Both the position numbers and the translations under genes were made by a program. A stretch of 32,221 nucleotides of DNA from Methanosarcinaceae archaeon (GTDB lineage: Archaea > Halobacteriota > Methanosarcinia > Methanosarcinales > Methanosarcinaceae). The notes beneath the pieces are model-generated. The model saw only the letters and a list, made by a program, of their open reading frames with translations. It was not told the origin of the DNA and ran no database searches. Positions 1 to 32,221 of the stretch are shown here, piece after piece (the first letter of the stretch is position 1; each line of letters opens with the position of its first letter). The stretch covers positions 6,813-39,033 of the forward strand of contig DUKH01000047.1 of the NCBI GenBank assembly GCA_013329415.1, in the 5' to 3' direction.

Positions 1-162
1 GTGTGGTGGATCCGGGTGTGGTCGGGGTTAACCCCTGTTTTTCCCTCGCTTTCTCTTTCTCTGCTGCTTCCGGGTGAGACACCACTTCTTTGTATAAAAT
101 AATTGGGTGTAATGAACCGGCTGCGGCTTTCTCCGAAGGTCCGTTTTTTAAAGAGGCGTGTG
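1..162. other. window edge, no gene seen
   Basis: No convincing reading frame lies here. A perfect 12-bp palindrome GGGGTTAACCCC at 24-35 is followed on the plus strand by a pyrimidine-rich run (about 36-70). This could be the terminator of a plus-strand gene that ends before the window, but the stem is only 4-5 bp, so the call is weak. Confidence 0.3.
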
Positions 163-621
163 TCAGTTCACGCCCCTTACCTGGAGCAGCTGGAATTCTA
201 TTTCGTCCGGGACCGTGGCCAGGAAAACAAAGGTGTTATAGCCCAGTTTCTGGACCTCTTTGATTGCCATTGACTGGGGTTCGGTCAGGTCTTTTGAGTC
301 GCTTACGATGCAGAAAGATTTCCTGCTTCCCGTGTTCACCAGGAAATTAAAGACTTCTGCATGGGTATTCAGGAAAGCGACCAGGTTTTTCAGCTCTTCC
401 CAGGTCCTGCACATGTGGATGTTCTTGGAGCCCATGTTTTCCACGTACCAGTCCCGGCTCACGTAGGAATAAGAGGCGTACTGTTCGTTCAGTTCCTCGT
501 AAGCTTTGAATATTTTGTTGATTTCCGTTCTCAGGTTTACCCATTTCCAGTTTTGCGTCTTGAAATAGCGGGCTGCCACGATTTCAAAGATTGCCTGCTT
601 GTCTTCGCATTCGAGTTTCAT
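163..621 (-). CDS. hypothetical protein, 152 aa
   Basis: I do not recognise this protein. It is soluble, with no signal peptide or membrane segment. The first half is rich in aromatic and charged residues (several Trp and Tyr), and the second half has a plausible alpha/beta pattern. The ATG at 621 is preferred over the in-frame GTG at 630 because an AGGTG Shine-Dalgarno (630-634) sits 8 nt before the ATG and would touch the GTG. It ends in TGA. It is monocistronic: no gene lies within 260 nt upstream, where a 33-bp degenerate repeat array is found. Its normal start signal and codon use argue that it is real. Function cannot be assigned. Confidence 0.75.
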   Translation of the reverse strand: MKLECEDKQAIFEIVAARYFKTQNWKWVNLRTEINKIFKAYEELNEQYASYSYVSRDWYVENMGSKNIHMCRTWEELKNLVAFLNTHAEVFNFLVNTGSRKSFCIVSDSKDLTEPQSMAIKEVQKLGYNTFVFLATVPDEIEFQLLQVRGVN

Positions 622-654
622 TTTCTTCACACCTGAAATGTTTTATTCTATCCA

Positions 655-753
655 TGTTTGAATTTCAGAAGTCCTGTTTGAAGGTCGTGTTTGGATGTCA
701 GGGGTCCTTTTTGAAGGTTAAATTTGAATTTCAGAGAGTATGTTTGAACTTAT
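655..753. repeat. three degenerate 33-bp tandem repeats
   Basis: Copies at 655-687, 688-720 and 721-753 share the pattern TGTTTGAATTTCAG, then about 6 nt, then TGTTTGAAGGT. The array lies in the gap between the unknown small gene and the dihydropteroate-synthase-related gene. Confidence 0.7.
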
Positions 754-890
754 CATGTTTTGGCCCGTTTTTCCGGTAAGAGGGAATTCCTTGCATGGAG
801 CTGTGTTGACTAAAACCTTTTCGGATTCTCTGTGAAACTTTTCTGGAATTATCTGTTGATTACGTCAGAAACTATATCCTGCTTTTCGGC

Positions 891-2372
891 TCAGAACTCG
901 TCGTCCTGGGCGTAGCTCCTGTTAAAGCGAAGCGCCAGTTCCGCTCTTTCAAGTTCCCTTCCCAGATAGGCTGCGTGGTCAAGGCGGGAGACTAGTTCGA
1001 GTTCAAGCAGGGTGTCCATGACTTCTCTTGCGCTTTCTCCTGCCACGGAGGTTTTTTCATGTTCAGCCACGATAAGCCCGCCGTTTCCGCGAACCCTGTC
1101 CGGCACGATCCAGATGCGTATGGGGCCTGCGGGGTCTAAGCGCCAGTTTTTTGAAGCCTTTGCCTGAACTGCATTTTCGGGCAGAGGGCCGTCCGGACGC
1201 CTGCGTTTTTCTTTGATCCGGAGGAGGTCGAGCCCCAGGTCCTTGGGGGAGCTTTCCCTTGTTTTTGAAAGTTGCATCATTTCGGAAGCCCTTTTCAGCT
1301 CTTCTATGGAACCCTGGGCCTTGTCACTGAATTCCGGAGTAAAGAGGATGCTTGCCCCTACTTCGGCTCCGATCCCGCAAAGGGCGGCGTTGACGCCTAT
1401 AGTGTCCACGTCCATTAGCTCTGTTACGTTCCCAACCCCGAAGAATACGGGGATTTCCGGGTAGGCCCTGTGGAACTCACGGTAGCGGACAATTGACTCC
1501 GTGATGTTGTGCCCGATTGGGTCAAGGACAGGGTCTGCAATTATTTTTTCAATCCCGAGCCTGCGGGCTGCTTCGATATTCCAGACAAGGCTTTCCAGGC
1601 TTTCTCCCTCATCCGGGATTACCACGGCGGCAGCTCCAGCTTTTGCCACTGCGGGCCCCGCGGTTTCCATGTTCGTCCCGTTCAGGCTCAGGACCAGGTC
1701 CGCCCCGGCTTCGATTCCTTCTTTGATAAGTACGGGGTCGAGGGTGTCTATGCTAATGGGGATTCCTGTCCGGGTTTTTGCCAGGGTAACCGTCCTGCCG
1801 GCCTGCCCGGGCTCGGTGTTCAGGGAGGCTCCAAGGTCGATTATATCCGCACCCCGGGCGACAAAAGCTTCGATTCTCCTTTCAAGGGTCCCGGGGTCAA
1901 GCTCGGTAGCTCCTACAATTTCTCCCATGACCTTCATGCGAGCTCCGCCTCCGAGTTTTACTTCCCTTAGGGTCAGGAGGGGCCGGGCATTTTCTTCGGC
2001 TTCCTTTACGAGCTTCAGGGCCATTTCCCTCCGCACGTCCGCAAGGAGTTCACAGGCAGGGATGGTTTTCGAAAACTCCACTTTCCCGGCAAAGGGGAGC
2101 ACGAAACTCAGGTCGTAGGCGTGCTTTGGGCCAAGCCGGATTTTGCACCCGAGTTCTTCCGAAACTTTTGAAAAGTCCCCTGCAACCAGCCCCGGGACCA
2201 GAATCAGCTCGATTTTTTTTGAAAAATTCGCTTCCTGAAAGGCTTTTAATAGTTTTTTAGGAGTGATGAAGGCGGCGATGTCTATATCAACAACAAGGAC
2301 GTCGGCTTTTTTCCCGGCCGCTTTCCTCACGGTATTTTCTGCAAGCCTTCCGGTTGCAATTAAAGTATCCAT
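891..2372 (-). CDS. dihydropteroate synthase-related protein (archaeal long form)
   Basis: This 493-aa protein has an N-terminal alpha/beta domain (about 1-140) and a DHPS-like TIM barrel (about 145-360) with pterin-binding features such as GADIIDLGAS and SIDTLDP. A further C-terminal domain follows. It is much longer than bacterial FolP (about 280 aa) and matches the methanogen 'dihydropteroate synthase-related' family. The family is suspected to act in pterin (tetrahydromethanopterin or sarcinapterin) metabolism, but its reaction is unproven as far as I know. The ATG at 2372 has no Shine-Dalgarno. A TATA-like CTTTTTAATTAG at about 2393-2404 on the minus strand would place transcription start almost at the ATG, so the message may be leaderless. 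It lies 187 nt downstream of ftsZ in the same direction. Confidence 0.85.
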   Translation of the reverse strand: MDTLIATGRLAENTVRKAAGKKADVLVVDIDIAAFITPKKLLKAFQEANFSKKIELILVPGLVAGDFSKVSEELGCKIRLGPKHAYDLSFVLPFAGKVEFSKTIPACELLADVRREMALKLVKEAEENARPLLTLREVKLGGGARMKVMGEIVGATELDPGTLERRIEAFVARGADIIDLGASLNTEPGQAGRTVTLAKTRTGIPISIDTLDPVLIKEGIEAGADLVLSLNGTNMETAGPAVAKAGAAAVVIPDEGESLESLVWNIEAARRLGIEKIIADPVLDPIGHNITESIVRYREFHRAYPEIPVFFGVGNVTELMDVDTIGVNAALCGIGAEVGASILFTPEFSDKAQGSIEELKRASEMMQLSKTRESSPKDLGLDLLRIKEKRRRPDGPLPENAVQAKASKNWRLDPAGPIRIWIVPDRVRGNGGLIVAEHEKTSVAGESAREVMDTLLELELVSRLDHAAYLGRELERAELALRFNRSYAQDDEF

Positions 2373-2559
2373 GTTTTTTACATAGAACCGCTAATTAAAA
2401 AGAGTATCTATTCAGGAAAAACCCGTACTCCTGCTTGCAGCTGCTTCCCCTGTTCGAAAGAGTTTTCCCGGCTCTTTTGCGTCTTACCTTTGCATTGTCG
2501 CAGGGATTGGAACCTTCCGGACCCGAAGCGGAGTTTCCGGGTTTTTGCCTGAACCTGTT

Positions 2560-3714
2560 TTAGTTTATGAAGTCAATGATCGAATTGTCGTTCTTTTTTC
2601 TTATTTCACCCATTTCTCCCCTTCTGGAGTCCTGGTTCACTCTTCCTAACCTCTTTGCCCGGAAGGCTTCGGCTTCGCTCTGGGGTTCCAGGATTCCGGC
2701 ACCTGCCTGGGGGCCGAGGATCTGGGCTGACTGGACACCGGTCATGATTGCCATAACACGGACCTTGCCCTCGTAATCGTCCCTGATTCTTGCGCCCCAG
2801 ATGACATTGGCGTTGGATGAAAGTTCGTAGGTGAGCATGGAGGCTATTTCTTCGGCTTCCTTCAGGCTCAGGTCCGGCCCTCCGGTCACATGCACCAGGC
2901 TTCCGCTTGCACCTTTGTAATCGACGTCAAGCAGGGGGTGGTTCAGGGCAGTCCGCACTACTTCCGTGCTCTTGTCCTGGCTCTTGGACTCGCCCACGAG
3001 CATTACGGCAACCCCGCCGCAGCTCATGATGGTCCTGATGTCGGCGTAGTCGAGGTTGATCAGCGAAGGCACGGTGATGGTTTCGGTTATGCCTTTCACG
3101 GTTTCGGAAATGAGCTGGTCCATGACGGAGAATGCCTGGTCGATTGGCAGGTTGGGCACGTAGTTGAGCAGCCTGTTGTTGTCCAGGACGATCACGGTGT
3201 CCGCTGCCCGGCGGAGGTCTTCAAGTCCTTCCTCTGCCTTGACAGTGCGGGCTCTCTCAACCCTGAAGGGGCTGGAGACCATGCCTACTACGATGGCTCC
3301 CTGCTCTTTTGCGACTTCTGCGACTACGGGGGCAACTCCGGTCCCGGTACCTCCACCGAGGCCCGCGGTGACGAATACGAGGTCAGCGTCTTTTAATACT
3401 TCTTCAAGAGTGCCTCTTGCAAGTTCGGCGGCTTTCTTCCCGGTTTCGGGGTAACCGCCGGCTCCCAGCCCTCTCGTGAGGGTTTTTCCCACCAGGATCT
3501 TCTTGTCAGCCCTTACGTTGTCCAGGTGCTGCTTGTCAGTGTTGATGCAGACGGTTTCCGCACCTTCGATCCCGATATTGTAGAGTCGGTTTATGGTGTT
3601 GTTTCCGGCACCCCCGCAGCCTACGATCATGATCCTCGGCTGGCCGAATTCTTCAAAATCTTCCTCGGACGCCGCTTTTTTCCGGAATTCCTTCTCTTTT
3701 TCAGTATACTTCAT
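2560..3714 (-). CDS. ftsZ: cell division protein FtsZ, FtsZ2-type
   Basis: This tubulin-family GTPase forms the cytokinetic ring. It has 384 aa, the usual length. The N-terminal GCGGAGNNT motif (about 32-40) and the tubulin signature GGGTGTG (about 120-126) bind GTP; the T7-loop region NLDYADI follows at about 220. The segments [13 protein letters not shown] and [11 protein letters not shown] resemble haloarchaeal FtsZ2 rather than FtsZ1, an assignment made from memory of those sequences. The C-terminal tail after about 330 is charged and ends near NSIIDFIN, a possible partner-binding peptide. The start at 3714 has an AGGA element a few nt upstream. It is transcribed away from the HAD hydrolase across an 894-nt AT-rich spacer. 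Confidence 0.96.
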
Positions 3715-4608
3715 TGCTTCCTGTACTATAGATTGCAGTTCATCCCCTCTGCTGGATCTTTTTTAATAATTGTTTTCCTTCAACTCCCCACCCTGTGTTC
3801 AGGAGGTCAATTATTTTGGAATACTATTGAGTGAATTTTGAGAGATAACCAATAAAACATCTATGAATATTTTTCATCCGTTATCTTTAAAAAGCTGGCA
3901 CTCAACTGAACTTAAATATTTTGGACCTATTTATGGATTATACTTAAGTTGTATATCAAGTTTATATATGTCACCCATCAATTTTATATGTGTTTCCTTT
4001 TCCCATCCTGTATCCAGGGATTTTAGGATATCATTAATCTGGGCTGTGCCGAAAACCTTATATGCGATTGTCGAAACCTTCCCCGAAATATATCGTTCCT
4101 AAGGAAAGTTTCTCTGTCCTGACATGTCAGGGCAAATTTTTTGTTGGTTCGTTTATTTATATATTTTACATTTTTTTGTTTGATTTATATACTACTAATT
4201 CTATTTTTTTAGAACCCAGGAACATTTAAGTCCTGAATTTCAAATCTGGTGAAATCGTTTATATTATTAGTATTTAAGTAGAATTCTTAAATTTATATGT
4301 TTTGTGGTACCTGCCAAAAATTTGAAGGCAATCTTTTAATTTTTTTATTAAATGTGATATGACTTAAAAAAAATATTTATCAAAATGTTTATCACAATAT
4401 AAGGTATCTATACAATTCTTTATGCTCAACTTTTCCCCTTTATTATTCCTTTCACTTCTTAATAATATTATAAAGTCCTCTCACTTCCTCGACAGCTGTA
4501 GCTGGCAGGGGGCTGTTTACGCATAACAATTCAAATAGTTCTCTGGGAAAGCTTTAAAGCCTGAAAACTATTCCTACTTTATCAAACCTTCTCAATGGGG
4601 CTAAAATA
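3715..4608. other. AT-rich divergent intergenic region
   Basis: This 894-nt spacer separates ftsZ (minus) from the HAD hydrolase (plus). It holds two adjacent perfect palindromes, TTCCTAAGGAA at 4096-4106 and CCTGACATGTCAGG at 4118-4131, the second followed by T6 at about 4136. Several TATA-like stretches lie at 4150-4290, and a short GC-richer island around 4490-4530 contains CAGCTGTAGCTG. A 79-codon frame at 3863-4102 is probably noise. I see no tRNA or known RNA. Confidence 0.6.
4096..4141 (+). terminator. palindrome pair with T-run, possible terminator or operator
   Basis: An 11-bp palindrome (4096-4106), a 14-bp palindrome (4118-4131) and then T6 on the plus strand form a terminator-like hairpin plus U-run. 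No convincing plus-strand gene precedes it, so it could equally be a protein-binding site or the end of a small RNA. Confidence 0.35.
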
Positions 4609-5265
4609 GTGTTAAAAGCGTTAATTTTTGATATGGACGGCGTCCTTGTGGATTCAATGCCCTTTCATGCGGCTGCCTGGAAAAGAGCTTTTCTGGAAAT
4701 GGGCATGGTAATCCGGGATGAAGACATCTATGCAATCGAAGGTTCAAACCCTATCACGGGGTTGCCCCTGCTTATCAGATGTGCAGGGGAAGACCCTGAA
4801 GCTTTTGATTTTGAAGAAATCACCGCAATCTACCGTCAGGAATTTGGAAAGATCTTTGAGCTAAAGGCTTTCGAAGGTATGAAGGAATGCCTTGAAACCC
4901 TGAAAAGCCGCTACCTCCTCTCTGTGGTCTCGGGCTCGGACAGGTTGATCGTTAACGGAATCCTGGGCCAGCTTTTTCCGGGGGTCTTCGATGCCGTGGT
5001 CACGGGAGATGATGTTATCTACGCAAAGCCCCATCCCGACCCTTTCCTGAAAGCTGTCGAACTCTTGCAGGTAAGAAAAGAAGAATGCCTTGTAATCGAA
5101 AATGCTATTTTTGGCGTGGAATCTGCAAAGAGGGCGGATATTTACTGCATCGGAGTCCCCACATATGTCGATTTTGAGCAGCTGGACCGGGCTGACCTGG
5201 TGGTAGGTGGTCATAGGGAACTCATGGAGCATCTGCTGAGCCTGGACTCTTCTCCCTCTATCTAA
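4609..5265 (+). CDS. HAD-superfamily hydrolase, beta-phosphoglucomutase/phosphatase-like
   Basis: This 218-aa protein is a HAD hydrolase of subfamily IA. The nucleophile motif DMDGVLVDS has Asp8 and Asp10. The helical cap spans about 17-85. Motif II is VVSGSDR (about 106-112), and the motif III Lys is Lys140 in AKPHPDP. Motif IV reads ENA (Glu164-Asn165) where beta-phosphoglucomutase has Glu-Asp; I recall this ENA form from other archaeal HAD proteins. The substrate cannot be predicted and is probably a small sugar phosphate or other phosphomonoester. The start is GTG at 4609 with only a weak GGGG element before it. It is monocistronic and converges on fttA across a tandem-repeat spacer. Confidence 0.9.
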   Translation: MLKALIFDMDGVLVDSMPFHAAAWKRAFLEMGMVIRDEDIYAIEGSNPITGLPLLIRCAGEDPEAFDFEEITAIYRQEFGKIFELKAFEGMKECLETLKSRYLLSVVSGSDRLIVNGILGQLFPGVFDAVVTGDDVIYAKPHPDPFLKAVELLQVRKEECLVIENAIFGVESAKRADIYCIGVPTYVDFEQLDRADLVVGGHRELMEHLLSLDSSPSI

Positions 5266-5269
5266 TTTC

Positions 5270-5424
5270 TTTGAAAACAGCTCAAATAGTTTTTAAAATA
5301 GCTCAAATAGCTTTTAAAACAGCTCAAATAGCTTTTAAATAGTTCTAATCGCTTTAAAAACAGCTCAAATAGTTTTAAAATAGCTCAAATAGCTTTTAAA
5401 TAGTTCTAATCGCTTTAAAAACAG
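5270..5424. repeat. tandem repeats, 20-bp unit within a 61-bp higher-order unit
   Basis: About seven degenerate copies of a 20-21-bp unit like AGCTCAAATAGCTTTTAAA occur. On top of this, a 43-bp segment at 5321-5363 recurs identically at 5382-5424, giving a 61-bp period of three basic units. The array fills the gap between the converging HAD and fttA genes. Confidence 0.85.
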
Positions 5425-5509
5425 ATATAATTTCTTTAAAAACTGATCGATTAACTTTTAATACAGCTCTAATTCATATCCTAAAAATGTTTTTTTTGTA
5501 AAAAATTTT

Positions 5510-5569
5510 GTTTTTAAGGAAAAAGAAATAAGGAAAAAGAAAAGTGGTGACTCTCCCGGGGGAGGTCAC
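5510..5569 (-). terminator. fttA terminator hairpin and U-rich tail
   Basis: On the minus strand, GTGAC + CTCC pairs with GGAG + GTCAC (5547-5569) with one bulged base. The fttA stop codon lies inside the stem. It is followed by a long pyrimidine tract with several T4-T5 runs down to about 5515. This has the form of a strong U-rich archaeal terminator. Confidence 0.7.
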
Positions 5570-7479
5570 AGCAACCTTACGGTTTCCAGGTTTGTAAGTG
5601 CCCTGGTCTCGATCTTCAGTTTCTTGTAAATCGAGCTTGCAAGGTCGATACAGGCCTTTTCTTCCCCGTGTTCGGTGAAGACCCTTTCGGGGCGGGGCTG
5701 CATCTTCTTGATGTAGTCCATGAGCTGCCTTCTGTCCGAGTGTCCGGAAAAACCGTCCACAACCTGCACTTCCATGTTCATCTTGAGGATTTCGGTGCTT
5801 CCGTTCTTTCCGGTCATGGGGATTTCCTTCCATCCTTTCTGGATCCGGCGCCCGGTTGTCCCGTCAGCCTGGTACCCGACGAATACAAGGGTGTTGCGGG
5901 CGTCTTCTGCAAAATTCCTGAAGTAGTCCATAACCGGCCCGCCGTTCATCATACCGGAGGTGGAGAGGATAACGCAGGGGTGCGGGTTCTGGATAATCTT
6001 CTGGCGCATATCGTGGGAGTCCACGGGCTTGAAACACTCTGCAAGGAAGGGGTTCTGGCCCTTCTGGAAGATCAGTTTCCTCAGGTCGTTGTTCAGGTAT
6101 TCGGGGTGGGTCGCATGGATCGCGGTGGCTTCCCAGATCATCCCGTCCAGGTAGACAGGGATATTGGGGATGATTCCTTTCCTTATGGACTCCTCGAGCA
6201 CGATCATGACTTCCTGGCTGCGTCCTACCGCAAAAGCCGGGATCAGGACAAGCCCTCCCCTCTCAATGGTTTCCTTAACAACCCGCTGGAGGTTCTTTTC
6301 AGAGTCCCGGAGAGCTGGCTGGAAGGCGTTTGCATTCCCGTATGTGGCTTCCGAAATGACGGTCTCAACTCTCGGGAACCTGTTGACTGCAGGGTCAAAG
6401 AGCCTGGTCTTTTCGTACTTGTAGTCCCCGGTGAAGACCACGTTGTGAAGCCCGTCCCCAATATGGAAGTGGGAAATTGCTGAGCCCAGGATGTGGCCTG
6501 CGTTGTGGAAGGTCAGTTTGATGTCCGGGGCAATGTCAGTAACCTCTTCGTAGTCCAGGGGGATGGTGTGTTTGAGGGTCTTTGTGATCATCGCTGATTC
6601 GTAGGGGATCTTTTTCCCTTCTTTTGCTGCCACGTCGATGTAGTCGAGCTGGAGCAGCACCATCAGGTCCCTGGTGGGAGGAGTACAGTAAACAGGCCCC
6701 TCATAGCCATACTTGAAAAGCAGAGGAACCAGGCCCTGGTGGTCCAGGTGGGCGTGAGTTACTATTACGGCATCGATCTGGTTAAGGGGGAAAACTTCCG
6801 GGACATAGAGGAAAGGGGTCATGTTCTCGTCGGAACCGACGTTGACTCCGCAGTCGATCAAGACCCTGGAATCCGGGGTTGAGAGCAGGAAACAGCTTCT
6901 TCCAACTTCCTTGCATCCCCCGAGTGCAGTTACCCTGACCCACTGGTCTTTTGATGTACATTCCCTGTGTATCTTCCTCCCCACGGATTTCAGGATTTCC
7001 TTCCTTTCCTTGAGGTTGTTCCTCATGAATTCTCTAATGTTCTTAACAGTACGGGATTTGATGGGTGGAGTCCTGGCAACCTTGGGGATCCAACCTATCT
7101 GTTTTGTGATCTCACGGAGGGTTGCGCCGTGCTTTCCGATGACAAGTCCCGGTTTTTCGGCTTCGATTATCACTTCTCCGGAGTCAGGATCAAAGTAGTA
7201 ACTTGAGATTACGGATTCCTTTGGAACAACTTCTTCGATGATAGAAATAGAGTCTTCGGGAGTTGCAAGCACCCTCAGGTCCGGGCGCATGGCGATGCGC
7301 GTCCGGAGTTCCTTTGCCAGGTTGCGGATGATGTTTCCGTCGTCAGCGAATTTGCGGGGTTCTTCTGTATAAAGTACGAGCTGGGGCCCCTCGAATTCGA
7401 CGTCGGTTATCGTAACTCCTGCCGGCAGATTTCTCTCAATTTTCTTTTTGAGGTCTAATAGCACGTCTTCAATAGGCAT
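5566..7479 (-). CDS. fttA: archaeal CPSF1 / FttA, transcription termination ribonuclease
   Basis: This 637-aa protein is the archaeal homologue of CPSF73, which cleaves nascent RNA after U-rich tracts and terminates transcription. An N-terminal KH region has a GKHG loop at about 115-118. The metallo-beta-lactamase domain carries THAHLDHQG (241-249), whose His/Asp residues bind two zincs, and further ligands in NAGHILGSA and FTGDYKYE. A beta-CASP domain is inserted, and the C-terminal part holds SGHSD and the conserved FTEHGE. All catalytic motifs are intact and the length is canonical. The ATG at 7479 is preceded by AAGGAAG at about 7 nt. It follows psmB in the same direction after 118 nt, a pairing I recall from other euryarchaea. 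Its leader holds a striking series of U-runs. Confidence 0.95.
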   Translation of the reverse strand: MPIEDVLLDLKKKIERNLPAGVTITDVEFEGPQLVLYTEEPRKFADDGNIIRNLAKELRTRIAMRPDLRVLATPEDSISIIEEVVPKESVISSYYFDPDSGEVIIEAEKPGLVIGKHGATLREITKQIGWIPKVARTPPIKSRTVKNIREFMRNNLKERKEILKSVGRKIHRECTSKDQWVRVTALGGCKEVGRSCFLLSTPDSRVLIDCGVNVGSDENMTPFLYVPEVFPLNQIDAVIVTHAHLDHQGLVPLLFKYGYEGPVYCTPPTRDLMVLLQLDYIDVAAKEGKKIPYESAMITKTLKHTIPLDYEEVTDIAPDIKLTFHNAGHILGSAISHFHIGDGLHNVVFTGDYKYEKTRLFDPAVNRFPRVETVISEATYGNANAFQPALRDSEKNLQRVVKETIERGGLVLIPAFAVGRSQEVMIVLEESIRKGIIPNIPVYLDGMIWEATAIHATHPEYLNNDLRKLIFQKGQNPFLAECFKPVDSHDMRQKIIQNPHPCVILSTSGMMNGGPVMDYFRNFAEDARNTLVFVGYQADGTTGRRIQKGWKEIPMTGKNGSTEILKMNMEVQVVDGFSGHSDRRQLMDYIKKMQPRPERVFTEHGEEKACIDLASSIYKKLKIETRALTNLETVRLL

Positions 7480-7597
7480 TAAAAATCTTCCTTTTTGTCA
7501 AAAAATCAAAAAATGTAAAATGATGGAAAAAAATTGTATTGGTAAAAAGATGTTAGTTTATATTTTAAAATAAACAACCAACAGTTTAATTTTTTTG
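7480..7597 (-). promoter_or_regulatory. psmB-fttA spacer with five U-runs
   Basis: Read on the minus strand, the leader of fttA contains, from upstream down, U5 (7544-7548), U7 (7527-7533), U4 (7517-7520), U6 (7508-7513) and U6 (7500-7505), with a further U5 at 7481-7485 beside the start codon. A short inverted repeat GTTTAT/ATAAAC lies upstream of them. The tract could end the psmB transcript and could let FttA control its own gene. Confidence 0.5.
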
Positions 7598-8230
7598 TTA
7601 GTTGAATAATGCCCTCTTGGCCTTTATAGCTCCCGGATCCAGCCTTGTGAATGTCTCCTTTGTAATTACAACCGCATCAACGTTTTCTCCTGAAGCGGAG
7701 TCCCTTTTCATTGAGTTGTGGATCGCCCGGACTGCAAGGTCAAGACCTTCCTCTACTGTCATGTCTTCCCTGTAGTGGTCTTCAAGGACGCCGTAAGCCA
7801 TGGGTGAACCGGAACCTGTGGCTGAGATCTTTGTCTCTTCAATGCTTCCTCCCAGCGGGTCCAGGGAATAAATGGAAGGCCCATTCTTGTCCATGCCTCC
7901 GATAAGGAGCTGAACCATCATTGGGTAATAGCGGTTTGCACTAAGTAAGTTGGACATCAAAGTGGTGATCCCTTTGATTGTCATGGATTCGTTCCTGCGC
8001 ATCTTATAGAGTTTCGATTCCACACTGATAAGCCGGACCAGCTGCTGGGCATCGCCGACAGAACCGGCAGTTGTCATCCCAACCAGGTCGTCTATCTGGT
8101 AAACTTTCTTTGCAGTTTTACTTGCAATGAAGTTTCCCATTGTGGCTCTCTGCTCGCTTGCGAGCACTATACCGTCGGTACATACTACTCCTACGGTAGT
8201 TGTGCCCTTTAGATATTTCTCATTATCCAT
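7598..8230 (-). CDS. psmB: proteasome subunit beta
   Basis: This is the catalytic beta subunit of the 20S proteasome. The propeptide MDNEKYLKG is cleaved before TTTVG, exposing the N-terminal nucleophile Thr10. Downstream are the catalytic Lys region ([11 protein letters not shown]) and the conserved SGSPMAYG and SASGEN segments. The 210-aa product is close to the M. thermophila protein as I remember it. The ATG at 8230 is chosen over the one at 8236 because GAGGG lies 7 nt before it and would be too close to the other. A promoter with BRE and TATA lies about 160 nt upstream. The alpha subunit is not in this window. Confidence 0.97.
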
Positions 8231-8305
8231 AAACATACCCTCATAATTAAACTTTAAAATGAGAAAATGTTGCTAAAAAAAATGTTTTGGTTGAGGTGAG
8301 CATTT

Positions 8306-8365
8306 TTAGCTTGAATTGCAGGATTCGGCAATTCAATTCTTAGTTTGAACTGCAAGATTTAGCAA
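8306..8365. repeat. imperfect 34-bp direct duplication in the psmB leader
   Basis: TTAGCTTGAATTGCAGGATT at 8306 onward recurs as TTAGTTTGAACTGCAAGATT at 8340 onward; each copy runs on to a GCAA. Both copies fall within the predicted psmB leader. Confidence 0.6.
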
Positions 8366-8406
8366 CCCATTATCTCATTATTAATTTCGATATATATAAC
8401 TTTTCC
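8366..8406 (-). promoter_or_regulatory. predicted psmB promoter
   Basis: On the minus strand GGAAAAG (BRE-like, 8400-8406) directly precedes TTATATATA (8391-8399). Transcription would start near 8366, giving psmB a leader of about 135 nt. Confidence 0.6.
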
Positions 8407-8582
8407 TCTAATTTTTTTAATAATAGTGTTTTAATGTATCTTCAGGAGGCTGCTTCCGAAAAATTCTATGGGATTCTTTTTCGTCTCACAAATGCAGTCT
8501 CACAAATGCAACCTGAAGGTTTCCTTTAAAGGCCCTTCCGGCAAAGAAACTTCTTAGAAGCGTATTTTCATAGGTTCGTTTT

Positions 8583-8660
8583 AGAACCGTTTGATACAAC
8601 CTTTTTATAGGACCTTTCCGCAGAACCGTTTGATACGACCTTCTTATAGAACCTTTTCGC
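8583..8660. repeat. two 39-bp tandem repeats
   Basis: Copies at 8583-8621 and 8622-8660 both begin AGAACCGTTTGATAC and end CGC, differing at only a few positions. Confidence 0.8.
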
Positions 8661-8707
8661 AGAGATTCAACCGTCTCATAAAAACGTTCTATGCAGGTGC
8701 GCTTTAA

Positions 8708-9220
8708 TTAGCAGGAAATTTCCTCTATTTCTTCTGCGAGTTTTTCAACTCTCCGGGTCACTTCTTTGCCGATATGCTTTTTTTGCATTCTGCCGACCCT
8801 TTCTTCAATCGTTATCCTTCTCGTGCCCCCTACCAGGTTATCGGCATGGGCGACGATCTTTTCTTCCAGGCTCCGGGGGAAATAATCATGGGTCGGAAGT
8901 CCTATTTCTCCTGCTTCCTCCTCTGAAATCCCGGCTCCGATATGCCTTTTTATGATCTCTGCAATTTTCGGGTCAAGTCCCAGTTCCCTGGCCAGCTCGA
9001 ATCCTTCAACGGCATGGGAAATTCCGTGTGTTCTGCAGCGCCCAAGATCATGCAGCAGGGCTCCTGCCTCCACCAGCCGGATGTCCACTTCCTTTCCGTT
9101 TGCCCTGATTCTCTCTGCGATTTCAACGGCCAGTGAAGCTACCGTCTTGCAGTGTTCTATTACGTTCGGGGGACAACCTGCCTCGTCGAGGATCCTGATT
9201 GCTCTTGCTCTTGAGATCAA
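8708..9220 (-). CDS. HD-domain phosphohydrolase-like protein (TIGR00295-type)
   Basis: This 170-aa protein is an archaeal HD-domain protein. Putative metal ligands are His23, His57-Asp58 (LLHDLGR), further His residues at about 65, 69 and 93, and Asp in AHADNLV. The family is a predicted metal-dependent phosphohydrolase of unknown substrate. The start codon is TTG at 9220, supported by AAAGGAG 9 nt upstream. That Shine-Dalgarno lies just after the tfe stop codon, so tfe and this gene form an operon with a 15-nt gap. The residues after about 135 are rich in Arg, Lys and Glu and probably helical. Confidence 0.87.
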   Translation of the reverse strand: MISRARAIRILDEAGCPPNVIEHCKTVASLAVEIAERIRANGKEVDIRLVEAGALLHDLGRCRTHGISHAVEGFELARELGLDPKIAEIIKRHIGAGISEEEAGEIGLPTHDYFPRSLEEKIVAHADNLVGGTRRITIEERVGRMQKKHIGKEVTRRVEKLAEEIEEISC

Positions 9221-9235
9221 TACGCGAGACTCCTT

Positions 9236-9733
9236 TCAGGCGGAACTCAGGGCCTCCAGGCGTTTTCTAAGGGCTTCTACAAAGACGCTGTTGTCATAGT
9301 AGACAAGGTCTTCCCCGCACATCGGACAGAGAAACTCGGTTTCCGTGGCTTCGTCAAAGAGAAGGCGAACACAGCCCTGGGGGCAGACATAAAATACGTT
9401 GCCTTCTTCGAAATCAAGGCGGGTTTTCAGGTTTCTCATCAGCTTTTTCTTTTCCCTCATCAGCTGGTGTTCGATATCCGAAAAGTTGAGGTGCCAGAGG
9501 TATGTAAGCCAACCGCTGTTGGAATCCCGCTCCCTTGCAACTATTGCAAATTTGTTTTCGTAAAGTATGAATAGAGTTCTTCTTACCGTATTTAGCAAAA
9601 CCCCGCTTTTTTCCGCAATTTCTTCGTCCGTAACTTCGCCTTCGGGCATGTTCTCAATCATCTTGAGCCCTTCTTCCCCTACAAGGCTCATAAGGTACCC
9701 TCGAATAACCTTATCTTTTAAGTCGACCAACAT
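9236..9733 (-). CDS. tfe: transcription factor E (TFE / TFIIE-alpha homologue)
   Basis: TFE stabilises the open complex with TBP, TFB and RNA polymerase. The 165-aa protein has an N-terminal winged helix (about 1-85, including the recognition region LLNTVRRTLFILYENKFA), a basic helical linker (about 90-110), and a C-terminal zinc ribbon with Cys pairs in VCPQGC and LCPMCG. The ATG at 9733 is preferred over GTG 9739 because GAGG is 5 nt before the ATG but abuts the GTG. A TATA-like CTTTAATAC at about 9772-9781 would give a leader of under 20 nt. It is co-transcribed with the HD-domain gene. Confidence 0.95.
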   Translation of the reverse strand: MLVDLKDKVIRGYLMSLVGEEGLKMIENMPEGEVTDEEIAEKSGVLLNTVRRTLFILYENKFAIVARERDSNSGWLTYLWHLNFSDIEHQLMREKKKLMRNLKTRLDFEEGNVFYVCPQGCVRLLFDEATETEFLCPMCGEDLVYYDNSVFVEALRKRLEALSSA

Positions 9734-9853
9734 GTTCACCTCGTGAATCCTTATAAGAATGGGACATACCAGTATTAAAGTTTACATTCCGGATACTTTT
9801 CCGGAGCTTTCCTCAGCCCGAGATATTTCGGCATGCAGAAGCATACTCCTGCT

Positions 9854-11050
9854 TCAGGTCTTCCCGGCATGGCTCAGGTACTCCCCCGGTTTTTCCATTT
9901 CTCTGTCAATAAAAGCTTTTATTCTCTCTGCCCCCGCTTTAAGGGAGTGCAGGGCTTCTTCCCTTGTCGGGGCACATGCGAAGAGAGACGTCAGCGGCCC
10001 GCCAGGCCCGGCAACGGATCCCGAGCAGGGGATGTCCGCACTTTCTTCCCCGAGGATGACGTCCATGAGTGTTCGGTCTATAAAAAGTTCTCGATCCGAG
10101 TAGAGAACTCCCCTGGCAGCAAAACGTTTTGCGGAGGGTTTTTCCGGAATCTCCCCGCGGAAACAGTTTACATGGGCTTCGAAAAGGTTCAGGTCCGTGG
10201 CTCTTTCAACCGTATCTAGGCTTCCCTGGAACCTGGGGTTTATTTCAAGCACTACCGGCCCTTTTTCCGTAAGCAGGAAGTCCACGCCGTTAGAACCCCG
10301 GAGCCTGAATTCGAGCATCAGTTCCTCTGCCAGTTTTTCCATTTCCCCTGCATGTTCCGTCCTGAAAGGGGTAACGTTTCCGCAGTAGGCAAAAGGCATC
10401 CTCGACCGCCAGGAGGTGCCGATAAGCTGTTCATTTACAGCCAGGGATAGGGCTTCTTTTTCCGTTGAAAGTAAGGAAACGCTTGATGGGGTACCTTCAA
10501 GGAATTCCTGCACCATCATGTCAGTTTCTCCTGTCGGGTCCAGGAGTGAGAACTCCTCAAGCACGGCCCGGAATTCTTCCCGGTTTCTGGCAACCCTGTT
10601 AAATATTCCTCCCCCACCTGCTGCAGGCTTGAGCATTACCGGAAATTCGATTGCATCGGTCTCGTCCGGGGAATAGCATGCAGGATGCGGGATTCCCAGG
10701 GTCTCAAGCCTTTTTGCCAGGCGCCGCTTGTCAGAGGCTTCTTTTACGGCTTCGGGGGGGCTGGCAAGCACGGGGCAGGGAAAACTCCGGCAGTCCAGGT
10801 ATTCAAGCCCTGACCCCGGGACCACAGCATCGAAATCCAGACCGAAGCCTTCCATCTGTTCCTGAATGCGGGCAGGGTCAAGTTTCCGAAGCTCTCTCGG
10901 GTCCCTGCACTCAAGCAGGGCCGAAGCGTATGTACATTTTCGGAGGTCATGGTCCCTGAAGGCGTCAATGGAGCAGACAGTATACCCTGCCCTTTTTGCG
11001 GAACATACAATGTTGCGGGTGTCAAAGCCGATAACCAGGATATTCTGCAT
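9854..11050 (-). CDS. ATP-grasp superfamily ligase, substrate unknown
   Basis: This 398-aa protein is a predicted ATP-dependent carboxylate-amine ligase (COG2232-like). It has an N-terminal Rossmann-like preATP-grasp domain (NILVIGFDTRN), the ATP-binding segment PVMLKPAAGGGG (about 133-144), VQEFLEGTPSSVSL, and the metal-binding motif VVLEINPRFQGSLD (about 268-281). Related archaeal enzymes act in cofactor or amino-acid ligation (for example MfnD in methanofuran synthesis), but no motif here fixes the substrate. It lies 134 nt downstream of NMD3 in the same direction, with a Shine-Dalgarno-like GAGGAAAGG upstream. The spacer is strongly purine-rich on the coding strand. Confidence 0.85.
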   Translation of the reverse strand: MQNILVIGFDTRNIVCSAKRAGYTVCSIDAFRDHDLRKCTYASALLECRDPRELRKLDPARIQEQMEGFGLDFDAVVPGSGLEYLDCRSFPCPVLASPPEAVKEASDKRRLAKRLETLGIPHPACYSPDETDAIEFPVMLKPAAGGGGIFNRVARNREEFRAVLEEFSLLDPTGETDMMVQEFLEGTPSSVSLLSTEKEALSLAVNEQLIGTSWRSRMPFAYCGNVTPFRTEHAGEMEKLAEELMLEFRLRGSNGVDFLLTEKGPVVLEINPRFQGSLDTVERATDLNLFEAHVNCFRGEIPEKPSAKRFAARGVLYSDRELFIDRTLMDVILGEESADIPCSGSVAGPGGPLTSLFACAPTREEALHSLKAGAERIKAFIDREMEKPGEYLSHAGKT

Positions 11051-11184
11051 GTTTTTCCCTTTCCCTTTCCTCTTATTTTCCGGATTTTTTTCAGGGTTTA
11101 GTTTTCCCTATTTTATTTTTTCCGGATCTAATTTCAGGTCTTTTGTTTTTCTGTCTTTCTTTTTTTCTGAGGAAAGTCATAGCT

Positions 11185-12222
11185 TTAAATTGCAAAAAGC
11201 CCGTAAAAGGTCTTCAGGACAGGGATCTCGCTCCCGGCTCTGGCACTGAAGGAAACCGGTTTTTTTATTGCAACGGTTTCATAGGTCCTGGGGTCAAGCA
11301 CCAGAATTGCGTGTTCTTCGATGGAGACCAGCACGGTCATGACTGCATCGTTGATATGTGCCACCTTTTCAGCACCTTTCAGTTCCTCCGCGGGGATTGT
11401 GAAGCGGGACCCGTCTTCCAGGTATATGCCGTTAATCCTTTTCCCGGAATTCTTGATCTCGATTATTTTTTCCCTGTACCTTATTATATCCCCTGACCGA
11501 AACTCGGGCAGGCGCATGGCATATGTTATTCGGTAGACGTTTTTTCCGTCTTTCATTCCCACGAGGCTCGGGGATTCGGAATAGCTGCCCCCCATTTCCG
11601 AGGCAATGAGCCGGCAGACCTGTTTGCTGGCGTTCATGGAACCCATGTAAAGATCTGCCCCTTCTTTGAGTTCCTGGGTATCGGTGATGAAGGCAAGGCG
11701 ATCTCCTTTTTTCTTCATCTGCTGCATGGTTTCCCTTGCTATTGCAAGGGAACGCCTTTTCTCCTCTTCGGTGGGGAGTCTCCCTGCTGCCCTTACCTGG
11801 ATAATTGCTTCAAAGTATCCGCCGGCTTCCCTGCTGCACATGTCGCAGGCTTCCCTGCGGACCCTTACCTCGGTTTCAGCTTCGGCATGTACGGTCTCTC
11901 CCCTTACCAGGGCATCGACCTCCGCCCTCACAATATATATGTAAGGCGTAAGCTGCCGGGGTTCAAGGTAGACTTCGATATCCTCTGCTTCCTCATGGAT
12001 TAAGAGGGCGTCTTCTACGTCTTTTTCCACCACTTCTTCCAGGTTGCCGAAATCGTCCCAGCGGCTTTTGTGGAAGTACGCCCCACAGCGGGAACAGATC
12101 CTCAGGCTTATGACCAGGGGAAGTTCGATAAGTTTGAAGTTCTCAAAGAAGCAGTCCTTGCAAACGGAATCAAGGAGTTTCTCACATTCTCTGCCGCATT
12201 TCGGGCATATTACGTAATTCAT
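11185..12222 (-). CDS. archaeal NMD3 family protein
   Basis: This 345-aa homologue of eukaryotic NMD3 is a large-subunit adaptor; the archaeal form is presumed to act in 50S biogenesis. It has N-terminal zinc-binding Cys pairs (CPKCGREC and CKDC at about 6-23), a second pair in ICSRCGAYF (about 42-50) and a third in ACDMCSREAGGYFEA (about 129-143). An OB-like region follows, as in the archaeal form, which lacks the nuclear export and localisation tail. An AAGGA element precedes the ATG by about 7 nt. A possible TATA element lies at about 12311-12325, giving a leader of roughly 60 nt. The gene lies beyond the cdh terminator, so it is probably expressed separately from that operon. Confidence 0.9.
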   Translation of the reverse strand: MNYVICPKCGRECEKLLDSVCKDCFFENFKLIELPLVISLRICSRCGAYFHKSRWDDFGNLEEVVEKDVEDALLIHEEAEDIEVYLEPRQLTPYIYIVRAEVDALVRGETVHAEAETEVRVRREACDMCSREAGGYFEAIIQVRAAGRLPTEEEKRRSLAIARETMQQMKKKGDRLAFITDTQELKEGADLYMGSMNASKQVCRLIASEMGGSYSESPSLVGMKDGKNVYRITYAMRLPEFRSGDIIRYREKIIEIKNSGKRINGIYLEDGSRFTIPAEELKGAEKVAHINDAVMTVLVSIEEHAILVLDPRTYETVAIKKPVSFSARAGSEIPVLKTFYGLFAI

Positions 12223-12652
12223 CTGTAATCCTTGCTAAAATGTCCTTTGGCTTTTCGTTCGGGAAATTAGGCTTATACGAGAACCTGAACGATCCACCAG
12301 TTTAAGTACGGTTATACTATTTAACTGTAAGGAGTACTACTCTCACGACTAAACCTTGGGCTTTCTCTATCCTTACGCTCCGCTTTTCGTAAAGTCCCTT
12401 TGCATGAGCCAGTCCCTGCACGGCAGGGTCCTTTGCACGACAAGGAAAACTTTGTCCGGGGCCGGGCCTTTGTCCGGAAATTTTTGTGTAAAAAAATGGA
12501 GGTTCGTTTTTGGGTCGTTTTTTTGGATTTGAATTCGGGGATAAGCCCTTCCGTAACTTTCTTTCGTAACTTAAAACTACCTTTAAAAATAGAAAAATAA
12601 TCCGTGTCATGGTGACACGGACACTGCTAGGTTTTCAAATTTGTTTTCTTAT
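12223..12652. other. cdhE to NMD3 spacer with structured sequence
   Basis: The gap holds the cdh terminator (12583-12621), a perfect hairpin with arms CCCTGC and GCAGGG (12414-12428) flanked by near-repeats of GTCCCTTTGCA and GGTCCTTTGCA, a pair of TTTGTCCGG repeats around 12455-12479, and two CGTTTTT heptamers at 12505-12511 and 12516-12522. A 97-codon minus frame here crosses the terminator and is unlikely to be a gene. Confidence 0.5.
12583..12621 (-). terminator. cdh operon terminator
   Basis: A perfect 9-bp stem (TCCGTGTCA with TGACACGGA, 3-nt loop, 12601-12621) is followed on the minus strand by TTATTTTTCTATTTTT. It lies 32 nt after the cdhE stop codon and combines a stable hairpin with U-runs. 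Confidence 0.85.
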
Positions 12653-14062
12653 TTATTTAGGTGGCCAGTTCTTTTCCATCCAGCCAGGAATGCGGCCGGA
12701 GTCCATGGGGCCTACCTTGATGCTTGCACCGAGTGAGTCCTCAAGGTCGCCCTGCAGGCGAGCTGACAGACCCGGAATGATCACGGTGTTGTGGTTTACG
12801 TCCTTCTTCAGGTCGAATGTTGACTTATCAAAGGCGTCCTTTACCTTGTCGGCGGTCAGCTGTCCACCGGCAACGGCAGCTTCCACACCAATACCGTCGG
12901 TGTCAACTGCAAGCAGCCAGCAGTCGATTCCGTTGGAGGCGATATCGCTCTCTACCGTATAGTAGGTAAGGGCGAAGTTGGTGGTGAAGAATACCGGGGA
13001 ATCTGCTGTCGGGCTTCCTACCTGGTACATGGCCCCGTCTACAGCTACCGGAGTTCTCGGGTCAGTGTAGATGGTGTCTACCAGGTGCATCTCAGGCAGT
13101 ACGGCATATGGCTCCATGCTGTGGAGGATCATTATGTCGCCGTATCTGATGGTGAACATTGAAGCCATCACGGTTTCCCAGTATGATGCATTTACAGGGT
13201 CCTCTATTCCTGCCATCCATGCTGTGAACGGAAGGGCCAGTATCGGGTAAGCAATCTCGGTGTCTCCATCGATTCCTGCTCTCCTGATCTTCAGGAAGTT
13301 GGTGAATGTGTTCTTCAGGCCTTTGCCTACCGGGACGGTCCCCGGGTCGAGGACAATGTCCTGAATGCCTGCATCTGCAAAGGTCTTTGCAAGGGTCTTT
13401 AGTGCGTCAAGGTCATTGAGTGCAGATACTACCACAGGTACCTTGTACTCGAGGGCAAGTTCTCCTACTTCCTTCCAGTTGTCCTTGTTTGCGGCATAGA
13501 GCAGTGGGTTCTTGTCCTTTGCTACTTCCAGGCCTGCTTTCAGGACTGCAGGGTCGAAGGAACAGAGGATTAAGGGGAGATCTGTTGTCTCTCCTACCTT
13601 CTTTACTGCTGCTGCGAACTTTGCTGGGTCGCCAGAGACGGCCCTGATAGCCACCCCGTCGAGTAGGAGGTAGTTCCCTACATAGAACTTCCTGAAGTCT
13701 GCAACCTGCTTTACTCTCTCCACAATGGCAGCTTCATCCATGTTGTCTGCCACATCGAAGAACATCTTTGTCTTGTTGAAGAAAGTGAGCTTGTGGCGGT
13801 ACAGGACATCGTCCCCCCCGATCTTTGCTGCTTTCTCACCGACACCGATGATTACTTCCCTGATTTCGGGGGCAAGGAGGCCTTCGAGTTCTGCTAGCTT
13901 CTTTGCGAACTTCTTTTCCTTAACCAGGGGTGGACAATCTGCAGTCTTGCCGGACCTGTCGATCAGCTTGGAGGCAAATGCCATACAGGTGGGTTCCCCA
14001 CATTCTCCACAGTTGGTCTGGGGCAGGTACTTGTAGGCTTGTAATGGGCTGTTTATTTTCAT
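12653..14062 (-). CDS. cdhE: CODH/ACS complex subunit gamma (corrinoid Fe-S protein large subunit)
   Basis: With CdhD this subunit forms the corrinoid iron-sulfur protein that moves the methyl group between the A-cluster and tetrahydrosarcinapterin. The N-terminal motif Cys18-x2-Cys21-x4-Cys26-x16-Cys43 binds a 4Fe-4S cluster. A TIM barrel follows (about 90-310), then a C-terminal corrinoid-binding region (about 330-469). The 469-aa length is typical. Its ATG lies 3 nt after the cdhD stop codon, with GGAGGT inside the end of cdhD, so the two are translationally coupled. It is the last gene of the operon and is followed by the terminator. Confidence 0.97.
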   Translation of the reverse strand: MKINSPLQAYKYLPQTNCGECGEPTCMAFASKLIDRSGKTADCPPLVKEKKFAKKLAELEGLLAPEIREVIIGVGEKAAKIGGDDVLYRHKLTFFNKTKMFFDVADNMDEAAIVERVKQVADFRKFYVGNYLLLDGVAIRAVSGDPAKFAAAVKKVGETTDLPLILCSFDPAVLKAGLEVAKDKNPLLYAANKDNWKEVGELALEYKVPVVVSALNDLDALKTLAKTFADAGIQDIVLDPGTVPVGKGLKNTFTNFLKIRRAGIDGDTEIAYPILALPFTAWMAGIEDPVNASYWETVMASMFTIRYGDIMILHSMEPYAVLPEMHLVDTIYTDPRTPVAVDGAMYQVGSPTADSPVFFTTNFALTYYTVESDIASNGIDCWLLAVDTDGIGVEAAVAGGQLTADKVKDAFDKSTFDLKKDVNHNTVIIPGLSARLQGDLEDSLGASIKVGPMDSGRIPGWMEKNWPPK

Positions 14063-14065
14063 TGT

Positions 14066-15376
14066 TTACACCTCCGCTGCGATCCAGTTGGAAATGTCAA
14101 CCGGCTCTTCCTCGATCGAACCGAAGAGTGTCTGTGTGGCCTTCTTCAGGAAAGCAACCGATGTCGGGTGCATCATCATGAAGAGGTCGTTTCCTGCAAG
14201 AGCAAGGGACAGACCTGTTACAATTTCCCAGATCGGGCCTCTGTATTCTCTCGGTCCCCAGTCGGAGTCTTCCTTGAGTGGTGATCCAACCATCCATGAT
14301 TCACGTGCACCCCATGCGTTGGTGGTACCTGATGACATCGGGAAGGTCAGTTCATCGTCACCCATGAGGGCTGCAAGTCTGATGCGCTCCATGTTGGTGT
14401 AGGCATAGTCGAGACCATATCCGAGAGCTGCAGTGGTCGGGTCCATGATGATCCTTTCCCTGGGCACGTTGCACTGCTTCATGAGCTTCCTGTTGAGTTC
14501 CTTCTGGGAGTTCATGTCCAGCTGTGTCCAGGAAAGCACATCGTGGTCGTACTTTAATGCGGCTTCTGCTATTGCTGCATAGTCCAGGTTCAGGCTGGCA
14601 GATGCAAGGAGGCAGCGCTCGCCTTCTGCAACTTCTGCTGCTTTTGCGAGGACTTCAGGGTCCTTCTGTGGGTTCCCTGATCCCCCGATCGCTATTGGCA
14701 CGTCAACGGCCTGCAGCACTTCTTCTACAACCTTTGCTGCTTCCTTTGCGGGTGTGTCCTTGATGAGCGGGTCGGTTGAAATCAGGTGGATTGTGATCAT
14801 GTCGGCGTTGAACTGTTCAACGTTCTTCTTTGCCCATTCTCCCGGGCTGTCCATGACCTCGTCGTAGTTCTGCTTGACAGCCTTTGCAAGGCCGATACGC
14901 ATGTCGAATACGTCGATGGTAACCTGGTTCCTGTTCGGCATCTCAGCGTCGAAGTAGAACGGAAGTGCCTTCTCTCCACCAACGTGCACTGCCTTTCCAC
15001 GGCTTCCACCGTCTGCGGAAGTGTTACCTATGCGTACTTCCTGGATGGGGGTTGCCCAATCTGCCATGTTTGCAACATCGAATTTGGCAGGGATGAGATC
15101 CTTAAACTTCGGGGCAGCAAGGGCTGCTGCGGGTGCCGCGGCTGCCGGGCCTCCGATTCCTACGGGGTAACCGAACATACCTGCAATCCTTGCGAAATGC
15201 TGGGCAAGTACTGCACTCTCCTGGCCAAGGGCTGCAGCGAGCATCGGGTCAGAGCCACCGCCAAGACCTCCCAGGTCAAGTTCAATGTCCCCTTCAATAG
15301 TGACACCTTCAAGGGCTTCTACGTCCATGCCCGCGAACATGTTTGTAATGTCAGATAATTTCATCTTCTTTGCCAT
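14066..15376 (-). CDS. cdhD: CODH/ACS complex subunit delta (corrinoid Fe-S protein small subunit)
   Basis: This 436-aa partner of CdhE forms the methyl-carrying corrinoid protein. The N-terminal segment (1-90) is Gly- and Ala-rich with an acidic stretch ([11 protein letters not shown]), followed by an Ala-rich linker around 78-90 and a DHPS-like TIM barrel (about 100-400). The ATG at 15376 has GAGG 5 nt upstream. It is separated from the accessory ATPase by 183 nt, the longest gap within the operon, and that gap contains several inverted repeats. Confidence 0.97.
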
Positions 15377-15569
15377 GTAAACCTCACCGTTTCAGTTGAT
15401 TATCCGTTTTTACGAGTGACTGAGTTAATGCGATGTGTTTTTTATGAATTCGTAAGGTCCGCTTAAATCTCAATTACATGCCAGAGGGTCCAGTCTCCCC
15501 GGAACCCCCATTTTGTCCTGCAGTGTCCACAGGTTCGTAAAATTGTTTGAAACCGGGGGTTAGAACCCC
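15377..15569 (-). promoter_or_regulatory. structured spacer between the accessory ATPase and cdhD
   Basis: Inverted repeats in this 183-nt intercistronic region include GGGGTT/AACCCC at 15556-15569, which contains the upstream stop codon, and GGGTCC/GGAACCC at 15486-15507. There is also a weaker CCTG/CAGG pair between them. No good TATA element is seen, so this looks more like an RNA-level element (processing, stability or partial termination) than a promoter. Confidence 0.5.
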
Positions 15570-16321
15570 AGTTTCTTTGCAATCTTCTCAATTTCAATCA
15601 CTGCAACCGAGTCCTCTGGAAGGTCAATGAGGGGGATGCCCCCAATGTCCATTTCCTCGATTTTCGGATCCAGGGGTACCGTTCCTAGCAGGTTGAGGTT
15701 CAGGTCCCCGGCAAGCTTTTCGATCTTCTCGCGGTTGGCATCTGTGACCTTGTTTGCAATAACATGTATTTTGCCAACATTTGATTCCAGTTCATCCACA
15801 AGTTCATGAATCCTTTCGGCAGTCCTGAAACCCCTTCGTGAAGCGTCAGTCACAACAATCAGGTCATCGATGTCCCTTATGATCTTCCTGCTGAAATGCT
15901 CGAGTCCGGCTTCCGCGTCAATGACCACTACATCATAGTTGACAATCAGTTTGTCCATGATGCCCCGAAGCAGGTTGTTCACATAACAGTAACATCCTGA
16001 GCCTTCGGGCCTGCCCATGACCAGGAGGTCGTAGCCTGGCATTTCCTCAATTATCTCGTAGACCTTGCTCTTGAGCACCGATTCCTTGTTCATGTCGGGG
16101 TTGTCCGGTCTTGGCTTTGTAATCTCCTCCTGGAGTGCCTCCTTTGCGTCCCCGATAGTCTTTACTGCCTCACATCCCAGGGTTTCGGGCAGGTTCGTAT
16201 CCGCATCTGCGTCAACTGCAAGTAAAAAGTTGTCATTTTTTGAAAGGTAGCGGATCAGAAGAGCCGCTACCGCTGTTTTACCTGTCCCGCCTTTTCCCGT
16301 TATTGCAATAACTTTTGTCAC
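15560..16321 (-). CDS. CooC/AcsF-type nickel-insertion ATPase of the CODH/ACS operon
   Basis: This 253-aa MinD-family P-loop ATPase has the deviant Walker A motif KGGTGKT (10-16), a Walker B-like segment VVVIDAEAGLEHFSR (about 132-146) and the Cys motif CYCYVNN (about 111-117), where CooC proteins bind a metal at the dimer interface. It is expected to couple ATP hydrolysis to nickel loading of the C- or A-cluster. The start is GTG at 16321 with GAGGT 5 nt upstream. It sits between cdhC and cdhD, its classical place in Methanosarcina, with 50 nt after cdhC. Confidence 0.93.
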   Translation of the reverse strand: MTKVIAITGKGGTGKTAVAALLIRYLSKNDNFLLAVDADADTNLPETLGCEAVKTIGDAKEALQEEITKPRPDNPDMNKESVLKSKVYEIIEEMPGYDLLVMGRPEGSGCYCYVNNLLRGIMDKLIVNYDVVVIDAEAGLEHFSRKIIRDIDDLIVVTDASRRGFRTAERIHELVDELESNVGKIHVIANKVTDANREKIEKLAGDLNLNLLGTVPLDPKIEEMDIGGIPLIDLPEDSVAVIEIEKIAKKLGF

Positions 16322-16371
16322 AGAATACCTCTTTGTAATTGTTTTTCTGTTTTAGAGCACCTGCGTGCCAC

Positions 16372-17772
16372 TCACTTCTTTGCTTTCTTCTCGCTGATGA
16401 TCATCTTGTCGATGGTAATCTTTGCGTTCTTGAAGGTCAGCTTGATTCCACCGCCGGACCCACCGGAGACCATTGGCATTGCGGGCATCTGGAAGCCGGC
16501 TGCAGGCATCATCATTGGGGCTGCTGCAACAGCTTCTTCTTCCTCTTCTTCTTCCTCCTCTTCTGCTGCCCAGTTTGCAACTACGGGGTGGTTCTTCTCC
16601 ACCAGGAAGGCTTTCAGAGCGTCGACATCCGGAGCATCTGCTTCGGTTGCGATCTTGTCAATGATGTCAGCAGGGATGGTTTCTGCAATCTTCTCCTTGA
16701 ATGAGGCGGGGAGCCAGACAACCCTGTTCCATCCGCCGTCAGACTGGATGAACTTGGGGGAGTAGAAGTAGTTCACACCAACACCGAGGAAACCGACGAC
16801 CTGCTTCCCACCACCGGTCTGACCTGCCATGGTTGAGAATCCGAGTCCGTTGGGGGACATTCCCTGGAATTCCCTGTTAACCCAGCCGATACCGTCGACT
16901 TCAGGGATGTAGAACCCGACAACTTCGAAGCAGCCGCATGAGGTGTGCGGGAACTCGAAGAAGGAGTGAATTTTGATCCTGTCAAACTCGCCACCGGAGA
17001 GTTTCTTTGCAATCTCGTTGACCCCGGTGTATTCACCGCTGAGCTCGTCGATTACATCTCCCTTGGCCAGCTCGAACTGTGGGCCTTCCGGGTCTACCTT
17101 TGCGGCAGCGCGGCCGTCGAACCAGTTGATTGCACCACAGAGGGCAACCCTGTCAGGGGTGACCACACAGACACTGGTTGGAGCGAATGCCTGGCAGAGG
17201 GTACATCCGTAGAAGACATCAACATCTTCGTCGTGGAGGTCCTTGGTCCTCTCGTCCCTTGCCTTGAAGATGGCCATTGCGCCGTCCAGCTGCTCCTTGA
17301 CTGCTGCTTCGTCGGTGTAGAAGGTTGCCTGCATCTTCTCGATAAAGGGAAGTTCGGTCTTGAAGAGCATCATGACTGCCTTGCCGAAAGCATCAAGGGA
17401 GTCGATCTTTGAGGCTGTGTCCTTGGAAACCCTCATCCAGACATCATACCTCTGGTTCAGGTGCATGATCCCCTGGCAGTAGTTCACGAAGTCGTGGACA
17501 CGCCTTTCAACAACGGATTCGAGGTCAGGTTCGACCAGTTCTCCGGCAATGTTAAAGACCATTGCCCAGGGGTAGGTCTTTCCCTCTTCCATGTCCTTGA
17601 TGTCAGGGCCTACAATTGTGACTTTGTCGTCTTCAATCGCGTCCATCTCTGCTGCCCGGACAAGTTCCAGACCCATGGATTTGGGTCCACCGAGTTCAAC
17701 AAACATGCCGTCTTTTCTTACTCTTTCACCTTCATACATTGGGGAAATTTCAAATGGGAATTCATCTGCCAT
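16372..17772 (-). CDS. cdhC: CODH/ACS complex subunit beta (acetyl-CoA synthase)
   Basis: CdhC carries the A-cluster (a nickel site bridged to 4Fe-4S) where acetyl-CoA is made or cleaved. The Cys ligands are in FYGCTLC (about 190 and 193) and SCGCFE (about 279 and 281), matching the known M. thermophila ligands when the initiator Met is counted. The 466-aa length is the archaeal form, lacking the bacterial N-terminal CO-channel domain. Near the C-terminus a run of ten Glu (about 403-412) leads into a Met-, Pro-, Ala- and Gly-rich flexible segment and a final basic domain. AGGAGGCG lies 8 nt before the ATG; the gap to cdhB is 25 nt. Confidence 0.98.
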   Translation of the reverse strand: MADEFPFEISPMYEGERVRKDGMFVELGGPKSMGLELVRAAEMDAIEDDKVTIVGPDIKDMEEGKTYPWAMVFNIAGELVEPDLESVVERRVHDFVNYCQGIMHLNQRYDVWMRVSKDTASKIDSLDAFGKAVMMLFKTELPFIEKMQATFYTDEAAVKEQLDGAMAIFKARDERTKDLHDEDVDVFYGCTLCQAFAPTSVCVVTPDRVALCGAINWFDGRAAAKVDPEGPQFELAKGDVIDELSGEYTGVNEIAKKLSGGEFDRIKIHSFFEFPHTSCGCFEVVGFYIPEVDGIGWVNREFQGMSPNGLGFSTMAGQTGGGKQVVGFLGVGVNYFYSPKFIQSDGGWNRVVWLPASFKEKIAETIPADIIDKIATEADAPDVDALKAFLVEKNHPVVANWAAEEEEEEEEEEAVAAAPMMMPAAGFQMPAMPMVSGGSGGGIKLTFKNAKITIDKMIISEKKAKK

Positions 17773-17797
17773 TTATTTTTCGCCTCCTAAATCAAAT

Positions 17798-18310
17798 TTA
17801 TAAGTTCTCTATTAGTTCATCCAGGGCGGCATAGTGGTCTGCCTTGCTCAGGTTCCCGAAGGACATTGTTGCGTTCTGGATGTAGCCTCTGTCGATTGAA
17901 ATTGCTTTTACATCGGAGAAATTCTTGGTTCCGGACAGCACCTGGTTGACATAGTACTTGATGTGTCCCAGGACGATGATGGTGTCATAGGTCCCGTTTC
18001 CGTCAAGGCCAGGCCATGCGTCGTCTGTTACATAGAATCCGAGCTGGTGCAGGTTGATGTACTTGGCATCTACTTCCTTGTCCACAAAGCCAGGCATGGA
18101 GCTGCCGGTGGCTGCAATCGGAAGGTTTGCCTTCTGTGCAATTTTTACTGCACGGTCAAGAAGTTCAGGGTCAAGGACCTTGGTTCCTACAACAAGAAGT
18201 GGTCTCTTTGCCTTTGAAATCATCTTGGCTGCTATCTCGGGGGTAATTGCCTTGGAGGTGGTCACACCGTAGGTCGTGAAAAGTTTGGTGTTCTTGGTGG
18301 TGTCTACCAT
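17798..18310 (-). CDS. cdhB: CODH/ACS complex subunit epsilon
   Basis: This 170-aa subunit binds CdhA in the alpha2-epsilon2 CO dehydrogenase. It has a Rossmann-like fold of the DHS type (segments [12 protein letters not shown] and [16 protein letters not shown]) without cysteine clusters, and has been proposed to assist electron transfer to FAD. Its ATG is 2 nt after the cdhA stop codon, and AAGGAGG is embedded in the last codons of cdhA, so translation is coupled. The length is typical of the family. Confidence 0.97.
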
Positions 18311-18312
18311 TT

Positions 18313-20727
18313 TCAGGCCTCCTTGCAGAGTCTCTTGAGGTTAGTAGGCTGTGCCGAGACATCGAACTTGATCTTCGGACCGGAGATGATCTTCTTCTTC
18401 TTCCAGTCGATTTCCCATCCGTGATCTGCTTCGAGTTTCTTGAGAAGTTCTTCACGCTTGGCAAGTGGGAGGTCGGCTTCGTTCCTGACGAACTTCCACC
18501 AGTCATCCGGCTCTACGCCGAGGTACTTCTTGGAAAGCCCGATCCAGTGGGTCAGCTTGATGGACCTGCCCATGTTGTTGTCAGACGGGCGGATGCAGGC
18601 CTTTGCCATCATCGGGATTGCTTCCTGCCAGGTCTCTGCGGTGGTCAGGAGGAATTCAGGTGCTGGTGGGATTGCCATCTCTTCGCCGTTCCTTCCGTCG
18701 TAGACTTTCCACTTGGACTCGTCGTAGTTCTTGGCGATCAGGGCTCTCCTGTACTTAGAACTGTGAGGTCCGAGCACTGCAGGGACACCGTAGATGTTGC
18801 ATCCGGTTCCGATTGCGGCTGCTTTCTGGGAGTATGCGCCCCAGGCAAGTCCGCAGGCACCCACACGGGTAAGGGTGTAGTCTGCAATTTCTGCGAGGTT
18901 TCCTTCCAGGGTTCTGCCTGCAAAGATTCCGGCTACTTTCTCAGCAGCTCCGCTGATGTGGGCGTTGGATACACAGGAACCTGTGTTAAGCAGTCCGCCA
19001 CCATAGAAGCCACCGGGGTACCTTTCGTAGAGGGTCTTGCCATCTTCATCCTTGTACATACCGATGTCCATTGCGGAACATCCACTTACTGCTAAGAGGT
19101 AGTTTCTCTTCAGGAACTCTTCGGCAATGAGGTAGACGTCCTTGGTTCCGGAGGGGTAGTTCGGACATCCGATGATTGCGATGATACCCGGGGTTGTACC
19201 CATAACGAGGTTCAGACCTTCCGCACGGATTTCGGCGTCACTTGCCTGGCCTCTGCCAGCTCTTACCAGGCCTATCTCCTCGGAAATTGCCTTCTGTGCA
19301 ACTTTCTCAATCACATTGAGGATGGGGATTTCTTTCTTACAGACCTGTTCGCAGCGGCGGCAGCCGATACAGACATCGTGGAGTGCTTCAAGGTAGGAGA
19401 AGTCTCCATCCTTCGCAAATGTCATGGCTTCGGGGATGTCGAGTTCCTCCGGGCAGGCCAGCAGGCAGGCTCCGCAATCTGCACACTTGTCGACGTATGC
19501 TTTGAATTCCTCGTCAGTCGGAATTGCGGTGATACCTTCTGCGTCACGGATCGGAGCCATTACATTGGCAAGCTTCGGGACGAGTTCTCCGAGTTTGTCA
19601 TAGTCAAGCATCACACAACCCGGGATTGCTCCGGACTTGAGTTCCTCGATGGTTGCGTCAACATCGGCATCGGAGCGGTCAGGCAGTCCGGCCATGATCT
19701 TCTCGTTGGAAGCGATCACAGGGATCTTGAGCTTCTGGGATTCTGCCAGGACGTCTCCACGGACACACTGTTCGTCCACAACAATGACATCAGGCATCCC
19801 TGAGCGGATGACCTTGAGTTCCTTTGCCAGGGACCCAACGATCTTGGCGTAGGGGGCTCTCCTGTCAGCTTCCTTGTACCTGGTCATGTCGAACGCGGTA
19901 CAGCACATACCTGCGATTTCCATCTTGTCGGTCAGGTCGTTGTCTTCCATGTAGTCCATGATGTAGGTTACACCGGCCACGTTGTGCCCAATGGCAACGA
20001 TAAGTGGCTTGGACTTGTCAATGGTCCCCATTCCTATTTCAATAAGCGGGGCTTCGGGGTCGGCTTTCGGGAAGTCGTATGCTGTGACCTGGGCGATATC
20101 GGAAACTTCCATGCCGACGTGGTCCAGGCTGCCGCTGAAGAGGGTCTTTGAGTCGTAGTCGATTTCTGCGGATTCCTGCCCTGCGTGGATGGTTGCAAGG
20201 AGCTGGGTGAGCTGTTCTTCAACATACTCCATCGGAGCTCTGCAGTCTCCGAGGGTCTTCGGAGAGAGCCCTGTGCAGATTGTGACGTTTGGTGTCAGGA
20301 CGTTTGATTCTCCAAGATTGAGGGGGACGTCTTCTCCAAAGACTTCAATTACATGGTCAAGCAGGTGGCGACCGTGGGCAGCGTGGCAGGCAGTTCCTGT
20401 AATTACACGGAGGAAGAATTCCCTTCCGTTGTGTCCCATCTGGTCGATACCGCAGGCTCCTCTCTTGTTCCTGGAAAGGTCACATGGTCCGTAGGTACAG
20501 TAGCAGCACTGGTCACACATGGGGGTGACTACAGGCTCATAGCGGTCGAGCAGGGTTAAGTTCCAGCTCCTGTAATCTGCTATGCCAGCAAAAGGAGTCG
20601 GACCCATCGGGCCGAGTTCTTTTTCTTCTTCAGCCACCTCTTTTGCTGCCCCTACAATACTATTAATTGTGATCTGAACGTCTTTCAGATCATCTATAGA
20701 AAAACTCCCGGTAGTTAGTTTGCTCAT
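18313..20727 (-). CDS. cdhA: CODH/ACS complex subunit alpha (CO dehydrogenase catalytic subunit)
   Basis: This 804-aa subunit carries the Ni-Fe-S C-cluster that interconverts CO and CO2. N-terminal cysteines in [13 protein letters not shown] (Cys71, 74, 75, 77, 82) with Cys92 supply the B and D clusters. Two ferredoxin-like motifs, [11 protein letters not shown] (about 413-423) and [11 protein letters not shown] (about 451-461), bind clusters E and F found only in archaeal enzymes. Later Cys residues in [21 protein letters not shown] and GTGCNIYG are expected C-cluster ligands. The ATG at 20727 has AGGAGGT 9 nt upstream. It is the first gene of the operon, with a leader of about 371 nt. Confidence 0.98.
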
Positions 20728-21098
20728 CTGAGCTTTACCTCCTAGATTTGTTTAGAGTCGACTTCGCTGAAACGATTGCAAATTATAGCATAGTTCGGCA
20801 CAACATTAACGATTATAAATTATAAATCTTGGTTTAAACTTTATATTTCCAATCGTCTGAACCGAACTTAACTGGCAAAACGTTTTTATCGTTTTTTTTA
20901 AATATTCAATCCTTAACTGAACGTTTTTCCCAACTAAAACGTTTTTTCGGAAATATATTTAATCAAAACTCGTTTTTAGGGCTTTAATCTCCAAATTACT
21001 TTTTTTATGCCCTTCTCTCTTAAAAAACCGTTTTTACCAGCGATTGCGACCCTTCTTTCTAGAAAGAGGCCACTACCGATGGATAATAAACACTAATT
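20728..21098 (-). promoter_or_regulatory. long cdh operon leader with six AAAAACG heptamers
   Basis: The predicted start at about 21098 gives a 371-nt untranslated leader, agreeing with the length I recall for the M. thermophila cdh leader, where elongation through the leader is regulated by carbon source. Read as RNA, AAAAACG occurs six times, at plus-strand 20881-20887, 20890-20896, 20922-20928, 20940-20946, 20971-20977 and 21029-21035. A CTTTCTAGAAAG palindrome lies at about 21055-21066. Confidence 0.7.
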
Positions 21099-21136
21099 AA
21101 CGATGTAAATGTACCAAATCTATATAACATTTTCTA
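21098..21136 (-). promoter_or_regulatory. predicted cdh operon promoter
   Basis: On the minus strand AGAAAATGTTATATAG contains a purine-rich BRE-like segment followed by TTATATA (21121-21127). About 25 nt downstream, an A at 21098 is a plausible start. Confidence 0.65.
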
Positions 21137-21145
21137 ATTTGTAAC

Positions 21146-21216
21146 ACCCATTTCGAGATGGGTTAAGTGTGAAAAGTCTAACTAGTTCGTTCATTGGCGA
21201 ACTAATACTACGTAGT
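21146..21216. promoter_or_regulatory. three inverted repeats upstream of the cdh promoter
   Basis: ACCCAT/ATGGGT at 21146-21163 (6-nt loop), TAGTTCG/CGAACTA at 21183-21204 (8-nt loop), and the palindrome ACTACGTAGT at 21207-21216. They lie about 48-118 bp upstream of the predicted start and are candidate activator or repressor sites. Confidence 0.5.
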
Positions 21217-22403
21217 TGCTAAATCGTTGTGAACCGGCTTCCGATATTGATTTTTGTAATAACCTTTGTTCTGTATGAAGAATTAGAATTATAATATTAT
21301 TAATTCTGATTTATTTTCGATTTATTTCTCACCTGGGGTAAATAATTCTCCAGATATTTCTTATTTGGAAATATATTTTCATCTGATATAAAATAAAAAC
21401 GATTTATATATCTCTTCATATATATCCGATTTAATTTATTTGTTTTTTATAAAATTGTTTCTGATGAAATTACCAAAATTTATATATATGAGGAAAGAGT
21501 TGGCACAATTTTCAATAGTAAACGCCGTAAACCGCTTTTACCTTTCCAGCCTGGTCAAACCCGATATTAATTTTTTAACTTTTATATCTGCTTCTACATC
21601 TATTCGATTTGAATATATGTATATTCTATTTAATCACTATTCTAAATAGCAAGGCTTTTGTATCTGTCGGACTTCTGTTCCCTGAATAATGTGCCCGTAA
21701 ACAATATGTACGTCTGAAAGGCTTTGATGATACGTCTACATGTGTAATCTCATAGAATTGTCTTTAGATTGATCTCAAAAACCATTTTTTAGATTAATCT
21801 CAAAAACCATTTTTTAGATTAATCTCAAAAACCATTTTTTAGATTGATCTCAAAGAACCATTTTTTAGATTAATCTCAAAGAACAGTCTCATCGAATAGT
21901 CTTGTAGAACGGTCTTGTAGAATAGTCTGGAGAAAATATGTATTAACACTGCTGTATGGCTAAAGCCATCTCATTTTACCGGGCCTATTATATGAGTCAA
22001 CTTTCACGTAGCAAGCCTCTTATGTACAGTTCATTTTATGTATCAGGTACCCATGTATTATATCTATCAGGCATTGTTCGGGTCACAATTTGTTCGGGCA
22101 TCAGATCTCCAGGGTTAATCAGGAAGCATTTCTATTCTTCAAAGGTGAAGCCGAGAATTCTTCTGCTTTAAGTTTTCCTGCTTTAAAGGTAAAGCATGGG
22201 ACTTTTTGATCAGGAGCTTTTTGATCCGGGGCTTTTCTTATCTGCCTGTGAGGAATTCAGGGTTCGGACATTGAGGGTATTCAACGAGTTTTTATTTATT
22301 ACAACGATTTCTATATATTGACGTACTGGCCTTCTGTATGGATTCTTTTAAGTGGAATTTTTCGGAAAGAATTTTTGTTATTCAGTTGTTACATTCAGGT
22401 AGA
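21217..22403. other. gene-free AT-rich region
   Basis: About 1.2 kb without a credible gene. Short plus-strand frames at 21440-21649 and 21956-22171 lack ribosome binding sites and family features. The region contains the 25-bp tandem array, further decaying repeats with GTAGAAYRGTCT at 21900-21930, and a small duplication GGAGCTTTTTGATC / GGGGCTTTTC around 22200-22240. Confidence 0.6.
21766..21890. repeat. 25-bp tandem repeat array
   Basis: Units of the form AGATTAATCTCAAAAACC followed by ATTTTTT occur at 21766-21790, 21791-21815, 21816-21840 and 21841-21866 (26 bp), with a partial fifth from 21867. The second and third copies are identical. Each unit contains the small palindrome AGATTAATCT. 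Confidence 0.9.
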
Positions 22404-22440
22404 TTTATACTATATAAAAATAAATGAGAATTAGGAAACA
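22404..22440 (+). promoter_or_regulatory. predicted promoter of the rhomboid gene
   Basis: TTTATACTATATAAAAA at 22404-22420 contains two overlapping TATA-like elements. Start sites would fall at about 22430-22438, so the leader is at most about 10 nt and the message may be almost leaderless. Confidence 0.5.
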
Positions 22441-23108
22441 TGTATCAAAACAGCACACCTTATGGGTCCGGCGGAATGGCGGACAGGATAAAACGTTCGG
22501 TGTCATCCAGCCCTTCCATGGCAATAATTGCCATCTGTGTACTTTCTTTCCTGGTGGAGCTGGTGCCGGGGATAGGGTCCCTGTATTACCAGACTTTCTG
22601 GTTTGACCCTTCCCATATCCTTAGCAGGCCCTGGACTCTTGTGACCTACATCTTCCTGCACAACGGTATTAGTCATCTTTTTGTTAACATGCTTGTTATG
22701 TTCTTTATCGGAAGGGGGCTTGAACAGAGGGTCGGAAATAAGCAGCTTTTGGGGATATTTTTTACGGCAGGAATCCTCTCGGCTGTGGGGCATGCCCTGA
22801 TGAGCATGCCTATCTTCGGGATCTACCCGAGCCCAATTGTCGGAGCCAGCGGGGCAATTTACGGGGTCTTTGCAGCCCTTGCGGTGCTTGAGCCGGATGC
22901 ACGTGTCTATGTCTACTTTGTCCCCATGAAATTAAAACAGGCCCTCGTGCTCTTTGCCGTATTCGACTTCCTCATGATACATTCAACGGACATGGTAGCC
23001 CATATCGCTCATCTTAGCGGGCTTTTTGTCGGGCTCTACATGGGCTACAGAATCAAGAAAATTCAGGAAAGGTACTGGAAGGGGCCACGGTACGCAGGAA
23101 GGTGGTGA
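22440..23108 (+). CDS. rhomboid family intramembrane serine protease
   Basis: This 222-aa membrane protease cleaves transmembrane substrates within the bilayer. Hydrophobic segments lie at about 26-45, 66-90, 102-124, 132-150, 165-182 and 186-206, matching the six-helix core. The catalytic Ser137 is in VGASGAIYG and the partner His191 is in AHIAHLSGLFVG. The motif HNGISHLFVNM (74-84) gives the conserved loop and TM2 residues. The N-terminus is a short cytoplasmic tail and the C-terminus is basic. The stop codon overlaps the start of the next gene by 7 nt. Natural substrates in methanogens are unknown. Confidence 0.95.
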   Translation: MYQNSTPYGSGGMADRIKRSVSSSPSMAIIAICVLSFLVELVPGIGSLYYQTFWFDPSHILSRPWTLVTYIFLHNGISHLFVNMLVMFFIGRGLEQRVGNKQLLGIFFTAGILSAVGHALMSMPIFGIYPSPIVGASGAIYGVFAALAVLEPDARVYVYFVPMKLKQALVLFAVFDFLMIHSTDMVAHIAHLSGLFVGLYMGYRIKKIQERYWKGPRYAGRW

Positions 23109-23527
23109 GCCTGGAAGAGGCAGGGCTCCCTCTCGGAAAGAATCATTATTATCCCAGGCCTGAGCCGGGCGAGAAAATACCTGTCCAGGTTGTTGATTTT
23201 CGAAGGCTCTTTGCAGCCTGGTCTCCTGACCTGAAAAAAAGCCTCTATTTTGAAAATCTGCCTGACGCAGAGGGTTTGAAGCGGGTGAGAGATGTCGTCC
23301 TTCTCAGGGTCTATGACTGGCTGGCAGGCCGGGAAGGAATTATTGAGCTCACCGCAGAGGAATTCGAGCAATTTACGGAAGTGTATGAGGCGTTTCTCCG
23401 GAACTTCGGGGAAATCACGTACTACCGGCAGAAAAAAGGACGGAAAACAGAAAATATCTTTGAATTAAAGGAGGCTCCTTATATTATCAGGGAAGTGAGA
23501 AATGGTCTTTTTTCCGATAAATTATAA
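23102..23527 (+). CDS. unknown protein translationally coupled to rhomboid
   Basis: I do not recognise this 141-aa soluble protein. It starts at GTG 23102 (or GTG 23105), inside the end of the rhomboid gene, and GGAAGG overlaps that junction. It has no membrane segment or Cys motif. The Pro-rich N-terminal section (PRPEPGEKIPVQVVDF) is followed by helices rich in Arg, Glu and aromatics (about 60-105) and a basic segment KKGRKTEN. The 7-nt overlap implies coordinated synthesis with the protease, suggesting an accessory or regulatory role, but this is inference only. Confidence 0.75.
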   Translation: MVSLEEAGLPLGKNHYYPRPEPGEKIPVQVVDFRRLFAAWSPDLKKSLYFENLPDAEGLKRVRDVVLLRVYDWLAGREGIIELTAEEFEQFTEVYEAFLRNFGEITYYRQKKGRKTENIFELKEAPYIIREVRNGLFSDKL

Positions 23528-23964
23528 TCCTATTAATTATATACCACACCACATAAAATTGTATCTCACGTCACATAATTAGCGGGTTGATTTATGTTTC
23601 CGGGATTTCCGATCCCTGTATGAAGTGCCTCCAGGTCCGGACCCATTTCGGACGGTGAGGCTGGGGTTCAGGTTCGGAATTGCCTGATGATGCAAATCTT
23701 TACTACATAAAAGAAAATATTAGATATTATAAGGATAGTTATCCGAATATTCGAGTACCTGGACTGCAAACTAAAAATAATCATACTAAATGCTTTAGAA
23801 TCCGTGTAAGGCAGGGCTGAAGTGTGAAGATGATTCAGAGCGACATGTGGAGGATTTAGTTGTTTTGCTTTCTCTCTATGGCGCTGCCCTGAAATATCCG
23901 CCGGACGTGAAGGCAAGATGTTTGTCGGTCCCGGAGTTTGTAACATTTATAGAGGATACCGATA
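23528..23964. other. spacer upstream of the NYN gene, rich in palindromes
   Basis: No gene is evident in these 437 nt. Small perfect palindromes are dense: GGGAT/ATCCC at 23602-23616, GGTCCGGACC at 23634-23643, GGATAGTTATCC at 23733-23744 and CGAATATTCG at 23744-23753. A plus frame from 23847 runs out of phase into the NYN gene and is considered a shadow. Confidence 0.5.
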
Positions 23965-24540
23965 ATGAAACCTGTAAAAAGCGGACTCGATTCGATTTCA
24001 AGGTACCTTCGCACGAAAAAAGAGGTAGGGAGGAGGAAGATCGGCCTTCTTGTGGACGGTCCGAACATCCTCCGGAAAGAGTTCGACGTGAACCTGGAAG
24101 AAATAAGGGATGTTTTGAAAGATTATGGGAATATCAAGATCGGAAGGGTTTTCCTTAACCAGTATGCCTCTGACAAACTGGTGGAAGCAATCGAAAACCA
24201 TGGCCTTGAACCCATCATCTGTTCAAGTGATGTGGACGTCCGTCTTGCAGTGGAAGGCATGGAGCTTGTCTACAACCCCAACATTGACACCCTGGCGATT
24301 GTAACCCGGGACGCGGATTTCAAACCTCTCCTGAACAAGGCGAATGAACACGGGAAAGAAACGATTATTTTCGGGGTAGAACCCGGATTTTCCACAGCGC
24401 TTAAGAATTCCGAGGACTACGTCATCCTGATGAGCAAGGACAGTATGAGCGGTTATGACATAATCGAGGGGCCGGAGGATATGGAAACCTCGGAACTCAA
24501 AAAGTATCCGGACGACGGACAGGAGGAACGCACGGAATAA
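23965..24540 (+). CDS. NYN-domain protein, predicted RNase (TIGR00288-type)
   Basis: This 191-aa protein has a PIN-like NYN domain. The predicted metal-binding acidic residues are Asp31 (LLVDGPN), Asp89 and Asp91 (SSDVDVRL), Asp108 (NIDTLAIV) and Asp116/Asp118 (TRDADF). This family is predicted to cleave RNA; the archaeal branch has no assigned substrate that I know of. The C-terminal 25 residues are acidic and probably disordered. GAGGAT lies 7 nt before the ATG. It is transcribed alone and ends in a pyrimidine-rich tract before the convergent marker-12 gene. Confidence 0.9.
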   Translation: MKPVKSGLDSISRYLRTKKEVGRRKIGLLVDGPNILRKEFDVNLEEIRDVLKDYGNIKIGRVFLNQYASDKLVEAIENHGLEPIICSSDVDVRLAVEGMELVYNPNIDTLAIVTRDADFKPLLNKANEHGKETIIFGVEPGFSTALKNSEDYVILMSKDSMSGYDIIEGPEDMETSELKKYPDDGQEERTE

Positions 24541-24549
24541 GTCTGATCC

Positions 24550-24585
24550 GATCTTATTTCTTTTCCTTTCTCTCTTTTCTCCGCC
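24550..24585 (+). terminator. pyrimidine-rich terminator after the NYN gene
   Basis: Directly after the stop codon the plus strand has CTTATTTCTTTTCC and CTCTCTTTTCTCC, a U-rich run with no strong hairpin, the usual archaeal form. Confidence 0.55.
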
Positions 24586-24630
24586 TTCAGGATCTTCCTT
24601 TAAATTTGTTCGCTTTCAGGACATTCTTTT

Positions 24631-25611
24631 TTACGGATATTCCACGTCCACGCCGAGGATCTGCTCCGTTCCTCCTGCAATGTCCCTGGCAATCTCGGCA
24701 CAGCCGATCGCAGCATGCCACTTCCCGAGGCAGCGGCACTCCTGGCCAAGGTGCCTGCTTATCTTCTTTTGGACATACTCCACTTCCCCTACCGAACCTG
24801 CAAGGAAGATGGCTTCTCCCGAAATCCCGTAGTCCCTGAGGAGGAGCTGCATGGAGACTATTTCCATGGCTGCAAAGAGGGCTATGGTGTCAAGGGCAAG
24901 CAGGGCGGGAGCCTCTCCTTTTTCGGCTGCTGCGAGCATTTCTTCCCGGTCTTCGTAGGGGGTCATCTTCAGGGTGCCGGCTTCTATGAATGCCTGGTTT
25001 GCGCTCATAATTCCTGCATCTACGTCCCGGATTGCCTGCAGGTCAAGGGGGCCGTGGTGTACCCCGGGGGCAAAGATACAGGCGTCGATTGCCCCGAGCA
25101 GCTTCCCTCCTGCGACGGCGAGGGTTACGGTATTGGAACTGATGTCGGAGGCCACAAAATCCTCACAGCCCAGGCATCTGATGTGGTAAGCTATTCCCAG
25201 CTTTTCCGGGCTTGTGAGGTGGGAAAAAACTTTCATCCGGGGGTCCACCCGGCTTTCGGTGTGGATGCCGGGGATTGCTACTGCCGGAATCCCTGAGTTT
25301 CGGACCGCATCAAAGACCCTTGTGCCTCCTCCTGTTTTTTTCCCTGCCCCTTCCAGGCTCCGGAGCCCTCTTCCTTCCAGGGCACGGATATCTTTTATTG
25401 TAGAAAACCCGTCTCCCATGGAATATGTGGCGGCAATTAACTCTATGTCTCCGCGGCGAATGCCTAAATTCTTTTCAATGGATGCAAGTACATCCTCTTC
25501 TGACATGGCAGCCGCTTCAGCCCTGGCAAGTTCAAAAGTCCGTACTTCCTTTCCCTCTATCAGGGCAAAACGCATTGCTGTGGTTCCGTGGTCAATCCCT
25601 ATAAATGCCAA
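24631..25611 (-). CDS. methanogenesis marker protein 12
   Basis: This 326-aa ASKHA-fold (acetate/sugar kinase, Hsp70, actin) protein is found essentially only in methanogens and relatives. The N-terminal phosphate-binding loop GIDHGTTAMRFAL (about 4-16), a middle region with DISSNTVTLAVAGG, and a C-terminal adenosine-type motif FLAGSVGE mark the fold. Its role is unproven; ATP-dependent activation or cofactor assembly has been suggested for this fold. The start is TTG at 25611, fixed by AAGGAGAG about 8 nt upstream. It lies 23 nt downstream of the DUF2103-like gene in an operon. Confidence 0.92.
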   Translation of the reverse strand: MAFIGIDHGTTAMRFALIEGKEVRTFELARAEAAAMSEEDVLASIEKNLGIRRGDIELIAATYSMGDGFSTIKDIRALEGRGLRSLEGAGKKTGGGTRVFDAVRNSGIPAVAIPGIHTESRVDPRMKVFSHLTSPEKLGIAYHIRCLGCEDFVASDISSNTVTLAVAGGKLLGAIDACIFAPGVHHGPLDLQAIRDVDAGIMSANQAFIEAGTLKMTPYEDREEMLAAAEKGEAPALLALDTIALFAAMEIVSMQLLLRDYGISGEAIFLAGSVGEVEYVQKKISRHLGQECRCLGKWHAAIGCAEIARDIAGGTEQILGVDVEYP

Positions 25612-25634
25612 GCAGCCATCTCTCCTTGAATGCC

Positions 25635-25988
25635 TTAGAGGGCCTCTTTTAAAATTTCGTTTAATTCATTCATGATCCTGTCCCCTTCTTCAGCTGTCCC
25701 CACCGTTGTTACGAGCCTGAGTTCCTGGAAACTTCTCCCTTCCGAAAGAAGCATCCTCAGGTTTCCCCTGGCATCGGCGCGCAGCACTTTTCCGGAGAGT
25801 TTTCCGCCTGCAGTCCCTTTGACGGAAATCACTGAGGGGATGATCTTTTTTATTTCGGGGTGCTGGCTTACAAGCCTCACGAGCTTTTTTCCTGTCCGCC
25901 CCCCGATAATGGTGGTGTGTGCTCCTCCAAGTTTGCTTTTTAAGGAGTTTTTTCCACTTTCGTGTGAAATTTCAACACTTTCAGTCAT
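25635..25988 (-). CDS. DUF2103-like protein, predicted
   Basis: This small protein (117 aa from ATG 25988; 140 aa from GTG 26057) has the segment KLGGAHTTIIG, then HPEIKKIIPSVISVKG and an alternating alpha/beta pattern. It resembles DUF2103, an uncharacterised family described as possibly metal-binding; this match is from memory and only moderate. Neither start has a Shine-Dalgarno. The residues before Met24 look non-conserved, hydrophilic and basic, so the shorter start is preferred, though the predicted transcription start near 26057 keeps the longer leaderless form possible. It is the first gene of an operon with marker 12. Confidence 0.6.
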   Translation of the reverse strand: MTESVEISHESGKNSLKSKLGGAHTTIIGGRTGKKLVRLVSQHPEIKKIIPSVISVKGTAGGKLSGKVLRADARGNLRMLLSEGRSFQELRLVTTVGTAEEGDRIMNELNEILKEAL

Positions 25989-26056
25989 TGTAATTGCGAT
26001 ACCCGGCTTTTTATGCCTTCTTCCTTGTTGCTCATCTTTTTGGGTTTTTTGTTCCA

Positions 26057-26132
26057 CTGCAGGCTTTCTTATCTGATTTATCCTTTTTTATATTTAGGGG
26101 TATATTCAATCGAAGGGCCGATAACCCCTAAA
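26057..26132 (-). promoter_or_regulatory. promoter and operator-like inverted repeat of the marker-12 operon
   Basis: On the minus strand AATATAAAAAAGG (about 26080-26092) is a TATA element. Immediately upstream lies a perfect 9-bp inverted repeat, TTTAGGGGT at 26093-26101 and ACCCCTAAA at 26124-26132. The half-sites are 31 bp apart, about three helical turns. Confidence 0.55.
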
Positions 26133-26351
26133 AATGCCGTTTATAATATGTTTACTCTATGAAATGTTTATCCTGAATTAAGAGCGATAAGTTGCAGGAA
26201 TAAGATCCGGGTGACCTAAAAATAGAGAGCTTTCCAGAAAGTAGGGAGCAAATATACGGTCCCATCTTCTGGATTCTTTCCTTTTTTCGCTTAAAAAAGC
26301 TTTTTTCCTGAAATACAAACTTCCTTTTCGGGAATCCGTTTTCCTTAAATC
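26133..26351. other. spacer downstream of the ACT gene
   Basis: With the operator region this completes a gap of about 300 nt between the ACT-domain gene and the marker-12 operon. It is AT-rich with no gene. On the minus strand it is mostly A-rich, with no clear terminator hairpin. Confidence 0.4.
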
Positions 26352-26789
26352 TCAGATTTTTTCAAGCTCTTTCATGCCGACGAGCTTGATATTATTTTCT
26401 TCCAGAAGCTTGATTGCCCGATCTATTTCGTTTACCCTGACGATGAGGAGGGCTTTTTGTTGCCGGGTGACAAAGGCATAGGCGTAGTCCAGGTTGATTT
26501 CTGCCTCTCCGAAAACCTCTGCAATCCGGGACATGCTACCTGGAACGTCGTCCATTTCGATCCCCAGTACGTTAGTCTCCGAAACCGTGAACCCGGCGTC
26601 GTGGAGGACGGTGTGGGCATAGTCGGACCTGTCAACCACCATGCGGATAATCCCGAAGTCACCAGATTCCGCAATGGTAAAGGCCCTGATATTTATCCCG
26701 GTACTTTTCAGCTTGTTGGCCACGCTTGCAAGTCTGCCGGGTTTGTTTTCCGCAAAAAGAGAAATCTGCTTTATGATTTTGTCTTCCAT
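26352..26789 (-). CDS. tandem ACT-domain protein
   Basis: This 145-aa protein consists of two ACT domains: KIIKQISLFAENKPGRLASVANKL (split here only for position, about 3-70) and a second beginning VLGIEMDDVPGSMSRI (about 75-145). Each has the Gly in PGRL/PGSM that lines the ligand pocket, so amino-acid binding is expected. It has no catalytic domain. The ATG at 26789 (GGGTG 5 nt upstream) is preferred over the GTG at 26810. It lies downstream of the PaaK-type ligase gene in the same direction. The pairing of an ACT protein with a PaaK-like ligase recurs in archaea, in my recollection, and suggests aromatic amino-acid sensing. Confidence 0.88.
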   Translation of the reverse strand: MEDKIIKQISLFAENKPGRLASVANKLKSTGINIRAFTIAESGDFGIIRMVVDRSDYAHTVLHDAGFTVSETNVLGIEMDDVPGSMSRIAEVFGEAEINLDYAYAFVTRQQKALLIVRVNEIDRAIKLLEENNIKLVGMKELEKI

Positions 26790-26822
26790 TTCAGCACCCA
26801 CATCCTTCACATCCCTGAATAT

Positions 26823-26862
26823 TCTTCTTTTTTGAATTTCTATTGTCTTTATAATTTTTTAT
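26823..26862 (-). promoter_or_regulatory. predicted ACT gene promoter
   Basis: On the minus strand AAAAAATTATAAAG (26847-26860) is BRE/TATA-like, and transcription would start near 26823, about 34 nt before the ATG. The ACT gene may therefore be transcribed independently of the ligase. Confidence 0.5.
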
Positions 26863-26866
26863 GATC

Positions 26867-26944
26867 TTATGAATTCGTATTATCTTCATGAATCCTTATC
26901 GACCTTATGAATTCCTTATTATCCCTACGAATCCCTTATTATCC
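26867..26944. repeat. degenerate 20-bp tandem repeats
   Basis: Four units like TTATGAATTCCTTATTATCC begin at 26867 (18 bp), 26885, 26905 and 26925, immediately upstream of the predicted ACT gene TATA element. Confidence 0.65.
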
Positions 26945-27331
26945 TTATTATATTACTTTAATCCTGTTTAAGCCCCTGTCTGTTATAATCCTGATCTTCT
27001 CATACATGTTCAGGAGTTTTATTCGGGAGTTTTTTCTTCCAGAATATAATATAAGTTGCTGTGTATATTTAAACTTACATGATACTATTTTGGAAACTGA
27101 TCTGAGCGGAATCAGGACAGAGGAGCTAAAAAGGAACCGAAAAGAAGTGGAATATACGTCCTGCAGGATTCCTTTTCTGCAGAGACATATTTCTACCCGA
27201 GTCTTTTTGCTTGAGTTTATTTCTTGATTTTTTTGCTCGAGTCTCTTCTTTAAGTTTTTACTGACTTTTCTCTTGAATTCCTCTTCAAATCTTTTTCAGA
27301 AACCTTTCGGTCCCTTCGAGCCTTCAGGATT

Positions 27332-28636
27332 TCAGAGTTTCCGGTTGTCGATTACTTTCTTCGACTTGCCCATGGAGCGGGGGAGGGATCCGTGTTCCAC
27401 AAGCTCCACCCGGACCGCCAGGTTCAGCACGCTTTTCAGTGCACCTGCAACTTTCTTCTCCAGGGACATCATGTCCGACATCCTGTCGCTGAAGGCGGAC
27501 TCGTGCATCTCTATCTGTACTTTTATGGTATCCAGTTCCCCCACCCGGTCCACAATCATCATAAAGTGGTTCCCTACTTCCGGGATCTTCAGCAGGACTG
27601 ACTCTACCTGGCCGGGGAAGACGTTGATTCCGCGAATAATGAGCATATCGTCCGTCCTACCCGTAATCCTCATGATCCTTGGGTGGGTCCGGCCGCATTT
27701 ACAGGTTTCCTCTGTCTTTCTGGTCAGGTCTTTGACCCTGTACCGGATCAGAGGGAGGGCTTCCTTGGCAAGGGTTGTTATCACAAGCTCTCCTGTTTCC
27801 CCGTCAGGGACCGGTTCTCCTGTTTCCGGGTCCAGGATTTCTACCAGGTACATGTCTGCCCAGATGTGAATGCCGCGCTGTTCTCTGCATTCGGTGAATA
27901 GTGGGCCGCTCATTTCCGAAGTCCCGTAGATGTCATAGGCTTTTATTCCGGATTCCTTCTCGATCCGTTCCCTGAGTTCGGGGGACCAGGGTTCTGCACC
28001 GAAAACTCCTGCCTTCATTTTCGTGTCATCTTTTATGCTGACTCCCTGCTCCCTGGCGGCTTCGATCATGTAGGCAAAGTAAGAGGGGGTGCAGGCAATA
28101 ACCGTGCTTCCCAGGTCTTTCATCAGCTCAATCTGCTTTTCCGTATTTCCGGAGCTTGTGGGGAGCACCGTTGCTCCTACTTTCTCTGCGGCGTAATGCG
28201 CCCCAAGTCCCCCGGTGAAAAGCCCGTATCCGTAGCTGACCTGGAGCACGTCCTCTTTTCCGACCCCTATCGATGTTAATGCCCGGGCAAGGGACTCAGC
28301 CCAGTTGTCGATGTCTTTTTCCGTGTAACCCACAACTGTCGGCTTCCCGCTTGTCCCCGAAGAGGCGTGAAAGCGGACCAGTTTTGAGTTGGGGACGCAA
28401 AACATTCCGGTGGGGTAGGTGTCTCTGAGATCCTGCTTAAAAGTAAAAGGTAATTTCCTGACATCTTCAAGGGTCCGGATATCATCCGGGCTGACGCCGT
28501 GTTCGTCAAACCTGTTCCTGTAAAAAGGAGAATTCTCATACACATAGTGCACTATTTCTCTCAGTTTTGCTTCCTGTAGTTTTCTAAGTTCTGCTACAGG
28601 CATTGTTTCGATTTCAGGATCCCAGTATTCTGGCAT
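27332..28636 (-). CDS. phenylacetate-CoA ligase family (PaaK-like) AMP-forming ligase
   Basis: This 434-aa adenylate-forming enzyme activates an aryl or acyl carboxylate to its CoA thioester using ATP. The P-loop SSGTSGKPT is at about 92-100; IYGTSEMSGP (about 235-244) is the A5 motif, and MRITGRTDDMLIIRG (about 323-337) the A8 hinge. CKCGRTHP may bind a metal, as in some PaaK proteins. The C-terminal domain follows. Methanosarcina relatives may use it for reuse of aryl acids such as phenylacetate or indole acetate in aromatic amino-acid synthesis. No indolepyruvate oxidoreductase gene is present here. The ATG at 28636 is favoured; GTG 28645 is an alternative and neither has a strong Shine-Dalgarno. 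Confidence 0.9.
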   Translation of the reverse strand: MPEYWDPEIETMPVAELRKLQEAKLREIVHYVYENSPFYRNRFDEHGVSPDDIRTLEDVRKLPFTFKQDLRDTYPTGMFCVPNSKLVRFHASSGTSGKPTVVGYTEKDIDNWAESLARALTSIGVGKEDVLQVSYGYGLFTGGLGAHYAAEKVGATVLPTSSGNTEKQIELMKDLGSTVIACTPSYFAYMIEAAREQGVSIKDDTKMKAGVFGAEPWSPELRERIEKESGIKAYDIYGTSEMSGPLFTECREQRGIHIWADMYLVEILDPETGEPVPDGETGELVITTLAKEALPLIRYRVKDLTRKTEETCKCGRTHPRIMRITGRTDDMLIIRGINVFPGQVESVLLKIPEVGNHFMMIVDRVGELDTIKVQIEMHESAFSDRMSDMMSLEKKVAGALKSVLNLAVRVELVEHGSLPRSMGKSKKVIDNRKL

Positions 28637-29225
28637 TTTTTTCACGCTCTGTATTTTTTAAACGTTGTTTGAGGCTGTACTTTTCAGGCCTTCATTTTTA
28701 ATCTGCTTTTTCCGTTTCATGTTTTTCATTTCATGCCCCTTTCAGGTCATGTTTTTTCACGCCAGCTCTTCCCTAGCTTCATACCTTGCCTGCCTGTCAT
28801 CCTAAGTATATTCTGGTGCTCTGCGGCAGGTTTCCTTCAGGCGGATACTAATTTCCGGTAGATCTGGTATTGTGAGACTTAAGCTGGATTCTCATATAAA
28901 AAATAATTGTTCAGGGGCTCAAAATTGCTCAGGGTTTTAAGGTTGTATAAATGTTTAAAATTGCTGTGCGTATCAAAATTGCTCAAGGTTTTAAGGTTGT
29001 ATAAATGTTTAAAATTGCTGTGCGTATCAAAATTGCTCAGCGTATCAAAAGAGAAAAGAGTTCTGATATTTTTCAAAGCCGGAATCTCGTAAAATCAGTC
29101 CGGTCTTTTTATTTTGACTTTCTATTTTTATATTGTTTAAAAAAGGCCTCGATGGACCTTTTGAAAAATAACTTTCCCAGGATCCCTGGAAAATGTATTT
29201 TCCTTCTTCCTGTTTTTTCTAACGT
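28637..29225. other. DHH gene to ligase gene spacer
   Basis: This gap of about 590 nt has no gene. It contains the 54-bp tandem repeats at 28921-29040, a plus-strand T-rich stretch near 29105-29140, and several TTTCATG/TTTCAGG-like words around 28715-28760. Confidence 0.5.
28921..29040. repeat. 54-bp tandem repeat, two full copies and a partial third
   Basis: Copies at 28921-28974 and 28975-29028 begin AAAATTGCTCAGGGTTTTAA (one G-to-A change in the second) and are otherwise nearly identical. A third starts at 29029 and breaks off after 12 nt, but then repeats the unit's end, GCGTATCAAAA. Confidence 0.9.
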
Positions 29226-30224
29226 TTAATTTTCTTCCTCTTCGTCCTCTATGGAGATGTCCCCGGGCGTTTTTCCCAGGGAATTTTCAAATATCTTCCG
29301 GGTACCTTCCCTGCATTTCCTGAGTACTTCGTCCATGTCTGCGATCACTTCGATCCCCGCGGCTCCGAAATGTCCGCCTCCTGTACCGTTGTATTCTTTA
29401 CTGACATCTTCCATGAGCTGCCCAAGATTGACCCCTGCGTTTACGGCATCTCGCTTTGCCCGGGCGCTTATCCTTACGCTTCCGTCTTTGGCAGTGCCGA
29501 CAAAGGCTACATCAGCCCCGATGTTAATTAGCATGGACGAGGCCGAGCCCCCGTAAGAGCTCACGTGGGAAGTTGCAATAAGCATGTCTCCAACCCGATA
29601 TATTTCTGATCGGCTTGCGGCTTTAAGGATCGCAATACGCATGGAAATATCCTGGGGGGTGGCTGCCATTATGTCAAGCACCTCTCCGTATTCCACACCG
29701 CTGGCTTCTATGATGTTTGCTACGGTCCGGAAGGTTTCCACCGCCGCATGCTTAAAATGGCCGGTGTCCGTGATAATCCCGGTGATCATCCCTATCCCTA
29801 CCCTGCGGGTGATGGGGGCACCAATGGACTTTAAGATGTCGTAGACAATCTCAACGGTGGAGGTGGCATTGCGGTGCAGGTAAAACTCGGCATTTTCTGT
29901 AAGGGCAGTGGTGGTATGGTGGTCTATTACGCAGTAATTGGTTAGTTCAAGGTCGTTTAGCTGTGCTTTTGTAGAAGTGTCCACTACCACGACAAAGCCG
30001 TAGTCACTCAGGTTGGGTTTTTCTACGACCTCTATCCCTAGCTTCTCGACCAGGACGGAAGCTACCCGGTTGCAACTGTCTACAAGCCCTACGGTCCCTC
30101 CCACGGCTTCGGAAAGAGCAAAAGCACTGCTTACGGCATCCGGATCTGCGTTCCGGTGGCACAAATATAAAATATTTTGATAGTCAAGGAGCCGGTTGAA
30201 AAACTCCGCTTCGTCTACTTGCAT
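29226..30224 (-). CDS. DHH/DHHA1 family phosphoesterase
   Basis: This 332-aa protein is of the NrnA/RecJ-like DHH superfamily. Motif I is NADPDAVSSA (about 25-34), motif II VVDTSTKA (about 80-87), motif III VIDHHTTTA (about 98-106), motif IV ITGIITDTGHF (about 147-157), and the DHHA1 substrate loop GTGGGHFGAAG is at about 284-294. These bind two Mn2+ and support cleavage of short oligoribonucleotides, pAp or cyclic dinucleotide products; the natural substrate is not determined by sequence. The C-terminus is highly acidic. It lies 138 nt downstream of prefoldin beta in the same direction, with a hairpin-rich spacer and only a weak GAGTG Shine-Dalgarno. Confidence 0.92.
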   Translation of the reverse strand: MQVDEAEFFNRLLDYQNILYLCHRNADPDAVSSAFALSEAVGGTVGLVDSCNRVASVLVEKLGIEVVEKPNLSDYGFVVVVDTSTKAQLNDLELTNYCVIDHHTTTALTENAEFYLHRNATSTVEIVYDILKSIGAPITRRVGIGMITGIITDTGHFKHAAVETFRTVANIIEASGVEYGEVLDIMAATPQDISMRIAILKAASRSEIYRVGDMLIATSHVSSYGGSASSMLINIGADVAFVGTAKDGSVRISARAKRDAVNAGVNLGQLMEDVSKEYNGTGGGHFGAAGIEVIADMDEVLRKCREGTRKIFENSLGKTPGDISIEDEEEEN

Positions 30225-30263
30225 TGTTCACTCTGGCTGTCGCTTTTCTTTCAGGTATCGATA

Positions 30264-30303
30264 CATCCAGGGACTGGATGCCGGGTTTCTGTGCATACCC
30301 GGC
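30264..30303 (-). other. double hairpin upstream of the DHH gene
   Basis: Two consecutive stems: CATCC/GGATG at 30264-30280 and GCCGGGT/ACCCGGC at 30280-30303 with a 10-nt loop. They sit about 40 nt before the DHH start codon and about 60 nt after the prefoldin gene, in the leader of the DHH message if the two genes are co-transcribed. Confidence 0.5.
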
Positions 30304-30337
30304 GTTCACTAATGTACATTTCAGGTGTCTGTACAAT

Positions 30338-30362
30338 AGTATGTAAAAGGAAAAATAAAAAG
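30338..30362 (-). terminator. U-rich terminator after prefoldin beta
   Basis: Immediately after the prefoldin stop codon the minus strand reads CTTTTTATTTTTCCTTTTAC, a typical archaeal U-rich terminator without a hairpin. Confidence 0.6.
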
Positions 30363-30716
30363 TTATTGTGCCCTGGGACCCAATGCCTGCTGGATCTGCT
30401 CCTGGAGCTGTTTGAAGCGGGTTGTGAGCCGTTCCTCCTGCCTTGTAATGGACTGGAGCCTGAGTGAGAGGGTCTCTTCCCTGTCTTTCAGTTTGGCGAT
30501 AGATTCCCCTTTATCCGTTTTTATGACCAGTTCCCCGACTGTCCGGTAGACCAGCGCATCGTCTGAGAGTTTTTCGAGTTCCTCAAGAGCCATCTTCGAC
30601 TCTTTCTGCATAGCTTCGATCTGGGATTTCTGCATTGCAAGTGCCTGGATCTGCTGCTGAACCTGCTGAAGCTGTGCAATCTGGTTCTGGATTTGCGGAG
30701 GTAATTCTGCTGTCAT
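30363..30716 (-). CDS. pfdB: prefoldin subunit beta
   Basis: This 117-aa subunit of the hexameric prefoldin chaperone (alpha2 beta4) hands unfolded proteins to the thermosome. Two long coiled-coil helices (about 5-50 and 75-112, Gln- and Glu-rich heptads) flank a beta-hairpin segment (about 52-75, DDALVYRTVGELVIKTD), as expected of the family. The ATG at 30716 has AGGTGA 8 nt upstream. The length is typical. It is the upstream gene of the DHH phosphoesterase, but a U-rich terminator follows its stop codon. Confidence 0.95.
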   Translation of the reverse strand: MTAELPPQIQNQIAQLQQVQQQIQALAMQKSQIEAMQKESKMALEELEKLSDDALVYRTVGELVIKTDKGESIAKLKDREETLSLRLQSITRQEERLTTRFKQLQEQIQQALGPRAQ

Positions 30717-31078
30717 ATGATTTTCACCTGTCTCCAGAATACACCTGAAGGGATTTTAATGTTTCTGTCCTTCCAGCTCCCGAAAATGCCTTACATGCCT
30801 TAAAATAGTATTCAGCGTCCTGTGGTCAAAAGCTTAAACAACTATTGAACCTAATGAAAAGATAGTACTCGAAGTTATATGACAACACCGGGCAAATTAA
30901 ACTCCTGTAAATAGAGTATATAGAATATAATATGTGACATAATAATAAATAACTGAAAAATAATAATTACTGAAAATAATAAGTAACTGTAAATTAATAA
31001 TTGCTGATTATAATATGTAACTGAAAATTAATAATTACTGATTATAATAAGTAACTGAAAATTTGGGAGATACTTATA
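30717..31078. other. divergent spacer between prefoldin beta and the M42 peptidase
   Basis: This 362-nt gap has no gene. Its M42-proximal half is very AT-rich and made of a 34-bp repeat array that presumably overlaps the peptidase promoter. Confidence 0.6.
30944..31063. repeat. 34-bp tandem repeat array at the M42 promoter region
   Basis: Units beginning AATAAGTAACTG (or AATAAATAACTG, AATATGTAACTG) start at 30944, 30978, 31012 and 31046, an exact 34-bp period. The last ends about 15 nt before the peptidase start codon. Confidence 0.85.
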
Positions 31079-32152
31079 ATGGAAGAAGGAAAGAAATTTG
31101 ATGAAATTCAGGATCTTCTTGAAAAGTATACAAACGCTCACGGGATTTCCGGTTCCGAAGGGGAGATCCGGAAGCTTCTGGAAAAGGAGCTCGAACCTTA
31201 CGTTGACGGCACCCGGACCGATACTATGGGGAACCTTATAGCAACTAAAAAGGGAAAAGGACCTTCCGTAATGCTGGCTGCGCACATGGACGAAATCGGG
31301 CTCATGGTCAAGTATATTGACGAGAACGGGTTCCTGCGTTTTGTCACAATAGGTGGCTGGTTCGACCAGACCCTTCTGAACCAGCGGGTCCGGGTCCACG
31401 GTAAGAAAGGTACCATCCCCGGGGTCATAGGGTCCAAGCCCCCCCATGTGATGAAAGATGAAGATCGGAAAAAACCTGTGAAGGCTGAAGATATGTTTAT
31501 CGATATAGGGGCAAAGGATACCGAAGACGCCGAAATGCTCGGGGTTGAGATCGGGACCCCTGTCTCCATAGACCGGGAGTTCGTACCCCTGGCAAATGGG
31601 AAAGTAACGTCCAAAGCCTTTGACAACCGGGCAGGTGTCGTGATCCTTGTAGAAGTGATGAAGCGGCTTTCCGAACTTAATATTGATGCAAACGTATACG
31701 CCGTCGGCACTGTCCAGGAAGAAGTGGGGCTCAAAGGGGCCAGAACTTCGGCTTACGGGCTGATCCCGGATGTCGCCCTTGCTGTCGATACCACGATCCC
31801 CGGAGACCACCCCGGCATCAGCAAGAACGATTCCCACCTTGAAATCGGGAAAGGGCCGGTGCTTACGGTTGCCGATGCCTCGGGGAGAGGCCTTATCGCC
31901 CACCCGCAGGTCCTCAGATGGCTGAGGGAAACCGCCGGAGAATACGAGATTTCCTGCCAGCTGGGGGTAGGGTCCGGAGGCACCACCGATGCCACTGCTA
32001 TCCATCTGACCCGGGAAGGTATCCCCACGGGCACCGTCAGTATTGCCACCCGCTATATCCACTCCCCTGTGGAGGTTCTGGATGTGGCCGACGTGGAAGC
32101 CTGTGTAAATCTCATTGTGAAGGCTATAGAGAATGTGGACAGGTATTTCTGA
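31079..32152 (+). CDS. M42 family metallo-aminopeptidase (tetrahedral aminopeptidase type)
   Basis: This 357-aa protein forms, by family precedent, a tetrahedral dodecamer that trims peptides released by the proteasome. The two-metal site is visible: His69 (AAHMDEIG), bridging Asp182 (SKAFDNRAG), catalytic Glu214 with Glu215 (VQEEVGLKG), Asp237 (AVDTTIPGD) and a C-terminal His in TRYIHSPVEV (about 328). The insert between about 75 and 175 is the PDZ-like dimerisation domain. Many family members were misnamed endoglucanase. GGGAGAT precedes the ATG by about 8 nt. It is monocistronic and followed by a strong terminator. Confidence 0.95.
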   Translation: MEEGKKFDEIQDLLEKYTNAHGISGSEGEIRKLLEKELEPYVDGTRTDTMGNLIATKKGKGPSVMLAAHMDEIGLMVKYIDENGFLRFVTIGGWFDQTLLNQRVRVHGKKGTIPGVIGSKPPHVMKDEDRKKPVKAEDMFIDIGAKDTEDAEMLGVEIGTPVSIDREFVPLANGKVTSKAFDNRAGVVILVEVMKRLSELNIDANVYAVGTVQEEVGLKGARTSAYGLIPDVALAVDTTIPGDHPGISKNDSHLEIGKGPVLTVADASGRGLIAHPQVLRWLRETAGEYEISCQLGVGSGGTTDATAIHLTREGIPTGTVSIATRYIHSPVEVLDVADVEACVNLIVKAIENVDRYF

Positions 32153-32167
32153 TTGAGAACTGCCTCT

Positions 32168-32217
32168 GAGCCGGGAAAAAGTCCCGGTTCAGTTCTCTGT
32201 TTTTGTTTTTCCTTTTT
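32168..32217 (+). terminator. terminator of the M42 gene
   Basis: A 9-bp stem with one G-T pair (GAGCCGGGA with TCCCGGTTC, 5-nt loop, 32168-32190) is followed by several T5 runs up to 32217. Confidence 0.8.
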
Positions 32218-32221
32218 CATG

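Follow-up and report, generated by a model that had tools for sequence, protein, structure and literature searches.

Bacterial RNases and Rho, which are other enzymes than FttA, autoregulate via their leaders, the enzyme acting in each case upon its own leader. In the archaeon M. maripaludis, FttA (there termed aCPSF1) needs at least two U4 tracts to bind well, and 736 of 961 units depend on both a U-tract and aCPSF1, according to PMC8716108. Terminators internal to M. maripaludis operons (ioTTS) are described in PMC10450193 as polyU sites that depend on aCPSF1 and that set the ratio of upstream to downstream expression; the junction between rpl37Ae and rpoP is given there as a proven example. 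For T. kodakarensis, the complex presented in PMC11616081 implies an optimal FttA site having U at -1 and a U-rich stretch at -9 to -14 relative to the cut, which falls 22 nt behind the RNA 3' end. As far as searches show, the literature searched holds no description of how the level of the archaeal general termination factor is controlled: no report of FttA/aCPSF1 self-regulation was found in it, and the accessible part of PMC8716108 has the word only in a cited title.

Here the spacer ahead of an archaeal fttA gene is compared with these systems. The gene lies within a 32,221-nucleotide stretch of DNA, the whole of which was analysed and is termed here the window. The analysis establishes that this spacer contains a U-rich site, that relatives conserve it at a set distance ahead of fttA, and that its sequence agrees with the FttA site described in the literature.

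The psmB-fttA spacer and its U-runs

The fttA gene (5566-7479, minus strand), which encodes the beta-CASP ribonuclease and termination factor FttA (aCPSF1), matches TIGR03675 with 1026.3 bits (cut-off 580.2); its first match, at 100%, lies in the window's own genome, and in an FttA tree its product falls among named Methanosarcina. The cistron upstream is psmB (7598-8236, minus), which encodes the archaeal proteasome beta subunit (TIGR03634, 268.9 bits; cut-off 224); that the two genes are neighbours is an old observation (Koonin et al. 2001, cited after PMC3095777). The 118-nt spacer between the two genes (7480-7597, minus), which constitutes the fttA leader, is 45% U. Degenerate AT-rich tandem repeats with 21-, 41- and 61-nt periods (5269-5466) lie a short way downstream of fttA, and a 39-nt tandem repeat (8582-8663) lies between TIGR00295 and psmB.

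The original prediction listed runs of U5, U7, U4, U6 and U6 within about 50 nt, together with a U5 adjoining the fttA start codon, and both statements prove exact: the former runs occupy 49 nt (7548-7500, minus) and the latter lies at 7485-7481. A further U4 (7570-7567, minus) was missing from that list. The first U5 (7544-7548) is invariant across 20 aligned Methanosarcina sequences, whereas the U5 beside the start codon is not itself conserved, the corresponding stretch being UUCUU in most aligned relatives. The two U6 runs (7513-7508 and 7505-7500) form a U6-GA-U6 doublet, the proposed site of FttA binding and cleavage, with a predicted cut after 7500. Shortly after the doublet comes an A-run with a Shine-Dalgarno-like AAAAAGGAAG (7487-7496, minus), which is nearly invariant in the Methanosarcina alignment and which probably serves as the ribosome-binding site.

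Both published descriptions of an FttA site apply to this stretch. The doublet, TTTTTTGATTTTTT at 7513-7500, has U at -1 and is U-rich at -9 to -14 (6/6 and 6/6), and the U7 (7533-7527) and U4 (7520-7517) upstream of it constitute a second site of the same geometry (7517-7533, minus), with U at all six positions from -14 to -9. Pairs of tracts of at least the length that binding requires are likewise present, the two U6 runs being two nt apart and the U7 and U4 six nt apart. A cut after 7500 would, when computed from the 22-nt spacing, place RNA polymerase at 7478, that is, within the fttA start codon.

How exceptional the runs are depends upon the standard of comparison. The five U5+ runs of the spacer exceed those of base-shuffled copies (P=0.0015), but they are not in excess over dinucleotide-preserving shuffles (P=0.13); hence the runs follow from the spacer being T-rich and TT-rich. 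Among real spacers of a sister genome (G001; a sample of 800 kb with 688 predicted genes), however, the psmB-fttA spacer is exceptional: of 51 further codirectional spacers that are 80-160 nt long, none has at least four U5+ runs, compared with 6 of 142 codirectional spacers of 61-300 nt and 6 of 188 convergent gene-end flanks of 120 nt. Single entries among the control spacers of this study may be wrong, because the genes were called with an ad hoc ORF finder that guesses their starts. The pattern U6-NN-U6 occurs once in the window, at 7513-7500 (0.08 copies expected), and 29 times across the 1.6 million strand-bases of the sister-genome sample.

The looser FttA geometry is common in that sample, being found in 104 of 671 leaders. 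The tight doublet (U5+ N1-3 U5+) occurs there in 3 of 671 leaders versus 20 of 685 gene 3' flanks, that is, about seven times more commonly at gene ends than in leaders, which marks the doublet before fttA as a gene-end signature placed in a leader. It is present in the fttA leaders of 24 of 27 Methanosarcina loci, and in 9 of 19, 9 of 17 and 2 of 22 loci of other Methanosarcinaceae, Methanoperedens/ANME-2 and Methanomicrobiales, respectively, in which single longer runs prevail. The doublet is therefore mainly a trait of the genus, and the long U-run the shared trait.

Between the psmB stop codon and the first U5 lies an inverted repeat, TGTTGGTT / AACTAACA (7551-7583, minus), with nearly invariant arms and a variable loop, which by exact pattern is the sole copy in its own genome. 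A hairpin at this place was considered as the key element but not retained. The signs of a hairpin-type intrinsic terminator are mixed: the arms are conserved and the loop varies, but none of 27 predicted pairs covaries and the fold is no better than that of shuffled sequences (z 0.64), as is likewise true of the folds of most other spacers. No Rfam family matches in the window. Spacers of some other Methanosarcinaceae carry stem-loops of other sequence (L089 and L092, at z -2.95), and four loci (L028, L029, L032 and L033) have a different, stronger stem-loop ahead of the U-runs, where comparison of L033 with L032 suggests a compensatory change. A leader element extending into fttA was considered and rejected: the first codons of fttA show reduced synonymous change, but so do those of psmB, and the effect is thus generic.

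Conservation and placement before fttA

The region upstream of fttA was compared in 163 loci, consisting of a set of 80 loci taken whole, four loci of the same genus and 79 hand-picked loci (59 from 246 genomes, mostly one per genus, and 20 regions from 20 genomes); 160 of the 163 rows are distinct, and each of three pairs (L003/L009, L005/L010 and L014/L094) probably represents a single genome. Taxon labels follow the named loci next to which a locus falls in the FttA tree, in which the haloarchaea-like and Archaeoglobi-like loci are without a named neighbour. The feature was defined as a U5+ run that ends 8-40 nt upstream of the fttA start codon.

By this rule a U5+ run is present in all 85 loci of four groups combined, and a U6+ run in 82 of the 85: Methanosarcina (27/27 for both, in rows that hold 22 distinct spacers), other Methanosarcinaceae (19/19 for U5+ and 18/19 for U6+), Methanoperedens/ANME-2 (17/17 and 15/17) and Methanomicrobiales (22/22 for both). 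Elsewhere the corresponding counts are 3/3 and 2/3 for the group designated f3, 2/4 and 2/4 for Methanocellales-like loci, 1/6 and 0/6 for the Methanimicrococcus clade, 2/11 and 0/11 for f6, and 2/12 and 1/12 for the remaining loci; no U5+ run precedes fttA in the three ANME-2c loci, the 11 loci of f7, f9, f17 and f25, the 14 haloarchaea-like loci or the 14 Thermoplasmatota loci. The feature is mostly missing, then, in Methanimicrococcus, ANME-2c, haloarchaea, Archaeoglobi-like and Thermoplasmatota loci. The expectation that the U-runs be conserved in relatives is accordingly borne out throughout four methanogen/ANME groups, but not in several lineages that have the same gene order.

As a gene background, the same rule finds U6+ in 27 of 671 genes of the sister genome and in 11 of 351 genes of two Methanomicrobiales-like genomes (G077 and G199). 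In Methanomicrobiales the psmB-fttA spacer is merely 20-46 nt long (median 24), and these short spacers retain U6+ in 21 of 21 cases, compared with 1 of 26 and 4 of 26 control spacers of 15-60 nt. Within the spacer, 21 of 29 T-run columns are invariant versus 23 of 76 other columns (the Shine-Dalgarno block being excluded), a count that the alignment of T-runs itself favours.

The run is placed with respect to fttA. Methanosarcina has its last run ending 20 nt (sd 0.3) before the start codon and Methanomicrobiales 12 nt (sd 1.1) before it, and in these two groups the anchoring is sharpest; in the other three groups compared, the sd of this distance ranges from 4.5 to 37. The distance from the psmB stop codon to the first run, in contrast, has an sd of 4 to 121. 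At two loci, moreover, the genes stand far apart, by 819 nt at L012 and 579 nt at L020 (a scaffold gap filled with N is included in one of the two), and still the U6 doublet adjoins fttA. Because the run is anchored on the start and is kept beside fttA across such long gaps, it is part of the leader of fttA and not of the psmB gene end; the fixed distance must owe in part, however, to the intervening Shine-Dalgarno block.

The leaders of psmB and of the TIGR00284 gene (891-2372, minus) were examined as controls and both are U-rich. The psmB leader contains a U8 (8275-8282, minus) that is conserved in Methanosarcina and that may be a second FttA station of the same operon: a U7-U9 tract is present in 16 of 16 aligned Methanosarcina leaders, downstream of a TATA-like element, and U6+ in 18 of 18 distinct Methanosarcina leaders, in 9 of 16 and 10 of 15 leaders of the next two groups, and in 2 of 22 leaders of Methanomicrobiales. 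In Methanosarcina, 13 of 16 leaders of the TIGR00284 gene carry U6+. Five neighbouring genes (TIGR00295, TFE, ATP-grasp, ftsZ and the gene at 11185) lack a U6+ leader run in every relative compared. Since psmB has its own conserved U-tract, leader U-tracts are not peculiar to fttA within Methanosarcina, where such a tract is uncommon but not unique; what sets fttA apart is depth across orders. The original reading of the spacer as an FttA site is supported in part, the runs being real, conserved, tied to the start and a match to the published site; it is weakened by the U-tract of the psmB leader and by the lineages that lack the feature. The rpl37Ae-rpoP junction, used as a positive control in the window's own genome (L212, 1467-1494), has no U-run, and the rules for terminators may therefore differ here.

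Proposed mechanism and its alternatives

The TATA-like element of the psmB leader, TTATATATA (8391-8399, minus), is invariant in 16 aligned leaders and is probably the operon promoter. No invariant TATA-like element was found before fttA in the Methanosarcina alignment, in which a TATA-like stretch occurs in only part of the genus. Because the sole invariant promoter-like element found precedes psmB, fttA mRNA probably originates from transcription that continues beyond psmB.

From this layout we infer cutting, partial termination and feedback at the fttA leader, as follows. RNA polymerase leaving psmB would make U-rich RNA, to which the KH domains of FttA would bind; FttA would then cut after the second U6 (at about 7500) with the polymerase near the fttA start codon (7478). 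The cut would precede emergence of the ribosome-binding site, and part of the polymerases would be released. The psmB mRNA would thereby gain its 3' end, and fttA mRNA would arise only via read-through. Sites of this kind require FttA for termination, and a higher level of the factor would therefore lower read-through--that is, a negative loop on fttA, provided that FttA is limiting. A role of the site as a partial terminator dependent on FttA appears probable, if not strongly so; that this terminator amounts to physiological feedback on FttA is more tentative, with chances somewhat below even. The best explanation of the whole, namely that the fttA leader holds a conserved terminator of the FttA type, which forms a negative loop if FttA is limiting, likewise falls a little short of an even chance. 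A fuller version is unlikely, though conceivable: FttA would determine its own abundance through cleavage of the nascent fttA mRNA at U6-NN-U6 while the polymerase is on the start codon and before ribosomes load; the U-tract of the psmB leader would extend the loop, such that one enzyme tunes both cistrons; and the loop would have persisted throughout Methanosarcinales and Methanomicrobiales but been lost where psmB and fttA became separated, as in haloarchaea.

The alternative that survives best, though on balance doubtful, is a constitutive internal terminator, whose U-tracts would end most psmB transcripts and set the psmB:fttA ratio, with FttA in excess and without feedback. The ratio-setting terminators within M. 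maripaludis operons offer a precedent, the spacer resembles a gene end, and RNA-seq coverage of the 3' UTR of M. mazei psmB (MM_0694) is reported in PMC11456600. The run, however, is anchored on the fttA start rather than on the psmB stop, and persists despite gaps of 579-819 nt; moreover, the broad dependence on U-tract and aCPSF1 in M. maripaludis implies that some loop exists unless FttA saturates.

Distinctly less probable is a leader element for translation or RNA stability, in which the U-run, rather than ending transcription, would keep the Shine-Dalgarno sequence open or bind another U-specific protein (such as Lsm/SmAP). The fixed position of the run, 12 or 20 nt before the start and near the Shine-Dalgarno sequence, fits such a role, as does the U-tract of the psmB leader, but the rarity of U6+ at that place among genes in general, its absence from the five neighbouring genes and the preference of doublets for gene ends all argue against it. 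A separate fttA promoter within the spacer, with the U-tracts merely ending psmB, is very improbable: a TATA-like ATATATAAAC lies about 80-90 nt before fttA in some Methanosarcina, but about half of the aligned species lack it, and a Methanomicrobiales spacer of 20 nt is too short for a promoter. Finally, AT-rich drift, by which the lineage would simply tend towards T-rich spacers that serve no function, is scarcely credible, given that the runs, though matched by dinucleotide shuffles, have no equal among the 51 comparable spacers and are better conserved than the columns around them, even if the alignment favours the latter count.

Relationship to known systems

The proposed FttA-type terminator resembles the M. 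maripaludis ioTTS, as these are presented in PMC10450193, in being an intergenic U-tract between same-strand genes for which FttA is the expected factor: psmB and fttA are codirectional (minus) and 118 nt apart, with the U-runs between them. It differs from the ioTTS in that the second gene of the pair encodes the very factor expected to terminate there, and in that the position of the run is fixed relative to the start codon of that gene. With the T. kodakarensis FttA terminator (PMC11616081) it shares, through U6-GA-U6, the U at -1 and the U-rich -9 to -14 stretch; here, in contrast, the site lies in a leader rather than at a gene end, and the cut is predicted.

Because the conserved FttA-type site is placed precisely in the factor's own leader, it offers a concrete test at a single locus, with the cut predicted to the nucleotide. 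The idea of autoregulation may be considered a good, testable hypothesis, for which comparative support is stronger than one sequence could provide. Its likeness to vertebrate PCF11, which is autoregulated by premature termination, is that the termination factor's own gene bears an early, conserved termination site--in the present case a termination-type site upstream of the factor's own gene in 85 of 85 loci of four groups. For PCF11, by contrast, a poly(A) signal within an intron provides this site, and both depletion of the factor and deletion of the site were tested, according to PMC6458999. If true, the FttA loop would parallel the self-limitation of PCF11 in animals.

Follow-up and report, generated by a model that had tools for sequence, protein, structure and literature searches.

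Background

Short sequence words that are repeated both on non-coding RNAs and in the leaders of target genes are known from the bacterial CsrA/RsmA systems, in which several sponge RNAs per genome (CsrB, CsrC, RsmX/Y/Z) titrate a regulatory protein and display GGA in hairpin loops. TRAP also acts on several copies of a short word, GAG/UAG, set at short regular spacing in a leader governing early termination.

In methanosarcinal archaea, a regulatory 5' leader of the cdhABCDE operon was reportedly described by Anderson et al. (2009, J Bacteriol 191:7123). Substrate-dependent expression of CODH/ACS in Methanosarcina is governed by the 5' UTR, through uncharacterised early termination or an endonuclease (review PMC3600222), and this bears out, at the level of the genus, the carbon-source control that a preliminary description of the DNA studied here had mentioned. 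How the operon is controlled after transcription start in acetate-using methanogens has been an open question since the necessity of the leader was shown. The same genus also controls this enzyme complex by a small RNA: in M. mazei, sRNA41 acts on the ACDS (cdh) mRNAs by masking ribosome-binding sites within the polycistronic mRNA (PMC5867862), a description that would set it apart from the array loci reported below.

We analysed a window of 32,221 nucleotides from a Methanosarcinaceae archaeon (contig DUKH01000047.1 of assembly GCA_013329415.1), containing the start of a cdh operon and its leader. The locus resembles that of Anderson et al. in the operon concerned and in the long leader, where substrate-dependent control would reside, and differs in a repeated word, a conserved four-site layout and predicted companion array RNAs, none of which is known to have been described for that leader. 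The window matched no known riboswitch or other Rfam leader at the gathering score, and the leader, searched at a relaxed threshold, gave nothing credible; the sub-threshold Rfam matches (eukaryotic snoRNAs and one enterobacterial sRNA) were dismissed as implausible.

Results

A repeated heptamer in the cdhA leader

The first gene past the leader is cdhA (18313..20727, minus strand), encoding the 804-aa alpha subunit of the CO dehydrogenase/acetyl-CoA synthase complex, as identified from its translation and from the NCBIfam equivalog TIGR00314 (1061.6 bits, cut-off 781.3). It is preceded on the same strand by a Shine-Dalgarno sequence, AGGAGGT (20737..20743), that is conserved in the alignment of leaders, and further upstream by a promoter block, ACAAATTAGAAAATGTTATATAGATTTGGTAC (21111..21142), that is near-invariant in 21 leaders. 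As the TATA-like TTATATA within this block sits at 21121-21127 (minus strand), we infer a transcript start near 21100, about 25 nt after the TATA-like element, and a long leader of ~371 nt between it and the Shine-Dalgarno sequence (20728..21099). Upstream of the promoter, at 21757-21890 of the window, we additionally observed a ~25-bp tandem unit, TTAGATTAATCTCAAAAACCATTTTT, in at least four near-identical copies.

The transcript strand of the leader carries AAAAACG six times (plus-strand CGTTTTT starting at 20881, 20890, 20922, 20940, 20971 and 21029), exactly as the preliminary description had it. Dinucleotide-preserving shuffles of the ~371-nt leader gave a mean of 0.25 copies and a maximum of 3, and those of the 155-nt stretch that holds the copies a mean of 0.43 and a maximum of 4, with none of 20,000 shuffles reaching six in either case. 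Well under one copy is thus expected from composition, as had been claimed, and every other heptamer occurs at most three times in the leader. The supposed regular repetition of the words is ruled out by their coordinates, which give irregular gaps of 9, 32, 18, 31 and 58 nt; here the cdhA leader differs from the targets of TRAP, with their regular spacing. AGTTRRG-like words, said to follow several copies, do stand behind three of them in the window, but the alignment of leaders shows no conservation of these companions, and we rejected them as part of the motif.

Conservation and distribution of the leader

We gathered CdhA relatives from the genome collection, counted the word in their upstream regions, and aligned these regions. 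Methanosarcina-type genomes were found to have two types of cdhA leader. The first type (21 loci, including that of the window) contains one to six words, mostly three to six, and the second contains zero to two, at different positions, and occurs alongside the first in several genomes. Across the 21 leaders of the first type, words 1 to 4 lie at matching positions, and are exact in 17/21 (word 1, 21029..21035), 19/21 (word 2, 20971..20977), 16/21 (word 3, 20940..20946) and 19/21 (word 4, 20922..20928), all on the minus strand. Because conservation in the columns of these four words reaches 94.6%, compared to 80.1% elsewhere in the leader, and words 5 (20890..20896) and 6 (20881..20887, both minus strand) are each exact in only 3/21 leaders, the former behave like constrained sites and the latter, which are clade-specific, like recent additions. 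The refuting outcome named in the preliminary description, a heptamer neither enriched nor conserved in orthologous leaders, did not occur; the cluster is not universal, being carried by one of the two leader types, with copies 5 and 6 confined to a clade.

A covariance model of the leader, run over 112 genomes of the family, found a single strong match (129-219 bits) per genome in 35 of them, alongside weaker ones. We found no AAAAACG in the cdhA leaders of Methanococcoides, Methanolobus, Methanohalophilus and the other genera tested. Upstream of cdhA in the second cdh operon of several Methanosarcina genomes (L005, L007, L009, L010, L011, L014, L017, L041), the leader is of an unrelated type with at most one or two words, so that the two cdh isozyme operons are probably regulated differently, as judged from their leaders. 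In L041, the cdhA match (3001-6610) covers 3,610 nt compared to the usual ~2,410, and has probably been split by an insertion or assembled wrongly.

The conserved words are set among hairpins and U-tracts. Directly 5' of word 1 lies hairpin P1 (21037..21082, minus strand), with a CCA-CGGU-G-GACCU stem of 13 pairs and 97.1% of cells paired over 21 sequences; as these pairs are mostly invariant, its support comes from conservation and not from covariation. Hairpin P2 (20978..21013, minus strand), directly 5' of word 2, has an AGGGC/GCCCU stem of five pairs with 94.3% of cells paired, and shows two-sided change at two pairs among the 21 leaders. Overall the folding of the leader has little covariation support, with P1 barely varying. 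Right after word 1 follows a U-tract (21022..21027, minus strand) of at least five U in 18/21 leaders, the same proportion in which the word is sandwiched between conserved hairpin and U-tract. The predicted accessibility of the leader words (0.51) slightly exceeds the leader mean (0.43).

A separate family of AAAAACG array loci

The weak matches to the leader model, when read, were mostly a separate intergenic locus, in which AAAAACG recurs mostly every 13-16 nt between the stem arms GGCAUCUGU and ACAGAUGCC. When we searched for the 5' stem arm plus the word as a pattern, this array appeared once per genome in 29 Methanosarcina-type genomes, with one further chance match and no control matches. 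Of these genomes, 28 share a strong leader match, the odd one being a 60%-complete assembly. The array was undetected in seven genomes with the leader, which may reflect incomplete assembly or divergence. In the window's own genome it lies at G000:C64:8302-8749, with an assembly gap inside. In several genomes, porA/porB lie nearby on the opposite strand, PorB being confirmed by NCBIfam.

Arrays contain between 4 and 33 copies of the word, and part of this copy number is due to tandem duplication. Their orientation is uniform: each of the 353 words in the 28 closed arrays is on the transcript strand, and the opposite strand has none. CG follows 353 of 405 array A-runs, though spacers vary within and between arrays; the array of L155, for example, has seven units with seven different spacers. 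With a unit length indivisible by three, the arrays are unlikely to be coding repeats. The array words are predicted to be 68% unpaired, compared to 50% for the arrays as a whole, and their spacing shows no helical phase. In 29/29 genomes the array stem is preceded, 30-32 nt upstream, by TTATAT, and the constant distance of this conserved TATA box is no more than a hint of array transcription. Just before the TATA box, ~35-50 nt upstream of the stem (L145-L174), we observed a conserved TTTTCAGTACATCCGTAG-like element, a candidate site for a transcription factor that would control the array RNA.

We searched seven array loci against Rfam and found no match; the arrays are apparently non-coding RNA genes, previously unlisted, that would be transcribed from the TATA-like element. 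They resemble CsrB, CsrC and the Rsm RNAs in carrying many copies of a word on one predicted RNA (in all 29 genomes, the non-coding nature being judged from unit lengths), a word that is also repeated in a putative target leader, and in the occurrence of several such predicted RNAs per genome. In contrast to the GGA displayed in hairpin loops in bacteria, which the array RNAs lack, the archaeal word is AAAAACG and is mostly predicted unpaired. As both word and display differ, and no Rfam family is matched, the array RNAs are, on sequence grounds, not members of the Csr/Rsm family; the likeness is one of logic, with no sequence relation claimed and with a sponge function here only putative.

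A predicted stem-closed RNA beside the 16S rRNA gene

We additionally identified by pattern search a predicted RNA upstream of a 16S rRNA gene, between it and a divergent 2-isopropylmalate-synthase-type gene (assigned by NCBIfam and by Rfam SSU matches) in 28 Methanosarcina-type genomes; two more matches, in another genus, were dismissed as chance. Immediately before the predicted RNA is a TATA-like element; the RNA itself comprises a 5' hairpin, two to seven words and a closing stem that varies on both sides by species (AGGUACU/AGUGCCU, AGGUAUC/GAUGCCU, AGGUGCC/GGCGCCU and others). In its three-helix structure 88.3% of cells pair, with two-sided changes in 40 cells, a result matched by none of 500 shuffles, and the closing stem by itself reaches 95.3%; the pairing collapses once partners are slid. 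Nothing else in the analysis speaks as strongly for the words being carried by RNA as this covarying stem. The element may be a small RNA in its own right or else a long leader of the rRNA.

Discussion

A putative trans-acting factor and its alternatives

We conclude that AAAAACG is probably an RNA-level binding site for a putative trans-acting factor. The multivalent RNA-binding regulator suggested in the preliminary description is well supported by comparative evidence, as copies 1 to 4 are conserved in place and the arrays occur at independent, promoter-preceded and stem-closed loci. The factor, most likely a protein of the Methanosarcinaceae, would recognise AAAAACG on the cdhA leader, where four conserved sites lie beside hairpins and U-tracts, and its presence on the nascent leader would alter early termination by RNA polymerase, or cutting of the leader, a decision that would set the output of the cdh operon by carbon source. 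The array RNAs, with their promoter, closing stem and 4-33 mostly unpaired words, would titrate the factor much as CsrB titrates CsrA, and the 16S-side RNA, with few sites in a stem-closed loop, may do likewise or be a further target. UUUU is found within 8 nt of 45/77 leader words, compared to 11/353 array words, and this difference suggests that the leader may couple binding to an elongation or termination decision and that arrays may only bind. We hold the whole chain, from putative factor and leader target to decoy arrays and titration, to be about evenly balanced between right and wrong.

A role of the leader words as pause or elongation elements, also raised earlier, is possible, because word 1 abuts a U-tract in 18/21 leaders and UUUU is near so many of the others. 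Taken further, the words could be direct termination or pause signals, consisting of an A-rich word and a U-tract, with no dedicated factor, and the arrays would share the word by coincidence or via a general elongation factor (archaeal NusA, Spt4/5, FttA/aCPSF1). Early termination was indeed proposed earlier for the cdh leader (PMC3600222). We nevertheless think this account unlikely, since some leader words have no neighbouring U-tract, the word is equally strict in the arrays, where U-tracts are rare, and its invariant CG would be needless in a pure pause signal. We give slightly less credit to base pairing, in which a putative small RNA with a CCGUUUUU-like seed would bind the leader and the arrays would sponge that RNA. 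Strict heptamers with variable flanks are compatible with seed pairing too, and sRNA41 is a known repressor of this enzyme complex in M. mazei (PMC5867862), but a seed of five A plus CG pairs weakly, and sRNA41 is described as acting at ribosome-binding sites, away from the AAAAACG words.

Explanations that dispense with RNA binding altogether fare slightly worse. If the arrays were functionless minisatellites and the leader words a result of A-rich composition, the spread of array copy number among species would be readily explained, and species-specific AAAAACG tandem repeats that have no stem or promoter do exist; this reading is made very doubtful by the shuffle tests and positional conservation in the leaders, by array spacers that have diverged around unchanged words, and by the TATA-stem distance fixed in 29 genomes together with the covarying stem. 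Several leader copies fall within short palindromes such as AAAACGTTTT, as might be expected if the AAAAACG/CGTTTTT repeats past the promoter were bound by a protein as double-stranded DNA. This is the least credible of the alternatives, as the words are all located 3' of the TATA box and on the transcript strand (in the arrays 353 to 0), the stem at the 16S-side locus covaries as RNA, and the spacing of the arrays is out of helical phase.

Returning to the RNA-binding factor, a broader version of this reading holds that a dedicated AAAAACG-binding global regulator, whose activity a family of stem-closed array RNAs would determine, would control catabolic genes and the rRNA-side locus as an independent archaeal Csr-like circuit; we advance this tentatively, as the less probable version. 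Its targets would include the cdhA leader, and possibly those of mtaC and, in relatives, the gap between hdrB and hdrA2. The AAAAACG arrays suggest, by analogy, that Archaea have their own equivalent of the sponge RNAs with which bacteria titrate a regulatory protein. We know of no earlier protein-titrating RNA circuit in Archaea, and this would be the first if the sponge reading is true; a search of the open-licence literature found no archaeal protein-sponge RNA, which is weak evidence of absence. Such a circuit would act on a main route of biological methane production. The conserved words provide specific bases for mutation, and the array RNAs provide both bait for the factor and a single deletable locus.

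Wider occurrence in the family

The genome-wide view was obtained by pattern searches. The 3.1-Mb genome G103 contains 27 two-word clusters. Of these, 16 belong to five loci, namely the leader of cdhA, the RNA beside 16S, the main array, and a second and a third array that are likewise closed by a stem. The remaining 11 do not exceed the reversed-pattern control (15). The stem motifs of the two further arrays lack genus-wide conservation. Matches to GGTCACT, the closing-stem motif of the second array, were scattered and chance-like, and for that of the third, allowing two mismatches, control matches were about as common as real ones, with exact copies in two other genomes. Species-specific tandem repeats of AAAAACG, many of them in single genomes, were left aside as they have no stem or promoter.

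Within the window's genus, the leader of mtaC1 (methanol corrinoid protein) contains one to three AAAAACG words together with GGTGC words, 220-290 nt upstream of the gene (L187-L190). Outside this genus the word is mostly absent from mtaC leaders or single, and we rejected these leaders as a genus-wide target, keeping them as weak candidates. The mtaC1 leader and the hdrB-hdrA2 gap are, from their sequences, leads to wider targets.

In a second genus of the family, three-word clusters occur in 18 of 22 genomes, against one control match, and include stem-closed loci with a TATA-like element. Two loci (L293 and L305), in two genomes, have five and seven AAAAACG words, respectively, between the heterodisulfide reductase genes hdrB and hdrA2-like. 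TATA-preceded AAAAACG loci with GAGGCACC/GGTGCCTC hairpins, reminiscent of the Methanosarcina 16S-side RNA, were observed in L292, L294, L298, L301 and L307. Finally, AAAAACGG clusters of 3-12 words with a conserved AATCCACCA at the end (L267, L268, L300, L306, L315, L316) apparently share a single syntenic location, on the 3' side of a gene for a small membrane protein.
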